Under the pieces are notes generated by a model that saw nothing but the letters and a program-made list of their open reading frames with translations, had not been told where the DNA came from and searched no databases. Shown in pieces: positions 1-64,000 of a stretch of 64,000 bases of DNA. Positions within the stretch are counted from its first letter, which is position 1; each line of letters begins with the position of its first letter. Source of the stretch: Alphaproteobacteria bacterium (GTDB lineage: Bacteria > Pseudomonadota > Alphaproteobacteria > UBA8366); NCBI GenBank assembly GCA_028281325.1, contig JANQKC010000029.1, positions 62,001 through 126,000 on the forward strand. The letters are read 5' to 3'. Both the position numbers and the translations under genes were made by a program.

Positions 1-1
1 A

Positions 2-1297
2 TCGTCCCGCGTATCCGCGCAAGGCTTCTCGCTTATCCGAGATACCGAAATCGAAAATACCATTCGGGTGTACACAGCGCCACTGTTCCGAGCGGCCGGC
101 CTGGATGCGTCATCGGTCCGGCTTCACCTCGTCAACGATGCACGCCTGAACGCCTTCGTCGCGGGCGGCATGCGCATCTTTATTCACACCGGACTGTTGA
201 CCACCGCCAGCCACCCCGGCCAAGTCATCGGGGTGATGGCGCATGAAATCGGCCATATCACCGGCGGCCATTTGGCGCGGATTCAGGAAGGCTTGAAGGC
301 GGCCACCGCCCAATCCATCATCGCAACGATCCTGGGAGGGGCGGCCGCCGCGGCGGCCGGACGGCCGGAAGGAATTGGCGCGGCCGTCTTGGGCGGCGGC
401 ACCATCGGCCAGCGCAGCATCCTGGCCTACACCCGCGACCACGAACAGGCGGCGGACCAAGCGGCGCTGCGGTATCTGGACGGCAGCAGGCAATCCTCAC
501 GGGGCTTGCTCGAAATCATGATGATCCTGAAGCGGGAAGAAGGCATCTACGGCGCGAGCCTCGATCCGTTCATTCGCTCGCATCCCCTGACCGAGAACCG
601 CATTCGGTTTATCCAGAACCATATCGAACAGTCCGAGTTTTCGGATGTTCCGATTCCCGATGACCTCATGGCCGCCCATTACCGGATGCGCGGCAAGATC
701 CTGGGTTTCCTGGATCCGCCGATCGATACGCTGCGACGCTATGACGCGTCCGACCCGAGCATGGAAGCGAAATACGCGCGGACCGTCGCCTACATGAAAC
801 TGAATGAGACCGAAAAGGCGCTCGCCATTCTCGACCCGCTCATCGACGCCACACCGCAAGACCCCTTCCTGCATGAATTGCGGGGCGACATCCTGCGCGA
901 TGCGGGACGGCCCCAGGAAGCCGCGGCCGAATACCAAAAAGCGATCGAGATTCTGCCTTGGGCGGCCCTGATCCGGCTGAGCTTGGCGCAAACGCAGATC
1001 GCCATCAACGATCCGAACGAACTCGACGCCACAGTCGCCAATATCAAGGAAGCCATTCGCTACGAAGCCGAAATCCCCCGGGCATGGCGGCAACTCGCCA
1101 TCGCCTACGGACGCCAGCAGAAGCACGGGCTCGTCTCGCACGCCCTTGCCGAGGAAGCGCTGCTTAAAGGCGATATCCGCACCGCCCGCGAGCGCGCGAC
1201 GCGCGCGATGCGGCTGCTGCCGAACGGATCGGCGGAGTGGATTCGGTCTCAGGATATCGAGCTACAGGCGAAACGCCTGAAAGATCGGCGGAGTTAG
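2..1297 (+). CDS. M48 family metalloprotease with C-terminal TPR repeats (5' end outside the window)
   Basis: The frame is open to the left edge, so the start and signal peptide lie outside the window. The first GTG inside it (68) falls in conserved sequence and is not the true start. The zinc-protease motif HEIGH is near residue 81 counted from position 68, with a downstream EQAAD glutamate ligand. Gly/Ala-rich segments follow, then TPR-like helices (for example KALAILDPLIDATPQDP and AAEYQKAIEILP). This order matches BepA/YfgC-type periplasmic proteases, which act in outer-membrane protein assembly or clearance. A periplasmic DsbA-like gene follows on the same strand. The family call is firm; equivalence to BepA is inference. 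Confidence 0.9.
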   Translation, partial: SSRVSAQGFSLIRDTEIENTIRVYTAPLFRAAGLDASSVRLHLVNDARLNAFVAGGMRIFIHTGLLTTASHPGQVIGVMAHEIGHITGGHLARIQEGLKAATAQSIIATILGGAAAAAAGRPEGIGAAVLGGGTIGQRSILAYTRDHEQAADQAALRYLDGSRQSSRGLLEIMMILKREEGIYGASLDPFIRSHPLTENRIRFIQNHIEQSEFSDVPIPDDLMAAHYRMRGKILGFLDPPIDTLRRYDASDPSMEAKYARTVAYMKLNETEKALAILDPLIDATPQDPFLHELRGDILRDAGRPQEAAAEYQKAIEILPWAALIRLSLAQTQIAINDPNELDATVANIKEAIRYEAEIPRAWRQLAIAYGRQQKHGLVSHALAEEALLKGDIRTARERATRAMRLLPNGSAEWIRSQDIELQAKRLKDRRS

Positions 1298-1447
1298 CGT
1301 GCCTTAGGCGGCGATTGCGGTGCTCACGCACCGCTCACCCCTTCGTCAGTCGTGCTAAAGATCGCGTGCAAAAGCTTGCGGGTCGCGGCAACGTAAGGGA
1401 TAGTTGTGCCATGCTCGCCGATAATCGATTCGTGGAGTATCCGAACC

Positions 1448-2188
1448 GTGCGTAAACTCGCCTTCGCCCTTCCTCTTTTGGCCGCACTCCTGACCATCGG
1501 TCCCGCCCACGCGGACGAAACCTTCAAGACCATGGAAAAGGAAAAGCTCGAACAGGCCATCCGGGCGTATCTCCTCGAACATCCCGAAGTGATCATCGAA
1601 GCGCTGGAAAAATACGAGGCGCAGGAACGCAGCGCACAGGAAAAAGCGGCGGCGGCGGCGCTCATCGCGCAAAAGGACAAGCTGTTCGATCACCCGATGA
1701 CACCGATATCGGGCAACCCCAATGGCGATGTCACGGTGGTCGAGTTTTTCGACTACCAATGCGGGTTCTGCAAACGCTCGCTGAACACGGTGCTCGACGT
1801 GTTGAGGAGCGACAAGCAAGTACGGGTCGTGTGGAAGGAACTCCCGATCCTCGGTCCTGCATCGGAATTCGCGGCGCGCGCCGCGATGGCGTCGGACAAA
1901 CAGGGCAAGTACGAGGAATATCATATTGCTATCATGAGTTCCCGCGGCCGGTTGACGCCGGAAAAGGTCATGCGGCTCGCGTCCAAGGTCGGTCTCGACG
2001 TGGAACGCCTGAAACGCGACATGGAAGACCCGAAAATCACGGCCTATCTACAGGAAACGCTGCAACTCGCCCAAACACTCGGTATCAACGGAACGCCCGG
2101 GTTCGTGATCGGCAACAAGCTGATCCCCGGCGCGATCGATAGCACCCGTATGCACGAATTGATCGCCGAGGCCCGCAACCAGAGCTAG
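1448..2188 (+). CDS. DsbA-family periplasmic thiol oxidoreductase with ScsC-like N-terminal domain
   Basis: This is a 246-residue protein. An N-terminal signal peptide (RKLAFALPLLAALLTIGPAHA) is followed by a helical segment rich in Lys and Glu (residues 23-80) that resembles the ScsC N-terminal oligomerisation region. A thioredoxin fold follows with the active site C105-G-F-C108 and a TP cis-proline motif (GINGTPGF) near the C-terminus. I chose the GTG at 1448 because it puts the signal peptide at the N-terminus and has GGAG about 11 nt upstream; an ATG at 1406 would add 14 residues. It probably oxidises or isomerises envelope disulfides. Its stop codon overlaps the stop of the convergent gene. 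Confidence 0.88.
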   Translation: MRKLAFALPLLAALLTIGPAHADETFKTMEKEKLEQAIRAYLLEHPEVIIEALEKYEAQERSAQEKAAAAALIAQKDKLFDHPMTPISGNPNGDVTVVEFFDYQCGFCKRSLNTVLDVLRSDKQVRVVWKELPILGPASEFAARAAMASDKQGKYEEYHIAIMSSRGRLTPEKVMRLASKVGLDVERLKRDMEDPKITAYLQETLQLAQTLGINGTPGFVIGNKLIPGAIDSTRMHELIAEARNQS

Positions 2189-3357
2189 CCCGGCTCGGCG
2201 CCCAGACGTTTCAATGTTTCGTACAGGTTGGCTTTTCCTTCGAATCCGAGACCTGGAATATCCGGCAATCCGACATACCCGTCTGCGATTGTCAGGCCGT
2301 CGGTGAAACCGCCGACCGGCTGATGCGTTCGCGGATACGCCTCCGTCCCGCCCAGCCCCAATCCGGCGGTGATGTGTAGCGACAAAAGATGCCCGCCATG
2401 CGGATACAACCGTTGGCGCGACCAGCCATGATCCTCGATCATCTCGATCGTGCGGATGTACTCGCAGATTCCATAGCTTAGGGCGCAGTCGAATTGAAGA
2501 TAGTCCTTGTCCGGCCGAAGCCCGCCATAGCGTAGAAGATTCTTGGCGTCCCACATGGACAACAGATTCTCGCCGGTTGCGAGCGGCCCGTCGTAATGGC
2601 GCGCCACATCGGCCTGCAGATCGTAATCGAGCGGAAAGCCGGGTTCTTCGAACCACCGCAGCCCCAACGGCGCGAGCGCATCGGCATATTGCAGCGCCGC
2701 CGCGAGATCGAACCGGCCGTTCGCATCGACCGCGAGGTTTTCGGGCGGCACGATCTCCATGACGGCGTCCAAACGCTTCAGGTCCTCGTCCAACGGCGCG
2801 CCGCCGATCTTCATCTTCACGATGACGAAACCGTCATCCAGATGGCCGCGGATTTCGTCCTGCAGCTCGGTCAAGCCGCGGCCGGGCGCGTAATAGCCGC
2901 CGCCGACATAGACGGGCACGCGGTCCGGCGTCGAAGAATCCCCGTGGGTATCCGCGAGATAACGATAGAGCGGCTGGCCGGCGATCTTCGCGACCGCATC
3001 CCATACCGCCATGTCGATCGTGGCGACGGCGACGGCCCGGTCGCCATGCCCGCCCGGCTTCTCCTTCTGCATCATGCAGTCCCATACCCGGAAAGGGTCG
3101 AGGTTGTCGCCGGACTCGTTCAACAGCGTTTCGGGGTCGGCCGCCAGGATGCGCGGGATCATCCGGTCGCGGCAGATGGCGTTCTGGCTGTACCGTCCGG
3201 TGCCGCTGAAACCGTAGCCCACCACCGGCCGGCCATCGCGCACGACGTCGGTGACCACCGCCACGAAGCCGGTCGTCATATCGCTAAAGTCCATCATCGC
3301 GTTCGACCGCTTTTCGCCGGTCGAAAGGGTCAAGTCCTTGATCTGGGTAATCCGCAT
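2185..3357 (-). CDS. tarD: D(-)-tartrate dehydratase-like enolase-superfamily enzyme
   Basis: This is a 390-residue enolase-superfamily protein. By alignment from memory it resembles Bradyrhizobium TarD throughout, including FSDMTTGFVAVVTDVVR and EKPGGHGDRAVAV. The expected catalytic set is visible: the KxK pair K181/K183, metal ligands D211, E237 and E263, and H320 in the YPHGGH loop, all about two residues offset from TarD. The likely reaction is dehydration of D-tartrate to oxaloacetate. It lies 30 bp downstream of the S9 peptidase on the same strand, so the two may be co-transcribed. Superfamily and catalytic set are seen; substrate specificity is inferred from similarity. Confidence 0.82.
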   Translation of the reverse strand: MRITQIKDLTLSTGEKRSNAMMDFSDMTTGFVAVVTDVVRDGRPVVGYGFSGTGRYSQNAICRDRMIPRILAADPETLLNESGDNLDPFRVWDCMMQKEKPGGHGDRAVAVATIDMAVWDAVAKIAGQPLYRYLADTHGDSSTPDRVPVYVGGGYYAPGRGLTELQDEIRGHLDDGFVIVKMKIGGAPLDEDLKRLDAVMEIVPPENLAVDANGRFDLAAALQYADALAPLGLRWFEEPGFPLDYDLQADVARHYDGPLATGENLLSMWDAKNLLRYGGLRPDKDYLQFDCALSYGICEYIRTIEMIEDHGWSRQRLYPHGGHLLSLHITAGLGLGGTEAYPRTHQPVGGFTDGLTIADGYVGLPDIPGLGFEGKANLYETLKRLGAEPG

Positions 3358-3387
3358 GACGGGGGCAGTCCCTTGCGTCCGTTGTTG

Positions 3388-5313
3388 TTATTGAAGATTA
3401 TCGATATCGAGCGGCTCGATGTCATCCGCCGGCTCGAATCCGAACACCCGACCGTAGAAGGCCAATTCGCCTTCCAGGGCCCGGCAGATATTCGCGGCCT
3501 GGCGAAAGCCATGCCCCTCGCCCTCGAACGCGACGTACGCCACGGGAATACCTTTGTCGCGCAACGCCGCGACCATGGCTTCGGCCTGGTTCGGCGGAAC
3601 CACTTTATCTTCCGAGCCTTGGAAGAAGATCACCGGGCAGTTCAGTCCGTCCGCATGGCGCAACGGCGACCGCGCCTCGTATACCGCGCGATCCTCAGGC
3701 CATTTTCCGATCAGCCGGTCAAGGTAGCGGGACTCGAATTTGTGGGTATCCCGCGCCAGCGCCTGCAAATCCCCGATACCGTAATGGCTCGCGCCGGCCT
3801 TGAAGACGTCACGGAATGTAAGCGCGCATAACGTCGTATACCCGCCAGCGCTGCCGCCGGTGATGGCGAGACGACCGGGATCGGCCAATCCTTGTGCGAC
3901 GAGCCATTGCGCGCCGGCCACGCAGTCCTCGACATCGACAATGCCCCAAGCGCCGTCGAGGGCGCCACGGTAAGCACGGCCATAGCCCGTGCTACCGCCG
4001 TAATTCACGTCCAGCACTGCAAATCCCCGGCTGGTCCAATACTGAATCTTGAGATTGAAACCGCAGCCGGACTGGCCCGTCGGCCCGCCGTGGCTCTTGA
4101 CGATGAGCGGCGGCAACGCGCCATCGGGGCCCGAAAACCCATCATTCTTGGGCGGATAATAGAAGCCGTGCGCCTGGCGTCCATCCGCGCTGTCGAAGGT
4201 TACCGGCTGCGCCGCCGACACCACCGCCGGGTCCGGCGCATCGTCCGCGGAACGCCGCAGGTCGACGATGGCGTGGTCGCCGAACGAAAGCGCGGCGAGA
4301 ACCGGAACATCCCGCGCCGCGCCGCCAACGAATACCGCCCGATGGCCATCGGTCACAAACCCGTGCATCTCGACAAAGGGCGTCGGGACGATATCGGCGG
4401 CGCCGGCCGCCGTTGATATCGCAAGCAGTTCGGCACGCCCCTCGGTCTGGCGAATGGCATAGATTTGGCCGGCCCCGGCAAATCCATATGTGCGCATATT
4501 GAAAATCCACTGCGGCAATCCCAACTCGCCCGGCATCGGGCAAACCGCCTGCGCCCCGTCCGCCGCCCAACGGTATAGATTCCACCATCCCAACCGGTCC
4601 GAGACGAAATAGACCTCGCCGTCCGGCGACCATTCGGGCTGGAACAACGCTTCATCGGGGCCGCCGGCAAGCGTCTCGGTCGTCACGACCGCGCCGTCTT
4701 CGTCAAGGGTGCCACGGGTCAGCACGCAGCCGTCCCACGGCATGTTCGGATGGTCCCAGGACAACCAGAGCAGGTGACGGCCATCCGGCGACGGACGCGG
4801 CGCCGCATAGAAATCGCTGCCGGACGCGAGGACCTGCAGGGTCCCATCGCGTGCGATGGCGACGAGTGTGTTTGTCGGTTCGCCCTGTGTCCCGTGATCC
4901 TCGCAGACCGCCAACAGGCGATTTCGAGAACCGTCGACGATCAAATCGGCAAAACGGCGGGAACCGGCGGGGGTGACGGGGACCGGCGCTTGCCCGGCGT
5001 CCATCCTGTACACCACCTGGTCCTTGTCGTTGCTGAACCACACCGTACCGCCGGCGACGGCGAAGGCGCCGCCGCCGTATTCGTGCACCCGTGTCCGAAC
5101 GCTGAACGCCTTCGGCAACACGTCCGCCGCCGCACCGTCCGGACCGCACCGGACCAGCGCGATCCGGCCACCTTCCGCCGGCCGCGACTCGGTCCAATAG
5201 ACGTCTCCCTGGTCCAACGCGATCTGCCCCAGACCAACATTGCCGTCGACGATGCGGTCGGCCGTGATGGGAGAACGCCAACTTCCGAATGGCGCAATGT
5301 TCGGCCTTTTCAT
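3388..5313 (-). CDS. S9 prolyl oligopeptidase-family peptidase (acylaminoacyl-peptidase-like)
   Basis: A 641-residue protein without a clear signal peptide, so probably cytoplasmic. The N-terminal part (about residues 20-370) has the repeated W/F-S-x-D pattern of a beta-propeller. The C-terminal alpha/beta hydrolase carries a full triad: S488 in GGSAGG, D569 in GSEDKVV and H601 in EGEGHGF. It probably trims short peptides or acyl-peptides. The ATG has AAGGA about 9 nt upstream. It reads leftward with tarD, against the housekeeping genes on either side. Confidence 0.9.
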   Translation of the reverse strand: MKRPNIAPFGSWRSPITADRIVDGNVGLGQIALDQGDVYWTESRPAEGGRIALVRCGPDGAAADVLPKAFSVRTRVHEYGGGAFAVAGGTVWFSNDKDQVVYRMDAGQAPVPVTPAGSRRFADLIVDGSRNRLLAVCEDHGTQGEPTNTLVAIARDGTLQVLASGSDFYAAPRPSPDGRHLLWLSWDHPNMPWDGCVLTRGTLDEDGAVVTTETLAGGPDEALFQPEWSPDGEVYFVSDRLGWWNLYRWAADGAQAVCPMPGELGLPQWIFNMRTYGFAGAGQIYAIRQTEGRAELLAISTAAGAADIVPTPFVEMHGFVTDGHRAVFVGGAARDVPVLAALSFGDHAIVDLRRSADDAPDPAVVSAAQPVTFDSADGRQAHGFYYPPKNDGFSGPDGALPPLIVKSHGGPTGQSGCGFNLKIQYWTSRGFAVLDVNYGGSTGYGRAYRGALDGAWGIVDVEDCVAGAQWLVAQGLADPGRLAITGGSAGGYTTLCALTFRDVFKAGASHYGIGDLQALARDTHKFESRYLDRLIGKWPEDRAVYEARSPLRHADGLNCPVIFFQGSEDKVVPPNQAEAMVAALRDKGIPVAYVAFEGEGHGFRQAANICRALEGELAFYGRVFGFEPADDIEPLDIDNLQ

Positions 5314-5455
5314 ACTTTCGAATCCTTACGCTTCAGTTCCACGGTATTGTCAGGCTGCCAATTCATTACGGCCGTTACCATACTAATACTTGCCATTCTT
5401 TCCGATTTGCGCCCACATATAGCCTGTCTCGAACAGTATCGGCAGGTGGTCGCCC

Positions 5456-5905
5456 GTGGCAGACCCAGCAAGCGTTCTTATTCTCAACGGTCCCAATTTG
5501 AACATGCTCGGCGTGCGCGAGCCGGAAATCTACGGCCACGAGACGCTGGCGGATATCGACGCCGCGTGCAAGCAAAAGGCAACGGCGCTCGGCCTTACCG
5601 TGGATTTTCGTCAATCCAACAGCGAGGCCGAATTAGTCACGTGGATACAACAGGCCCGCGACGGTCAGGACGCGGTGGTTATCAACGCCGGGGCGTTGAC
5701 GCATACGTCGGTAGCGTTGCTCGACGCGCTGTCGATCCTGGAGATGCCTGTCATCGAATTGCATCTATCGAACATTTACGCGCGCGAAGATTTCCGTCAC
5801 CGTTCATTCATCGCACCGGCGGCAAGCGGCGTCATTTGCGGGTTCGGCGCGTTGGGATATGACCTAGCACTCGATGCCGTCCATCGACTGCTGACCGAAG
5901 AATAA
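5456..5905 (+). CDS. aroQ: Type II 3-dehydroquinate dehydratase
   Basis: At 149 residues it has the usual length of the dodecameric type II enzyme, which converts 3-dehydroquinate to 3-dehydroshikimate in the shikimate pathway. Diagnostic segments are [18 protein letters not shown] (catalytic Tyr and Arg region), [25 protein letters not shown] and [17 protein letters not shown]. The start is GTG at 5456, with AGGTGG 6 nt upstream. It leads directly into accB and accC, a neighbourhood common in alphaproteobacteria. Confidence 0.97.
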
Positions 5906-5955
5906 GGGACGGACGGCGACGCGAGGCGTCCGAGACCATCGAAGAAGGACAGTAC

Positions 5956-6414
5956 ATGCCAAAATTTCAGGTCGATAAGACACTGATCCGGGAACTCGGC
6001 CAGTTGCTCGACGAGACGAACCTGACGGAGATCGAAATCTGCGAAGGCAACAAATCCATCCGCGTCGCGCGCGGCGGCACGACGGTGGCGGCCGCGATAC
6101 CGGCGCCGGCCCTGCCAGCCGCTCCCGCCGCCCCTGACGCCACGCCGGCCGCCGCCGCGGTCGACGCCGGCGGCGACGAGGCGGGCGCCGTCCCGTGCCC
6201 GATGGTCGGCACGGTTTACCTGTCGCCCCAACCGGACGCGGCACCGTTCATTAAGGTCGGCGACACCGTTTCCCAAGGCCAGACCCTGCTGATCGTGGAG
6301 GCGATGAAGGTGATGAACCAAATCCCCGCGCCGCGCGCTGGCGTCGTGAAACGGATCGCGGTCGACGATGCGCAGCCGGTCGAATTCGGCGAAACCTTGG
6401 TCGTCATCGAGTAG
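5956..6414 (+). CDS. accB: Acetyl-CoA carboxylase biotin carboxyl carrier protein
   Basis: A 152-residue carrier. The N-terminal helical part ([27 protein letters not shown]) is joined by an Ala/Pro-rich mobile linker (about residues 45-75) to a lipoyl/biotinyl domain. The biotinylated lysine sits in the EAMKVMN motif. It carries CO2 between biotin carboxylase and carboxyltransferase in the first step of fatty acid synthesis. It lies 50 bp after aroQ and 5 nt before accC, so it is co-transcribed with accC. Confidence 0.97.
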
Positions 6415-6419
6415 CCGTC

Positions 6420-7769
6420 TTGTTCGAAAAGATCCTCATCGCCAATCGCGGCGAGATCGCGCTCCGCATCCACCGCGCCTGCCGCGAGATGGGCATCCGC
6501 ACGGTTGCGGTCCATTCGACCGCCGATGCGAACGCGATGCATGTCCGGCTCGCGGATGAATCCGTTTGCATCGGACCGCCGCCATCGAAAGACAGCTACC
6601 TCAACATTCCGGCCATCCTCACCGCGGCGACGATCACCGGGGCCGACGCCGTGCACCCCGGCATCGGCTTCCTCTCCGAAAACGCGCAATTCGCCCAAAT
6701 GGTCGAGGAACACGATCTCGTCTTCATCGGCCCCAGTCCCGACCATATCAGCCTGATGGGCGACAAGGTCCGGGCGAAGGAGACCGCCCGCGAGATCGGC
6801 CTGCCGGTGGTACCCGGTTCCGACGGTGCGGTCGACTCGGCAGACCAGGCTGTCGCCGTCGCCGAGGAAATCGGCTTTCCCGTCCTGCTCAAGGCCGCGT
6901 CCGGCGGTGGCGGGCGTGGCATGAAAATCGCCAACAATGCGGCCGAACTGCCGGAAGCGCTCGCGACATGCCGACAGGAAGCACGCGCGGCCTTCGGCGA
7001 CGATACGGTCTACATCGAAAAACTGTTGGGGCAGCCGCGGCATATCGAAATTCAAGTGCTCGGCGACGGGCACGGCAGCGTCCTGCATTTCGGCGAGCGC
7101 GACTGCTCGCTGCAACGCCGTCATCAAAAGGTGTTGGAGGAAGCGCCCTCGCCGGCGCTCAATGCCGAAGAACGCAGCCGGATCGGCGAAACGGTGACGT
7201 CCGCCTTATCGAAACTGTCCTATCGCAGCGCCGGTACGATCGAGTTCCTCTACGAGAACGGCGGCTTCTATTTCATCGAAATGAATACGCGCCTCCAGGT
7301 CGAACACCCTGTTTCGGAAATGATCAGCGGCGTCGACTTGGTACGGGAACAGATCCGTATTGCGGCCGGCGGACGGTTGGAACTGGACCAATCGGATATC
7401 GAACTGGCCGGGCATGCGATCGAATGCCGCCTCAACGCGGAAAACCCCGATACCTTCGTCCCCTCGCCGGGAAAAGTGACCGATTTCCATGCCCCGGGAG
7501 GGCTCGGTGTCCGCGTCGATTCTGCGCTATATTCGGGATATGCAGTGCCGCCGCATTATGACAGTCTCGTCGCCAAACTGATCGTCCACGGTGCGACGCG
7601 CAACGAATGCCTGATGCGGCTGCGCCGCGCGCTGGAAGAATTCGTGATCGGCGGCATCGAGACCACGATTCCGTTGCATCAGAGGCTTATGGATAATCCC
7701 GCCTTCCTGAACGGCGACTACCACATCCATTGGCTGGAAGGGTGGCTCGAGGAGACCGCGGAGGACTGA
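6420..7769 (+). CDS. accC: Acetyl-CoA carboxylase biotin carboxylase subunit
   Basis: A 449-residue ATP-grasp biotin carboxylase. It begins [16 protein letters not shown]. It has the Gly-rich ATP lid [11 protein letters not shown], the [20 protein letters not shown] segment, the metal-binding [14 protein letters not shown] motif and the biotin carboxylase C-terminal domain. It carboxylates AccB-bound biotin using ATP and bicarbonate. The start codon is TTG, 5 nt after the accB stop, without a clear ribosome-binding site, so translational coupling to accB is likely. Confidence 0.97.
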
Positions 7770-7772
7770 AGC

Positions 7773-8414
7773 ATGGAAATGCCCGACCTCACCCCGGATA
7801 TGTTGCTCAGGGCCTATGCGGTCGGCGTGTTCCCCATGGCGGAGGATCGCAACGATCCGGAATTGTTTTGGGTCGACCCGCGCATGCGCGGCATCATTCG
7901 GCTCAATGAATTCCATGTTCCGCGCCGGTTGCGCCGCACGATTCGCAGCGGCAGCTTCGACATCACCTACGATCGCGACTTCGAAGCGGTGATCGAAGGC
8001 TGCGCCGAGTCGACGCGGATCAGGCCGCGGACCTGGATCAACGACAACATTATCGATCTCTACTGCACGCTGCATCGCATGGGACACGCCCACAGCGTGG
8101 AATGCTGGCAGGACGGCGCGCTCGTCGGCGGCTTGTACGGCGTCTCGCTCGGCGGCGTGTTCTTCGGCGAAAGCATGTTCAGCCGGGCGACCGACGCGAG
8201 CAAGGTTGCGTTGGTTTACCTGGCGGCATCGTTGAAGTTGGGCGGCTACGACTTCATCGACACGCAATTCATCACCAAGCATCTGTCGCGATTCGGCGCC
8301 ATCGAGCTGCCGCGTAACGAATACAAAAAGCTCTTGAGCGGCGCGATCGACCGGAAAACCGTGTTCGTTACCGATCCGGACGCTGAATTCCTCGATATCG
8401 TCCTGACCGGATAA
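7773..8414 (+). CDS. aat: Leucyl/phenylalanyl-tRNA--protein transferase
   Basis: A 213-residue protein. Family hallmarks are the N-terminal [14 protein letters not shown] segment, [11 protein letters not shown], the GHAHSVECW and [19 protein letters not shown] core, and [15 protein letters not shown]. The enzyme adds Leu or Phe to proteins with N-terminal Lys or Arg, creating N-degrons read by ClpS. It starts 3 nt after accC and is convergent with the DUF2155 gene. ClpA and two ClpS adaptors lie elsewhere in this window, so writer and readers of the pathway are both present. Confidence 0.96.
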
Positions 8415-8448
8415 GGCATCCGCGGCAGCACTTGCCTGAAGAAACGGC

Positions 8449-8877
8449 CTATCGCGTTTCGCTGCCGGGTTCGGTGATGGACGGCGGCGGCAATGCTTCC
8501 GTCACTTTGCAGTCGATCACCCAGACGTCATAGACCGGATGCTCCAGCGCATTGAGCGCCGGACTCGAGGCAAACATCCATCCGTGGAAAAGACTGGCGC
8601 GTTCCTCGCCGAAACGGGCTTCGTAGATGTCCAGGAACGCCGCGCTCTCCGGCGGCTCTTCCGGCGGTGTCCGGTTGCAAAAACGCGGCAGGATTTCCAG
8701 CGTGCCGAAGCGCACTTCCCGGCCCACCGGCGCATCGAACGTCCACACGCGCGCCGTGACCTTGTCCAATCCCTGCAGCACAACGGTGTCGCCCTCGATC
8801 GCGCCCGCCGGCGATGCCGCGATGCCGGCAGGAATCGCTGCGAGCAATGCCACTTTCAAAAGGCGCCGAATGGTCAC
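8449..8877 (-). CDS. DUF2155 domain-containing exported protein
   Basis: The gene encodes 142 residues from GTG at 8877, which has GGAGGT just upstream (a short, 3-nt spacing) and puts a signal peptide (RRLLKVALLAAIPAGIAASPAGA) at the N-terminus. A longer frame to 9042 has no such features and is rejected. The mature part matches DUF2155: KVTARVWTFDAPVGREVRFGTLEI, then FHGWMFASSPALNALEHPVYDVWV. This family is common in alphaproteobacteria next to the NDUFA12 and MlaD genes, as here. The function is unknown; the signal peptide suggests a periplasmic location. Confidence 0.88.
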   Translation of the reverse strand: MTIRRLLKVALLAAIPAGIAASPAGAIEGDTVVLQGLDKVTARVWTFDAPVGREVRFGTLEILPRFCNRTPPEEPPESAAFLDIYEARFGEERASLFHGWMFASSPALNALEHPVYDVWVIDCKVTEALPPPSITEPGSETR

Positions 8878-9069
8878 GCGACCTCCGCCGACCGGTGCAA
8901 CTCCCCTTCCGGCCTCACGCCATGATCCGCCGAAAAGGGATTCCGCGCAGCGGTTGGGACCGCTTGCCGGGTATACATCCGAATGGTCAGTAAATTCATC
9001 CTTCGTTCGGACGCGGCCGATGCGCGCACATCCCATGCGCACCGCAGCGTTCCCCGATCCGGGCCGTCC

Positions 9070-9528
9070 CTATTGGCCACCCTCGTCGCCGGTGACCAGA
9101 AAGATCACCTTGCCCAGTAACTCCTCGAGAGAGATGACATCTTTCGTGTTTACCAGTTCCCCCCCCGGCGCTAACGCTTCCGCCGCGCCGCCGGGCTCGA
9201 GCTTCACATATTTGCCGCTGAGCAATCCCGCGCTGGAAATGCGAACGACCGTGTCTTTCGTCAGCTGAATCTCCGGATTTATCTTCATCCGGACGATCGC
9301 GCGGTACTCCTCCTGGTCGATGCTCTGATCGACGACCGTCCCGATCTTGACGCCGGCCACCCGAACATCGCTGCCGACGGCCAAGCCGTCGACCGCGTTG
9401 AACTTGGCGATCACCTCATACCCTTCCGCCGGCCGCAGGTCGGCAACGTTGTAGGAAAACACCAAGAACACGAGGGCCACCAGGATCACGACGGCGCCCG
9501 TGGTGGTTTCAACTATATTCCGTTTCAT
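9070..9528 (-). CDS. mlaD: MlaD-family MCE domain protein (second of a tandem pair)
   Basis: A 152-residue protein with an N-terminal membrane anchor (about residues 9-27, AVVILVALVFLVFSYNVA). One MCE domain follows (about residues 38-115; FNAVDGLAVGSDVRVAGVKIGTV, GLLSGKYVKLEPGG), with a short C-terminal helix (ISLEELLGKVIFLV). MlaD proteins form hexameric rings that pass phospholipids between the membranes. It overlaps the upstream MCE gene by 4 bp, so the pair is translationally coupled. No mlaE or mlaF is in the window. Which lipid system it serves is not evident. Confidence 0.88.
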   Translation of the reverse strand: MKRNIVETTTGAVVILVALVFLVFSYNVADLRPAEGYEVIAKFNAVDGLAVGSDVRVAGVKIGTVVDQSIDQEEYRAIVRMKINPEIQLTKDTVVRISSAGLLSGKYVKLEPGGAAEALAPGGELVNTKDVISLEELLGKVIFLVTGDEGGQ

Positions 9529-10085
9529 CGAATTCGCACCGGTTCCGTCAAAATTGTCTCGGTCGCCGCTTGCGAGGCCGGCCCCTCTATCGTCGCCTGA
9601 TTCGGCTTCGACTCGGCATCGTCCTCGTTCCTCTTATTGCGCTGGTGTTCGGCGTTGAGAATGACCTTCTCCAAGATTTCTTCGAACGCGATCGCGTCCT
9701 GCACATATTCGAATTCGTCGCCGCTTTGCATCATGTCCAGTTCGCCGCCTGGCTGAATCTTGATGTATTTCGCGCCGAGCAACCCGTCGGAAACGATGAG
9801 CGCGACACTATCCAACGGGATCTTGATGTCGTCCTGAATGGTGAAGGTGACGATGGCGCGTTGCCCTTCCGGGTCGTAGGCGTAGCCCGCGACCTGACCG
9901 ACCGGGATGCCGGCCAACAAAACCTTGGTACCGACCCCGATACCGTCGATCGACGCGAACCGGCCGACGATCGGATAGCCGGACGCCTTCTCGCGAGGCC
10001 CACCCTGATGACCGATGACGAAGACAAACGCCGCGACCAGCAGGGTCGCCGCGCCGATCAACGTGTGCAGGGTCTGTTTGCTCAT
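9525..10085 (-). CDS. MlaD-family MCE domain protein (first of a tandem pair)
   Basis: A 186-residue protein laid out like its downstream neighbour: a membrane anchor (about residues 8-24), one MCE domain (FASIDGIGVGTKVLLAGIPVGQV; GLLGAKYIKIQPGG) and a helix (IAFEEILEKVILNA). It has an extra charged, low-complexity tail after residue 150 (QRNKRNEDDAESKPN) that the partner lacks. The two share the domain plan but only moderate identity, so the duplication looks old. They may form a mixed or stacked ring. NDUFA12 lies 16 bp upstream on the same strand. Confidence 0.87.
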   Translation of the reverse strand: MSKQTLHTLIGAATLLVAAFVFVIGHQGGPREKASGYPIVGRFASIDGIGVGTKVLLAGIPVGQVAGYAYDPEGQRAIVTFTIQDDIKIPLDSVALIVSDGLLGAKYIKIQPGGELDMMQSGDEFEYVQDAIAFEEILEKVILNAEHQRNKRNEDDAESKPNQATIEGPASQAATETILTEPVRIR

Positions 10086-10101
10086 GGGTTGCCGTCCGAA
10101 C

Positions 10102-10461
10102 TCAATTCGGTTGCCAGGGTTCGTAGTCGCCCGTTGCCCGGGCCCGTTGCCCCCCTTCGAGCGTATGACCCGGCGGGCGATAGGCCTGCGCCGTCCCGGT
10201 CAGGTTCGGCACATGCTCCTTGCGCCAGGCCGGCGCCGCGCCCGATGTCTCTTTCGGAATGTCGTCGGTCGTATAGTGCAGCCACGCATGCCACGCCGGC
10301 GGCACGCGGCTGGCCTCATCCTCGCGGGCATAAACGACCCAGCGACGACGACGGCGGCCGCTCGGCTTAGACCGTTCCTGATAATACTGGTTCTCGAAAC
10401 TGTCGGCGCCGACCCGCTCACCTTGCAACCAGGTCATCACGCGCGTGACTAGAGTGGTCAT
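10102..10461 (-). CDS. NDUFA12-family supernumerary subunit of respiratory complex I
   Basis: A 119-residue protein of the NDUFA12/B17.2 family. Signature segments are GVERVG-like GERVGADSFENQYYQ, RRWVVYA, VPPAWHAWLHYTTDDIP and WRKEHVPNLTGTAQAYRPPG. In mitochondria and alphaproteobacteria it is an accessory subunit on the matrix or cytoplasmic arm of NADH:ubiquinone oxidoreductase. It heads the leftward group NDUFA12 - MCE - MCE - DUF2155. The core nuo genes are not in this window. Confidence 0.95.
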   Translation of the reverse strand: MTTLVTRVMTWLQGERVGADSFENQYYQERSKPSGRRRRRWVVYAREDEASRVPPAWHAWLHYTTDDIPKETSGAAPAWRKEHVPNLTGTAQAYRPPGHTLEGGQRARATGDYEPWQPN

Positions 10462-10958
10462 CGGTCCTCGATACCCCCGTCATGAGTGACGCTGCGGAAT
10501 ATGGCACCGGCAGCCGGTGCCGTCCAGAGTCGTGCATTGCCCCGGGCGACGATTCGGACCGACGCCCGGCTTAACCACCCGGCAGCGGACCTCGAATGCG
10601 CCGGCAAAATTTCGCTCGTTCCGAACATATTGTTTTATTTAGCTCAATTTGCATGAAAAACTTGGTAACGCTAAATATTGTGAAGATTTGGATAGTAGCC
10701 ACAAAATATATTGCAAACATCAATAAATTGTGTCTAATTGCGTTTCGCTTCCCAAGTTTAGAGAACCGTTGCGTTGGCGCCCTGGGGGTCGTTAGGAGGA
10801 CGACGAAGCGGTTCGGGAAGCGGGGGAGACCGGGGGGTCGCTTTTTTAATCTTACGCGGATTTTTCCACGAAGGATTCTCCGACTCCAAACATCAATGGT
10901 GGGGGCCGGCGGCTATGTCCGTTCGGCACGAATATAGAGAATTCAGGAGACGTGGTGG
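10462..10958. promoter_or_regulatory. 497-bp divergent regulatory region between NDUFA12 and nrdJ
   Basis: No gene was found here. Next to NDUFA12 there is a perfect palindromic hairpin at 10503-10521 (GGCACCGG-CAG-CCGGTGCC) and a looser inverted repeat around 10545-10570. From about 10620 to 10745 the sequence turns sharply AT-rich and holds NrdR-box-like sites and a plausible promoter for nrdJ. A G-rich stretch with a weak GACC/GGTC stem followed by six T (10828-10847) lies in the presumed nrdJ leader. I looked for a cobalamin riboswitch because nrdJ needs B12 and could not recognise its conserved core. Confidence 0.6.
10668..10733 (+). promoter_or_regulatory. NrdR-box-like sites overlapping a candidate nrdJ promoter
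   Basis: Against the palindromic NrdR-box consensus (roughly ACACWATATATWGTGT) I see ACGCTAAATATTGTGA at 10668-10683 (13 of 16) and ACAAAATATATTGCAA at 10701-10716 (12 of 16). A third, weaker site at 10718-10733 has a perfect right half (ATTGTGT). The first two start 33 bp apart, near three helical turns, as paired NrdR boxes often do. A promoter-like pair TTGCAA (10711-10716) and TCTAAT (10733-10738), spacer 16, overlaps the second and third sites. The region is AT-rich, which raises the chance of accidental matches. Confidence 0.5.
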
Positions 10959-13900
10959 ATGCGCATTAAGCGTCGTTTCACGAAGGCTAAAGAATCACCG
11001 TATGCGGGGCTGACGTTCCGCCGGACGGATAGCGAGATCCGTAACCCAGACGGATCCGTGGTGTTCAAGCTCGACAATATCGAGGTGCCGGAAAGCTGGA
11101 GCCAGGTTGCATGCGATGTCCTGGCGCAGAAGTATTTCCGCAAGGCGGGCGTGCCGAAGCGCATGCGCCGGGTCAAGGAAAAGGGGGTGCCATCCTGGCT
11201 GCAACGCCGCGTGCCGGACGAGAAAGCCCTGGCGCAGTTCCCGGAGGAAGAGCGCTACGGCAGCGAGACCCGGGCGACACAGGTATTCGACCGCTTGGCC
11301 GGCACCTGGACGTATTGGGGCTGGAAAGCCGGGTATTTCGATACCGAAGGGGACGCGCAGGCCTATCACGACGAAATGCGCTACATGGTCGCGCACCAGA
11401 TGGCCGCGCCGAATTCGCCGCAGTGGTTCAACACCGGACTGCATTGGGCGTACGGGATCGATGGGCCGGGACAAGGCCACTATTACGTCGACTACCGCAG
11501 CGGGAAATTGACCGCATCGAACTCGGCCTACGAACATCCGCAGCCGCATGCCTGCTTCATCCAATCGGTCAACGACGACCTGGTGAATGAGAACGGCATC
11601 ATGGACTTGTGGGTTCGTGAAGCGCGCCTGTTCAAGTACGGCTCGGGCACCGGCAGCAACTTCTCGTCGCTGCGCGGTTCGGACGAGCCTCTCTCCGGCG
11701 GCGGCCGGTCCTCCGGGCTGATGAGCTTCCTGAAGATCGGCGACCGTGCGGCGGGTGCGATCAAGTCGGGTGGCACGACCCGCCGGGCGGCCAAGATGGT
11801 CTGCCTCGATATCGATCATCCCGACGTGGAAGAGTTCATCGGCTGGAAAGCGGTCGAAGAACAGAAAGTGGCGGCGCTGGTCACCGGTTCGAAAATCTGC
11901 AACGAGCATCTCAACGCCATCATGGCGGCCTGTCAGTCCGAGACGCTGGAAGACGACGCGCGAACCGACCCGAAGGAGAACCAAGACCTGCGACAGGCGA
12001 TCCTCGCCGCGCGCAAGGCGATGGTCTCGGAGAACTACATCCAGCGCGTCATCCAATTCGCCGGGCAGGGTTACACGTCGATCGACTTCAAGACCTACGA
12101 CACGGACTGGGACTCGGATGCCTACCTCACCGTGTCGGGACAGAATTCGAACAACTCTCTGCGAATCACCAACGACTTCCTTGACGCGGTCGAATCCGAC
12201 AGCGATTGGGACTTGAAACGCCGCACCGACGGCGAAGTCTGCAAGACGGTCAAGGCGCGCGACCTGTGGGAACAGATCGCAGACTCGGCTTGGGCCTGCG
12301 CCGACCCCGGTGTGCAATTCGATACGACGATCAACGAATGGCATACCTGTCCGGTTTCCGGTCGGATCAACGCGTCGAATCCGTGTTCCGAGTACATGTT
12401 CCTGGACGACACGGCCTGTAACCTGGCGTCGCTGAACCTGATGAACTTCCGCGACGACTCGGGGGCCTTCCAGGTCGAAGAGTTCGAACATGCGGTGCGT
12501 CTGTGGACGATGACCCTCGAAATCGCCGTGCTGATGGCACAATACCCGTCGAAGCGAATCGCGGAACTGTCCTACGAGTACCGCACGCTGGGTCTCGGCT
12601 ACGCCAACATCGGCGGCCTGTTGATGGCGTCGGCCTTGCCCTACGACAGCGAGGAAGCCCGCGCGCTGTGCGGCGCCATTACCGCGCTGATGACCGGCGT
12701 GACCTATGCGACCTCGGCCGAAATGGCGTCGGAGATGGGCGCCTTCCCGAACCATGCCGAAAATGCCGACGATATGCTGCGGGTTATCCGCAACCATTGC
12801 CGGGCGGCCAAGGGCGATTCCGACGGATATGAAAGCCTGTCGATCGCGCCGGTCCCGCTCGACCATGCCAAATGCCCGGAACCGGCCATCGCCGAGGCGG
12901 CCGTCGCCGCCTGGAACAAGGCCCATGACCTGGGCGCGCGGCACGGCTTCCGCAATGCGCAGACCACGGTCATCGCGCCGACGGGCACAATCGCCCTGGT
13001 CATGGACTGCGACACCACCGGCATCGAACCGGATTTCGCGTTGGTGAAGTTCAAAAAGCTCGCGGGCGGCGGCTACTTCAAGATCATCAATCGCACCGTC
13101 CCGGAAGCGTTGGCCCGACTCGGTTATGACGAAGCGCAGATCGAAGAAATGGTCGCCTATGCGGTCGGGCATGGCACCTTGGCGGATGCGCCCGGCGTCA
13201 GCCACGACCGCCTGAAGGAAAAAGGCTTCACGGCGGAGGCGATCGCCACGTTGGAAAATGCGCTGGCGAGTTGTTTCGACATCCGCTTTGCCTTCAATAA
13301 ATGGACGCTCGGGGAGGCGTTCTGCACCGAAACGCTCGGCATTGAGGCCGATCGACTCGACGATCTGAATTTCGACTTGCTCGATGCGCTTGGGTTCACC
13401 GCCGACGATGTCGACGCGGCGAACAACTATTGCTGCGGCGCGATGACATTGGAAGGCGCGCCCTATCTCGCGGACGAGCATCTGGCGATCTTCGATTGCG
13501 CCAATCCTTGCGGTCGTATCGGCAAACGCAGTCTCTCTGCGCACAGCCATATCCACATGTTGGCGGCGGCGCAGCCGTTCATCACGGGCGCAATTTCGAA
13601 GACCATCAACATGCCGAACGAGGCGACGGTCGAAGAGTGCAAAAACGCCTACATGCTGTCCTGGCGGCTCGGCCTGAAGGCAAACGCGCTGTATCGCGAC
13701 GGCTCGAAGTTGAGCCAACCGCTCCAAGCGGTCGTGCTGGACGACGACGATCTGGCGGAGGACATCGCGATCGAACCGGCGGCGGCCGCCGTGCCGCGGG
13801 TCGCGGAACGGATCGTCGAGCGGGTCGTTGCGAAGGCCGCGGAGCGCGACCGCCTCCCCGACCGGCGCAAAGGCTATACGCAGAAAGCCATCGTGGGGGG

Positions 13901-14630
13901 CCATAAGGTCTATCTGCGGACCGGCGAGTATGAGGACGGCAGGCTCGGCGAGTTGTTCATCGATATGCACAAGGAGGGCGCCGCCTTCCGCAGCCTGATG
14001 AACAATTTCGCGATCGCGATTTCGATCGGCCTGCAATACGGCGTCCCGCTCGAAGAGTTCGTCGAGGCATTCACCTTCACGCGCTTCGAGCCGTCCGGCA
14101 TCGTCGAAGGCAACGACGCCATCAAGATGTCGACGTCGGTTCTCGACTACATCTTCCGCGAAGTCGCGATCAGCTATTTGGGCCGGGACGACCTTTCCCA
14201 TGCCCATCCGTCGGACATGCTGCCGGACAGTCTCGGCACGGGCTCCAAGGAAGGCGAACTGCCGGAGCAACCGGCGGACACCATCGCGACTCTGCAAAAA
14301 CTCGCGAGCAACGGTTACGTGCGCTCGCCCAACCTGTTTGTGATATCCGGTGGCGGAGACGGCCAAGCAGCCGTCGACGCCGCCGCACCGAACGTGGCGG
14401 CCAGCTCTTCGGAGAGCCAGGTGGTCGCCGCGGCTACCGCGACGGTCAGTTCCGGCGCGGTAGAGGCCTCGGTCTCTGCGACGATCGATCCCACACTTGA
14501 TCGTATCCGCGAGGCCCAGGCCCTGGGATACGAGGGTGACGCTTGCGGCGAATGCGGCAACTTTACCCTCGTCCGCAACGGTACCTGTCTGAAATGCGCC
14601 ACTTGTGGTGCGACCAGCGGGTGTTCGTAG
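10959..14630 (+). CDS. nrdJ: Vitamin B12-dependent (class II) ribonucleotide reductase
   Basis: A 1223-residue protein of the long NrdJ type. Motifs in order: [113 protein letters not shown] and a Cys-rich tail (CGECG...CLKCATCG) that likely relays reducing power. It makes dNTPs from NDPs or NTPs using adenosylcobalamin, independent of oxygen. An Ala/Val-rich linker (about 1135-1185) precedes the tail. The ATG has AGGAG about 9 nt upstream. No intein is visible. A strong terminator follows. Confidence 0.97.
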
Positions 14631-14670
14631 CGGGTAGGTCCCTACCCTGGCACGGTGCTCCCTGTGAACT

Positions 14671-14702
14671 GGGGGGTGGTGTTTCACCACCCCCCATTTT
14701 TT
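14671..14702 (+). terminator. Rho-independent terminator after nrdJ
   Basis: An 11-bp perfect GC-rich stem (14671-14681 with 14685-14695) closes a TTT loop and is followed by ATTTTTT. It lies 40 bp after the nrdJ stop and isolates nrdJ from the Rid gene. Confidence 0.93.
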
Positions 14703-14842
14703 GTCCGGATGACGCAGCGGTACCGCCCCACCGCCCATGACGCCGCCGCGGCACGCGCCGCGCTTTCTGCCGCGTCCCGCGTCAGCTATGCTCGAGGACA
14801 CGCGGTGACGCCGCCAACGAAGGATCAAACAAGGAGCATAGG

Positions 14843-15307
14843 ATGGCCGGAACTATCGACGCGCGCTTACAGGAGTTGGGAATTGAGTTACCGGACGCCG
14901 CGGCGCCGGCGGCTAATTATGTCCCGTTCGTCATCACGGGAAACCAGCTCTGGGTTGCCGGACAGGTCCCTTTCTGGAACGGCGAAATCGCGCATCGCGG
15001 CAGGGTCGGCGACGATGCGACGCTCGAAGACGGTATTGCGGCGGCGCGGGTGTGCGCCCTCAACATCATTGCCCAGGCGCGGTCCGCGCTGGGCGACCTC
15101 GACCGGATTTCCCGATTCGTCAAACTCGGCGGATTCGTCAACGCCACGCCCGACTTCACCGATCATCCCAAGGTCATCAACGGCGCATCGGATTTGATCG
15201 TCGAGATCTTCGGCGACAACGGGAAACATGCACGCTTCGCTTTGGGCGCCAGCGCCTTGCCGATGAATTCCACCGTCGAAATCGACGCGGTTATTGAAAT
15301 CGGCTGA
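14843..15307 (+). CDS. RidA/YjgF-family protein
   Basis: A 154-residue Rid-superfamily protein. It has the NQLWVAGQVPFW strand, the GDLDRISRFVKLGGFVNATPDF core and the C-terminal HARFALGASALPMNSTVEIDAVIEI, which keeps the conserved Arg before the GxxxLP segment. RidA proteins hydrolyse reactive 2-aminoacrylate-type enamines or imines; this sequence is nearer the longer divergent Rid subgroups, so the exact activity is open. ATG at 14843 has AAGGAG about 6 nt upstream. Confidence 0.9.
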   Translation: MAGTIDARLQELGIELPDAAAPAANYVPFVITGNQLWVAGQVPFWNGEIAHRGRVGDDATLEDGIAAARVCALNIIAQARSALGDLDRISRFVKLGGFVNATPDFTDHPKVINGASDLIVEIFGDNGKHARFALGASALPMNSTVEIDAVIEIG

Positions 15308-15369
15308 ATGCGGATCAGTTTCTGTAGCGTATCCCGTTTCGTAAGACGCCGACGGAAAAGGACGTGAGC

Positions 15370-16569
15370 ATGCCCGACGGCCGCGACGCCATCGCAATCC
15401 GTATCGTCGACCGCTTGTCCTCGGTCCCCGCGGCGGAGTGGGATGCCTGCCTTGCGGGCACCGGTCAGCCCTATAACCCTTTTCTCTGCCATACTTTCCT
15501 CTCCGCGTTGGAGGAAAGCGGATCGGTCAGCGCCCGCAGCGGCTGGCAACCGCAGCACTTGGTCTTGGAAAACGCCGCAGGACAACTCATCGGCGCGGCG
15601 CCGCTTTATCTGAAGAGTCACTCGCAGGGCGAGTATGTCTTCGATCATGCCTGGGCCCATGCCTATGAACGGGCCGGCGGCGACTATTACCCGAAACTGC
15701 AATGCGCGGTGCCTTTCACGCCGGTAACCGGCGCACGCCTGCTCGTCAACACGGCGGCGGATACCGACGGTCTCAGCGGGACGGCGATCCGGTCGGCCCT
15801 GGCGGGCGGGCTGGCGGAAATCACGCGTCAGCTTTCAGTCTCGTCGCTGCATGTCACCTTCTGTTCTGAAGAAGACGCGGATTTTCTGGAATCGGCAGAT
15901 TTCCTGATCCGGCATGGACATCAGTTCCATTGGCATAACGACGGCTATGAGGATTTTGACGGATTCCTCGCCAGCCTCAACAGTCGTAAACGGAAAAACA
16001 TCCGGAAAGAGCGGCGCAAGGTAACCGACGCCGGCATTCGGGTTCGGGGCCTGCAAGGCGACGACATAAAGCCCGAGCATTGGGATGCCTTCTATCGGTT
16101 CTACGTCGACACATATGACCGGAAATGGGGCTATCCGTATCTGACCCGGGACTTCTTCACCGCCCTGCAGGACCGGATGGCCGGTGACGTGGTCCTTTTT
16201 ATGGCCGACCTTGAGGGGCAGCTCATTGCCGGCGCCTTGAACCTGCGCGGCGAGGATGCCCTATTCGGGCGCAATTGGGGATGCGATATAAGGTTTAAAT
16301 TCCTACATTTCGAAACTTGCTACTACAGCGCGATCGACTACGCGATAAAACACGGGATACAGCGCGTCGAGGCCGGCACCCAAGGCCCACACAAGCTTCA
16401 GCGCGGCTATGTCCCGGTGCGAACGTACAGCGCCCATTGGATCCAGGATGGCGGATTCCGCGGCGCGGTGGCGGACTACCTCAAGGGCGAGCGGCAGGCC
16501 GAAGCCGACGAGATGGTTGTATTTGAAGACTATTTGCCCTACCGACAGGACATGTCCCGACCCAAATAG
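15370..16569 (+). CDS. FemAB-like GNAT acyltransferase (peptidogalycan biosynthesis family)
   Basis: Roughly 399 residues, matching the family of double-GNAT proteins (PF04339 type) annotated as peptidogalycan biosynthesis or N-acetyltransferase. Typical segments are WDACLAGTGQPYNPFLCHTFLSALEESG, AAPLYLKSHSQGEYVFDHAWAHAYERAGGDYYPKLQ, LNSRKRKNIRKERRK and NWGCDIRFKFLHFETCYY. The ATG at 15370 has AAGGA 7 nt upstream; the GTG at 15364 would sit too close to it. The acyl acceptor is unknown. It probably acts in the cytoplasm on an amino-acid or envelope precursor. Confidence 0.85.
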   Translation: MPDGRDAIAIRIVDRLSSVPAAEWDACLAGTGQPYNPFLCHTFLSALEESGSVSARSGWQPQHLVLENAAGQLIGAAPLYLKSHSQGEYVFDHAWAHAYERAGGDYYPKLQCAVPFTPVTGARLLVNTAADTDGLSGTAIRSALAGGLAEITRQLSVSSLHVTFCSEEDADFLESADFLIRHGHQFHWHNDGYEDFDGFLASLNSRKRKNIRKERRKVTDAGIRVRGLQGDDIKPEHWDAFYRFYVDTYDRKWGYPYLTRDFFTALQDRMAGDVVLFMADLEGQLIAGALNLRGEDALFGRNWGCDIRFKFLHFETCYYSAIDYAIKHGIQRVEAGTQGPHKLQRGYVPVRTYSAHWIQDGGFRGAVADYLKGERQAEADEMVVFEDYLPYRQDMSRPK

Positions 16570-16703
16570 CTGTTTCGGCCGCTGTTTTGAACGAATCCTG
16601 CGCTCTCAGAGCTTAGAAATCCGGCGCTTGCCGAACCACCGGCCCGCAATCTCAACACTTGGGTAATAAAGTCTCGATATACCCTCATAGGGCATGAGGG
16701 ATT

Positions 16704-17957
16704 ATGAAACACATTGTCTTAATCGATGACGATGCCGGAGAAGCCAACCAACTGAGGGCCCAATTGGGCCAGTTCGGCTACTCGGTCACGCATTGCACCG
16801 ATGTAAACGACAGCGGCATGGCGGAACTGGACGCCGATGCGGTGGCCTTGCTCGTGGGCCTTCCCGCCGGCGATGACGCCGCGCCGCAGATCGACCACAT
16901 CGGCGATGCCTGCCAGGCGTTCAACCGGCCACCGCCGATCATTTTCCTGTCGCCGGACCCGAACATGGCGACACGGCTGGCCGCGGTCCGGGCCGGCGCC
17001 GCGGCGCTCCTCATGCGCCCCGTGAGCATGCTGGACTTGGTCGACACGCTCGACCCCTTGTCCGAACAAGCGGCAGATGATCCGTTCCGCGTGCTCATCA
17101 TCGATGACGACCCGCGGATCTGTAAGTACTACAAGACGATCCTCTCCGAAGCGGGGATGGAGACGGTATTCTGTAATGATCCGTTGAAAACCTTTGAAGC
17201 GCTTGCGGAATTCCGGCCCGAGTTGATCATCATGGACCTGTATATGCCGGAATGCCGGGGCAAAGAACTCGCCGCCGTGATCCGGCAGGATCCCGCCTTC
17301 GATTCGATCCCGATCGTCTTCCTGTCCGCCGAAGACGACCTGCTGAAACAGCTCGACGTCATGACGATCGGCGGCGACGACTTCCTGACCAAACCGATCC
17401 GCCCCGAACATCTGGTCATGGCCGTGTACACGCGGGCGCGCCGTTTCCGCTCCCTGCGCTCCCTCATGCTCCGCGACAGCCTGACGGGGTTGCTGAACCA
17501 TACGACGACGAAAGAGCAGTTGGACATCGAGGTGGCCCGGATGCAGCGCGAAGGGCAACCACTGGCCTATGCGATCATCGACCTCGACCATTTCAAGGAC
17601 GTCAACGATACCTATGGCCATCCGACGGGCGACCGGGTGATCAAGACCCTATCCAGCCTGCTTAAACAGCGGCTTCGGGCGACGGATATCATCGGCCGAA
17701 CCGGGGGCGAAGAATTCGCGGTGGCGCTGGCCGGCGTGACGGGAAGCCAGGCCGACACCATTCTGAACGACATCCGGCGCGCCTTTTCGAAGATCCAGCA
17801 GCAACACGAAAAGGGCGCGTTCACAGTCACCTTGAGCTGCGGAATCGCGACGTTCCCGGAATTCGACAATGTTTCGGACCTGACGGACGCGGCCGACCAA
17901 GCGCTCTATCGGGCCAAGGATTCCGGCAGAAACCGGGTGGTTTTGGCCAAATCGTAG
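16704..17957 (+). CDS. PleD-like diguanylate cyclase with two receiver domains
   Basis: A 417-residue REC-REC-GGDEF protein. REC1 (about 1-120) keeps the acidic IDDD patch, but the phosphoacceptor position is hydrophobic (ALLVGLP) and the conserved Lys is Arg (MRP), so it is probably not phosphorylated. REC2 (about 128-245) is intact, with DDD, D178 and a TKP lysine. The GGDEF domain has GGEEF at 334-338 and an RATD inhibitory site (325-328) five residues before it. It should make c-di-GMP when REC2 is phosphorylated, with product inhibition. No cognate kinase is adjacent. Confidence 0.93.
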   Translation: MKHIVLIDDDAGEANQLRAQLGQFGYSVTHCTDVNDSGMAELDADAVALLVGLPAGDDAAPQIDHIGDACQAFNRPPPIIFLSPDPNMATRLAAVRAGAAALLMRPVSMLDLVDTLDPLSEQAADDPFRVLIIDDDPRICKYYKTILSEAGMETVFCNDPLKTFEALAEFRPELIIMDLYMPECRGKELAAVIRQDPAFDSIPIVFLSAEDDLLKQLDVMTIGGDDFLTKPIRPEHLVMAVYTRARRFRSLRSLMLRDSLTGLLNHTTTKEQLDIEVARMQREGQPLAYAIIDLDHFKDVNDTYGHPTGDRVIKTLSSLLKQRLRATDIIGRTGGEEFAVALAGVTGSQADTILNDIRRAFSKIQQQHEKGAFTVTLSCGIATFPEFDNVSDLTDAADQALYRAKDSGRNRVVLAKS

Positions 17958-18108
17958 GGAAGGATGGGTCCGAGTACCGAAAATAGAGGGAAAAACACGG
18001 TTTTCACTGAGTTTCCGGGGTTTCCAGTGACCCCTATCACAGAAAGCGTTGACGGGCCGTGGCATAAGTTCAGTTAACGTCAACACCAAACGATGATGGT
18101 GATTAACG

Positions 18109-18318
18109 ATGTACCAAGAAACCTCCGAGCTGCCTCGCGAATTGATGGACCGTGCATTGCCCGATCTCTACACACGGAAAATCATTCCCGACGTTCCGCG
18201 TCTCCGCGGTAAACGACCGGGCCGATTTCGCACGCATCCGCTGGTCGTCTATTCGACGTTTGTGACGGTATCGCTGCTCCTGTTGGGCAGCATGGCGGTC
18301 GCGTCGCTGCCCGCCTAA
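18109..18318 (+). CDS. Small predicted membrane protein (69 aa)
   Basis: A 69-residue ORF. Residues 1-42 are charged and polar; residues 43-67 form one hydrophobic segment (VVYSTFVTVSLLLLGSMAVASLP) reaching the C-terminus, as in tail-anchored or small inner-membrane proteins. It lies alone between the diguanylate cyclase and the convergent clpA. The ribosome-binding site is weak. I do not recognise a family, and it could be spurious; codon use resembles the neighbours. Confidence 0.4.
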   Translation: MYQETSELPRELMDRALPDLYTRKIIPDVPRLRGKRPGRFRTHPLVVYSTFVTVSLLLLGSMAVASLPA

Positions 18319-18407
18319 GGCGGCAACCGCTCGGCAACCAACACGTCGATGGAAGTCGGCGAGACGAGGCTGGCAACGCCCCAACACGCCGTCGGCGATG
18401 ACGTGGG

Positions 18408-20744
<2,337 letters not shown>

Positions 20745-20752
20745 GTATGTCT

Positions 20753-21079
20753 CTAGTCCTTTTCAAGCGTGCAGCGCAGCGGATGCTCGTGCTGAGTTGC
20801 AAAATCCATCACCTGCGTCACCTTGGTTTCAGCGACTTCATACGGAAAGACGCCGCATATCCCGACCCCGCGACGATGGACATGAAGCATGATGGTCGTC
20901 GCTTCTTCGCGGCCTTTCGAGAAGAAACGCTCCAACACATGAACGACGAACTCCATCGGCGTGTAATCGTCGTTCAGCATCAAAACTTTGTACATCGACG
21001 GCTTCTTGGTTTCCGGCTTGGTATCGGTAACCACGCCGGTATTCGGGCCGTTGGGATTCTCGTTGTCTCGATCACTCAT
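20753..21079 (-). CDS. clpS: ATP-dependent Clp protease adaptor ClpS (ClpS1)
   Basis: About 108 residues with a disordered N-terminal tail ([13 protein letters not shown]) and the ClpS core: [59 protein letters not shown]. The N-degron pocket residues NDD and HVH are intact, with Met in the gatekeeper position (TPM), as in E. coli ClpS. It delivers proteins with N-terminal Leu, Phe, Tyr or Trp to ClpA. I prefer the ATG at 21079; a TTG two codons upstream is the alternative. A second paralog is at 48627. Confidence 0.96.
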
Positions 21080-21321
21080 TGCCAAACCGAATATTACACT
21101 AGACCAGTATAATATTGGACAGATAAGACTTGGTAAAAGGATGAATCAGGTACATTCCAGAAGGTAGCGCCGAACTGCGGCGTAAATGTGATTCCCCGTC
21201 TTAAGGATCCAAGTTTTTGCGTCTCCGACCTAATCTTGTGCGTTTGTCCGATCATGCAAGCCCCCGGCCGGCCGCCGGACAGCGCGGAACACCGGAGTCT
21301 CCGCTCGACCTACGGCATCGG

Positions 21322-22080
21322 ATGGCGTCGCTGCTGGCCGCCGACACCGCGGCGCAAAACGTCTACGGCGGTCGCCGTGCGGCGCGGCGCCCGATGCTCG
21401 ACACGCCGCCGGGACATGGCCGGTACTGCCCGGTCTGCCGATGCTGGTATCGGCGCTTCCTGCCCTTCGGCATACGACGGCGACGCCAGGCCCTGTGCCC
21501 CGGATGCGGCTCTCTCGAACGGCATCGCTACCTGTGGCTCTATCTGGAAACCGCACTCGGCGTTACGACGCGGCGCCTATCGGTTCTGCATGTCGCGCCG
21601 GAAGACGGTATCCGCCGCCGGCTGCAAGACTGCCGCGCGATCCGCTATACGTCGATCGATCTGCACGATCCCGGCGCGGCGACGACGATGGACGCCACGC
21701 GCCTTTCGTTCCGCGACCGCTCTTTCGACCTGATAATCTGTTGCCACGTCCTGGAACATGTCCAGGATGATCGCGCCGCAATGCAGGAATTCGCCCGGGT
21801 GCTACGGCCTGCCGGTCACGCCATCATCCTTGTCCCATTGGACAAGAACAGGCCGCAAACCTATGAAGACAAAACAATAACCGGCACGGAAGACCGCATG
21901 AAGGCGTTCGGCCATCCGTACCATGTGCGGGTGTGCGGGCGCGACTACGGCGATCGGATTGCCGCCAGCGGATTTAATGTCGCAACCGCCAGCAGCCGGA
22001 CGCTGTCCGCCCATACCCGCCGCTTCTATCGGATCAACCGATTGACCTTGTTCGATTGCCGGTTGCCGCCGATCAATTGA
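21322..22080 (+). CDS. Class I SAM-dependent methyltransferase with N-terminal zinc-ribbon-like motif
   Basis: About 252 residues from the ATG at 21322; GTG 21238 or TTG 21217 are possible longer starts and no ribosome-binding site decides. A Cys pattern CPVC...(about 25 residues)...CPGC precedes RHRYLWLYLE. The methyltransferase core follows: VLHVAPEDG (motif I-like), SIDLHDP, and FDLIICCHVLEHVQDD plus RVLRPAGHAIILVPLD (motifs IV-V). The C-terminal part is short. The CPVC/CPGC layout is seen in methyltransferases of surface polysaccharide regions, but the substrate here is unknown. Confidence 0.78.
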   Translation: MASLLAADTAAQNVYGGRRAARRPMLDTPPGHGRYCPVCRCWYRRFLPFGIRRRRQALCPGCGSLERHRYLWLYLETALGVTTRRLSVLHVAPEDGIRRRLQDCRAIRYTSIDLHDPGAATTMDATRLSFRDRSFDLIICCHVLEHVQDDRAAMQEFARVLRPAGHAIILVPLDKNRPQTYEDKTITGTEDRMKAFGHPYHVRVCGRDYGDRIAASGFNVATASSRTLSAHTRRFYRINRLTLFDCRLPPIN

Positions 22081-22094
22081 CGGCGCCGCGACAG

Positions 22095-22125
22095 AAAACG
22101 GCCCTTCGGAAGAACCGAAGGGCCG
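22095..22125 (-). terminator. Terminator hairpin for the leftward phasin gene
   Basis: An 11-bp perfect stem (22099-22109 with 22115-22125) has a 5-nt loop. On the minus strand it is followed by TTTTCTGT, fitting intrinsic termination of the phasin transcript. On the plus strand no T run follows, though the hairpin may also slow transcripts from the methyltransferase. Confidence 0.75.
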
Positions 22126-22165
22126 CCGTCGACAGAACCGGAATCCGGCTCGTCTATTCCCTATC

Positions 22166-22684
22166 TCAAGCCACCGGCTGCTTCAGGATGGTCTTGATAT
22201 TCTCGTTGACCTGATCCTGGATCGGCTCAAGCGCCTCGTTGGTGGCCTTCACCGTGATATCGTTGATCTTCTTGCCTTCGGCGACAAGCGTATCGATGCT
22301 CGCCTTCGTGTAGCCGGTCTGAACGTCGACAACGTCCTTCAACGTCTTGGCGGCAAACATGGCCTGCGCGGCTTCGACACCCGCCTCGGCGGAGACCTGG
22401 GCGAGATTGAAATACGCCTTGCCGATGGTTTCGGCGTTCTTGGCCCACAGGTTGCTGGCCTTCACGATGGCTTCGACGTTCTTTTGGCTCATAGCCGCCA
22501 TTTCGTCATACCCGTCCATGAGGGACTTGCTCGCCTTTTCCACCTGATCTTTGGTCATGGTAACCGCCTGTCCATAGGTTTCCGTAGAAGCTTTAACGAC
22601 TTGTTCGACTGTCTCCTTGCCCGCGGCAACGGCCTCTTCGACCTGCTTCAAATCAGCGCGGGCGGCTTTCGCTTTGGTAGCCAT
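22166..22684 (-). CDS. Phasin family protein (polyhydroxyalkanoate granule coat)
   Basis: A 172-residue, almost wholly helical protein without Cys. It has the phasin features: an amphipathic helix with EMAAMSQKNVEAIVKASNLWAKNAETIGKAYFNLAQ and AMFAAKTLKDVVDVQTGYTKASIDTLVAEGKKI. It coats PHA granules and limits their size. The ATG at 22684 has GGAG 7 nt upstream; an extension to 22822 is promoter sequence, not coding. No PHA synthase gene is in the window. A promoter flanked by repeated operators precedes it. Confidence 0.92.
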   Translation of the reverse strand: MATKAKAARADLKQVEEAVAAGKETVEQVVKASTETYGQAVTMTKDQVEKASKSLMDGYDEMAAMSQKNVEAIVKASNLWAKNAETIGKAYFNLAQVSAEAGVEAAQAMFAAKTLKDVVDVQTGYTKASIDTLVAEGKKINDITVKATNEALEPIQDQVNENIKTILKQPVA

Positions 22685-22775
22685 CTCAGTTCTCCGTCCT
22701 TCAGCTTTCCTATTCGTCAGCCTGACGCGTAAAACGATATGAAACTTTTCCGCGCGCCGGCTGCCAGTAGTTTTG

Positions 22776-22846
22776 TGCGATGCAGCATAAGCTGTATATG
22801 GCACTTTCCTTGACCATGTCAACTAATTTATTGCGGTGCAGCATAA
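22776..22846 (-). promoter_or_regulatory. Phasin promoter flanked by PhaR-type operator repeats
   Basis: On the minus strand TTGACA (22822-22817) and TATACA (22798-22793) are 18 bp apart, a good sigma-70 promoter. Two 15-bp direct repeats differing by one base (TGCGATGCAGCATAA at 22776-22790, TGCGGTGCAGCATAA at 22832-22846) lie on either side, one over the expected start site and one upstream of -35. Each holds TGC-N3-GCA, close to the CTGC-N3-GCAG site reported for alphaproteobacterial PhaR. A third TGC-N3-GCA is at 22854-22862. Confidence 0.7.
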
Positions 22847-23129
22847 TTTATTTTGCGCCGCACCTGGGAGACTCCCTTCCTATTTCCCCGCCGGTAATCC
22901 GTTGACTCCCGCCGCCGTCACTGACGTCCAAAGAACTACATCGTAAGAATTACTAGCAGCGAAAGGATTGCAGAAGGTACGATATGGAGTTAACCAGTCA
23001 CAGTTAAACTTATATTGCGAAATCAGCGAGATATCAGCCAAGAGCCGATAGACAATTAACGATAACTTTATTACGTTCCTTTAGAGTTTGGCGAAATCGA
23101 ATCTATCGGATTCGGTAAATAGGGAAAAC

Positions 23130-24365
23130 ATGACCGTCTTATTGGGGAAATCGGCAAATATAGGCCATATTCTTAGATATGGTTTTATTTCCTTAGTTTT
23201 TGCCGCCGTTGCGCTGGCCTCTGTCTCCGTGCAGGCGCGTTATGCCTCGATCGTGGTGGATTACGAGACGGGCAAAGTCCTGCATTCCGTCAATGCCGAT
23301 ACGCGCAACTACCCCGCATCCTTGACCAAGATGATGACGATCTACCTGGCCTTCGAAGCCGTGAAAACCGGCAAACTCACCATGGACCAGCGGTTGACCG
23401 TATCGGCGCGCGCGGCCGGCGCGCGCCCCTCCAAGCTGGGCTTGAGGAAAGGCGAGACCATAACGGTGCGGGACGCCATCTTGGCCCTCATCACGAAGTC
23501 GGCCAATGACGTAGCGGTCGTCGTCGCCGAAGCCCTCAGCGGCACGGAGCGTAATTTCGGCGTCCTGATGACCAAGAAAGCCCGCGAACTCGGCATGAAA
23601 CGGACGAATTTCCGGAATGCCTCAGGATTGCCGAACCGCCGGCAGCTCTCGACGGCGCGGGATATGTCCAAGCTTGCGCGGCGGCTGCTCACGGACTTCC
23701 CCGCTCAGTACCGGATGTTCTCGACGAAACAGTTCGAGTTCAAGGGCCGCAAATTCAGGAATCATAACTCGCTGTTGGTCGACTACCCCGGCGCCGATGG
23801 CATGAAAACCGGCTATACCCGCGCTTCCGGATTCAATCTCGTGGTGTCGGCGCGCCGAAACGGGCATCGCATCATCGGTGTCGTCTTCGGCGGTAAGTCG
23901 GCGAAATCGCGGAACAGGCACATGCGCCGACTGTTGAACCGCAGCTTCGCGAAGCTGACGCCGGAGAAACCCAAGACCGGCACCGTCGCGGCGCAAAAAC
24001 CGAAGAAACCGATCTCCACCCCGGCCACCACCCTGGCGATGTCGGTCCCGAAACCGCTTCGCAAGCCATCCGCCCCGCGGCTGCAAAGCACGGGCGGCAA
24101 GGCCGGATGGTCGATCCAGGTCGGCGCCTTCAGGAACAAGGCCCCGGCCCGACAGGCCGCCAAACAGGCCGCACGGCAACTGCAACGCAAGCATCGCGGC
24201 ACGCGCGTCCAAATCCTGCCGACCAAGCTAGGGGATGAATTGATCTACCGGGCGCGCCTCGTGGGTCTGTCGCAGAACTCCGCCACCGAGGCTTGCCGGC
24301 AGTTGAAAAGCCGCCGCGTAAGCTGCGTCCCGGTGCCGCCCAAACCGAGCGACGCCAACTCCTGA
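23130..24365 (+). CDS. D-alanyl-D-alanine carboxypeptidase (S11) with SPOR domain
   Basis: About 411 residues. An N-terminal hydrophobic segment (LRYGFISLVFAAVALASVSVQA) exports it. The penicillin-binding fold carries all three motifs: SLTK (SxxK), SAN (SxN) and KTG (GMKTGYT). A basic Pro/Lys-rich linker (about 285-330) leads to a C-terminal SPOR domain (WSIQVGAFRNKAPARQAA...YRARLVGL), which binds denuded peptidoglycan at division sites. It trims pentapeptide stems, probably at the septum. I chose ATG 23130 (AGGGA 4 nt upstream) over TTG 23088. Confidence 0.93.
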   Translation: MTVLLGKSANIGHILRYGFISLVFAAVALASVSVQARYASIVVDYETGKVLHSVNADTRNYPASLTKMMTIYLAFEAVKTGKLTMDQRLTVSARAAGARPSKLGLRKGETITVRDAILALITKSANDVAVVVAEALSGTERNFGVLMTKKARELGMKRTNFRNASGLPNRRQLSTARDMSKLARRLLTDFPAQYRMFSTKQFEFKGRKFRNHNSLLVDYPGADGMKTGYTRASGFNLVVSARRNGHRIIGVVFGGKSAKSRNRHMRRLLNRSFAKLTPEKPKTGTVAAQKPKKPISTPATTLAMSVPKPLRKPSAPRLQSTGGKAGWSIQVGAFRNKAPARQAAKQAARQLQRKHRGTRVQILPTKLGDELIYRARLVGLSQNSATEACRQLKSRRVSCVPVPPKPSDANS

Positions 24366-24366
24366 C

Positions 24367-25749
24367 TTACATCGCCGGCGGCTCCAGGCCGCTCTCGCGA
24401 AGATGACCGGAGACGGTGGCCTTGACCCGCTCCAATCCTTCCTCGCTCGACGATTCACACCGAATAACCAGCACGTTCTGCGTATTCGACGCCCGCAGAA
24501 GCCACCATCCGTCCGGGGTCTTCACGCGAATGCCGTCGAGGGTGGACACATTGTCCCGATCGGTCGACAGCAAGCGCTCGCGGATCTCTTCGACCAGTGG
24601 GAACTTGTTTTCCTCAGGAACTTCCAACCGGATCTCCGGCGTGTTGCGCACCGACGGCAGCGAATCGCGAATGGCCGCCATGGTCATGCCCGACCGGGCG
24701 ACGATGTCGATCAACCGAACCGCCGCATAGAGCGCGTCGTCATAGCCGTAGTACCCGTCGCCGAAGAAGATATGGCCGCTCATCTCGCCGGCCAGCGCCG
24801 CGTCCAATTCCACCATCTTGGATTTGATGATCGAATGACCGGTGGGGCTCATGACGGGGTTGCCGCCCAGCCGCTCGACTTCCTCGAACAGCACGTCGCT
24901 CGCCTTGACGTCGGCGATGATGGTCGCGCCCGGCACCCGTTCGATCAGGTCGCGGGCCAGAACGGTCAGGATTTGATCGCCCCAGAGCACCCGTCCCTGG
25001 CCGTCGACAACGCCGATCCGGTCGCCGTCGCCGTCGAAGGCGACGCCAAGGTCGCAGCCTTGCGCTTTGACCGCATCCTGCAATTGGACCAGGTTTTCTT
25101 CCACCGTCGGATCGGGATGATGCGCCGGAAACGTGCCGTCGACGACCTCGTTCAAGAGGACGTGCTCGCCGGGCAACTGGGCTGTCAGCCGCGCCATGAT
25201 CGCCGCGGCGGCGCCGTTCCCGCCGTCCCACGCCACCTTGAGGCCACGCTCGGCCCGGTAATCCTGCCGGACCCGGTCGATATACTGCTGTGAAATGTCG
25301 AGATCGGTGACCGTGCCTTCGCCGGCATGCCAGTCGGCCGCGGCGGCGCGCTGGCCAAGCGCCTGAATGGCGTCGCCCCAAAACGGCGCCTTGCCCATCA
25401 CCATCTTGAAACCATTGAAATGCGACGGGTTATGCGACCCCGTGACCATGATCCCGCCATCGGCGCCGAGCGTGCGCGCGGCGTAATACAGCATCGGCGT
25501 CGGCCCCAAGCCGATCCGGGTGACGTCGATGCCGGTCGAGGCCAGGCCTTCGATCAGGTTTTCCGACAACTCCGGCGAACTCAGCCGTCCGTCGAAGCAA
25601 ACCGCGACCGTGGAGCCGCCCTGATCGCGCACGGTGCTGCCGAATGTCCGGCCCAGCGCCAGCGCATCTGCCGCGGTGAGGGTTTCGCCGACAATGCCGC
25701 GAATATCGTATTCGCGTAGAATCGTCGAATTGAACCGATGCCCCGCCAT
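24367..25749 (-). CDS. Phosphomannomutase / phosphoglucomutase
   Basis: A 460-residue alpha-D-phosphohexomutase. It has the phosphoserine loop TGSHNPSHFNG, the metal loop DGDGDRIGV, the sugar-specificity loop GEMSGHIFF and the phosphate loop RASNTQNVLVIR. The second and third loops match AlgC/ManB enzymes acting on both mannose and glucose phosphates. It overlaps the ugd stop by one base (TGATG) and closes the leftward galU-ugd-pgm group. It probably supplies glucose-1-phosphate for GalU. Confidence 0.94.
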   Translation of the reverse strand: MAGHRFNSTILREYDIRGIVGETLTAADALALGRTFGSTVRDQGGSTVAVCFDGRLSSPELSENLIEGLASTGIDVTRIGLGPTPMLYYAARTLGADGGIMVTGSHNPSHFNGFKMVMGKAPFWGDAIQALGQRAAAADWHAGEGTVTDLDISQQYIDRVRQDYRAERGLKVAWDGGNGAAAAIMARLTAQLPGEHVLLNEVVDGTFPAHHPDPTVEENLVQLQDAVKAQGCDLGVAFDGDGDRIGVVDGQGRVLWGDQILTVLARDLIERVPGATIIADVKASDVLFEEVERLGGNPVMSPTGHSIIKSKMVELDAALAGEMSGHIFFGDGYYGYDDALYAAVRLIDIVARSGMTMAAIRDSLPSVRNTPEIRLEVPEENKFPLVEEIRERLLSTDRDNVSTLDGIRVKTPDGWWLLRASNTQNVLVIRCESSSEEGLERVKATVSGHLRESGLEPPAM

Positions 25750-27095
25750 CAGGCCGACCGTTCCTGCTTGACCTCGACATCCTCATCCACCGTCGGCCGG
25801 CCGATCGAGTGGTAGTCGAAGCCCTTGCCGATCATCTCGTCGGGATTGTAGACATTCCGCAAATCGACCATCACCGGCGCGGACATCAGTTCCTTGACCC
25901 GGTCCAGATTGAGCGACCGGAACTCGTTCCACTCCGTCACCAGCGCGATCACGTCCGACCCCTTGATCGCCTCATAGGCATCGGGGCACCAATCAACATC
26001 GGAAATGACCTTCCTGGCCTCGTCCATGCCGGCCGGATCGTAGACCCGCACCCGGGCGCCCTGCGCCTGCAGCGCCGCAATGATGTCGATACTCGGGCTT
26101 TCCCGCATATCGTCGGTGTTCGGCTTGAAGGTGAGCCCCAGCATGCCGACGGTCTTGCCCTTCACGTCGCCCGCGCACGCGGCGAGGATCCGGTCCGCCA
26201 TCGCTTTCTTGCGCTCGGCATTCACCGTGACGACGGAATCGACGATCCGCATCGGCACGCCGGCGTCCTGCGCCGTCCGTACCAACGCCAAGGTATCCTT
26301 GGGGAAACACGACCCGCCATACCCCGGCCCGGGATGCAGGAACTTGCGGCCGATGCGCCCATCGAGGCCGATGCCCCGCGCCACGTCGTGGACATCCGCG
26401 CCGACCTGCTCGCAAAGATCGGCCACTTCGTTGATGAAGGTGATCTTGGTCGCCAGGAACGCGTTGGTGGCGTACTTGACCAGTTCGGCGGTCTCCCGCT
26501 TGGTGAACAGGATCGGCGTCTCGATCAGCGACAACGGCCGGTAGAGGGCGCGCATGACCTCCTGGGCGCGCTCGCTCTTGGTGCCGATCACCACGCGGTC
26601 GGGCCGCATGAAATCCTCGATCGCAGCGCCTTCCCGCAGGAATTCGGGGTTCGACACCACGTCGATCTCCGCGTCGGGCCGCACTTCGCGGACGATCCGG
26701 TCGACCTCCTTGCCGGTGCCCACCGGGACCGTCGATTTGGTGACGATTACCGTGTATCCGTCGAGCGCCGCGGCGATCTGCCGCGCGGCCTCGTAGACGA
26801 AGCTGAGATCGGCATGGCCGTCGCCCCGCCGGCTCGGCGTCCCGACCGCGATGAATACGGCATCGGCCGGACCGACCGCCGCCTTCAGATCGGTCGTAAA
26901 CGTCAGCCGACCCGCATCCGAATTCACCTTGACCAGATCGTCGAGGCCTGGCTCGTAGATCGGCACGTCGCCGTTCTGCAAGCGCTGAATCTTATTTTCG
27001 TCCATGTCGACGCAGGTCACGTCGATCCCGAACTCCGAGAAACAAGCGCCGGAGACGAGCCCAACATACCCGGTACCAATCATTGCAATTCGCAT
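25749..27095 (-). CDS. ugd: UDP-glucose 6-dehydrogenase
   Basis: A 448-residue NAD-dependent dehydrogenase. It opens with GTGYVGLVSGACFSEFG (Rossmann). It has TKSTVPVGTG, NPEFLREGAAI, KYATNAFLATKITFINE and the catalytic-Cys loop GPGYGGSCFPKDTLAL. It oxidises UDP-glucose to UDP-glucuronate for exopolysaccharide or lipid decoration. It lies between galU (81 bp upstream) and the phosphomutase (1-bp overlap), so all three are likely co-transcribed. Confidence 0.96.
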   Translation of the reverse strand: MRIAMIGTGYVGLVSGACFSEFGIDVTCVDMDENKIQRLQNGDVPIYEPGLDDLVKVNSDAGRLTFTTDLKAAVGPADAVFIAVGTPSRRGDGHADLSFVYEAARQIAAALDGYTVIVTKSTVPVGTGKEVDRIVREVRPDAEIDVVSNPEFLREGAAIEDFMRPDRVVIGTKSERAQEVMRALYRPLSLIETPILFTKRETAELVKYATNAFLATKITFINEVADLCEQVGADVHDVARGIGLDGRIGRKFLHPGPGYGGSCFPKDTLALVRTAQDAGVPMRIVDSVVTVNAERKKAMADRILAACAGDVKGKTVGMLGLTFKPNTDDMRESPSIDIIAALQAQGARVRVYDPAGMDEARKVISDVDWCPDAYEAIKGSDVIALVTEWNEFRSLNLDRVKELMSAPVMVDLRNVYNPDEMIGKGFDYHSIGRPTVDEDVEVKQERSA

Positions 27096-27176
27096 GAAAA
27101 AATCCCTTGAACTGACGAAAACAGCGCGCGGCCTGCCGTACTCAACAACGTATCAACCACCAGCGGCGCTGTTCGT

Positions 27177-28055
27177 TTAAGTCTTGTCCGTATACCGAGA
27201 CAGCACGCCCTTTACGGACTCTCCTAGATCGCTCCTCGCGAGAGCGAAGGCGATATTCGCCTCCAAAAACCCAACCTTGTCGCCGCAGTCGAACCGCCGC
27301 CCCTCGAACCGCAACCCATGGAACGGCGTCTCGCCGATCGTCGTGGCCATTGCATCCGTCAACTGAATCTCGCCGCCCGCGCCCTGCTCCTGCTTGCTAA
27401 GGTGATCGAATACTTCCGGACGCAAGACGTAACGGCCGATAATCGACAACGTGGACGGCGCCTCCGCCGGGGCCGGTTTTTCCACCAACCCCTTGACCGA
27501 CGCAAGGCGGCCATCGTCGCTTGCAATGTCTAAGATTCCGTAACGATCCGTCTGATCGCTCGGGACATCCATGACCGCGACCACACTGCCGCCGGTTTCG
27601 CCATGTATGTCCACCAGTTGCTTCAGGCAGGGCGTATCCGCCATCACCAGGTCGTCCGCCAAAAGCACCGCAAACGGCTCATCGGCAACGAAATCCCGGG
27701 CGCACCACACGGCATGGCCCAGGCCCAGCGGCTGCATCTGGCGGGTGTAGGCGATCTGCCCGGGTTTCGGCAGCCAACTCTGCATCATGTCGAGAAGGTC
27801 CGACTTGCCGCGCTCGGACAAGGTCTGATCCAACTCGTACGACACATCGAAATGGTCCTCGATGGCGTGTTTGCCGCGCCCGGTCACGAATATGAACTCT
27901 TCGATGCCGGCCGCTGCGGCTTCTTCAACCGCATATTGTATTAGGGGCTTATCCACGACCGGGAGCATTTCCTTGGGTAAGGCCTTGGTCGCCGGTAAGA
28001 AACGGGTCCCGAGCCCACCAACGGGGAATATTGCTTTTCGTACTTTTTGGGTCAT
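27177..28055 (-). CDS. galU: UTP--glucose-1-phosphate uridylyltransferase
   Basis: A 292-residue nucleotidyltransferase. It has the N-terminal FPVGGLGTRFLPATKALPKEMLP signature, the VDKPLIQYAVEEAAAAGIEE segment, FAVLLADDLV metal site and the VEKP and GGEIQLTDA segments. It makes UDP-glucose, the substrate of the next gene, ugd. It heads the leftward nucleotide-sugar group. Confidence 0.96.
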   Translation of the reverse strand: MTQKVRKAIFPVGGLGTRFLPATKALPKEMLPVVDKPLIQYAVEEAAAAGIEEFIFVTGRGKHAIEDHFDVSYELDQTLSERGKSDLLDMMQSWLPKPGQIAYTRQMQPLGLGHAVWCARDFVADEPFAVLLADDLVMADTPCLKQLVDIHGETGGSVVAVMDVPSDQTDRYGILDIASDDGRLASVKGLVEKPAPAEAPSTLSIIGRYVLRPEVFDHLSKQEQGAGGEIQLTDAMATTIGETPFHGLRFEGRRFDCGDKVGFLEANIAFALARSDLGESVKGVLSRYTDKT

Positions 28056-28143
28056 TCGGACGATATTATTTCACAATTATGAGCCGTTGTTCTGGCCTAT
28101 GTGCCATAAGCCCATAATGCGCGCAACCACCACCGATAGGATA

Positions 28144-28866
28144 CTATCGGTCACCAAGTAGTACCTCTTTCGCCTCATTAATCCGCGCCGCGAGATAGTC
28201 CGATCCGCCGCGGTCCGGATGGAACTTCTGCATCAACTGGCGGTGCGCGATTTTAATGTCTTCTTCAGACGGATTGGAAGAGAGACCAAGAATATCAAGC
28301 GCTTCATTGTAAGACATTGGGCCGGTCGATCCGGGCGCGCTCCCGGCATCGGAGGCGCCGCCCGCACTCCCGCCCATCCGGTCGCGCCAGGATGCATCAT
28401 GCATCCGGTCCAGATAGGCCTGCAGCACCTGGGCCGACTGCTCGTCCGCCGCCAGCGCCTCGCGGTAGACCACAATAACCGCGTCGAGGCTCAGGGCCGA
28501 TAACTGCTTTCCAGCATGCGCGCCCTCCTGGATCATGCCGTCCATCTCGCCCGTGTCGTGGTTGAGTTGCATGATGACGAAGCGGGTGCGCACTTCGGAC
28601 AATTGGCCTTCCCGCGGCCCCCGTGCGGCCTTGAACGCGGTCCGCATCCGCCGGAACCGGGCGAGCCACGGAAGAAGAAAAGCCAGCGCGGCAAAGAGAA
28701 AATGGAACCGCCCGGTCGCCGCCATCACCAGCAGGAAGGCCACCGCGAGACCGAGGCCGACCCATCGCAGGGCTTGCAGGACCGCGCGCGGGTCCGCCCG
28801 AACGAACCACCGTAGCAACAGCGCTCCGCCGATGATCGCAGCCAGCGTTAAGAGCACCCACGGCAT
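28144..28866 (-). CDS. Membrane-anchored DnaJ-domain protein
   Basis: A 240-residue protein. Two N-terminal membrane helices (about 3-20 and 35-68) are followed by a cytoplasmic region with LSEVRTRFVIMQLNHDTGEMDG. A Gly/Ser linker (about 168-185) leads to a J domain at the very C-terminus (YNEALDILGLSSNPSEEDIKIAHRQLMQKFHPDRGGSDYLAARINEAKE) with the HPD motif. The short J domain ending in HPDRGGSD resembles Pam18/Tim14. It should stimulate DnaK at the membrane. It is last in a leftward group with mipZ and a VWA gene. Confidence 0.87.
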   Translation of the reverse strand: MPWVLLTLAAIIGGALLLRWFVRADPRAVLQALRWVGLGLAVAFLLVMAATGRFHFLFAALAFLLPWLARFRRMRTAFKAARGPREGQLSEVRTRFVIMQLNHDTGEMDGMIQEGAHAGKQLSALSLDAVIVVYREALAADEQSAQVLQAYLDRMHDASWRDRMGGSAGGASDAGSAPGSTGPMSYNEALDILGLSSNPSEEDIKIAHRQLMQKFHPDRGGSDYLAARINEAKEVLLGDR

Positions 28867-28871
28867 ACCGG

Positions 28872-29576
28872 CTAGGTCTTACCGCCGAGTTGATGCGTGA
28901 GCCGGAGCGCCGCGCCGCCCTGCTTCTCGCCGTAGTCGAGCAGCGCCTGGCGTCCCCCCGCCGCGTAGACGGCGACCGCCGCCAGCAGGTCGCGCAATTG
29001 CTGGGCGCTGGCGGCATCGAAGGGACAATAGGCGCCGCCGGAAAGCCGCGCGATCTGCTCGAAGCATCGCCGGACCAGGGGATCATTGCCTTCCTGAAAC
29101 ACGAAAACCGGAACGCCAAGCAATCCAAGTTCACCGGCGTTGTGGCAGACCTCGTCGATATCTTCCTCCATCGCGTCGCCGACGAACACCATCGCATCGA
29201 CCTTCTGCTTCTCGGATTCCTTCTTGGCGTGCCGCAGCACTTTCCGGATCTGGGTCTGACCGCCGAGGCAGCGCACGCTCGTCATCAATCGCAACAGGTC
29301 GGCGGCATTGGCGGCCCATCGGCTGGCCCGGCATTCACCGAAGCCCCGGTAGTATAGGAGCTGCACCTCGAGGCCCCCCAGCGCCGCGGTTTCCGTGAAC
29401 ATCTCGCCTTGAATCTGACAGGCCTGGTCCCAGCTCGGCTCCCGGCTCGCCGTGGCGTCCATGGCGAAGATCAGCCGCCCACGCTGGCCGGCCGGTTTCG
29501 CCGACGCCGTGGTCGCAACCTTATTCAGGAAATCCGCGACGTCGGTCGTGGACGAGGCTTTGGGCAGTTTGCTCAT
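28872..29576 (-). CDS. VWA-like domain protein
   Basis: A 234-residue protein. After a short N-terminus the core starts RLIFAMDATASREPSW, where DATAS takes the place of the metal-binding DxSxS motif. It continues with VQLLYYRGFGECRASRW, TQIRKVLRHAKKE and VDAMVFVGDAMEEDID, as in von Willebrand A folds. It has no signal peptide and is probably cytoplasmic. It lies 5 bp before the J-domain gene and 18 bp after mipZ, so a role near division or chaperoning is possible; its function is unknown. Confidence 0.8.
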   Translation of the reverse strand: MSKLPKASSTTDVADFLNKVATTASAKPAGQRGRLIFAMDATASREPSWDQACQIQGEMFTETAALGGLEVQLLYYRGFGECRASRWAANAADLLRLMTSVRCLGGQTQIRKVLRHAKKESEKQKVDAMVFVGDAMEEDIDEVCHNAGELGLLGVPVFVFQEGNDPLVRRCFEQIARLSGGAYCPFDAASAQQLRDLLAAVAVYAAGGRQALLDYGEKQGGAALRLTHQLGGKT

Positions 29577-29594
29577 ACCCCATCATATAGGGTC

Positions 29595-30446
29595 TTACAG
29601 GGGGTGAGTTCCAGAACCCTCGGCCGCAACGGCGTAATTGGATGACTGATCCAATCCGATCGTCGTGAGCAGCGCCCGCACTTCCTGACGCGCCGCCACA
29701 TGCGACATGTTCATCCGGATACCGGAGTCAGGGTTCCGCAAATCGAGCAAGGTCAACCCTTTCAGGAATAACTCCCTAAAAATGACCCGTTCGCCGAAAC
29801 CCGGCGCGATCCGAAAGCCGATCCGCTTGGACAGAGCGCCCAGCACCTGCTCCATCGCTCGCGTATTGCGCGACCCGATGGTCGATAGCCGGTTCCGCAT
29901 GACGATCCAGTCGATCGTGCCGCCGTCACGGATCGCCCGCGCCTTCTTCTGCTCCCACACCATCTCGGCATAGCCGCTGGGACGGATGACCTTATGGGTT
30001 TCCGGATCGACCTTGGCCAACAGGTCGAGGTCGATGAAACTGTCGTTCAACGGCGTCACCAGGGTATCGGCATAGCTATGGCCGACCTGCGACAGATGGC
30101 TGTCGCTGCCGGGCGTATCGATCACGATGAAGTCATTCGTCGCGGCGAGACTCTGGATGCACGAGTCGAGCCGGGAGAGTTCGTCGCCCTGGGCCATCGC
30201 ACGGTTATCATAAAAGCTGCGCGCCAGGGTGTGATGCTCTGGCATCGACAGGATCATATCCGCCGACCCCATGAAATTGCGGCGGTTTTCCAGATACCGG
30301 CTTAGCGTCGCTTGCGGGTCGTCGAGATCGACGCTGCCGACAGAATAGCCGCTGTTCAACAGACTGACGATGAGATGCATGGCGGTGGTGGACTTGCCCG
30401 ACCCGCCTTTTTGATTACCGATGACAACGATATGCGCCTGGGACAT
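29595..30446 (-). CDS. mipZ: Division-plane positioning ATPase MipZ
   Basis: A 283-residue ParA/MinD-type ATPase. It has the deviant Walker A motif NQKGGSGKSTTAMHL, the VDLDDPQATLSRYLENR segment and DTPGSDSHLSQVGHSYADTLVTPLNDSF. The latter and the long insert KVDPETHKVIRPSGYAEMVWEQKKAR are typical of alphaproteobacterial MipZ rather than chromosomal ParA. MipZ forms a gradient from ParB-bound origins and keeps FtsZ rings away from the poles. It is the first gene of mipZ-VWA-DnaJ. No parB is in the window. Confidence 0.94.
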   Translation of the reverse strand: MSQAHIVVIGNQKGGSGKSTTAMHLIVSLLNSGYSVGSVDLDDPQATLSRYLENRRNFMGSADMILSMPEHHTLARSFYDNRAMAQGDELSRLDSCIQSLAATNDFIVIDTPGSDSHLSQVGHSYADTLVTPLNDSFIDLDLLAKVDPETHKVIRPSGYAEMVWEQKKARAIRDGGTIDWIVMRNRLSTIGSRNTRAMEQVLGALSKRIGFRIAPGFGERVIFRELFLKGLTLLDLRNPDSGIRMNMSHVAARQEVRALLTTIGLDQSSNYAVAAEGSGTHPL

Positions 30447-30703
30447 CGCGTTCGTATCCTACGGCCTGCTCACGCGCCGACGATGGGGCGGCACGGCGCC
30501 TTCGACGTTCCCGCCGGGGGAACGTCCGACCTTACCGGATTGCGCGACCGTATTCGATCTCATTCAGCCCACCCTCTGCCTCACCTGGAAATTCCGAGCC
30601 CGACTGTATTTGCCGGACGAGATTCGAGCAAGGAACCCCGACAGATGCGGTATGGTGTTTCAGATCGATTAGACCCGACCGGCGCCACCGATCCGGAGAA
30701 CGC

Positions 30704-31312
30704 ATGGGATTCGCACGCCTCGCACCGATTTGCCGCGCCGTCGCCTTCGGCCTGCTTATCGCGGCCACGGGGTGCGCAAGACCCGATACGCCCCGCCCCG
30801 ACGGGCGAGTTATTCCTATTTCCGCATCCGAGTCCCGCTTTGATTTCCCGGTGTCGACGCTGACCGCCGCCGGCCGGTTCAACCTCTACGTCAGCGACAA
30901 TGGCGAGTACCTGGAAGAAACCGCTCAGTGGACGGGGCAAAGCTTCTCTGAAGGCGAAGCCGGGCTGCTGTTGAGCGAAGCGAAGGCCGGCCCGCCGCTC
31001 GCCGATCCGAAGGATCCTGCCGCGTCGTTCAAACTCTGGCCGCTGCTTCGCGGCAAGACTCCCGCCCTCGGCGCGTTGCGGGAAACCCAGAACACCCTGG
31101 GCAAGGTCGATTGGCAGCGCGCGGCGATCGGCACGGCGGCGTGCGTTCTGTTCGTTCAACGCTGGGCCGGCGACGCGTCGATCACCGACGGCAGCCGCTA
31201 TGCGACCCTGTCGGGCTATTACTGCAACCCGCCCGGCGAAACCCTATCGGCAGAGGCCGCCGAGGGCGTCGTCAAGGCGCTGGGGTTGCGCAACGGCGCG
31301 AAACGTCAATAG
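30704..31312 (+). CDS. Hypothetical secreted protein, possible lipoprotein
   Basis: A 202-residue protein. Residues 1-24 form a signal sequence ending in AATGC, a possible but imperfect lipobox (Cys24). The mature part has no motif I recognise; it includes FNLYVSDNGEYLEETAQWTGQ and later GTAACVLFVQRWAGD and SGYYCNPPGE with two Cys that may form a disulfide. The ATG has GGAG 6 nt upstream. Its neighbour mipZ is divergent. Envelope localisation is inference from the signal sequence. Confidence 0.7.
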   Translation: MGFARLAPICRAVAFGLLIAATGCARPDTPRPDGRVIPISASESRFDFPVSTLTAAGRFNLYVSDNGEYLEETAQWTGQSFSEGEAGLLLSEAKAGPPLADPKDPAASFKLWPLLRGKTPALGALRETQNTLGKVDWQRAAIGTAACVLFVQRWAGDASITDGSRYATLSGYYCNPPGETLSAEAAEGVVKALGLRNGAKRQ

Positions 31313-31376
31313 TACGGCAAGGACAAACCCGGCCGTCCGGCCGGCAGGATAAACGACAAGACATGCGGAGGTATCG

Positions 31377-32150
31377 ATGACCCTGTTCGACATGGACGGC
31401 ATGACGGCCGTCATCACCGGTTCCACGAAGGGTATCGGCAAAGCCATTGCGGAACGCATGGCCGAACACGGCGCGAACGTGGTCATCTCCTCGCGCAAGG
31501 CCGATGCCTGCGACGCCGTCGCCGCCGACATCAACGAGAACTGGGCCAAGAAAGGCAACAAGGCGGTCGCCATTCCCTGCCATATCGGCCACAAGGAACA
31601 GCTTCAGCAGCTTGTCGACCGCAGCACCGAAACCTTCGGGAAGATCGACGTCCTGGTCTGCAACGCCGCGGTGAACCCTTATTTCGGCCCGTCCAAGGAC
31701 ATCCCCGACGAAGCCTTCGACCGGATCATGGACTGCAACATCAAGAGCAACTTCTGGCTCTGCAACATGGTGGTGCCGCAGATGATCGAGCGGAAGGACG
31801 GCTCGATCATCATCGTGTCGTCGATCGGCGGCTTCAAAGGCAGCCCGACCCTGGGGGCCTACGGCATCTCCAAGGCGGCGGACATGCAGCTCGCCCGCGT
31901 CCTGGCGGTCGAATACGGCCCGCATAACGTGCGCGCCAACGCCATTGCGCCCGGACTGATCAAGACCGATTTCGCCCGGGCCCTGTGGGAGGATGAAGAC
32001 AACCTGAAGAAACGAACCTCGACGACGCCGCTGCGCCGGATCGGGGAGTCGGACGAGATCGCCGGTGTCGCCGTCATGTTGGCGACCAAGGCCGGCTCCT
32101 TCCTCACCGGGCAGACGATTACGGTCGACGGCGGGATCCGGGTCGTTTGA
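31377..32150 (+). CDS. SDR family oxidoreductase
   Basis: A 257-residue classical short-chain dehydrogenase. It has the nucleotide-binding TGSTKGIGKAIAERM, NAAVNPYFG, catalytic Ser in IVSSIGGFKGS, YGISK (Tyr and Lys) and the C-terminal GQTITVDGGIRVV. The SRKA after the second strand suggests NADP(H) use. The ATG has GGAGG 6 nt upstream. The substrate is not evident from sequence or neighbours. Confidence 0.93.
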   Translation: MTLFDMDGMTAVITGSTKGIGKAIAERMAEHGANVVISSRKADACDAVAADINENWAKKGNKAVAIPCHIGHKEQLQQLVDRSTETFGKIDVLVCNAAVNPYFGPSKDIPDEAFDRIMDCNIKSNFWLCNMVVPQMIERKDGSIIIVSSIGGFKGSPTLGAYGISKAADMQLARVLAVEYGPHNVRANAIAPGLIKTDFARALWEDEDNLKKRTSTTPLRRIGESDEIAGVAVMLATKAGSFLTGQTITVDGGIRVV

Positions 32151-32353
32151 CGCCGCCCACCGCTCCATGCCGTCGGGCAAGCTCTCCAGCCCGGTATGCA
32201 TCGACCCCATGATGACCCGTGCAGACAGCTGCAACGAAATCCGTCGAACGTTTCACTGGAAGACTTCAGCGCGTTTCGCCGCGACGACCACGGGTAAGAT
32301 CATGCGCCGCAAACAGCGCATCCCCATAACCGACATCCAGGAGCACCCCGCCG

Positions 32354-32953
32354 ATGACAAAGACCGTCGACTATTTCTACTCGCACACATCCCCGTGGAG
32401 CTATCTCGGCCATGCGCGCTTCTTGCAAATCGCGACAAATGCCGGCGCATCCATCAATTTCAAGCCCAGCAGTTTCCACGCCGTATTCGCGCAAAGCGGC
32501 GGCCTGCCTCTGCCGAAGCGCGCGCCGCAGCGGCGCGCCTATCGCATGATGGAGTTGAAGCGCTGGCGCGACCATCTCGGCATCCCTTTGACCCTGGAGC
32601 CCAAATACTTCCCGACGCCGGACGAAGCGGCGCAGCGCTTCGGCATCGCTGCCGGCGACCTGGGTCTCGACATGGGGAAACTGTCCGGCGCGATGATGAC
32701 TGCCGTCTGGAGCGAAGAGCGCGACCTCGCGGACGAGGACACGCTGGTTGCCATCGCCAACGAGCAAGGCATGGACGGGGCGGCGCTGCTCGCCCGGTCG
32801 AAAGACGACGACATCGGCAAGCGATACGAGGCCAATACGCAGGAGGCGATGGACCGGAACGTCTTCGGCGCACCTACCTATATCTATCGCGACGAATTGT
32901 TCTGGGGTCAGGACCGGCTGGATTTCGTCGAACGCGCGCTCGCGCAGGGCTAG
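32354..32953 (+). CDS. 2-hydroxychromene-2-carboxylate isomerase-type DsbA-family protein
   Basis: A 199-residue kappa-class GST/HCCA-isomerase fold. It opens with VDYFYSHTSPWSYLGHARFLQIA, the region where the catalytic Ser and glutathione contacts lie, and ends with the characteristic FGAPTYIYRDELFWGQDRLDFVERAL. Known members isomerise 2-hydroxychromene-2-carboxylate in naphthalene breakdown, but no other naphthalene genes are here, so another glutathione-dependent reaction is likely. The ATG has AGGAG upstream. The 203-bp gap before it shows nothing distinct. Confidence 0.88.
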   Translation: MTKTVDYFYSHTSPWSYLGHARFLQIATNAGASINFKPSSFHAVFAQSGGLPLPKRAPQRRAYRMMELKRWRDHLGIPLTLEPKYFPTPDEAAQRFGIAAGDLGLDMGKLSGAMMTAVWSEERDLADEDTLVAIANEQGMDGAALLARSKDDDIGKRYEANTQEAMDRNVFGAPTYIYRDELFWGQDRLDFVERALAQG

Positions 32954-32963
32954 GTCCTCCAGC

Positions 32964-33905
32964 CTACAGCCGTTTCAGGCGGTCCACGATCAACGCATAG
33001 TAGCCGTCGGCATCCACCTGGTTGACGACCCGGCAATTCGCGTCGTTACCGGTGACGCCCCACCAGTCGGCGACGGTCTGGCCCATCGTCGTCCCCGACT
33101 CCGTTTCCACCGTGACATGACATTCCTTGCCGTCGAAAAGCTCCGGCTGCAGCAGATAGGCGATTACGCACGGGTCGTGCAACGGGCCGCCGGGTGCGCC
33201 GTATCGCGCGATGTCGTGCCGGTCGTAGAAGGTCAACATGCCGATCACCGCTTCCGCCACCGGGCCGCCGATGTTCCGGATCGCCGCCATCCGATCCGGT
33301 GTCGTGATCGCCTGATGGGTCACGTCGAGGCCGAACATGGTGAGATTGACGCCGCATTCGAGCACGATCCGGGCGGCGTGGGGATCGGTATGGATGTTGA
33401 ATTCCGCCGCCGGGGTCACGTTGCCAGGAATGGTCGCGGCCCCGCCCATGAAGGCGATCTCCGCAATTTTCGGCAAAATCCCAGGCTCCTTCACGATGGC
33501 GAGGGCAAGGTTCGTCATCGGGCCGATCGGGCATAGCGTGATCGAACGATCATCCGCCGCCAGGCAAGTATCGACGATGAAATCGACGGCATGGCCGTCC
33601 GCCAACGGCGCAGAGGGCTCCTGCCAATCGTAGCCGTCCAGCCCCGACTTTCCGTGCACGCGCTCGGCCGCGTGCAAGGGCCGCAACATGGGGCGCGGAC
33701 AACCGGCGTAGACCGGCACCTCCGGCCGCCCCGACAGATCACGGATGATCCGCGCGTTGCGTTCGGTCCGGTCCAACGGGACATTCCCCGCGACGCAAGT
33801 GATCCCAAGCAGGTCCAATTCATCCGGCGACGCGAAGGCGAGCAACAGCGCCACCGCGTCGTCGAGACCGGGATCGCAATCGATGATGATGGGACGGGCG
33901 ACCAT
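32964..33905 (-). CDS. Inosine-uridine preferring nucleoside hydrolase family protein
   Basis: A 313-residue protein. The calcium-binding DCDPGLDDAVALLLA motif is at the N-terminus, with GNVPLDRTERNA, CPIGPMTNLALAI, FMGGAATIPGNVTPAAEFNIHTDPHAA and a late GGPLHDPCVIAYL histidine. It cleaves the N-glycosidic bond of ribonucleosides for salvage. It converges on the isomerase gene with 10 bp between the stops. It has no signal peptide. Confidence 0.94.
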   Translation of the reverse strand: MVARPIIIDCDPGLDDAVALLLAFASPDELDLLGITCVAGNVPLDRTERNARIIRDLSGRPEVPVYAGCPRPMLRPLHAAERVHGKSGLDGYDWQEPSAPLADGHAVDFIVDTCLAADDRSITLCPIGPMTNLALAIVKEPGILPKIAEIAFMGGAATIPGNVTPAAEFNIHTDPHAARIVLECGVNLTMFGLDVTHQAITTPDRMAAIRNIGGPVAEAVIGMLTFYDRHDIARYGAPGGPLHDPCVIAYLLQPELFDGKECHVTVETESGTTMGQTVADWWGVTGNDANCRVVNQVDADGYYALIVDRLKRL

Positions 33906-33997
33906 GCCCGTTTTTTAGAGAAGCATGGGTTCCGCGTCCATGACGCCGTTCCCATCATCTCGATGGCAGGATGACAGATCCATTGAACCGGCGACCG

Positions 33998-34265
33998 TTA
34001 CCCCGAGGCTTGCGCCGCGAGCTGTCCCGGACGCGACTGCCGGATCGCCTTTGTCAGCAAATCGTTCAACGTCTCCATCAGCGGCAGCGTCACGCCGACG
34101 ATGATCGCAGGGCGCGCCATGGGCAGCGCCACCGCCCGGAAGGTCTTCCACGGCCCCTTGCCGAGCGTCCGGAACACGGCGGCCGGGAAATCAGCAGCTG
34201 CACACCAACCACGCCGTCCCGGCACCAGACGCAGCCAAAAGAGCCAGCGCAAGACTTTGCGTATT
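33998..34265 (-). pseudogene. Remnant of a ferric-iron ABC transporter permease (FbpB type)
   Basis: Two pieces of an FbpB-like permease are visible on the minus strand in different frames. From about 34265 one frame reads NTQSLALALLAASGAGTAWLVCSC, then an in-frame TGA at 34191-34193, then FPGRR; this matches the conserved GVGTAWLVTLCRFPGRR region. The next frame reads FRTLGKGPWKTFRAVALPMARPAI...METLND, the EAA-loop region that normally lies over 100 residues later, and then degenerates to a stop at 33998. So there is an internal deletion, frameshift and stop. The start and most membrane helices are gone. Confidence 0.75.
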
Positions 34266-34307
34266 TGCGGCAACGGGGGACCGTCGGCGATTGACCCAAA
34301 TTTCATA

Positions 34308-34324
34308 TTGAGAATCATTCTCAA
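34308..34324. promoter_or_regulatory. Fur-box palindrome
   Basis: TTGAGAATCATTCTCAA is an 8-1-8 perfect inverted repeat. Its inner 15 bases match the 7-1-7 Fur consensus TGATAATnATTATCA at all but two defined positions. It is flanked by an 8-bp direct repeat TTTCATAT (34301-34308 and 34325-34332). It lies 66 bp before the ATG at 34390 on the plus strand, and just upstream of the permease remnant on the minus strand, so it could once have served both. An Irr-type site (TTTAGAA-N3-TTCTAAA) is less well matched. Confidence 0.8.
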
Positions 34325-34389
34325 TTTCATATACACTAATCCCATACATCCTGCTCCCTGGGACATCAGTGACAAGGAAATCGATCAAG

Positions 34390-34881
34390 ATGATCCGACA
34401 GGTCGACCCCATTCTCCAAACCAACCGGTGCGCCATATGCGCCCTGCCCTATGCCGAACGCTTCACCGTCTGGGCCGCACGCGTCTGGATCGAATGTTTT
34501 CGCGACAACTGCCAAACTTGCCCGCGCCTGGAGAATATGTTCCGCCACGCGCAACTATCCGATCATGCCGGCCCGTTCTACGAATTCTTTACGGTGGTGG
34601 CCCATGGCGCGCGGCGAGAGTTGGACTTTCACAGTCCAGGCTGCAAGAACATCGGCGAGGACGAGCAACTGCTTCTTAAACTGTTCTCGGCTCAACAGTG
34701 GGGCAGTACCGTGACGGCGGAAACTGTTTTGACCGACTGGTTGGCCCCCACCGCGGCCCGGCGCGCGGTTTACCCGGCGCGCCTGTTCGCACATGGTCTC
34801 GCCGAAGCGGGTCTCGTTCTGGAATGCCGCAATTATCCATTGGCCATGACGGATAGCGCGATATCCGCCGCATTACATTAG
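34390..34881 (+). CDS. Hypothetical cysteine-containing protein behind a Fur box
   Basis: A 163-residue cytoplasmic-looking protein from ATG 34390; a GTG at 34369 is possible but has no ribosome-binding site. A Cys cluster near the N-terminus (CAIC, then ECFRDNCQTC) and a later HSPGCKNIGEDEQLLLKLFSAQQ could bind iron or another metal. The rest looks helical (WAARVWIECF; ARRAVYPARLFAHGLAEAGL). I do not recognise a named family. The Fur-type operator suggests expression under iron limitation. Confidence 0.72.
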   Translation: MIRQVDPILQTNRCAICALPYAERFTVWAARVWIECFRDNCQTCPRLENMFRHAQLSDHAGPFYEFFTVVAHGARRELDFHSPGCKNIGEDEQLLLKLFSAQQWGSTVTAETVLTDWLAPTAARRAVYPARLFAHGLAEAGLVLECRNYPLAMTDSAISAALH

Positions 34882-34905
34882 CGGGCCGAGCGCCGCCGTC
34901 GGTCG

Positions 34906-37900
34906 TTACGCCGTTGGGTCGTCCAAACTAAGCAATGCCGCGTTGCCCCCGGAGGCCGTCGTATCGATCGACACCGTCCGCTCCGTCGCGAACCGATGCA
35001 GGTACCGCGGCCCTCCGGCCTTCGGACCGGTTCCCGACAACCCCTCCCCGCCGAACGGCTGCACGCCGACGACCGCGCCGATCTGGTTCCGGTTCACATA
35101 GGCATTGCCGGCCCGCAGCCGCGAGCAGACATGTTCCGCCGTATCGTCGATGCGCGTGTGGACGCTGACCGTCAGCCCATACCCCGTGGCGTTGATATCG
35201 TCGATCACCGCATCCAGCTTATCCGCGTCGAACCGCGCCACGTGGAGGATCGGGCCGAACACCTCTCGGTCCAGATATCCGATGGACTCGATTTCGAAGG
35301 CCGCGGGCGCGACGAAACAACCGTGATCCGTCTCGGACGGCAGTTCGATCCGGTGGATCAGCCGCGCCTCTTCCGACAGGCGCGCCACGTGGGCGTCCAA
35401 CTGCGTCCTGGCGTCGTCGTCGATGACCGGGCCGACATCCGTCGACAAGAATGCCGGGTTGCCGACCCGAAGTTCATCCATCGCACCGGTCAGCATCTCA
35501 AGGATGCGATCGGCGATATCGTCTTGCAGATACAGAACCCGCAACGCGGAACACCGTTGTCCCGCACTCTGGAACGCCGAGCTCAAGACATCGGCGATGA
35601 CTTGTTCCGGCAGGGCCGATGAATCCACGATCATTGCGTTCTGGCCGCCGGTCTCCGCGATGAGCGGCACGATCGGTCCGGTCTTCGCCGCCAATGTCCG
35701 ATTGATCGACTGCGCCACCTCCCCCGACCCGGTAAACGCCACGCCCGCCACCCGAGGATCAGCAACCAGCGGCGCTCCGACCCGCGCACCGTCCCCCGGC
35801 AAGACATGAAGCACCGCTTCCGGGATGCCGGCTTCGTGCAGCAGTTGGACGACGCGAAAGGCGATCAGCGGCGTCTGTTCCGCCGGCTTCGCCAGGGCGC
35901 AGTTGCCCGCCGCCAATGCCGCCGCGACTTGGCCGGTAAAGATCGCCATCGGAAAGTTCCACGGCGATATGCAGACAAAGACGCCGCGACCATGCAGCGA
36001 AATCTCGTTGTGCTCGCCGGTCGGCCCGGGCAAGACCATCGGCGTTGCGAAGTCGGCCCGCGCCCGCGCGGCGTAATACCGTAGGAAATCGACCGCCTCG
36101 CGTATTTCCGCCACCGCATCGGGCAGAGTCTTGCCCGCTTCGCGAATGCACAAGGCCAGGAACTCGGACCGATGCGTCTCGAACAGCGCCGCCGCCCGCT
36201 CGAGCGCCGCCGCCCGTTCCGCCACGGCGGCCGCCGCCCACGCCTCATGCGCCGACATCGCGGCCGTAAAAGCGGCATCGATATCGTCGGCGGTCGCATC
36301 GACCACATGCCCGACGATGTTTCGGCGATCCGCCGGTTCATGCCGCGCCACGCCTTCTTGCTCGGCCGCCATTGGCCCGTTCCCCGTCAGGGGACGAGCC
36401 GTCCAATGCGTGTCGGCAAACGGCAATACGGTGTCACGCAACGCCGATAGCGCTCGAGGGTCGGCAAGATCACATCCCGTCGAGTTCGACCGCTCCGGCC
36501 CGTACAAGTCACGCGGCAGCGGAATGCCGGGATGGCGGTGCGTCTCCAATCGACGGGTTGCGTCGACCGGGTCCGCGACGATCGTTTCGACCGGCAGCTT
36601 CTCGTCGACGATGCGATTGACGAAAGACGTGTTCGCGCCGTTCTCCAGCAGGCGCCGCACCAGATACGCCAATAGATCCTCGTGGCCACCGACCGGGGCA
36701 TAGATACGGCACGGCTTGTCCATCGCGTCGGGACCAACTACCTGCGCATACAGTTCCTCGCCCATGCCATACAGGCGTTGAAACTCGTAGTCGGTCCGCT
36801 TGCCCATGATCTCCAGGACGGCAGCGACCGAATAGGCGTTGTGGGTCGCGAATTGCGGGAAGAAACTTGCGTGGTCCCGGGCCAACAGGCCGGCGCAGGC
36901 GAGATACGACACATCGGTCGCGCTCTTTCGGGTGAAGACGGGATAATCGTCCAACCCCGCTTCCTGGCACCGCTTGATCTCCGTATCCCAATAGGCGCCT
37001 TTGACCAACCGCACCATCAGGCGGCGGCGATGCGATCCGGCCAAGTCGGCCAGCCATTCAAGCACGGGCACCGCGCGTTTCTGATAGGCCTGCACGGCGA
37101 GGCCAAGACCGTCCCATCCGCGCAATGCGGGATCACCGGACAGCGCTGCGAATACGTCCAACGAAAGATCGAGCCGGTCGGCTTCCTCGGCGTCGACGGT
37201 CAGGCCGATATCCGCACGCTTCGCCAACACGGCGAGCTCTTGCAGCCGGGGCGCCAATTCGTCCATCACACGGTCGCGTTGCGGATACTCGAAGCGCGGA
37301 TGCAAGGCCGACAATTTCACCGAGATACCCGGCCCCTCGACCGGCCCGCGTCCGCCCGACGCCGCGCCAATCGCTTCTATCGCCGCCGCGTAAGCGTCGA
37401 AATACCGCTTCGCATCGGTCGACGTTCGGGCGGCCTCGCCCAGCATATCGAAGGAATGCCGATAGCCGGCCGATACCTCCGGCACCGCCCGGTCCAGCGC
37501 CTCGGCAATCGTGCGGCCCATAACAAACTGCCGTCCCATGATCCGCATCGCCTGCACCAAGGCTTCACGGACCACAGGTTCACTGCTCCGCGCCGCCAAT
37601 CGTCCGATGAACCCCGGCAGATCGCGATCGGCAGAGTCCAGGCGCACCAACCGGCCGGTCAGCATCAACGCCCAGGTCGATGCATTCACGAACAAGGAGT
37701 CCGACCGGCCGAGATGTCCTTCCCAATCCGCGTCGCCGATCTTGTCGCGGATGAGCCGGTCCCGCGTGTCGGAATCGGGAATCCGCAACAACGCCTCCGC
37801 GAGACACATCAGAACAACGCCCTCACGGCTCGACAGTTCGTATTCGTGAAGGAAGGCGTCCAACCCATCCTGGCCGGGCCGCATCGCCCGCACCGCCTCC

Positions 37901-38061
37901 ACCAACCGGGTCGCCATACGGCCGATCCGCTCCCGGCTCGCCGCGGTCAAGGTCGCTCGATCCAGCAGGACGTTTACGCAGTGGTCCTCATCGGCGCGGG
38001 TCGCCGCACGAACCGCTTCGCGCCGAGACGAGGGAGCAGGCAACGGTTCCTTAAAGATCAT
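34906..38061 (-). CDS. putA: Bifunctional proline dehydrogenase / L-glutamate gamma-semialdehyde dehydrogenase
   Basis: A 1051-residue two-enzyme protein. The proline dehydrogenase barrel (about 140-470) includes GPGISVKLSALHPRFE, VRLVKGAYWDTEIK and FATHNAYSV. The aldehyde dehydrogenase part (about 540-1000) has SPWNFPMAIFTGQVAAAL, ETGGQNAMIVDSSALPEQV and the catalytic GQRCSALRVLYL. There is no N-terminal ribbon-helix-helix, so it is enzymatic only, not a self-repressor. It oxidises proline to glutamate with channelling of the semialdehyde. It is divergent from the glycosyltransferase. Confidence 0.97.
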   Translation of the reverse strand: MIFKEPLPAPSSRREAVRAATRADEDHCVNVLLDRATLTAASRERIGRMATRLVEAVRAMRPGQDGLDAFLHEYELSSREGVVLMCLAEALLRIPDSDTRDRLIRDKIGDADWEGHLGRSDSLFVNASTWALMLTGRLVRLDSADRDLPGFIGRLAARSSEPVVREALVQAMRIMGRQFVMGRTIAEALDRAVPEVSAGYRHSFDMLGEAARTSTDAKRYFDAYAAAIEAIGAASGGRGPVEGPGISVKLSALHPRFEYPQRDRVMDELAPRLQELAVLAKRADIGLTVDAEEADRLDLSLDVFAALSGDPALRGWDGLGLAVQAYQKRAVPVLEWLADLAGSHRRRLMVRLVKGAYWDTEIKRCQEAGLDDYPVFTRKSATDVSYLACAGLLARDHASFFPQFATHNAYSVAAVLEIMGKRTDYEFQRLYGMGEELYAQVVGPDAMDKPCRIYAPVGGHEDLLAYLVRRLLENGANTSFVNRIVDEKLPVETIVADPVDATRRLETHRHPGIPLPRDLYGPERSNSTGCDLADPRALSALRDTVLPFADTHWTARPLTGNGPMAAEQEGVARHEPADRRNIVGHVVDATADDIDAAFTAAMSAHEAWAAAAVAERAAALERAAALFETHRSEFLALCIREAGKTLPDAVAEIREAVDFLRYYAARARADFATPMVLPGPTGEHNEISLHGRGVFVCISPWNFPMAIFTGQVAAALAAGNCALAKPAEQTPLIAFRVVQLLHEAGIPEAVLHVLPGDGARVGAPLVADPRVAGVAFTGSGEVAQSINRTLAAKTGPIVPLIAETGGQNAMIVDSSALPEQVIADVLSSAFQSAGQRCSALRVLYLQDDIADRILEMLTGAMDELRVGNPAFLSTDVGPVIDDDARTQLDAHVARLSEEARLIHRIELPSETDHGCFVAPAAFEIESIGYLDREVFGPILHVARFDADKLDAVIDDINATGYGLTVSVHTRIDDTAEHVCSRLRAGNAYVNRNQIGAVVGVQPFGGEGLSGTGPKAGGPRYLHRFATERTVSIDTTASGGNAALLSLDDPTA

Positions 38062-38201
38062 CGATTAATCATCCGGCCGCGGGTCACCAACGCGATCATA
38101 CGCGTGCATCGTCCGGCGACAAACAGCGAACAACGGTATATAGAGTGCGCCATGCGCCACACCAACCACCCCTTCCCTTCCCGCGCCAGGGCTGCCGCGC
38201 C

Positions 38202-39380
38202 ATGTCGAGAGGCGCCGTGACGAAGGCGGGAGATTTCGCTGGAAGGAAAGTCCTCATCGTCGTCACCGAGGACTGGGCGTTCCTGCAGCACCGGCTGCCG
38301 ATCGGCCGCGCCTTGCGCGATGCCGGCGCGGACGTGGTCATCGCGGCGCGTGTCCGCGCCGATGCGGATCGCATTCGGGCCGCCGGGCTTCGGGTCGCCC
38401 CGATCCGGCTCGCGCGCAGCGGCCGCAATCCTTTGTATGACCTGTTGACCCTGTACGATCTGATCAAACTATACCGCCGCGAACGTCCGGACGTGGCCCA
38501 TCATGTCGCGCTGAAACCGGTGCTGTACGGGTCGGTCGCCGCCTGGCTCACCGGCATCCCGTCCATCGTCAACGCGCTCGGCGGCATGGGGTTCCTGTTC
38601 ATCGCCACCTCTCCCGCGGCGCGCGTGCTGCGCGGTGCGGTTCAGATCCTGTATCGGCTGCTCCTGAACCGGCGCAACACCCGGGTGATCCTACAAAACC
38701 CCGATGACATGGCACAACTTGCCGACGCCGCAAAGGTCCGCCGCGACCGTCTTACGCTTATTCGCGGATCCGGTGTCGATATCGATCATTATAAGCCCGG
38801 TACGCCGACCGACGGCCCGCCGATCGCCGTCTGCGCCGCCCGCATGCTGCGCGACAAAGGCATCGTCGAACTTGTAGAAGCCGCCCGCCTGCTGAAGAGC
38901 CGGGACGTCGCGATCAGGATTCGGCTCGTCGGCCCGACCGACGACAATCCGGCGTCGATTCCCGAGGACGTCTTGACGCGATGGGCCGCCGAAGGAGCGG
39001 TTGAGGTGGTAGGACCGTCCGACGACGTGGCGGGCGAATACGCCCGCGCCAGCATCGCCGTCCTGCCGTCCTATCGCGAGGGATTACCGAAGACATTGCT
39101 GGAAGCCGCCGCGGCCGGCCTGCCCATGGTCGCGACGGATGTCCCCGGCTGCCGTGAGATCTGCCGTGACGGGGAAACAGGGCTCTTGATCCCGGCCCGA
39201 ACCGCAGAACCCCTCGCCGACGCACTGGAACGTCTGGCTAAGGACCCCGACCTGCGGCGCGACTACGGCGCCGCCGCGCGCCGTCTCGCCGTCACCGAGT
39301 TTTCCGACCGGCTGGTCGTCCGACAGACGCTCGACCTATACCGAACGCTGCTGGAAAACCAATCGACACCCCGAGACTAG
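38202..39380 (+). CDS. Glycosyltransferase family 4 protein
   Basis: About 392 residues in the GT-B fold. The N-terminal acceptor domain (KVLIVVTEDWAFLQHRLPIGRALRDAGADVVIA) leads to the C-terminal donor domain with PSYREGLPKTLLEAAAAGLPMVATDVPGCREI, the EX7E nucleotide-sugar motif of GT4. It probably adds a sugar to a lipid-linked surface glycan. The start is uncertain: ATG 38202 is used, GTG 38217 has a GAGAGG site, and GTG 38145 is unlikely. It stands alone, divergent from putA. Confidence 0.9.
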   Translation: MSRGAVTKAGDFAGRKVLIVVTEDWAFLQHRLPIGRALRDAGADVVIAARVRADADRIRAAGLRVAPIRLARSGRNPLYDLLTLYDLIKLYRRERPDVAHHVALKPVLYGSVAAWLTGIPSIVNALGGMGFLFIATSPAARVLRGAVQILYRLLLNRRNTRVILQNPDDMAQLADAAKVRRDRLTLIRGSGVDIDHYKPGTPTDGPPIAVCAARMLRDKGIVELVEAARLLKSRDVAIRIRLVGPTDDNPASIPEDVLTRWAAEGAVEVVGPSDDVAGEYARASIAVLPSYREGLPKTLLEAAAAGLPMVATDVPGCREICRDGETGLLIPARTAEPLADALERLAKDPDLRRDYGAAARRLAVTEFSDRLVVRQTLDLYRTLLENQSTPRD

Positions 39381-39422
39381 ACTTCACGCGGCGCGGCATT
39401 TTCGTTGCCGTCCCATTCACGA

Positions 39423-41114
39423 TTACGCATTGCGCACGTTCTTTATGAAGCTTTCGACTTCATTGCTTAGAACATCGGACTGGGCCGAGAGATCGGTCGC
39501 GGCGGTCAACACTTTGCCCGCCGATTCCCCCGTGTCCGCCGCCTCGCGCGTGACGTCCGCGATGTTTTTGGAAACGCTCTCGGTTCCGGCAGAGGCCTGT
39601 TCCACGTTCCGCGAAATTTCGGCGGTCGCCGCCGACTGCTCTTCGATCGCGGCGGCGATGGCGCTGGTAATCTCGTTCATCTGATCGACGGTTCCGGCGA
39701 TTTCATTGATGGCCGTGGCGGCAGTCGCCGTCGCCCCTTGAATGCCGCCGACCTGATCGCCGATCTCTTCGGTCGCCTTCGCCGTCTGATTGGCCAGTGA
39801 TTTGACTTCGGACGCCACGACCGCGAATCCCTTGCCCGCCTCACCGGCGCGCGCCGCTTCGATCGTCGCGTTCAGCGCCAGCAGGTTCGTTTGCTCGGCG
39901 ATCTCTTGAATTAGATTGACCACCTCGCCGATCTTGCTCGCCGCATCAACCAGACCACCCACCAGTTGGTTGGTTTGCTGGGCCTGTTGGGCGGCGCCGC
40001 CCGCGATCTTGGCGGATTGCGAGACCTGCGCGCCAATTTCGGAGATGGAGGCGGAAAGCTCCTCCGTCGCGGCCGACACGGTTTGCACACTGCCGGCTAA
40101 CTCGCCCGAAGCCGTCGAGACCGAAGCGGACTTCGCCTTTGTGGTTTCCGCGGTGTCGGACATATGCCGCGCCGATGCCTGCATCTCGCCGGCGGCGGCG
40201 GAAACGACATCGACAATGCCTTTGACCGTCGACTCAAAGTTATCGGCCAACTGGTTCATACTGTTTCGTTTTTCTTCCTGCGCGAGGCGCTCCGATTCGA
40301 TACGCTCGGCCTCCAACTGCCTCATCCGCTCGGCGTTTTCCTTGAACACCTGAACCGTTGCGGCCATGCGTCCGATTTCATCCCCGTGGTCGCGCGCCGG
40401 GACTTCAACGTCGAGGTCGCCATCCGCCAACGTGCTCATGCAGCCGACCATCCCCAACAGCGGCCGCGTGATGCTGCGGGCCACAAGGAAGGACAAACCG
40501 GCGATCAAGACTAGAACGGAGACGATGGCTATGGCGGCGGCCTGAAGCCGGGCCATAAACAAGGCTTCCAAATCATCGATGTAAACGCCGGTTCCAATGA
40601 CCCAGCTCCATGGGCCGAACTTTTGTACGTAGGACTCCTTGCTGACGGGCTCGTCATGTCCCGGCTTTGGCCAAACGTAGGAGACGAAGCCACTGCCGCC
40701 ATCATTGGCCGCGCGGGCGAATTCGGTGAAGATTCTAACGCCGTTGGCATCCTCGAATGCACTCAAATCCTTCCCGATCAGTTCGGGTTTGATCGGATGC
40801 ATGACCATTACGCTGCGCGTATCATTGATCCACAGATAATCGTCGCCGCCATACCGCATACTGCCGATGGTGCGCATGGCGGCGGCTTTGGCCTGTTCCT
40901 CGGTGATCTCGCCGCGCTGCGCCCGGTCATAATAGCCTTGCGTGGAGGAAGCCGCAGTCTCGACGATGTGTTGAAGCTCAAGCCGCTTGCGCTCGAGCAA
41001 CTCGGCCTTGAAATCGAGCAGCAGGAACGCCGCCACGGCGATCAAGACGACCGCGAAGGCGCCGATAATGGCGTAAAGACGAAAGGAAATCGGTACATCG
41101 ACAGGTCTGATCAT
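39423..41114 (-). CDS. Methyl-accepting chemotaxis protein with Cache sensor
   Basis: A 563-residue receptor. A membrane helix (about 12-32) is followed by a periplasmic single-Cache domain (about 35-185; [39 protein letters not shown]), a second helix (about 190-212), HAMP, and a signalling domain with the hairpin tip [39 protein letters not shown]. The Cache type suggests small organic acids as ligands, though no binding pocket can be assigned. The last residues lack a CheR tether. No che genes are nearby. Confidence 0.95.
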
Positions 41115-41479
41115 GGTAGGAACCTAGTTTCTCGGCTGGAACCGCGCATCGGCTCGTCGAATCCCAACCTTAAGTTTCACCAACTATCCGTATGGCGCGA
41201 GCGCCCTTAATACTTCCGACGCCACGGTTCAAAGCGAACCGGAACGCCCGAAAGATCGAAGCCGACCGCGACCGCCGCCACACTGGCAGGTAGCCGATCA
41301 GCAACCATTGCAATTTTTAGGGTGAAATTCTTTTACAAATTCTAAATTTAGCGGCCGCCGCGAAGAGAAAACCCGTCCCTACGGATAACCATCGCAAAAT
41401 CTGGCCGGCCAAGCTCTTTTTTATCTGCGCGGAATTCTTAATCGCGCGCCCACGCTTTCGCGACGTTGAGCTTCCCCAA
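41115..41479. other. Intergenic region with no gene found
   Basis: These 365 bp separate the 5' end of the chemoreceptor gene from the 3' end of the MmgE/PrpD gene; both read leftward. There are AT-rich stretches (about 41318-41352) but no convincing ORF, RNA or hairpin with a T run was seen. The chemoreceptor promoter must lie here. Confidence 0.5.
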
Positions 41480-42889
41480 CTACTCGGCGGCGGCGCGGGC
41501 GTCCGGCGTCTGCGGCACGACCAGCAGCCGGACCAGATCGTTTATATCCTGGATGGACTCAAGCCCCGCCACCGCCTGGACAATGGCGTCGGGCGCGGCG
41601 GCGGGCATCACCGGATCGACCAGATAGCGGAATTTCTCTTCCACCTCGGCCGGCGACAACGGATTCTCCGGAAGGCCTTTCGAGAACGGCACGCAGGCTT
41701 CGATCTTCCGACCATCCACGGTCTCGATCTCCAGCCCCGCCCCTTCGTCGACACGCTCCCACTTGTCGTTCTCGGCGACGACGACTTTCACCTTGCGCGC
41801 GGTTTCGACCAAGGCCGGGTCTTTACAATCCACATCGACATAGTCCCAGAAGCCGTTGCCGCCCTTCACACCACGGCCGCCGTGATGCAGGCGCATCGCC
41901 ATGCTGAACGGCAGGCTGAACTGCGCGCCGAGAATATCGGTCGGCTCGGTGATCGACCCGATATGACTGAGGATCGGTTCGCTGTTGGTCGCCACGGTGA
42001 TCGATTTCACGGTGTCCGGCGTCAACGGCGTCTCGTCGCGCGCATTGTCCAGGGCGTCGAACGCGGCATGGATCAGATGACAGCAGCTATAGGGTTTCAG
42101 GCCGTTGTCGAGCAGATGATACCGCGAGCCCAGGCCGTCCGTGAGACGGGACAGATCATACTCACCGGCGAAGACCTTGCAGAAGCCCTTCTCGCCCTCG
42201 ATGATCGACTGCGGCCCGGTGATCCCGGCCTGTGCGAACAGCGCCGCCCGGACACCGGCCTGGGCCGGGATCGCGCTGTGGATGCGCTTCACGCTGCCGC
42301 CAGTCTTGGTGTACTCGATCAAACCCGCCGAATGGCTGCCCGCGATGGCGAAGGCGTTGACCGTAGTGTCGGAATCGAAACCCAGCAGAACGGCACCCGC
42401 CGCCGCCGCGCCGAACGGGCCAACGCCCACGGGCGGGTGATGGCCGCGATAGATCAGGAAGGGCGAACAGGCCCAGGACAATCGAATCTGGATTTCGTAC
42501 GCCGCAACGACGGCAACCAGCAACTGTTCGCCCGTCGCCCCGGCGAATTCGCTCAGCGCCAGCGCCGCCGGCACCGCGATCCCGCCAGGATGCGTCGGGC
42601 TTTTCAGGTGCGTGTCATCGGTCTCGTTGGCGTGGTTGAAGGTGCTGTTCAGGAAGGCGGCATCGTCCGGCGCCATGCGGTCGCCATAGTACGCGACGGT
42701 CGAATGGCTGCCGCTGCGGGTCGCCGTCATCATGTCGTAGTAGGTCTTGCTCCACGGCAAGGTCGCGCCGGCGATCTGACACCCGAAGTTATCCAGAATG
42801 AACCGCCGCGCATGCTCCCGCACGTCCTCGGGGATGTCCCCATACCGCAGGCTGGACACCCAGTCCGCCAAGATGCGCGTTTCCGACAT
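41480..42889 (-). CDS. MmgE/PrpD family protein
   Basis: About 469 residues from the ATG at 42889, which has GAGGAGG 6 nt upstream. The family signatures are the N-terminal LADWVSSLRYGDIPEDVREHARRFILDNFGCQIAG, HANETDDTHLKSPTHPGGIAVPAALALSE, and KPYSCCHLIHAAFDAL. Family members dehydrate 2-methylcitrate or act as cis-aconitate decarboxylase-like enzymes; the substrate here is unknown. No prpB or prpC is near, which argues against a methylcitrate cycle. It is divergent from a cysteine hydrolase. Confidence 0.9.
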   Translation of the reverse strand: MSETRILADWVSSLRYGDIPEDVREHARRFILDNFGCQIAGATLPWSKTYYDMMTATRSGSHSTVAYYGDRMAPDDAAFLNSTFNHANETDDTHLKSPTHPGGIAVPAALALSEFAGATGEQLLVAVVAAYEIQIRLSWACSPFLIYRGHHPPVGVGPFGAAAAGAVLLGFDSDTTVNAFAIAGSHSAGLIEYTKTGGSVKRIHSAIPAQAGVRAALFAQAGITGPQSIIEGEKGFCKVFAGEYDLSRLTDGLGSRYHLLDNGLKPYSCCHLIHAAFDALDNARDETPLTPDTVKSITVATNSEPILSHIGSITEPTDILGAQFSLPFSMAMRLHHGGRGVKGGNGFWDYVDVDCKDPALVETARKVKVVVAENDKWERVDEGAGLEIETVDGRKIEACVPFSKGLPENPLSPAEVEEKFRYLVDPVMPAAAPDAIVQAVAGLESIQDINDLVRLLVVPQTPDARAAAE

Positions 42890-43075
42890 GCTGCGCCTCC
42901 TCGATCCGTGTCTGGCCACGCCCTTTCACGTCATTCGTTATAGGACAGCACGCCGAATAGCGGCAAATTCAGGGCCGACGCCCGCAACTCTTGCCCCGTC
43001 TTGGGAAACATCGCTGCGATGGGGTAGGATCGACGCATACCGAATCCTAAAAAACCGCATCCCAGGAGCCACGCC

Positions 43076-43753
43076 ATGTCGGACGAAATCAAGGACGCGC
43101 TCGCGAAGATCTTCGATCATGACGCGGGGATTTATCGGGACCGTGGGTTCATGCGGCGGATCGGGTACGGCAAACGGCCGGCGCTGATCAACATCGACCT
43201 CGCGAACGCCTGGACGCGGCCGGACAACCCGTTCACCTGCGACGGCATGGACACCATCATCCCGGGGGTGCAGGCGCTGCTCGACGCATCGCGCGCCAAG
43301 GGCATCCCCATCGTCTACACGACGACGGCCTATCGCAACCCGGACGGACCGAACAGCGACACCGGGCTGTGGCATTTGAAAGTACCGGTCGAGGTGTTGA
43401 CCGAGGGCAGCGGCGCCTGCGCGATCGACGACCGGATCGCGCCGTTGCCGGCCGAACAGGTGATCGTGAAAAAACGCGCCTCTGCCTTCCACGGCACCTA
43501 CCTGGCCGGATACTTGCGGGCGCAGAATGTCGATACGGTCATCGTGACCGGCGTCACCATGGCCGGCTGCGTGCGCCACACCGTCGAGGATGCGATCGCC
43601 GAAGGCTTTCGGCCAATCGTCGTGCGCGAATGCGTCGGCGACCGCGTACCCGGCGTCGTCGAATGGAACCTGTTCGACATCGACGCAAAATTCGGCGACG
43701 TCGAACCGCTCGACAACGTGCTCGATTACCTGCGGCGAAACGATACGGCGTGA
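43076..43753 (+). CDS. Isochorismatase-family cysteine hydrolase
   Basis: A 225-residue enzyme. The catalytic triad is visible as Asp in ALINIDLANAWTRP, Lys in QVIVKKRASAFHGT and Cys in TGVTMAGCVRHTVEDAI. The N-terminal layout resembles N-carbamoylsarcosine amidase-type amidohydrolases more than true isochorismatases. The ATG has AGGAG 8 nt upstream. It shares a 186-bp divergent promoter region with the MmgE/PrpD gene, so the two may serve one catabolic route. The substrate is unknown. Confidence 0.9.
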   Translation: MSDEIKDALAKIFDHDAGIYRDRGFMRRIGYGKRPALINIDLANAWTRPDNPFTCDGMDTIIPGVQALLDASRAKGIPIVYTTTAYRNPDGPNSDTGLWHLKVPVEVLTEGSGACAIDDRIAPLPAEQVIVKKRASAFHGTYLAGYLRAQNVDTVIVTGVTMAGCVRHTVEDAIAEGFRPIVVRECVGDRVPGVVEWNLFDIDAKFGDVEPLDNVLDYLRRNDTA

Positions 43754-43971
43754 AACAGGCGACCGCCTGACCGATCGCCCGGACACTCGAAGAGAGGGAA
43801 GCGCAACCCCGCCCGTTTCAATGCGTTCCCTAGCCCGCCCTTGTCTTGCGCGCGGGTTGCCAACGCTAAGCAATTCGCAATCTTCGGTTTACGCGCCTCG
43901 CAGCATCGATAAGATGTTATGCGGGAGTTTGATTCGCCACACTCGGCGCTTGCGGGGATCGGCCGGATATT

Positions 43972-45432
43972 ATGAGCAAGACACCGCGATCAACGACGCA
44001 ATGCGACAGCTTGTTGGCGGGCTATGATGCGGGCGAATACTTTTGCGAGATGTTCGGCCGGCGTGGCCTGAGCCATACCCGCGCCGTCCGCGACCGTTTG
44101 AACGGTTTGGATATCGCGACGCTCCGCCGGCGCGCGCGGGAAGCGGAAAACGAACTCTTCAACCTTGGCATAACCTTCACGGTCTACACCGAAGACAAGG
44201 CCATTGACCGCGTCCTGCCGTTCGACGTCATTCCGCGCATCCTATCGACGAAGGATTGGCAGACGATCGAAACCGGCGTGAAGCAGCGGGTCGCCGCCCT
44301 GAACCTCTTTCTCTACGACATCTATCACAAGCAACAGGTTCTCAAGGACGGAATCATCCCCGAGGAACTGGTAACGGGGAATCCGGATTTCCGCCCGGAG
44401 ATGCGCGGCTTCGATCCGCCGCAGGGAACCTATGTCCATGTCTGCGGCACCGACATCGTGCGGGACGACAAGGGCAACCTTCGGGTGCTCGAAGACAATG
44501 CGCGTATCCCGTCCGGCGTCTCCTACGTCATCGAAAACCGGCATCTCATGATGCGCGCGTTTTCCGATCTCGCCCAAGGCATGCCGATCGCCAATGTCGA
44601 CGAGTACGGCAGCCGCCTCGCGAAAGCCCTGTCCGATGTTGCGCCCGCCGGCGTATCGGACCCGACGGTGGCGCTGCTGTCGCCCGGTGTCTTCAACTCG
44701 GCGTATTTCGAGCATGTCTTTCTCGCGCGCGAGATGGGCGCGCCGTTGGTCGAAGGCCGCGATCTGGTCGTCGAGAATGACAAGGTCTATATGCGGACGA
44801 CCGACGGGCTGGAACCGGTGCATGTGATCTACCGGCGTATCGACGACGACTTCCTCGACCCGGAAACCTTCAATCCGGACAGCCTGCTCGGCGTCCCGGG
44901 CCTGTTTCGCGCCTACCGCAAGGGCAACGTGACGCTGGCGAACGCGATCGGTACGGGCGTTGCCGACGACAAAGCGGTCTATGCCTACATGCCGCGGATC
45001 ATTAAGTACTATTTGGATGAGGATCCGATCCTCGCCAATGTCGACACGAATATCTGCCGGGAGCCCGACGGCCTTGCCAAGACCTTGGACCATCTCGACG
45101 AGCTGGTGACCAAACCGGTGGGGGAAGCCGGCGGCTACGGCGTGGTCGTCGGCCCGCGCGCAAGCAAACGCGAATTGAACACGCTTCGGCGCAAATTGAA
45201 AAACGATCCCGCCAACTTCATCAGTCAACCGATGATCAAACTATCCGTCTCGCCAACGCTGATCGGCCGCGCGCTCGAACCGCGTCACGTCGATCTGCGG
45301 CCCTTCGCGCTGACGGGCAAATCGACCTGGGTGCTGCCGGGCGGTCTGACGCGCGTGGCGCTCAAACGCGGGTCGCTGGTGGTAAACTCGTCGCAAGGCG
45401 GCGGTTCGAAGGACACCTGGGTCCTTGGCTAA
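43972..45432 (+). CDS. Circularly permuted ATP-grasp protein (DUF404/DUF407 type)
   Basis: A 486-residue member of the circularly permuted ATP-grasp family. Conserved stretches are LNLFLYDIYHKQQVLKDGIIPEEL, MRGFDPPQGTYVHVCGTDIVRDDKG, RVLEDNARIPSGVSYVIENRHLMMR and the late KPVGEAGGYGVVVGPRA, a Gly-rich loop of the ATP-binding site. It is predicted to join a carboxylate to an amine at the cost of ATP. It overlaps the alpha-E gene by 8 bp and a transglutaminase follows. This trio is widespread in bacteria; its product is not known. Confidence 0.92.
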   Translation: MSKTPRSTTQCDSLLAGYDAGEYFCEMFGRRGLSHTRAVRDRLNGLDIATLRRRAREAENELFNLGITFTVYTEDKAIDRVLPFDVIPRILSTKDWQTIETGVKQRVAALNLFLYDIYHKQQVLKDGIIPEELVTGNPDFRPEMRGFDPPQGTYVHVCGTDIVRDDKGNLRVLEDNARIPSGVSYVIENRHLMMRAFSDLAQGMPIANVDEYGSRLAKALSDVAPAGVSDPTVALLSPGVFNSAYFEHVFLAREMGAPLVEGRDLVVENDKVYMRTTDGLEPVHVIYRRIDDDFLDPETFNPDSLLGVPGLFRAYRKGNVTLANAIGTGVADDKAVYAYMPRIIKYYLDEDPILANVDTNICREPDGLAKTLDHLDELVTKPVGEAGGYGVVVGPRASKRELNTLRRKLKNDPANFISQPMIKLSVSPTLIGRALEPRHVDLRPFALTGKSTWVLPGGLTRVALKRGSLVVNSSQGGGSKDTWVLG

Positions 45433-46366
45433 ATCGAACCTCCTGAGCCGTTTTGCCGCCAACACCTATTGGCTGGGGCGCTATCTTGAACGGGCCGAAA
45501 ACCTGGCCCGAATTCTCGACACCAACGAGACCTATGCCCGGGATACGTCCGGCGGCGCCAACTGGCAGCGCGTGCTGGACCTGTACAGCGACAGCGCCCG
45601 CTTCCACGACTCCTACGATACGCCGGACGCCGAATCGGTATTGAATTTCTATATTCTCGATGGCGACAACCCGACGTCGATTATCTCGGCAGTCTCGCGG
45701 GCGCGGGAGAACGCGCGCGCCGTGCGTCACCTGATCAGCACCGAAATGTGGGTGCAGCTGAACGCCTTTCACTATCGGCTTTCGCACCTTACGCGACGGG
45801 ATATCTGGCTCACCAATATTGCGCAGGCCTGCGCCGGCATCCGCCTCGATTGCCAGACATTCGAAGGAGTCGCCGAAGGCACCTTCTTCCGCGGCGAAAC
45901 CTGGTGCTTCTACCAGCTCGGCAAGTATATCGAACGCGCCGACCAAACGACCCGCGTCCTCGACATGGGCTACGACCAGCTCCACGGCGAAGACGGTGAC
46001 GCCGTGGCAGCCGTGAATCGCGATGTCCTGCTGCGGTCCGTATCGGGCTACCACGCCTTCAGAAGCCGCTATCCGTCGGCCACGACGCCGCAGGATATCG
46101 CAATCTTCATGCTCTATGACGAACAGTTCCCCCGCGCGGTAACCCTATGCGTCAACTACGTGACGGCGCGGCTTCAGGATCTCGAAAAACGGCACGGCGG
46201 CATCCGGGAAATCGATCTTGAAAAGAGCCGGAAATCCCTGGTTTTCTGCCTTGAAACCGGACTGGGGCATCGGGTAACATCCCGCCGCCTTCATAAATTC
46301 CTGGATGATTTGCAGATTGCACTCGGACAGGTCTCCGACGCGGTCGGAAAAGCATATTTCGGATAA
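45425..46366 (+). CDS. Alpha-E domain protein (DUF403)
   Basis: A 313-residue, almost fully helical protein. It starts at TTG 45425, inside the end of the ATP-grasp gene. The family opening LLSRFAANTYWLGRYLERAENLARILD is exact, and SRARENARAVRHLISTEMWVQLNAFHY and SYHAFRSRYPSATTPQDIAIFMLYDEQFPRAV are typical. No enzyme activity is known for the domain; its constant pairing with the permuted ATP-grasp suggests it binds the substrate or partners in amide formation. Confidence 0.93.
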   Translation: MAKSNLLSRFAANTYWLGRYLERAENLARILDTNETYARDTSGGANWQRVLDLYSDSARFHDSYDTPDAESVLNFYILDGDNPTSIISAVSRARENARAVRHLISTEMWVQLNAFHYRLSHLTRRDIWLTNIAQACAGIRLDCQTFEGVAEGTFFRGETWCFYQLGKYIERADQTTRVLDMGYDQLHGEDGDAVAAVNRDVLLRSVSGYHAFRSRYPSATTPQDIAIFMLYDEQFPRAVTLCVNYVTARLQDLEKRHGGIREIDLEKSRKSLVFCLETGLGHRVTSRRLHKFLDDLQIALGQVSDAVGKAYFG

Positions 46367-46401
46367 CCGCCCCACGGCGGGGAAAAGACGGAGCGCGCCA
46401 T

Positions 46402-47298
46402 TTGCAGCGGCTGACGGTCGACCATAAAACGACATATTCCTATCGGAAACCGGTCCAGTTCGGCGAACACCGCCTGATGTTCCGGCCGCGCGACAGCCAC
46501 GATCTGCGCCTGCTCAACGCCGAACTGACGATCCAGCCGCAAGCCAAGGTCCATTGGCTGCATGACGTCTTCAGCAATTCGGTCGCCGTCGCCCGCTTCG
46601 AGGTTCCGTCGGATCAGCTCTATCTGGAATCGTTGATAGTGATCGATCGTTATCCGTTCGACCGGCCCAAGTTTCCGATCGAGGAATATGCGCGCTCCCT
46701 TCCGTTCAGCTACCCGCTGCGGGAGGTGCCCGATCTCGGCCGCACGATCGAACGCCACTACCCGGACCCGGGCCGTGAGATTACGGAATGGACACGCCGT
46801 TTTCTGAGCGATGCCGGGGCGACGGATACCGAGGAGTTCCTGATCAAGGTGACCGGCGCAATCCGTGACGAGTTCGCGTATGTAGAACGGACGGAGCCTG
46901 GCGTGCAAAGCCCGGCCGAGACGCTTGAAAACGGCAGCGGCAGTTGCCGCGATTACGCGGTTTTCATGATGGAAGCCGTCCGAAGCGTCGGCTTGGCCGC
47001 GCGGTTCGTCAGCGGCTATCTCTACGACCCCGCCATCGACGGCACCGAGAGCGAGATTATGGGCGCCGGATCGACGCACGCCTGGGTGCAGGTGTATCTG
47101 CCCGGCGCCGGCTGGGTCGAGTTCGATCCGACGAACGGCTCCCACGGCGGACACAACTTGGTGCCGATCGCCGTGGCCCGCGAACCGGGCCAGGCCGTCC
47201 CCGTCTCCGGCACTTATGACGGCCGCCCGGAAGACTTCCTGGAAATGTCCGTCGAGGTCACCGTGCGCGCGATGCAGGTTCTCGACGGCGTGGCATAG
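46402..47298 (+). CDS. Transglutaminase-like family protein
   Basis: A 298-residue protein. It has the N-terminal bacterial transglutaminase-like domain (LTVDHKTTYSYRKPVQFGEHRLMFRPRD) and a papain-like core with Cys in NGSGSCRDYAVFMMEAVRSVGLAARFVSGYL, His in GSTHAWVQVYLPGAGWVEFDPTN, and the final Asp. It starts at TTG 46402, with GGAG upstream, 35 bp after the alpha-E gene. It probably hydrolyses or transfers an amide bond made by the ATP-grasp partner. No signal peptide is seen. Confidence 0.93.
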   Translation: MQRLTVDHKTTYSYRKPVQFGEHRLMFRPRDSHDLRLLNAELTIQPQAKVHWLHDVFSNSVAVARFEVPSDQLYLESLIVIDRYPFDRPKFPIEEYARSLPFSYPLREVPDLGRTIERHYPDPGREITEWTRRFLSDAGATDTEEFLIKVTGAIRDEFAYVERTEPGVQSPAETLENGSGSCRDYAVFMMEAVRSVGLAARFVSGYLYDPAIDGTESEIMGAGSTHAWVQVYLPGAGWVEFDPTNGSHGGHNLVPIAVAREPGQAVPVSGTYDGRPEDFLEMSVEVTVRAMQVLDGVA

Positions 47299-47345
47299 CG
47301 TAGCGCTGGCCGTCCGGTTCGCGCGGCACCGACTGTCCAATCCGT

Positions 47346-48281
47346 TCAGAGATGCAACCAGCCGATCCACTGGCCCGGATGCCGGCGCACGAACCGGTCC
47401 AAAAGCGGCCCGTAATCGGCCGCCATTTCCGTCAAGGCGTCCGGTTTCGGCTTGTCGGGCGACGGCGTAAGCGGCGGCAGAATATCGACGCGGAATCCGC
47501 CGTCACGGTCGCGATAGGCAAAAACCGGCAACAGCGGCGCGCCCGACCGTGCCGACAGAAACGGCGCACCGGGCGCGAGGTTGAGCCAACCGTCGAGGAA
47601 GCGCATCCGTATTGGACGCTTGGCGTCCCGCCGCGCAGTGATCGATACCACGCCATTTTCATCGAGATACGCCCCGAGCGCGGCAAGCGCCGGGCCCGGG
47701 TTGTCCACGTCGAGCAGAATGCGGCTTTCGAGGTACCGGTCTTCGATAGCCGTCTGCACCCGGTTGAGGAACCGGACCCCGAACCGGGTCGCCGAGAATC
47801 CATGGCTTGGACGACTCAGATGCCGAACCGTCAAGCCCGACCGCCGGAACGCCATCTTCGCGATAAGGTCACCGCCGAAAGTATAGCCGACCCACAACAC
47901 CGCGCCGCGTCCCTCGGCAAGCGCGGTCTCGACATGGTGTACGCCATCGACGCGAATTGCCGGCGCCCATCCGCCCGGCCGATAGCCGCGCAAGAGATGC
48001 AACAAGGACAGGACATGCTCGCCGGCCAGTTGCCGGAGGATCGCGCCGGGCGCTGGGAAACTTGAGTTGCCGCCGATGGTCTGACGGATGCCCGCGCGGA
48101 CGCCTGCCGGATCATCCGTTACGTTGGAGATGACCAACGGCGACACCAGCCGACAGAACCCCTCCCAGAACCGGACCGGCACCAACCAAGCAATCGCGAA
48201 CAGAAACGGCAATCCGACCGCCGTCGCCAGATCGGGACCCGATACGGCCTTGCCGGGAGTGGAAGCCTTCGAAGACGACAT
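47346..48281 (-). CDS. LpxL/HtrB-like lysophospholipid acyltransferase with altered catalytic motif
   Basis: About 311 residues from ATG 48281 (GAGG 9 nt upstream). An N-terminal hydrophobic segment (AVGLPFLFAIAWLVPV) anchors it to the membrane. The acyltransferase core is recognisable by HLSRPSHGFSATRFGVRFLN, GVVSITARRDAKRP and APGAPFLSARSGAPLLPVFAYRD. The expected HX4(D/E) catalytic motif appears as GYTFGGD, with Tyr where His is needed. It may use a different mechanism, or be inactive. It converges on the transglutaminase gene. Confidence 0.8.
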   Translation of the reverse strand: MSSSKASTPGKAVSGPDLATAVGLPFLFAIAWLVPVRFWEGFCRLVSPLVISNVTDDPAGVRAGIRQTIGGNSSFPAPGAILRQLAGEHVLSLLHLLRGYRPGGWAPAIRVDGVHHVETALAEGRGAVLWVGYTFGGDLIAKMAFRRSGLTVRHLSRPSHGFSATRFGVRFLNRVQTAIEDRYLESRILLDVDNPGPALAALGAYLDENGVVSITARRDAKRPIRMRFLDGWLNLAPGAPFLSARSGAPLLPVFAYRDRDGGFRVDILPPLTPSPDKPKPDALTEMAADYGPLLDRFVRRHPGQWIGWLHL

Positions 48282-48626
48282 CGAAACAAACCTCGGAACA
48301 CAGCTGTCTCCAACCTGAGGTAGGCGTACCCAAGCACCCTTCAACGGATGTCACGACTCCTTTATTTCCAGTGAAATATTTGTGAAATCGTGATTTTTGG
48401 GGAAAACTGCCGAAAGGATACATCGCATTTACCGTAACGCCTTACAATCGGCGGATTCGGACCCACGGATTCTTCGAGCGAGGGGTGCAAGGAGGGATCA
48501 CCGCGGCAACCAAGCGACGGCGCCAACCGCCTGCCGCCATTTTCTCGGATAGACGCGGGAGGCGGGTCATGACAAGATTCACGCTGTAATTCTTGGGCAT
48601 CACAATGCGCACGGTGACAGGGCGAG
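48282..48626. other. Divergent intergenic region between the acyltransferase and clpS2
   Basis: These 345 bp hold promoters for both genes. An AT-rich stretch (48357-48400) is the likeliest promoter zone. A tiny ORF at 48569-48589 (MTRFTL) has a good GGAGG site, but may be chance. No RNA gene was seen. Confidence 0.45.
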
Positions 48627-48932
48627 ATGAGCAACCCCCTTGTCGGTCCCGATACCAAGACGCGGCCGAAGACAAAGCGGCCGCCGATGCACAAGGTCAT
48701 CCTGCTGAACGACGATTACACGCCGCGCGAATTCGTCGTGGTCGTGCTACGGTCGGTCTTCGCCATCGGTGAAGGCAAAGCCAACCGCATCATGCTGACC
48801 GCGCATGAGCGGGGCGCCTGCGTCGTTGCCGTTTATGCCAAGGACATCGCGGAAACCAAAGCCACCGAAGCGACCGAAGCGGGCCGGCGCGCGGGTCATC
48901 CCCTGATGTTCACAACCGAACCGGAAGAATAG
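48627..48932 (+). CDS. clpS2: Second Clp adaptor, ClpS2
   Basis: A 101-residue ClpS paralog away from clpA. The core KVILLNDDYTPREFVVVVLRSVF and LTAHERGACVVAVYAKDIAETKATEAT keeps the N-degron pocket (NDD; His of TAH). The gatekeeper Met of ClpS1 is Arg here (TPR), and the ending GHPLMFTTEPEE matches Agrobacterium-type ClpS2, known to read N-degrons with narrower specificity. It probably serves the ClpA at 18408 under other conditions than ClpS1. Confidence 0.94.
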   Translation: MSNPLVGPDTKTRPKTKRPPMHKVILLNDDYTPREFVVVVLRSVFAIGEGKANRIMLTAHERGACVVAVYAKDIAETKATEATEAGRRAGHPLMFTTEPEE

Positions 48933-48949
48933 CCGGGGACGGTATCGGC

Positions 48950-50140
48950 CTACGCGACGCGAACCCGTTCGATCGCGTGTTTCTCGACCGCCTTTTCGTC
49001 CACCGTTCCGCCGAGACCAGGCCCGGTCGGGATCGTGCACGCGCCGTCCTCAATCTCCATCACCGGGTCCGGCACGATCGGGTCCTCCGCGACCTGCGGC
49101 AATCCCATGGTGAACTCCGCGCCGAAGGCATGGTTCGGCACCGACGCGCCGAGATGCGCCGCCGCAAGCGCCTCCAGGTGAGAGCCGTTCGCCGTCCCCG
49201 CGCAATTCACGTCGTAACCCGCCGCTTCCGCCACCAGCGCGATCTGCCGGCCACGCCACAGCCCGCCGCTCTTATACAGCTTGATGCCGAGCACGTCGGC
49301 CGCCTCCGCCTGCACCACCTTGATCGCATCCTGCGGCGAGTAGACGGACTCATCGGCCATCACCGGCATGCCCGCGTGATCGCGCACCCGTTTCAGCCCG
49401 GCGATATCCCAGCCTTCGACCGGTTGCTCGAAATAGGCGATCTCCACGTCCCATAGCCCTTCCGCCAACTGTATGGCTTCCCGGGCGGAGAGACTGCCAT
49501 TTGCGTCGAGCGCAAGCTGGACCGTGTCGCCGAGCAGATCGCGGACCTGACTAAGGGTCTCGATATTCTCCGCGAGCCTCGCAACCGGTCCGACCTTGAA
49601 ACAGATATACGGCGTCTTGACGTCACCGAACGCACGGCTTGCCTCATGCACCATCCGCCCGACGCTGCCCGCACCGACCGACCATTCCAGCGGAATGCGC
49701 TCCTTGCATGCCCCGCCCAACAAGGCGTGAACCGGAACGCCCAAGGCGCGGCCCAGCAAGTCGTGCAGCGCCACGTCGAACATCGCCAGCGCCGCGGAAT
49801 TCGGCGGGAGCTTTCGCGTCATCTCCCGCAGCAGCGCTGCACGGTCAAAGGCATTCCGCCCGACCGCCAGCGGCGCGTAGTAGTCGCGCAGCGCGGCGAC
49901 GGCGCTCGACGCGGTATCCGCCTGAAACGGATTGACGGGTCGGATCTGCCCCCATCCGGTGACGCCGCCGGCCCGGACGGCAACGAGCACGGAACGGCCA
50001 ACCATCCCCGTCTCGCCATACTGGATCGGCCCTGTTGGCAGGGTCCGCCGAAGGCTTGGCAACAGGTCCAACGGTATGATCTCGACCTCGTCAATGGTCA
50101 GGGATTCAGTATACGCGCGTTCATCGACGCCGGTCGGCAT
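48950..50140 (-). CDS. Mandelate racemase / muconate lactonising enzyme family protein
   Basis: A 396-residue enolase-superfamily enzyme of the muconate-lactonising subgroup. It has a base Lys in YICFKVGP (the first Lys of KxK is lost), metal ligands in LALDANGSL, YFEQPVEGW and VMADESVYS, and the second base Lys in GIKLYKSGG. This catalytic layout differs from the TarD-like enzyme at 2185. It probably performs cycloisomerisation, racemisation or dehydration of an acid. It is divergent from an SLC13 transporter, 97 bp apart. Confidence 0.9.
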   Translation of the reverse strand: MPTGVDERAYTESLTIDEVEIIPLDLLPSLRRTLPTGPIQYGETGMVGRSVLVAVRAGGVTGWGQIRPVNPFQADTASSAVAALRDYYAPLAVGRNAFDRAALLREMTRKLPPNSAALAMFDVALHDLLGRALGVPVHALLGGACKERIPLEWSVGAGSVGRMVHEASRAFGDVKTPYICFKVGPVARLAENIETLSQVRDLLGDTVQLALDANGSLSAREAIQLAEGLWDVEIAYFEQPVEGWDIAGLKRVRDHAGMPVMADESVYSPQDAIKVVQAEAADVLGIKLYKSGGLWRGRQIALVAEAAGYDVNCAGTANGSHLEALAAAHLGASVPNHAFGAEFTMGLPQVAEDPIVPDPVMEIEDGACTIPTGPGLGGTVDEKAVEKHAIERVRVA

Positions 50141-50237
50141 GATGCGATCTCCTTTGCCGCGCGCACCGCATTAGGCGTTTGCGCACGGTATTTGGTAAGA
50201 CGGGTATTCAGAACCCGTTTTCCCGAGACTCTACTCC

Positions 50238-51656
50238 ATGAGCGCAGTTCATAAAAAAGGTCCGGCCAACGGGCCCCCGCTCTTCGCCAAACTGATCGCG
50301 GGAATACTGGTCCTTATCGGCGCCGGCATGCTGTTTCTGCCCGCGCCCGACGGTATCGAGCCGAACGCCTTCCGCGCGCTGGGCCTCGTGTTCATCGCCG
50401 TCGCCTTCTGGGCGACCGAGGTGCTGCCGCCGCATGTCACCAGCTTTCTGTTCTTCCTACTGGCCGTGGTCCTGCATGTCGCCGAACCCGCCGTCGTGTT
50501 TTCCGGCTTTCATGCGGGAGCCGTCTGGCTGATCTTCGGCGGCATCGTGCTCGGCGTCGCCGTGCAGCGCACCGGTCTCGGCATCCGCATGGCCGAAGCG
50601 GTGCTGCGACGGACCGGACAGTCCTACCGGCGGGTGTTGCTGGGCGTCGCGCTGGCCGCCTTCGCCCTCGCCTTCGTGATGCCGTCGGCGATGAGCCGGG
50701 TCGTCCTGCTGGTGCCGATCGTCGCCGCGCTGGCGGACCGCATGGGATACGAAGCCGGAAGCAGCGGCCGCGACGGGATGATCCTCGCCGCCGCCTTCAG
50801 CACCGTCATGTCGCCGATGGGCCTGCTGCCCGCGACGGTGCCGAATGTGGTGATGAGCGGCCTGATCGAGAGCATCTATGGCGTAACGCTGCGTTACGGC
50901 GAGTTCTTTTTGCTCAACATGCCGGTCGCCGGGTTGCTCTCCTTCCTGTCGATCCTCGCACTCGTGATGCTGATGTTCCGGAGCGACGCGCCCCGCCCCC
51001 TCGCCCCCGAGAGCCACAAGGCGATGAGCAAGGACGAACGCCGCCTCACCGTCCTGCTTATCCTGACCTTGGCCTTGTGGGCGACGGATACGCTGCACGG
51101 CGTCGCGCCGGCCTGGGTCGCCTTCGGCGCGGCGGTGATCTGCCTGCTGCCGATCGCGGGGCTGGTGCCGCCGAAGGCGCTGAGCGAATCGGTCAATTAC
51201 GCGCCCTGGTTCTTCACCGCCGGGATCATCGGACTCGGCGCAGTGGTCGCCGACAGCGGGCTCGCCAAGACGCTGGGCGCGCTGTTCATCGACGTCTCGG
51301 GCCTGTCGCCGGACAACGACGCCTATAACTTCGGCGCCATCCTCGGCATGGGCAGCCTGATGTCGCTGGCCGCGAACCCGGCGGGCGCGGCGGCGGTGCT
51401 GACGCCGTTGGCCCCCGACATCGCAGCGGCGACCGGCTGGCCGCTCAAGACCGCCATGCTGTCGCAGGTCACCAGCTTCATGGTGATCCTGCTGCCGTAT
51501 CAGATCGCACCCGTTCTGACGGCGATGCTGCTGGGCCAGGTCAATTTCGGCCGCACGGTGCGGATGTGCCTCGCCTACACCGCGGTCTACGTGATCGCGA
51601 TCACGCCGCTGAACTTCCTCTGGTGGCGCTGGCTCGGGATGTTCACGGCGGGTTAA
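50238..51656 (+). CDS. SLC13/DASS-family anion permease
   Basis: A 472-residue membrane protein with about 11-12 hydrophobic segments. It has the family features: AFWATEVLPPHVTSFLFFLLAV near the N-terminus, the SSFxxT-like LAAAFSTVMSPMGLLPATVPNVVMSGL hairpin and a second inverted-repeat half around LGMGSLMSLAANPAGAAAVLTPLAPDIA. These transporters import di- or tricarboxylates with Na+. Its divergent neighbour suggests both serve uptake and use of one acid. Confidence 0.88.
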   Translation: MSAVHKKGPANGPPLFAKLIAGILVLIGAGMLFLPAPDGIEPNAFRALGLVFIAVAFWATEVLPPHVTSFLFFLLAVVLHVAEPAVVFSGFHAGAVWLIFGGIVLGVAVQRTGLGIRMAEAVLRRTGQSYRRVLLGVALAAFALAFVMPSAMSRVVLLVPIVAALADRMGYEAGSSGRDGMILAAAFSTVMSPMGLLPATVPNVVMSGLIESIYGVTLRYGEFFLLNMPVAGLLSFLSILALVMLMFRSDAPRPLAPESHKAMSKDERRLTVLLILTLALWATDTLHGVAPAWVAFGAAVICLLPIAGLVPPKALSESVNYAPWFFTAGIIGLGAVVADSGLAKTLGALFIDVSGLSPDNDAYNFGAILGMGSLMSLAANPAGAAAVLTPLAPDIAAATGWPLKTAMLSQVTSFMVILLPYQIAPVLTAMLLGQVNFGRTVRMCLAYTAVYVIAITPLNFLWWRWLGMFTAG

Positions 51657-51666
51657 TGGCTTGATG

Positions 51667-51746
51667 CGTAACCCGGATGAAGCGAAGCGAAATTCGGGAA
51701 TAGAGCCTGTGATCCTAGATTACGCTGCGGTTCATCCAGGCTACGG
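51667..51746. repeat. REP-like imperfect inverted repeat
   Basis: Left arm CGTAACCCGGATGAAGCG continues with AAGCGAAATTC; the right arm, read in reverse complement, is CGTAGCCTGGATGAACCG followed by CAGCGTAATC. The arms agree over about 28 bases around a short spacer. This is the widespread proteobacterial intergenic repeat type built around CCCGGATGAGCGAAGCG. It lies just after the SLC13 gene. I saw no second copy in the window. Confidence 0.75.
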
Positions 51747-51777
51747 GGCTAGCGCGAGATGATTGGGTAGATCGAGG

Positions 51778-52527
51778 TTAGTCTCGGTTTCGTCGATTAA
51801 TAACAAACGCTTGGATGTTCAATACTGCGTTCGCCACATGGTCATATATGTATTTCCCGTAGAACTGGTTTTCGAAACGCCACTTCGTATTCAGTAGCGC
51901 GATTTTCGCCAATCCACCCCAGAATTTGTCAAACGCCCATGTGCCTAATGTCTCTTTATAAGGTTCGACCTGACCGCTTTGCGCGTATTTTTCGTAGTGA
52001 TACCGCATGGTTTGAAGCGGTTCCCAATCCAAATCTCTAATCGTGATTTGTTCGCCATCTCGATTTGGGAATCTCCCGTTGGCGTCCGGAGGGTCTAATC
52101 TTAATGTAAATATTCCTTCTACTTCTTCAGTAATTTTGTAGTGGATAGCGTTTTTATGATGAACAACACATGCCAACTCATCATCAATATCAATTATAAA
52201 AAAAGGATAGGCGAATGAATATTCTTTATTTATTTTTGCATTATATGCTTCAGCGCAGCAAAATATGTATTTGCTATTCTTAGATACCCTTACTTTAAAT
52301 GGGTTCACCCAAATCCCGCGTTCCTTGCCGATCCAGATTTCCGGATTTGATTGGTTCCGCACGATTGCCAAATCGGCGTAGTACCAGCCCATTCGGATTT
52401 CGTCTTCATTGTACAAGACAATGCAGAGGTCGCGGTTCGGTACGGGAATCTTCGTAAGTTCCTGTTGCCACATGCCCAGTGGAAACATGTCGTCGACATG
52501 CCAGTCTTCCGCTTTGTTCTCGGCCAT
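51778..52527 (-). CDS. AT-rich orphan gene of unknown function
   Basis: A 249-residue protein I do not recognise. It is rich in Asn, Ile, Lys, Phe, Tyr and Trp, unlike its neighbours, and its DNA is visibly AT-rich (above all 52100-52290), which suggests transfer from another source. There is no signal peptide or clear membrane helix. Notable segments are IVLYNEDEIRMGWYYADLAIVRNQ, VNPFKVRVSKNSKYIFCCAEAYNAK and PFFIIDIDDELACVVHHK. AGGA lies just before the ATG. It sits between the REP-like repeat and dnaE2, as cargo genes often do. Confidence 0.75.
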   Translation of the reverse strand: MAENKAEDWHVDDMFPLGMWQQELTKIPVPNRDLCIVLYNEDEIRMGWYYADLAIVRNQSNPEIWIGKERGIWVNPFKVRVSKNSKYIFCCAEAYNAKINKEYSFAYPFFIIDIDDELACVVHHKNAIHYKITEEVEGIFTLRLDPPDANGRFPNRDGEQITIRDLDWEPLQTMRYHYEKYAQSGQVEPYKETLGTWAFDKFWGGLAKIALLNTKWRFENQFYGKYIYDHVANAVLNIQAFVINRRNRD

Positions 52528-52555
52528 GGTCCTCGTGCCGCTGTTTTTTAGAACC

Positions 52556-55500
52556 CTAGTGAAAATCGCGTGACGGGAACAGCGCCTTGGCTTGTTCGCG
52601 CGGGTGTTTCGGGCGGGGGATCGGGGTCGGCGGCTTCGACTTTCCGCAGCGCAACGCCTTTTCCCGCGGATCGATCGGCAGACCGTGCTTCACCTCGTCG
52701 GCGGGGCTGACGGTCAGGTCGAAGCTTTCCTTGTCCGCCAGGTCGTCGAGCTGCCCCGACAGGTCCTCCAGCCGTTCCGCCACGATATGGGTGACGATGC
52801 CTTCGCGCTGCAGTTTGCCGGTCACCCGCAGCAGCCGTGCGGTCATCACGACGCGGCGGAACCGCTCGAAGGTCTTACGCCAGACGATGATGTTGGCGAC
52901 GCCGGTCTCGTCCTCGATGGTGATGAAGATGACGCCCTTGGCGCTGCCCGGCCGCTGACGCACCAGCACCAGCCCGGCGACGGTGACGCGGGCCTCGTCC
53001 TTCGTCTCGACCAGCCGCGCCGCGGGGATGGCGCCCATCAGGGTCATGCGGCCGCGCAGCAGGTCCAGCGGATGGCGCTTCAACGACAGGCGCATCCAGG
53101 AATAATCCTCCACCACCTCCTCGCCGATCGACATCTCCGGCAGGTCGACCATCGGCTCGTCGCCCCGTTCGCTGCCCTCGATCCCGGCGAACAGCGGCAA
53201 CGGGGAATCGCCCAGCCCCTTGGCGATCCACAGCGCCTGACGGCGCTTCAGCCCCATCGACCCGAAGGCGTCGGCGCGGGCCAGCGCCTCCAGCACAGAG
53301 GCCGGCAGCCCGGTTCGCCGCCACAGCGCCGCCGGATCCCAGTAGCCGTTGTTGCGCTTTTCGACCAGACAAAGCGCTTGCTCCTCCGACAGGCCTTTGA
53401 TCTGCCGCAGGCCGAGCCGCAACGCCAAGCCGCCGATGGACTCGGCGTTGACCTCGAGCGTCGAATCCCAATCGGAGCGGTTCACGTCCGGCGGCAACGC
53501 GGTCACGTCATGATCGACCGCATCGCGCACGATCTGCGCCGGGGCATAGAAGCCCATCGGTTGGCTGTTCAGCAGCGCCGCCGCGAAGACCGCCGGGTAA
53601 TGGCATTTCATCCAGGCCGAGACATAGACCAGCATGGCGAAACTCGCCGCGTGGCTTTCCGGGAAGCCGTATTCGCCGAAACCTTCGATCTGCCGGAAAC
53701 AGCGGTCGGCGAAATCGGCGTCGTAGCCGCGCGCCACCATCCCGGCGACGAACTTCTCGCGGAAGCTATGAATCGTGCCGACGCGGCGGAAGGTCGCCAT
53801 GGCGCGGCGCAGCCGGTCCGCCTCGGACGGCGTGAACCCGGCCCCAACGATGGCGATCTTCATCGCCTGTTCCTGGAACAGCGGCACGCCGAGGGTCTTG
53901 CCGAGCACATCGCGCAGCGCCTCGGACGGATAATCCACCTGCTCCTCGCCGTTCCGGCGGCGCAGATAGGGATGCACCATGTCGCCCTGGATCGGCCCGG
54001 GCCGGACGATCGCCACCTCGATCACCAGGTCGTAGAAATCGCGCGGCTTCATGCGCGGCAGGAAGGCCATCTGCGCCCGGCTCTCGACCTGGAAAACGCC
54101 GATCGAGTCCGCATTGCACAGCATGTCGTAGACCGCCGGGTCCTCCGCCGGCACGGTCGCCAAGTCATACGTCTTGCCGAAATGCCGGTGGATCATGTCG
54201 AAGCCCTTGCGGATGCAGGTCAGCATGCCGAGCGACAACACGTCGATCTTGAGGAGGCCGAGCGCGTCCAGGTCGTCCTTGTCCCACTCGATCACGGTGC
54301 GGTCTTCCATCGCCGCATTCTCGATCGGCACGATCTCGGTCAACGGGCCGCGGCTGATCACGAACCCGCCGACATGCTGCGACAGGTGGCGCGGAAAACC
54401 GATCAGCGTCGCGGTCAGCAGCAGCGCCTGCCGCAGCCGCCGGTCCGTGGGGTCGAGACCGATCTCCCGCACCTGATCCTCGTCGATGCCGTCGCTGGAC
54501 CAGCCCCAGACCTGCCCCGCCAGCGCGGTCACCGTGTCGCGGCTGAGGCCCATCGCCTTGCCCACCTCACGGACCGCGCCGCGCGCCCGATAGCAGGACA
54601 CCACCGCCGTCATGCCGGCCCGGTCGCGGCCGTATTTCGCGTAGATATACTGGATGACCTCCTCGCGCCGCTCGTGTTCGAAATCCACGTCGATGTCGGG
54701 CGGCTCGTTACGCTCGGTCGAGACGAAGCGTTCGAACAGTAGGTCGAGCTTCGACGGATCGACCGCGGTGATGCCGAGGCAGTAACAGACGGCGGAATTG
54801 GCCGCCGAGCCGCGCCCCTGACACAGGATATCCCGCTCGCGCGCGAAGCGGACGATGTCGTACACGGTCAGGAAATACGGCGCATACCCGAGCTGACCGA
54901 TCAAGTCGAGTTCGTGCTCGACCACCTTCTTCACCGCTTTCGGGACGCCGCCGGGATAACGCCCTTTCGCCCCTTCCCAGGTCTGGTGGACGAGTTCTTC
55001 CTGCGGCGTGCGGCCATCGCCGGTCACCTCGTCGGGATATTCGTAACGCAATTCGTCGAGGTTGAAGCGGCAGCGCTGCACGATCTCCTGCGTCCGCGCC
55101 ACCGCGTCGGGATAGGCCGCGAACAGCCGCATCATGTCCTCGGCGGATTTGAGATGGCGCTCCCCGTTCGCGACCAGCCGGTAGCCCGCGTCGTCGATGG
55201 TGCAATGCTCGCGGATGCAGATCAGCACATCGGCCAGCGGACGCCGCGCCGCCTCGTGCATATGCACGTCGTTCGTCGCAACCAGCGGCACGCCGCAGGC
55301 GTCGGCGATTTCCGCCAACCGGGCGAGCCGATGCGTGTCGTCGCCGCGCAGCAGGTTCTGCCCGGCGAGATAACACGCCCCCGGGAAGGCCGCCGCCAGC
55401 GCGGAAAGCTCCACCGCGAACCCGTCTTCTGGGATATCTAGCCCCTCCGGCGGCAGCGCGACGAAGACCATCCCCGCCCCGTGCTCGAAGATGTCGGCGC

Positions 55501-55831
55501 GGGTCAACTCGCACGCGCCCTTCGGCGCGCGGCGGCGACCGACCGTGATCAGGCGGGACAGCCGGCCATAAGCGGCGCGGTCCTCCGGAAAGGCCAGCAG
55601 GCTGGCCCCATCGGTCAGGTCAAGCCGCGCGCCGACCAACAGCGGCAAATCCGCGTCCTTAGCGGCGATATGCATGCGCACGACGCCGGCGAGGCTGTTG
55701 CGGTCGGCCACGGCGATCGCCGTGTGGCCCAGTTCGACGGCGCGCGCCACCAGTTCATGCGCATGCGACGCCCCGCGCAGGAAGCTGAAATTCGTCGTGA
55801 CCTGAAGCTCGGCGTAGTCGGGCGCCATCAT
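52556..55831 (-). CDS. dnaE2: Error-prone DNA polymerase DnaE2 (ImuC)
   Basis: A 1091-residue C-family polymerase. It starts MMAPDYAELQVTTNFSFLRGASHAHELV, the PHP domain opening of DnaE2. It has GRGSAANSAVCYCLGIT, PPDIDVDFEHERREEVIQY (catalytic aspartates), GFPESHAASFAMLVYVSAW and a C-terminal OB fold. The start at 55831 makes an ATGA overlap with imuB; a longer frame to 56038 reads through imuB and is rejected. It does translesion synthesis with ImuA and ImuB during the SOS response. Confidence 0.97.
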   Translation of the reverse strand: MMAPDYAELQVTTNFSFLRGASHAHELVARAVELGHTAIAVADRNSLAGVVRMHIAAKDADLPLLVGARLDLTDGASLLAFPEDRAAYGRLSRLITVGRRRAPKGACELTRADIFEHGAGMVFVALPPEGLDIPEDGFAVELSALAAAFPGACYLAGQNLLRGDDTHRLARLAEIADACGVPLVATNDVHMHEAARRPLADVLICIREHCTIDDAGYRLVANGERHLKSAEDMMRLFAAYPDAVARTQEIVQRCRFNLDELRYEYPDEVTGDGRTPQEELVHQTWEGAKGRYPGGVPKAVKKVVEHELDLIGQLGYAPYFLTVYDIVRFARERDILCQGRGSAANSAVCYCLGITAVDPSKLDLLFERFVSTERNEPPDIDVDFEHERREEVIQYIYAKYGRDRAGMTAVVSCYRARGAVREVGKAMGLSRDTVTALAGQVWGWSSDGIDEDQVREIGLDPTDRRLRQALLLTATLIGFPRHLSQHVGGFVISRGPLTEIVPIENAAMEDRTVIEWDKDDLDALGLLKIDVLSLGMLTCIRKGFDMIHRHFGKTYDLATVPAEDPAVYDMLCNADSIGVFQVESRAQMAFLPRMKPRDFYDLVIEVAIVRPGPIQGDMVHPYLRRRNGEEQVDYPSEALRDVLGKTLGVPLFQEQAMKIAIVGAGFTPSEADRLRRAMATFRRVGTIHSFREKFVAGMVARGYDADFADRCFRQIEGFGEYGFPESHAASFAMLVYVSAWMKCHYPAVFAAALLNSQPMGFYAPAQIVRDAVDHDVTALPPDVNRSDWDSTLEVNAESIGGLALRLGLRQIKGLSEEQALCLVEKRNNGYWDPAALWRRTGLPASVLEALARADAFGSMGLKRRQALWIAKGLGDSPLPLFAGIEGSERGDEPMVDLPEMSIGEEVVEDYSWMRLSLKRHPLDLLRGRMTLMGAIPAARLVETKDEARVTVAGLVLVRQRPGSAKGVIFITIEDETGVANIIVWRKTFERFRRVVMTARLLRVTGKLQREGIVTHIVAERLEDLSGQLDDLADKESFDLTVSPADEVKHGLPIDPREKALRCGKSKPPTPIPRPKHPREQAKALFPSRDFH

Positions 55832-57462
55832 GCGAACAATCCGTGCAGGAACCACCGCGACGTGCCGTCCCGCCGGGGGCGCACTTCGCGGTACAGCCAG
55901 AAGCGACGGCCGGTCTCGTCCTCGACCCGCCAATAGTCGCGCGCGCCGCCGTCCCAGCCCGGATCGAGCCGCCACCATTCCGGCGCGATCCGCTCGGGTC
56001 CTTCCGCCGCCTGCAGCCGGTGCTGTACCCGCCGCCACCGGAAGGCCGCGGGCGGGCCGTCCTCGGGCACGGCGGCGAGCGTGTCCAGCCGTTCGGGCCG
56101 GGCCAGCAAGCGCAACGGCCGGACCGGGCCAGGCCGCCAGAGAACATCTCCGTCTCCGGCGGCGGCGGGCACGGTCTCGACCGCGTATTCCGGCAGAAAG
56201 CTCTCGCGCGGCCGCAACCCGACGACCCGATCGAACCCCAGCCGGTTGCCGAGCCGGTCGATCAACGGCGAAATATTTGAGTCTTTTGGGCGCCTATCGC
56301 CCGTTGGGCTACTTGAGGCGGGTTTTTGTCCCCTATCGCCCGTTGGGCTACTTGAAGCGGGTTTCGCGCGCCTATCGACCGCTGACCTATTCGCCTTTGA
56401 CCTACCCGAAGCGGGGCTATCGATCTGCACCGCGCCCAGCGGCTCGGTGACCGGGGCGGCCAGGACCATCGCCTCGACCCCGAAACCGGCATCGAGCGTC
56501 CCGAGACGCTCCGCGAAGAGCTTTGCGAGATGCGCCGCATCCCGCGCCGGGACGGACGTGCCGACGCTGACGGTCTGGAGCGACCCGTCGACCCGAAACA
56601 ACGTCAGGTCCAGCTGCCGGCAGCCGCGTTGCGCCTGGCCCAGCCGCTCGCACAATTCATGCAGCAGGCGGCGCAAGCCGGCTTGGATATCGTCGGTCAG
56701 CCCGATCGGGTCGGGAAAGGCCAGGCGAACGCGATAGCGCGGCGGCGGCCGGCGCGGGGATATCGGCTCCTCGACCCGGCCGAGCGCCTGGTCGAGCCGC
56801 AAGGACACTTCGCCGCTGAACCGCGCGGTCAACGGCGCCCGCGGCAAAGCGTAGAGGTCGCCGACCCGTTTCAGACCGAGACGCGTCAACCCCATCGCCG
56901 TCGCCGCGCCGAGCCGTAACGCCGAGACCGGCAACCCCGCGATGCTGCCACGGACCGACTCGGACGCCACGATCGAACAGGCTTCGCCGTAATGCGACAA
57001 GGCCCAGGCCGCGCCGGGCGTACCGGTCAGGGCGGCGCGTCCGCGCAGTCCCATCTTTCCAAGCCGCGTCAACAGGTCGTCCAGCATCGCCTGCTCGCCG
57101 CCGAACAGATGCGCGCAACCGGTCACGTCGAGCCAGACGCCGTCGGCGCCTTCCGGTGCGGCGAAGGGCGTGTAGCGGCCGCACCACGACAGGATATGCG
57201 CCCGCAACGCCGCATCCGCCTCCGGATCGGCGGGCATCGTCCGGAGCCCCGGCAAGACCGCCCGCGCGTCGGCCAGCGCCATCTCGGGCGCGATCCCCGC
57301 TGCCGACGCCGCGTCGCTGACCGCCGTAACGACGATCCGGCCCGCGGTTTCGGCGACCAGTGCGACTGGCGCGGCCGGATCATCCCGCCAGACGTTGCCT
57401 TTCCCGCGCCGCACCCGGTCGATCGACAATGTCGGAAACCAGAGAGAGATCACGCGTCGCAT
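55828..57462 (-). CDS. imuB: Y-family polymerase-like mutasome protein ImuB
   Basis: A 544-residue ImuB. It begins RRVISLWFPTLSIDRV, where active Y polymerases have a catalytic DMDAF segment, so it is catalytically inactive as expected for ImuB. HILSWCGRYTPFAAPEGADGVWLDVTGCAHLFGGE and the fingers/little-finger parts follow. Residues about 350-395 hold a 13-residue repeat (SPTGDRxxKPASS type). The C-terminal part (WWRLDPGWDGGARDYWRVEDETGRRFWLYREV) is typical. It is the hub linking the beta clamp, ImuA and DnaE2. It overlaps imuA at its 5' end and dnaE2 by 4 bp. Confidence 0.95.
   Translation of the reverse strand: MRRVISLWFPTLSIDRVRRGKGNVWRDDPAAPVALVAETAGRIVVTAVSDAASAAGIAPEMALADARAVLPGLRTMPADPEADAALRAHILSWCGRYTPFAAPEGADGVWLDVTGCAHLFGGEQAMLDDLLTRLGKMGLRGRAALTGTPGAAWALSHYGEACSIVASESVRGSIAGLPVSALRLGAATAMGLTRLGLKRVGDLYALPRAPLTARFSGEVSLRLDQALGRVEEPISPRRPPPRYRVRLAFPDPIGLTDDIQAGLRRLLHELCERLGQAQRGCRQLDLTLFRVDGSLQTVSVGTSVPARDAAHLAKLFAERLGTLDAGFGVEAMVLAAPVTEPLGAVQIDSPASGRSKANRSAVDRRAKPASSSPTGDRGQKPASSSPTGDRRPKDSNISPLIDRLGNRLGFDRVVGLRPRESFLPEYAVETVPAAAGDGDVLWRPGPVRPLRLLARPERLDTLAAVPEDGPPAAFRWRRVQHRLQAAEGPERIAPEWWRLDPGWDGGARDYWRVEDETGRRFWLYREVRPRRDGTSRWFLHGLFA
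56293..56409 (-). repeat. 39-bp in-frame tandem repeat inside imuB
   Basis: Three units of exactly 39 bp start at 56293, 56332 and 56371. The first two differ at only a few bases; the third is degenerate. They encode 13-residue repeats around SPTGDR and KPASS in the linker between the polymerase-like core and C-terminal region of ImuB, and 39 bp preserves the frame. Confidence 0.88.
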
Positions 57463-58135
57463 CGCACCATTCCACCACCCATGCCTTGTTCATGCCGCCG
57501 CCCCCGCCGCGGCAGCGCAACAGGTCCAACCGCCAGCGCGTCCCACCGATGGAAGACCGCGCCGTATCCGGCAATCCCAGCAGCGGCACGGAGTCCGCCT
57601 GCCACCGGCTGAACACCGCGCTCGGCGACAGATCGCCCTTACCCGCGCCCCGCCGCAGCACCAAGCCGGTCCCGCCGCCCGTCTCGGCGGCCAGCTGCAA
57701 CCGGCGGCTGGCGGTCAGGGCGACCGCGCGGTCCGGCTCGCCGACCACCGCGGCAAGGCCGGGATCGCGCAACCCTTCCTCCATCGCCCACAACATGTCC
57801 GCCGCCGTCGCGCAGCGGGCGATCACCAGCCGGTCCGTATCGAGGCCGAACGCCGCCAGGCCGGGTCCGTAGAGATCGGCGCCGGACCGCGCCATGACAC
57901 ACCACAGCACCGGCCCGTCCGCCCGCCCCGCCAGCATCGACACGAAGCCGCCCGCGGCGCTGCCCGTCACCTCATGCACCGCCCCGCTGACCAGCCCGCC
58001 GCCCGGCAACGCCGCATCGATCGCGGGAATATCGAACGGCATAGACGGATACCGTCCGCCATCGGTTTCGCCGCGTTCCAGCCGGGCAATGCGAGCCCGA
58101 AGATCGATCAGCGCGTTGCTTCGTTGCTTGAGCAT
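57380..58135 (-). CDS. imuA: SOS mutasome protein ImuA (RecA-like)
   Basis: About 251 residues from ATG 58135; the frame to 58237 runs through the LexA box and is not coding. RecA/SulA-like features are FDIPAIDAALPGGGLVSGAVHEVTG (a degenerate P-loop region), VLWCVMARSGADLYGPGLAAFGLDTDRLVIARC and LVLRRG. ImuA helps the ImuB-DnaE2 complex at RecA-coated DNA. The 3' end overlaps imuB by 83 bp, unusually much, in a different frame. It is first in imuA-imuB-dnaE2. Confidence 0.93.
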   Translation of the reverse strand: MLKQRSNALIDLRARIARLERGETDGGRYPSMPFDIPAIDAALPGGGLVSGAVHEVTGSAAGGFVSMLAGRADGPVLWCVMARSGADLYGPGLAAFGLDTDRLVIARCATAADMLWAMEEGLRDPGLAAVVGEPDRAVALTASRRLQLAAETGGGTGLVLRRGAGKGDLSPSAVFSRWQADSVPLLGLPDTARSSIGGTRWRLDLLRCRGGGGGMNKAWVVEWCDATRDLSLVSDIVDRPGAARERQRLAG

Positions 58136-58157
58136 GTAAGAGCCTTCATCATTAAAT

Positions 58158-58172
58158 GTTCTTCTTTTGTTC
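58158..58172 (-). promoter_or_regulatory. LexA (SOS) box upstream of imuA
   Basis: GTTCTTCTTTTGTTC is a perfect GTTC-N7-GTTC, the alphaproteobacterial LexA site. It ends 23 bp before the imuA ATG, placing the three-gene cassette under SOS control. Confidence 0.92.
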
Positions 58173-58248
58173 TTATTCCGAAATGACCCATCGGTCAAGG
58201 CCCGGCTAATACGCTGCAACCCCTCAAAAAGCCCCAAAACAAATAAAT

Positions 58249-58262
58249 TTGATCTCGATCAA
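58249..58262 (+). promoter_or_regulatory. FNR/FixK-type box upstream of hemN
   Basis: TTGATCTCGATCAA is a perfect match to TTGAT-N4-ATCAA, bound by FNR, Anr and FixK regulators. Its centre lies 41.5 nt before the A of the hemN ATG. It indicates induction of hemN under low oxygen. Confidence 0.92.
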
Positions 58263-58296
58263 TGCAGCCGTTCCCCCGCGCTGCGTCTGATTCATA

Positions 58297-59652
58297 ATGT
58301 CTTCTCAATCGAACGATCTGCTCACCCGCCGGCTGCCGCGCTACACCAGCTATCCAACGGCCCCGCATTTTCATGACGGCATCGGCGAACAAGATTACCG
58401 GGACTGGCTCGCCGCCCTCGACCCGGCATCGCCGGTCTCGCTGTATATGCATACGCCCTTCTGCCGCGAACTCTGCTGGTTCTGCGGCTGCAATACGCGG
58501 GTCGTGCGCCGCGAAGGGGTCATCGCGGATTACCTGGACCACATGCTGGCCGAGATCGACTTGGTCGCCGACATGCTGCCGGGCCGCATGCCGATCAGCC
58601 ATATCCATTTCGGCGGCGGTTCCCCCAACACATTGGGCGCCGAAGGCCTAAGGCGTTTGGCGAAACACCTACGCCAACGGTTTGATATCCATGCCGAAAG
58701 CGAAATCGCCATCGAACTCGATCCGCGTTCGACCGACGACGATTTCATCACCGCCTGCGCCGACGCCGGGATCAGCCGCGCCAGCCTCGGCGTGCAGGAC
58801 CTGAACCCGACGGTGCAGAAGGCGATCAACCGCATTCAGCCCTATGAAAAGATCGCCCATGTGATCGACGGTCTCCGAGATGCCGGTGTCGAAGATATCA
58901 ACGTCGACCTGATGTATGGCCTACCGCACCAAACCGTACCGGGCCTGCTGGCGTCGACAGAACAGGTTCTTGACCTGCGACCGGACCGGATCGCCTTGTT
59001 CGGCTATGCCCATGTGCCATGGATGAAGTCGCATCAGACGCTGCTCGACGAGAGCCTGCTGCCGCCTCCCGAGGAGCGCCATGCGCAACATGACGCGGTC
59101 TCCACCTTCCTGACCGACGCCGGTTACCACCCTATCGGCATGGACCACTTCGCCCTGCCCGGTACGGAAATGGCGGCGAGTCACGCAGCGGGCACTTTAC
59201 GGCGGAATTTCCAGGGCTATACGACCGACTCGGCCGAAACCTTGCTGGGATTCGGCGCGTCCGCCATCGGCGTATCGCCGCACGGTTACGCCCAGAACGA
59301 GACGGATGTACGGGGCTGGCGGCGTTGCATCGAAGAGCGCCGCTTGCCGATCGTCAAAGGCGTCGCCACCGACACCGAGGACCATGCGCGCCGCGCCTTG
59401 ATCGAACGGTTGATGTGCGACATGGCGGTGGACATCGGCCGAATCGCCACTCAATTCGGCTACTGCATCAAGGACTTCCCAGAAGAAGTGGACTCACTGC
59501 ATCAATTGCGGCGCGATGGCCTGATCGAGTTCGAAAACGGCGTCGTCCGCATCCCGCCGGAAAACCACGTCCTTGTCCGTGTCGTCGCGGCGGTCTTCGA
59601 CCGCTACCTTCGATCCGCCGACACCGAGGCGAAACACGCCATCGCGGTCTAG
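58297..59652 (+). CDS. hemN: Oxygen-independent coproporphyrinogen III oxidase
   Basis: A 451-residue radical SAM enzyme. The [4Fe-4S] cysteines C56, C60 and C63 are in PFCRELCWFCGCNT, with the extra C65 typical of true HemN. HFGGGSPNTL, SLGVQDLNPTVQKAINR, DLMYGLPHQT and GFGASAIGVSPHGYAQN follow. It makes protoporphyrinogen IX in anaerobic haem synthesis. The N-terminal RRLPRYTSYPTAPHF separates it from HemW. No ribosome-binding site is visible before the ATG. It ends 2 bp before the convergent TPP enzyme gene. Confidence 0.97.
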   Translation: MSSQSNDLLTRRLPRYTSYPTAPHFHDGIGEQDYRDWLAALDPASPVSLYMHTPFCRELCWFCGCNTRVVRREGVIADYLDHMLAEIDLVADMLPGRMPISHIHFGGGSPNTLGAEGLRRLAKHLRQRFDIHAESEIAIELDPRSTDDDFITACADAGISRASLGVQDLNPTVQKAINRIQPYEKIAHVIDGLRDAGVEDINVDLMYGLPHQTVPGLLASTEQVLDLRPDRIALFGYAHVPWMKSHQTLLDESLLPPPEERHAQHDAVSTFLTDAGYHPIGMDHFALPGTEMAASHAAGTLRRNFQGYTTDSAETLLGFGASAIGVSPHGYAQNETDVRGWRRCIEERRLPIVKGVATDTEDHARRALIERLMCDMAVDIGRIATQFGYCIKDFPEEVDSLHQLRRDGLIEFENGVVRIPPENHVLVRVVAAVFDRYLRSADTEAKHAIAV

Positions 59653-59654
59653 GG

Positions 59655-61343
59655 TCAATCGCCGTTCCGGGCCGCGAGCGCCTTGTCGCGGGCCGCGCTC
59701 AACGTCGTGCGCGACGACACCAGGTCCTCGTCGATCCGTAACTCGATCAACGCCGCCGTTCCGCTCGCCTTGGCGCGTTCCAATGCCGGCAAGAAGTCCT
59801 CGGTGCGCTCCACCGCCTCGCCATGCGCCCCGAAGGACCGCGCCCACGCGGCGAAATCCGGATTCACCAGATCGGTGCCGCTGACCCTGCCCGGGTAGTG
59901 GTTTTCCTGGTTCAGCCGAATCGTCCCGTAGATGCCGTTGTTGAACAGGATGACGATCGGTTTCGCCTTGTTCTGCATTGCGGTCGCGATTTCCTGACCG
60001 GTCATCAAGGCGCTGCCGTCCCCCAACAGCGAGACGACCTGCCGGTCGGGACAGGTGATCGCCGCCGCGACGCCCGCCGGCACCGACGACCCCATCGCGC
60101 CCAGATTGCCCGCCAACAGCCGCATCGGCCGCTTGAACCGCAGAAACCGCAGCGGCCAGCTAGAATACGCCCCGGCGTCGACCGTGACGATCGCATCCTC
60201 GGGCAGCCAATCCTGAAGCTGCAGCATCGCCCGGCCCGGGTCCAACGGCGCGTCGCAGGGCGGCGGCGTCAAGGTTTCGAGATAAGCGGCATGGGCATCC
60301 TCGACCCATGTCGTCCGGTGATCGTACGCCACCGGCGTCATGGCCCGCGCGGCGGCCGCGAATTCCGCGGTGCCGGATTGAATCCCCAGCACCGGCGTGT
60401 ACAGCCGGCCGATCTCTTCCGAGGCCGGATGCACATGGATCAGTTCCTGATTGTCGCCAAGCCGGTCGAACAGGGTGAAATCCTGCGTGATGATCGTGTT
60501 CAATCGGCTGCCGACGGCGATGATCAAATCCGACTCCTTCACCCGATCGGCCAAATCCGCGGGAATCGGCCCGTAGCCGATATCGCCCGCGTAACACGGG
60601 CTGGTCATGTCGAAGCAATCCTGGCGGCGGAATCCGACCGTCGCCGGGATGCGGTTCGCCTCGGCAAACGCCGTCAAGTCGTTGACCGCCTGCTCGGACA
60701 GCACCGACCCGGAAATCAGGAAAGGCCGCTGCGCCTTTTCCAGCAACGCGCGAAAGGCCGCCATCTGGCTTTCGGACGGTTCCGGCTGCACCGTGATCGC
60801 CGGCGGCGCGTCGGGGATGGCGATTTCGTCGTCCAACATATCCTCCGGCATGACCAGGGCGACCGGTCCCTGCCGCCCGGATGTCGCCAGGTTGACGGCG
60901 CGGCCGACGAATTCGGGAATGCGGTCCACGCTGTCGATCTGCGCCACCCATTTTGTGAGGTCGAGATACATGTGCCGGTATTCGATCTCCTGGAACGCCT
61001 CGCGCTGTACCTCGTAGCGCGTGGCATGCCCGATCAGGACCAGCATCGGCGTCGAATCGTGCTTCGCGTTGTGCACGCCGATCGACGCATTGCAGGCGCC
61101 GGGCCCGCGCGTGACGAGGCAGACGGCGGGCTTGCCCGTCAGCTTGCCATACGCTTCGGCCATGAAGGCGGCGCCCGCCTCGTGCCGGCACGTGACCAGC
61201 TTGATTTCCGGCGTATCGAGCAGCGTATCGAGAATGCCGAGGAAGCTCTCCCCCGGCAGGCAAAAGACGGTATCGACGCCATTCTTACGCAAGGCGTCCA
61301 CGACAAGTTGGCCGCCATGGCGAGTCGGCAGATTTTCAGGCAT
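59655..61343 (-). CDS. Acetolactate synthase-like thiamine pyrophosphate-dependent enzyme
   Basis: A 562-residue TPP enzyme. It has the activating Glu in TCRHEAGAAFMAEAYGKLTGKPAVCLVTRGPGACNA, and the cofactor site GDGSALMTGQEIATAMQNKAKPIVILFNNGIYGT. There is no ilvH-type regulatory subunit next to it, and the segment VTCRHEAGAAFMAEAYG is shared with many family members (sulfoacetaldehyde, oxalyl-CoA and benzoylformate enzymes). So a biosynthetic ilvB role is doubtful; a decarboxylase or carboligase in catabolism is more likely. Confidence 0.88.
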   Translation of the reverse strand: MPENLPTRHGGQLVVDALRKNGVDTVFCLPGESFLGILDTLLDTPEIKLVTCRHEAGAAFMAEAYGKLTGKPAVCLVTRGPGACNASIGVHNAKHDSTPMLVLIGHATRYEVQREAFQEIEYRHMYLDLTKWVAQIDSVDRIPEFVGRAVNLATSGRQGPVALVMPEDMLDDEIAIPDAPPAITVQPEPSESQMAAFRALLEKAQRPFLISGSVLSEQAVNDLTAFAEANRIPATVGFRRQDCFDMTSPCYAGDIGYGPIPADLADRVKESDLIIAVGSRLNTIITQDFTLFDRLGDNQELIHVHPASEEIGRLYTPVLGIQSGTAEFAAAARAMTPVAYDHRTTWVEDAHAAYLETLTPPPCDAPLDPGRAMLQLQDWLPEDAIVTVDAGAYSSWPLRFLRFKRPMRLLAGNLGAMGSSVPAGVAAAITCPDRQVVSLLGDGSALMTGQEIATAMQNKAKPIVILFNNGIYGTIRLNQENHYPGRVSGTDLVNPDFAAWARSFGAHGEAVERTEDFLPALERAKASGTAALIELRIDEDLVSSRTTLSAARDKALAARNGD

Positions 61344-61497
61344 GACAAATCAATTCGGTGGTGATCAAGGCTGGATGGCAGGCGAAGAGTACGGGAACTA
61401 AAGGGCCTTGCGAAACCGGAGTCAATCGTTCTGGACAGAACCCTCCCCTCAAGGCAGATTGCCGCAACCGAGCGTTTCCGACCGACGATCAATAAGA

Positions 61498-61830
61498 ATG
61501 GCCGCTCCCGCCATGGCAGAAAGCATCGCGCAGTTCCGACCGGGCCAGCTCATCCACCATAAGCTTTTCGACTACCGCGGCGTGGTCTTCGACGTGGACC
61601 CGGTCTTTCAAGGGACCGACGCATGGTATGAACGGATGGCGCAGTCCCGGCCCCCGAAGGAGAAACCCTGGTATCACGTACTCGTTCATGACGCGTCGCA
61701 CACGACCTATGTCGCGGAGCAGAACCTGGAACTCGACCACAGCATGGAGCCGGTCCGCCACAAACTGCTTGGCGCGCATTTCGACCGGTTCGAGAAAGGC
61801 GTCTATGTCCTGCGCCGCCGCACAAACTGA
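61498..61830 (+). CDS. hspQ: Heat shock protein HspQ
   Basis: About 110 residues from ATG 61498 (61513 is an alternative; neither has a strong site). The family signature is plain: FRPGQLIHHKLFDYRGVVFDVDPVFQGTDAWYE, PWYHVLVHDASHTTYVAEQNLELD and HFDRFEKGVYVLRR. HspQ (YccV) has been linked to hemimethylated DNA binding and, in enterobacteria, to Lon specificity. It is followed 15 bp later by pyrE. Confidence 0.93.
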   Translation: MAAPAMAESIAQFRPGQLIHHKLFDYRGVVFDVDPVFQGTDAWYERMAQSRPPKEKPWYHVLVHDASHTTYVAEQNLELDHSMEPVRHKLLGAHFDRFEKGVYVLRRRTN

Positions 61831-61845
61831 AGGATTAAGTCCGTA

Positions 61846-62511
61846 ATGCCCGACGATACGGCCCGCACGGCCGCCCGCATCCTGATCGAAACCAAATCCG
61901 TCCTGTTCCGGCCCGACGATCCGTTCACCTTCACCAGCGGCCGGCTCAGTCCGGTCTATGTCGATTGCCGGCGGCTGATTTCCTTCGTCGACGCCCGCCG
62001 CACCCTGATGTCGCTGATGGCCGACCAGATCAAGCGGACGGTCGACGCATCGACCGTAAGCGCGGTCGCGGGCGGTGAGACCGCCGGCATTCCCTTCGCC
62101 GCCTGGATCGCCGACCTGCTCGACGTGCCGATGGTCTATATCCGCAAGAAACCGAAAGGGTTCGGCCGCAATACGCGGATCGAAGGCATCGTCAACGAGG
62201 GCGACAATATCCTGCTGATCGAGGATCTGGCGACCGACGGCGGCAGCAAGATCAGCTTCGTCGACGGCATCCGCGACGCGGGCGCGGAATGCGCGCATAC
62301 CTTCGTCGTCTTCCATTACGGCATCTTCCCGGAGGGTATTCAGGGCCTGAAGAAAGCCGGCGTCACGCTGCACGGTCTGGCAACGTGGTGGGACGTTCTG
62401 AAATGCGCCGAGGAAGAAAGCTATTTCGACTCCTCGACCATCGAGAAGGTCGCCGCCTTCCTGCATGCGCCGGACGATTGGACGCCCGCCCGGTCGAACG
62501 CCAGCGGATAA
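61846..62511 (+). CDS. pyrE: Orotate phosphoribosyltransferase
   Basis: A 221-residue phosphoribosyltransferase. It has FTFTSGRLSPVYVDCRRLISF near the N-terminus, GGETAGIPFAAWIADLL, VYIRKKPKGFGRNTRIEG (flexible loop) and the PRPP motif ILLIEDLATDGGSK. It forms OMP from orotate and PRPP in UMP synthesis. It is close behind hspQ; an enoyl-CoA hydratase follows after 133 bp. Confidence 0.96.
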   Translation: MPDDTARTAARILIETKSVLFRPDDPFTFTSGRLSPVYVDCRRLISFVDARRTLMSLMADQIKRTVDASTVSAVAGGETAGIPFAAWIADLLDVPMVYIRKKPKGFGRNTRIEGIVNEGDNILLIEDLATDGGSKISFVDGIRDAGAECAHTFVVFHYGIFPEGIQGLKKAGVTLHGLATWWDVLKCAEEESYFDSSTIEKVAAFLHAPDDWTPARSNASG

Positions 62512-62644
62512 CCGCTTCCGCCACCGAAAAAATCACGGACCGGTCTCTCTATTCTTTCGCTCCGCCGGGACTTCGGGCACAGTGCGCCCGTGTTTTTATC
62601 TGTGCCCAACAAAGGCATGACTTGGAACGAAAGCGGAGAGATCA

Positions 62645-63427
62645 ATGGCGTCGCCAAGCGAAAAAGTGATCGTGCAGAAGGACGGACCGGTCACCACGGT
62701 CCTCATCAACCGGCCGGAGGCCCGGAACGCGGTCGACAACGAGACGGCGGATGCGCTCGCCGACGCCTTCCGCGCCTTCGACGCCGACGACAGCGCCTCC
62801 GTCGCGGTCATCGCCGGCAAGGAGACCGGATTCTGCGCCGGGGCCGATCTGAAAGCGGTCGCATCCGGAGAGCGGCAGAAGCGCTACAGCGACGACGGCG
62901 ACGGCCCGATGGGACCGACGCGCCTGTCCCTCGGCAAACCGGTCATCGCGGCCGTCTCCGGCTATGCGGTCGCGGGCGGGCTCGAAATCGCCCTTTGGTG
63001 CGACCTGCGCGTGGTCGAGGAAGACGCGATTTTCGGCGTCTTCTGCCGCCGCTTCGGCATGCCGTTGATCGACGGCGGCACGGTGCGCCTGCCCCGTCTG
63101 ATCGGCACGAGCCGCGCCCTCGACATGATCCTGACCGGCCGTCCCGTGGGCGCGGAAGAAGCGTTGCAGATGGGACTGGCCAACCGGGTTGTGCCTAAAA
63201 ATCAGGCACTTGTTGCCGCACAGCAATTGGCGCGCGAGATTTCCGCCTTTCCGCAGACCTGCGTGCGCGGGGATCGAGCCTCCGTCTACCGACAATTCGA
63301 TCACAACTTTCAGGAAGCCATGCAGTTGGAATTCCAAGCGGGCGTGGGTGTGGTACAACAAGAAGGTCGCCAAGGGGCCGGTCGTTTCGTCTCGGGGGTG
63401 GGCCGGCACGGCCAATTCGGAGACTAG
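62645..63427 (+). CDS. Enoyl-CoA hydratase/isomerase family protein
   Basis: A 260-residue crotonase-fold protein. The oxyanion-hole segments are ETGFCAGADLKAV and SGYAVAGGLEIALWCDLRV; the CRRFGMPLIDGGTVRLPRLIG loop holds the second active-site position, where the usual Glu is not obvious. A C-terminal helical part is present. It acts on an acyl-CoA; the exact reaction is uncertain. The ATG has a GGAGAG site. Confidence 0.91.
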   Translation: MASPSEKVIVQKDGPVTTVLINRPEARNAVDNETADALADAFRAFDADDSASVAVIAGKETGFCAGADLKAVASGERQKRYSDDGDGPMGPTRLSLGKPVIAAVSGYAVAGGLEIALWCDLRVVEEDAIFGVFCRRFGMPLIDGGTVRLPRLIGTSRALDMILTGRPVGAEEALQMGLANRVVPKNQALVAAQQLAREISAFPQTCVRGDRASVYRQFDHNFQEAMQLEFQAGVGVVQQEGRQGAGRFVSGVGRHGQFGD

Positions 63428-63476
63428 GCGCATCAAGAGCCACCGGCGCAATCGTTGTCCGCAGGGAGCAACAAGA

Positions 63477-64000
63477 ATGCTAAAGTGGCTCGTCGCAGCA
63501 GTTTTCGTGCTGGTCAATTGCGCCGTACCCGCACGCGCGAAAGACGAACTCGTCATCGGGATCAGCCAGTTCCCGAACAATTTCAATCCAGCGATCGGCA
63601 CCATGCTGGCGAAATCCTACATCCTCGGGATGGCGCGGCGGCCGATCACCATCCACGACGCCAATTGGGAACCCATCTGCCTGCTCTGCACCGAATTGCC
63701 GAGCCTGGAGAAAGGCACGGCGAAGTTCGAATTGACCGAAGACGGCAAACCCGGCATCGCCGTGACCTATACCCTGTTGCCGACCTTGCGGTGGGGCGAC
63801 AATACGCCGATCACGACGAAGGACGTTGTCTTCACCTGGAAGGTCGGCAAGAACAAGAAAGCCGGCGTCGGCAACTACGAACTGTTCCGCCGCATCACCA
63901 AAATCAACGTGAAGGACGACCGCACCTTCACGCTGCATCTCGACAAGCGCACCTGCGACTTCGAAACGATCAACGGCTTCAACCTGTTACCGGCGCATAT
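63477..64000 (+). CDS. Family 5 extracellular solute-binding protein (3' end outside the window)
   Basis: The gene starts at ATG 63477 with GGGAG about 10 nt upstream and runs open to the right edge, giving 174 residues. A signal peptide (LKWLVAAVFVLVNCAVPARA) precedes DELVIGISQFPNNFNPAIGTMLAKSYILGMARRP. The stretches LPTLRWGDNTPITTKDVVFTWKV and FTLHLDKRTCDFETINGFNLLPAHI are typical of the periplasmic component of dipeptide/oligopeptide ABC transporters. The permease genes would lie beyond the window. Confidence 0.9.
   Translation, partial: MLKWLVAAVFVLVNCAVPARAKDELVIGISQFPNNFNPAIGTMLAKSYILGMARRPITIHDANWEPICLLCTELPSLEKGTAKFELTEDGKPGIAVTYTLLPTLRWGDNTPITTKDVVFTWKVGKNKKAGVGNYELFRRITKINVKDDRTFTLHLDKRTCDFETINGFNLLPAH

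Follow-up and report, generated by a model that had tools for sequence, protein, structure and literature searches.

The locus analyzed here raises the question of which regulator acts on the promoter of a predicted phasin gene that is framed by two nearly identical short repeats, and how it does so. The sequence-only reading of the window, i.e. the whole stretch of 64,000 nucleotides of DNA that was analyzed, took these repeats for operators of the repressor PhaR. Combining the sequence of the locus with genome-wide and comparative data, we suggest with high confidence that PhaR controls this promoter, which belongs to the only Phasin_2 gene found in the genome, and that repression would be relieved by titration of PhaR by polyhydroxyalkanoate (PHA); binding, repression and titration are proposed by analogy with homologous PhaR systems.

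The phasin gene and its promoter

The gene in question (22166..22684, minus strand, ATG at 22684) encodes a 172-aa protein of the Phasin_2 family. Its designation as a phasin holds: the protein matches PF09361 with E 1.5e-24 and 86.6 bits versus a cut-off of 24.9 and TIGR01841 with 43.5 bits versus a cut-off of 30.2, and with 51.8 bits it misses the cut-off of 99.7 of the equivalog model TIGR01985. In the whole genome it is the only protein with a Phasin_2 match at E 0.001 or better. The gene is followed by a terminator-like hairpin (22099..22117, minus strand; 8 pairs, then TTTTCTGTCG) that is weak on its own, one such hairpin being found versus 1.3 expected from shuffles. Rfam at gathering thresholds gave no match in the whole window.

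The promoter had been read as TTGACA-N18-TATACA. Both hexamers are present on the minus strand, TTGACA at 22822-22817 and, after 18 nt, TATACA at 22798-22793; the part of this reading that may have to be revised is the -10 element. The -10 region CATATACA (22793..22800, minus strand) can be parsed either as TATACA with a spacer of 18 or as CATATA with a spacer of 16. Among pooled promoters from related genomes and from the class, a hexamer NATA[TA]N mostly stands at a spacer of 16 or 17 (50 of 73 occurrences), and CATATA occurs at spacer 16 in the window as well as in the sister genome; for these reasons CATATA at 22800-22795, two bases upstream of the TATACA hexamer, may be the -10 element. 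The -35 element (22817..22822, minus strand) is assigned from the sequence and from the conserved position of TTGA in promoters with a box pair. The hexamers are of the sigma-70-like class and place the predicted start site near 22786-22788. A consensus promoter scan listed no site at the phasin promoter; its rule demands a T at the end of the second hexamer, which CATATA and TATACA both lack.

Three PhaR-type boxes upstream of the phasin gene

The two repeats frame this promoter as originally described: the 15-mers TGCGATGCAGCATAA (22776-22790) and TGCGGTGCAGCATAA (22832-22846) differ at a single position, their starts are 56 bp apart, and they are part of a repeat that extends to 23 nt at 83% identity. 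Each contains a core of the form TGC-N3-GCA, to which no strand is assigned, i.e. TGC-GAT-GCA at 22776..22784 in the proximal box and TGC-GGT-GCA at 22832..22840 in the distal box. A third core, TGC-GCC-GCA (TGCGCCGCA, again with no strand), had likewise been noticed and is found at 22854..22862, where it defines a weaker auxiliary box 22 bp (between centres) upstream of the distal box. Along the minus strand the order is auxiliary core (22862-22854), distal box (22840-22832), TTGACA, CATATACA, proximal box (22784-22776) and a leader of about 100 nt. Judged from the hexamers, the proximal core is predicted to lie at the start site, at about +3 to +11, or at +5 to +13 if CATATA is the -10 element; the distal box would be centred near -50, upstream of the -35 element, and the auxiliary box near -72.

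That the repeats are of the PhaR type is borne out by (i) the exact match of both main boxes to a PhaR consensus and (ii) the conservation of the boxes at phasin promoters across the class, as described below. The sequence TGCRNYGCASMA is the PhaR consensus of Bradyrhizobium, based on DNase I footprints on two phasin promoters and on six other bound promoters (PMC6201568). The proximal box (centre 22780) matches it exactly on both strands and the distal box (centre 22836) on one strand, and the auxiliary box matches at 11 of 12 positions on either strand. In the same order, the boxes have matrix scores of 21.8, 26.1 and 13.6; because the matrix was trained on related phasin upstreams, scores at phasin promoters are circular. 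The sites at phaA, phaJ, clpB and mmgR, which are described below, were outside the training set, and the background of the matrix is four sites of score 12 or higher in 129,278 control positions. The arms of the main boxes are AT-rich (left ends TTTTG and TTTAT, right GCATAA), and the auxiliary box has an AT-rich arm on one side only. AT-rich arms also appear in the symmetrised frequencies of 95 related sites, with T/A at +/-7 in 94%, and surround the core of the Sinorhizobium meliloti palindrome in the same way (PMC12542648). As a PhaR operator should be, the main boxes are located in the promoter of a phasin gene.

The arrangement is far from what chance would give. The window contains 19 TGC-N3-GCA sites, three of which start within the same 78 bp (P 0.004 under random placement). 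Of 20,000 order-1 simulations of the 445-bp intergenic region, 0.01% yielded three or more such cores, and not one contained a pair of 15-mers with zero or one mismatch. In the 5.1-Mb genome, TGCNNTGCANCATAA occurs exactly three times, at the two phasin boxes and ahead of phaA. At up to one mismatch, this sequence had 10 forward and 9 reverse matches in the whole genome versus 5 and 10 for the reversed control; as the one-mismatch matches are hardly enriched as a set, the exact matches alone were taken as evidence. Matrix scores of 10 or higher in the window are confined to the three phasin boxes and one site at 52253. This last box-like site, with a score of 19.8, lies within a 249-aa minus-strand ORF and is probably due to chance.

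Conservation of the boxes in related genomes

Of 59 genomes, including the one analyzed here, 43 have a phasin homologue. The comparison of promoters was based on 44 distinct phasin upstreams, including the one studied here and two from named records, after four near-duplicates had been dropped together with six loci for which there was no tblastn match (the weak paralogues L083-L086 and L088 as well as L074, which had E 3.2e-23 in the phasin homologue search). Among 576 three-letter palindromes, TGC-N3-GCA ranked first in these 44 upstreams with 99 sites versus 4.9 expected, and it is present in all 44. Exact matches to TGCRNYGCASMA occur in 42 of the 44, with 121 matches versus 0.38 expected; the exceptions are L076, in which the consensus is not matched even when one mismatch is allowed, and L079, in which the box holds an unread base. 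In the sister genome, the phasin of which is 91% identical, the three cores, TTGACA and CATATACA are kept and the middles and flanks of the boxes vary.

Across the 59 genomes (own included), phasin and phaR occur together in 39, phasin alone in 4, phaR alone in 8 and neither in 8. This distribution leans in the expected direction and is not proof, being confounded by incomplete assemblies and by a phasin query consisting of a single protein. The four genomes with a phasin match in which phaR was not found (G009, G016, G019 and G031) are likely explained by gaps, their assemblies being 84-96% complete. Of the four corresponding phasin upstreams, three were kept (L079, L064 and L045) and have phasin boxes; the remaining one, L044, was left out because it nearly duplicates the boxed upstream L043.

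Layout of the box pair across the class

A box pair 28-70 bp apart is present in 40 of the 44 related upstreams, in 37 of them at 50-67 bp and in three at 30-31 bp. In ten of these 40 promoters, among them those of the window and the sister genome, an auxiliary box is found 19-23 bp farther upstream than the distal one, a range in which almost none is expected at the background density of the matrix. For a wider view we turned to the class, in which 163 of 290 genomes have a phasin at E 1e-12. The 90 class phasin loci analyzed consist of 30 taken directly from the search and 60 picked down the E-value list, and are not a random sample; a few genomes contribute two loci, and at least one locus is shared with the set of relatives (L055 and L167). 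At least two boxes are present at 77 of these loci, one at 12 and none at one, and in 63 of the 90 a pair is 55-67 bp apart. In 57 of these 63, TTGAC is found 10-19 bp beyond the distal centre, where the -35 element belongs, versus 0.5% of control windows. The two sets, with at least one locus in common, together contain 103 promoters in which a pair is separated by 48-70 bp; in 100 of them, TTGA lies at a distance of 13-17 bp from the centre of the distal box. Spacings are mostly 55-61 or 64-67 bp, and 17-23, 29-32, 47-48 and 63 bp are seen as well. Helical phasing was considered as the basis of the spacing and rejected: at 10.5 bp per turn no constant phase is common to the spacings observed, and the main mode is accounted for by the geometry of the promoter.

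The arrangement in the window has a close counterpart in Ralstonia eutropha, a Betaproteobacterium, in which the PhaR footprints at phaP1 lie upstream of the -35 element and around the start site (PMC12849132); for this reason the layout itself is not new. Compared with the R. eutropha palindrome YTKNTGCRNYGCANMAR, the proximal box has one mismatch and the distal box two, and up to three mismatches were accepted in that study (PMC12849132). In the available portions of the R. eutropha reports no auxiliary box is seen 20-23 bp upstream of the distal box (PMC12849132; PMC3570403); phaP1 instead carries an additional predicted site within the gene. The rhizobial models share the sequence of the boxes and differ in their placement. 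At phaP1 and phaP4 of Bradyrhizobium diazoefficiens, the footprinted 12-mers have the same consensus as the boxes described here (PMC6201568), but the phaP1 boxes, at -101 and -72 and 29 bp apart, flank only the -35 element and not the whole promoter (PMC6201568; PMC10888616). Similarly, S. meliloti PhaR (AniA) targets phaP1 and phaP2 through the same palindrome, supported by EMSA and point mutations, with two boxes per phasin promoter, as well as mmgR; its boxes are 18 and 28 bp apart and again flank only the -35 element (PMC12542648). In the sampled alphaproteobacterial phasin loci, boxes that stand wide apart and bracket the promoter are more frequent than boxes 18-29 bp apart as in rhizobia, which are a minority. 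The promoter-flanking two-box layout of Ralstonia phaP1 is, in other words, the commoner form in this sample. In the open-licence literature we found no class-wide survey of PhaR box layout in print, and the available portions of PMC6761214 and PMC9049629 contain nothing on it. The additions to the known picture are modest and consist of the weaker auxiliary box and of a layout that is more frequent in the sample than the tighter box spacing of the two rhizobial models.

PhaR and its candidate targets in the genome

A PhaR-type operator calls for a phaR gene in the same genome, and one was found (L024:7502-8140): the PhaR equivalog TIGR01848 is matched with 151 bits versus a cut-off of 109.45, and the only match to the PHB_acc_N DNA-binding domain (PF07879) in the genome belongs to the same protein, which continues with PHB_acc (PF05233). 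No relative of PhaR was found in the PDB at E 0.1. A short gene and a class III-like phaC are oriented divergently from phaR, with phaA and phaB downstream of that phaC. The class III-like synthase (L024:5868-7368, G000:C15) scores 160 bits with TIGR01836, below the cut-off of 365, and the 156-aa gene before it, in the place of PhaE, matched neither Pfam nor NCBIfam. The genome also encodes a second PhaC_N protein, which is class I-like, at C36:264721. PhaZ of the PHB_depo_C family, considered as a further PhaR target, had no match in this genome.

The sequence-only reading had proposed a search for the repeats ahead of phaR and phaC. None was found there: no box of score 12 or higher lies within 320 bp ahead of phaR, a region common to phaR and the divergently oriented class III-like phaC, and the 16 kb around the class I-like phaC (L025) contain none of score 14 or higher. 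Boxes were found at phaA, phaJ and mmgR instead. Autoregulation of phaR is reported in other species (PMC12542648), and in the 30 best phaR loci a box is present ahead of the gene at score 12 or higher in 12 and at score 18 or higher in 4. Here and in the tests of phaA, phaJ and clpB below, the 30 best loci were analyzed each time and more matches exist.

The symmetric pattern WTNNTGCRNYGCANNAW has 15 sites in the genome versus 2 for the reversed pattern. Nine of the 15 are ahead of the phasin gene (2), phaA, a phaJ-like gene (2), MmgR, panB, a DUF2889 gene and clpB. The phaA box, with a score of 29.5, is the highest-scoring box computed in this genome, and a box of score 12 or higher is present ahead of phaA in 25 of 30 loci, own genome included. 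The phaJ-like gene (L245:986-1462; G000:C15:52668-53141) encodes a MaoC-family hydratase (PF01575), which we read as PhaJ-like, and is preceded by tandem boxes 19 bp apart; among 30 loci, own included, 22 have a box of score 12 or higher ahead of this gene and 10 have tandem boxes 19-20 bp apart. These strong boxes at phaA and the phaJ-like gene are unlike the situation in S. meliloti, in which PhaR reportedly does not regulate the genes for PHB synthesis and binds weakly at phaR/phbAB (PMC12542648).

Two boxes at C32:16187-16231, one of them a match to WTNNTGCRNYGCANNAW, lie in an apparently convergent intergenic region. Because PhaR represses the sRNA mmgR in S. meliloti, this region was searched with Rfam, and a match to MmgR (RF00519) was obtained with 64.5 bits versus a gathering score of 41 and E 8.2e-13 (L026:6101-6175, G000:C32, minus strand, start at 6175). 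Boxes near MmgR are at L026 6192, 6224 and 6326, so that box centres are 17 and 49 bp upstream of the predicted RNA. As the boxes had been located beforehand, the match comes close to an independent confirmation, and it suggests MmgR as a PhaR target outside Sinorhizobium.

Two boxes 31 bp apart also precede clpB, which encodes a disaggregase (L255:1478 and 1509; G000:C32:106459). ClpB was considered as a general PhaR target and rejected: boxes are present in 7 of 30 loci, own included, with a score of 18 or higher in 6 of the other 29, so that the association is lineage-restricted at best.

A model for the phasin promoter

We suggest that at little or no PHA, PhaR would occupy both main palindromes, the proximal one at the start site and the distal one just upstream of the -35 element, and probably the weaker auxiliary site too, and that bound PhaR would keep RNA polymerase off the phasin promoter. 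As PHA granules form, PhaR would be drawn onto the polymer, leaving the operators empty and allowing phasin to be made; once the granule surface is covered, PhaR would return to the DNA and the gene would be switched off again. Under such a switch, phasin is expected only when there is PHA to coat. Titration of PhaR by the polymer is the accepted model in R. eutropha and S. meliloti (PMC12542648, PMC3570403, PMC12849132), and our findings leave this model unchanged.

The two main boxes may also cooperate. In one version, two PhaR units 56 bp apart would touch and clamp the promoter in a small loop, both boxes and their fixed spacing being needed. A loop between PhaR dimers with cooperative binding has been proposed for R. 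eutropha (PMC12849132), a sigmoid binding curve of PhaR is reported (PMC3570403), and the preference for 55-61 or 64-67 bp is in line with it. However, a fixed spacing follows equally from the fixed place of each box beside the promoter, as seen for TTGA in 100 of 103 cases at 13-17 bp; the spacings of 17-23, 29-32, 47-48 and 63 bp also occur, and in S. meliloti either box alone is enough for binding in vitro (PMC12542648). A loop is conceivable, and we regard it as doubtful.

Alternatively, PhaR could tune the promoter, with the proximal box repressing by covering the start site and the distal box, at about -50, providing a contact that activates or is neutral. In R. eutropha, phaP3 is activated by PhaR, and a contact of PhaR at an upstream site with RNA polymerase has been proposed (PMC12849132), PhaR of B. 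diazoefficiens is reported to act both ways (PMC6201568), and here the distal box outscores the proximal one (26.1 versus 21.8). Yet R. eutropha phaP1, with the same layout, is repressed (PMC12849132), and in S. meliloti and B. diazoefficiens the loss of phaR strongly derepresses phasin promoters with two boxes (PMC12542648, PMC6201568), as documented for phaP1 and phaP4 of the latter (PMC6201568); derepression of B. diazoefficiens phaP1 was only 2.4-fold in another growth condition (PMC10888616). We consider such tuning unlikely and favor repression from both boxes. That another regulator with a similar TGC-N3-GCA palindrome owns the boxes and PhaR is incidental, as the failure to detect phaR in 4 of the 43 genomes with a phasin match might hint, is highly improbable given the exact match to the consensus of PhaR footprints (PMC6201568), the boxes at phaA, the phaJ-like gene and MmgR, and the regulation of mmgR by PhaR in S. 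meliloti (PMC12542648).

Extending repression by PhaR beyond this locus, we put forward a speculative scenario that we think more apt to fail than to hold as a whole. In this scenario, the ancestral alphaproteobacterial phasin switch would be a PhaR array of distal and proximal boxes, often with an auxiliary box, that holds the promoter clamped, with the boxes at either of two preferred distances that differ by about one helical turn; beyond rhizobia, the same regulator would couple the PHA state to precursor supply (phaAB, phaJ), to MmgR and, in some lineages, to the ClpB disaggregase. A testable regulon can now be proposed for an alphaproteobacterium whose five named relatives identified in this analysis are all metagenome assemblies.

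Further box-like sites in the genome

The six remaining matches to WTNNTGCRNYGCANNAW are due to chance or unexplained: those at C9:14060 and C14:163720 do not reach a matrix score of 10 and lie inside open frames, those at C33:26788 (13.5) and C39:103723 (15.3) are weak, and those at C24:231602 (19.9) and C29:107024 (18.9) overlap with or adjoin gene ends and have no clear target. A PhaR-type box with a score of 24.4 is present ahead of the DUF2889 gene (L254:1509; C32:68920), and one with a score of 23.8 ahead of panB (L248:1509; C15:233226); in S. meliloti the panC-panB operon has a weakly bound PhaR site (PMC12542648). A box-like palindrome with a score of 19.8 (L033:5086; G000:C14:183081) is embedded in AT-rich sequence and precedes a plus-strand open frame by about 180 bp. 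Finally, a box-like site with a score of 16.4 precedes an HlyD-family gene (L027:5962; G000:C20:33951), and an HlyD-family gene is repressed by PhaR in B. diazoefficiens (PMC6201568).
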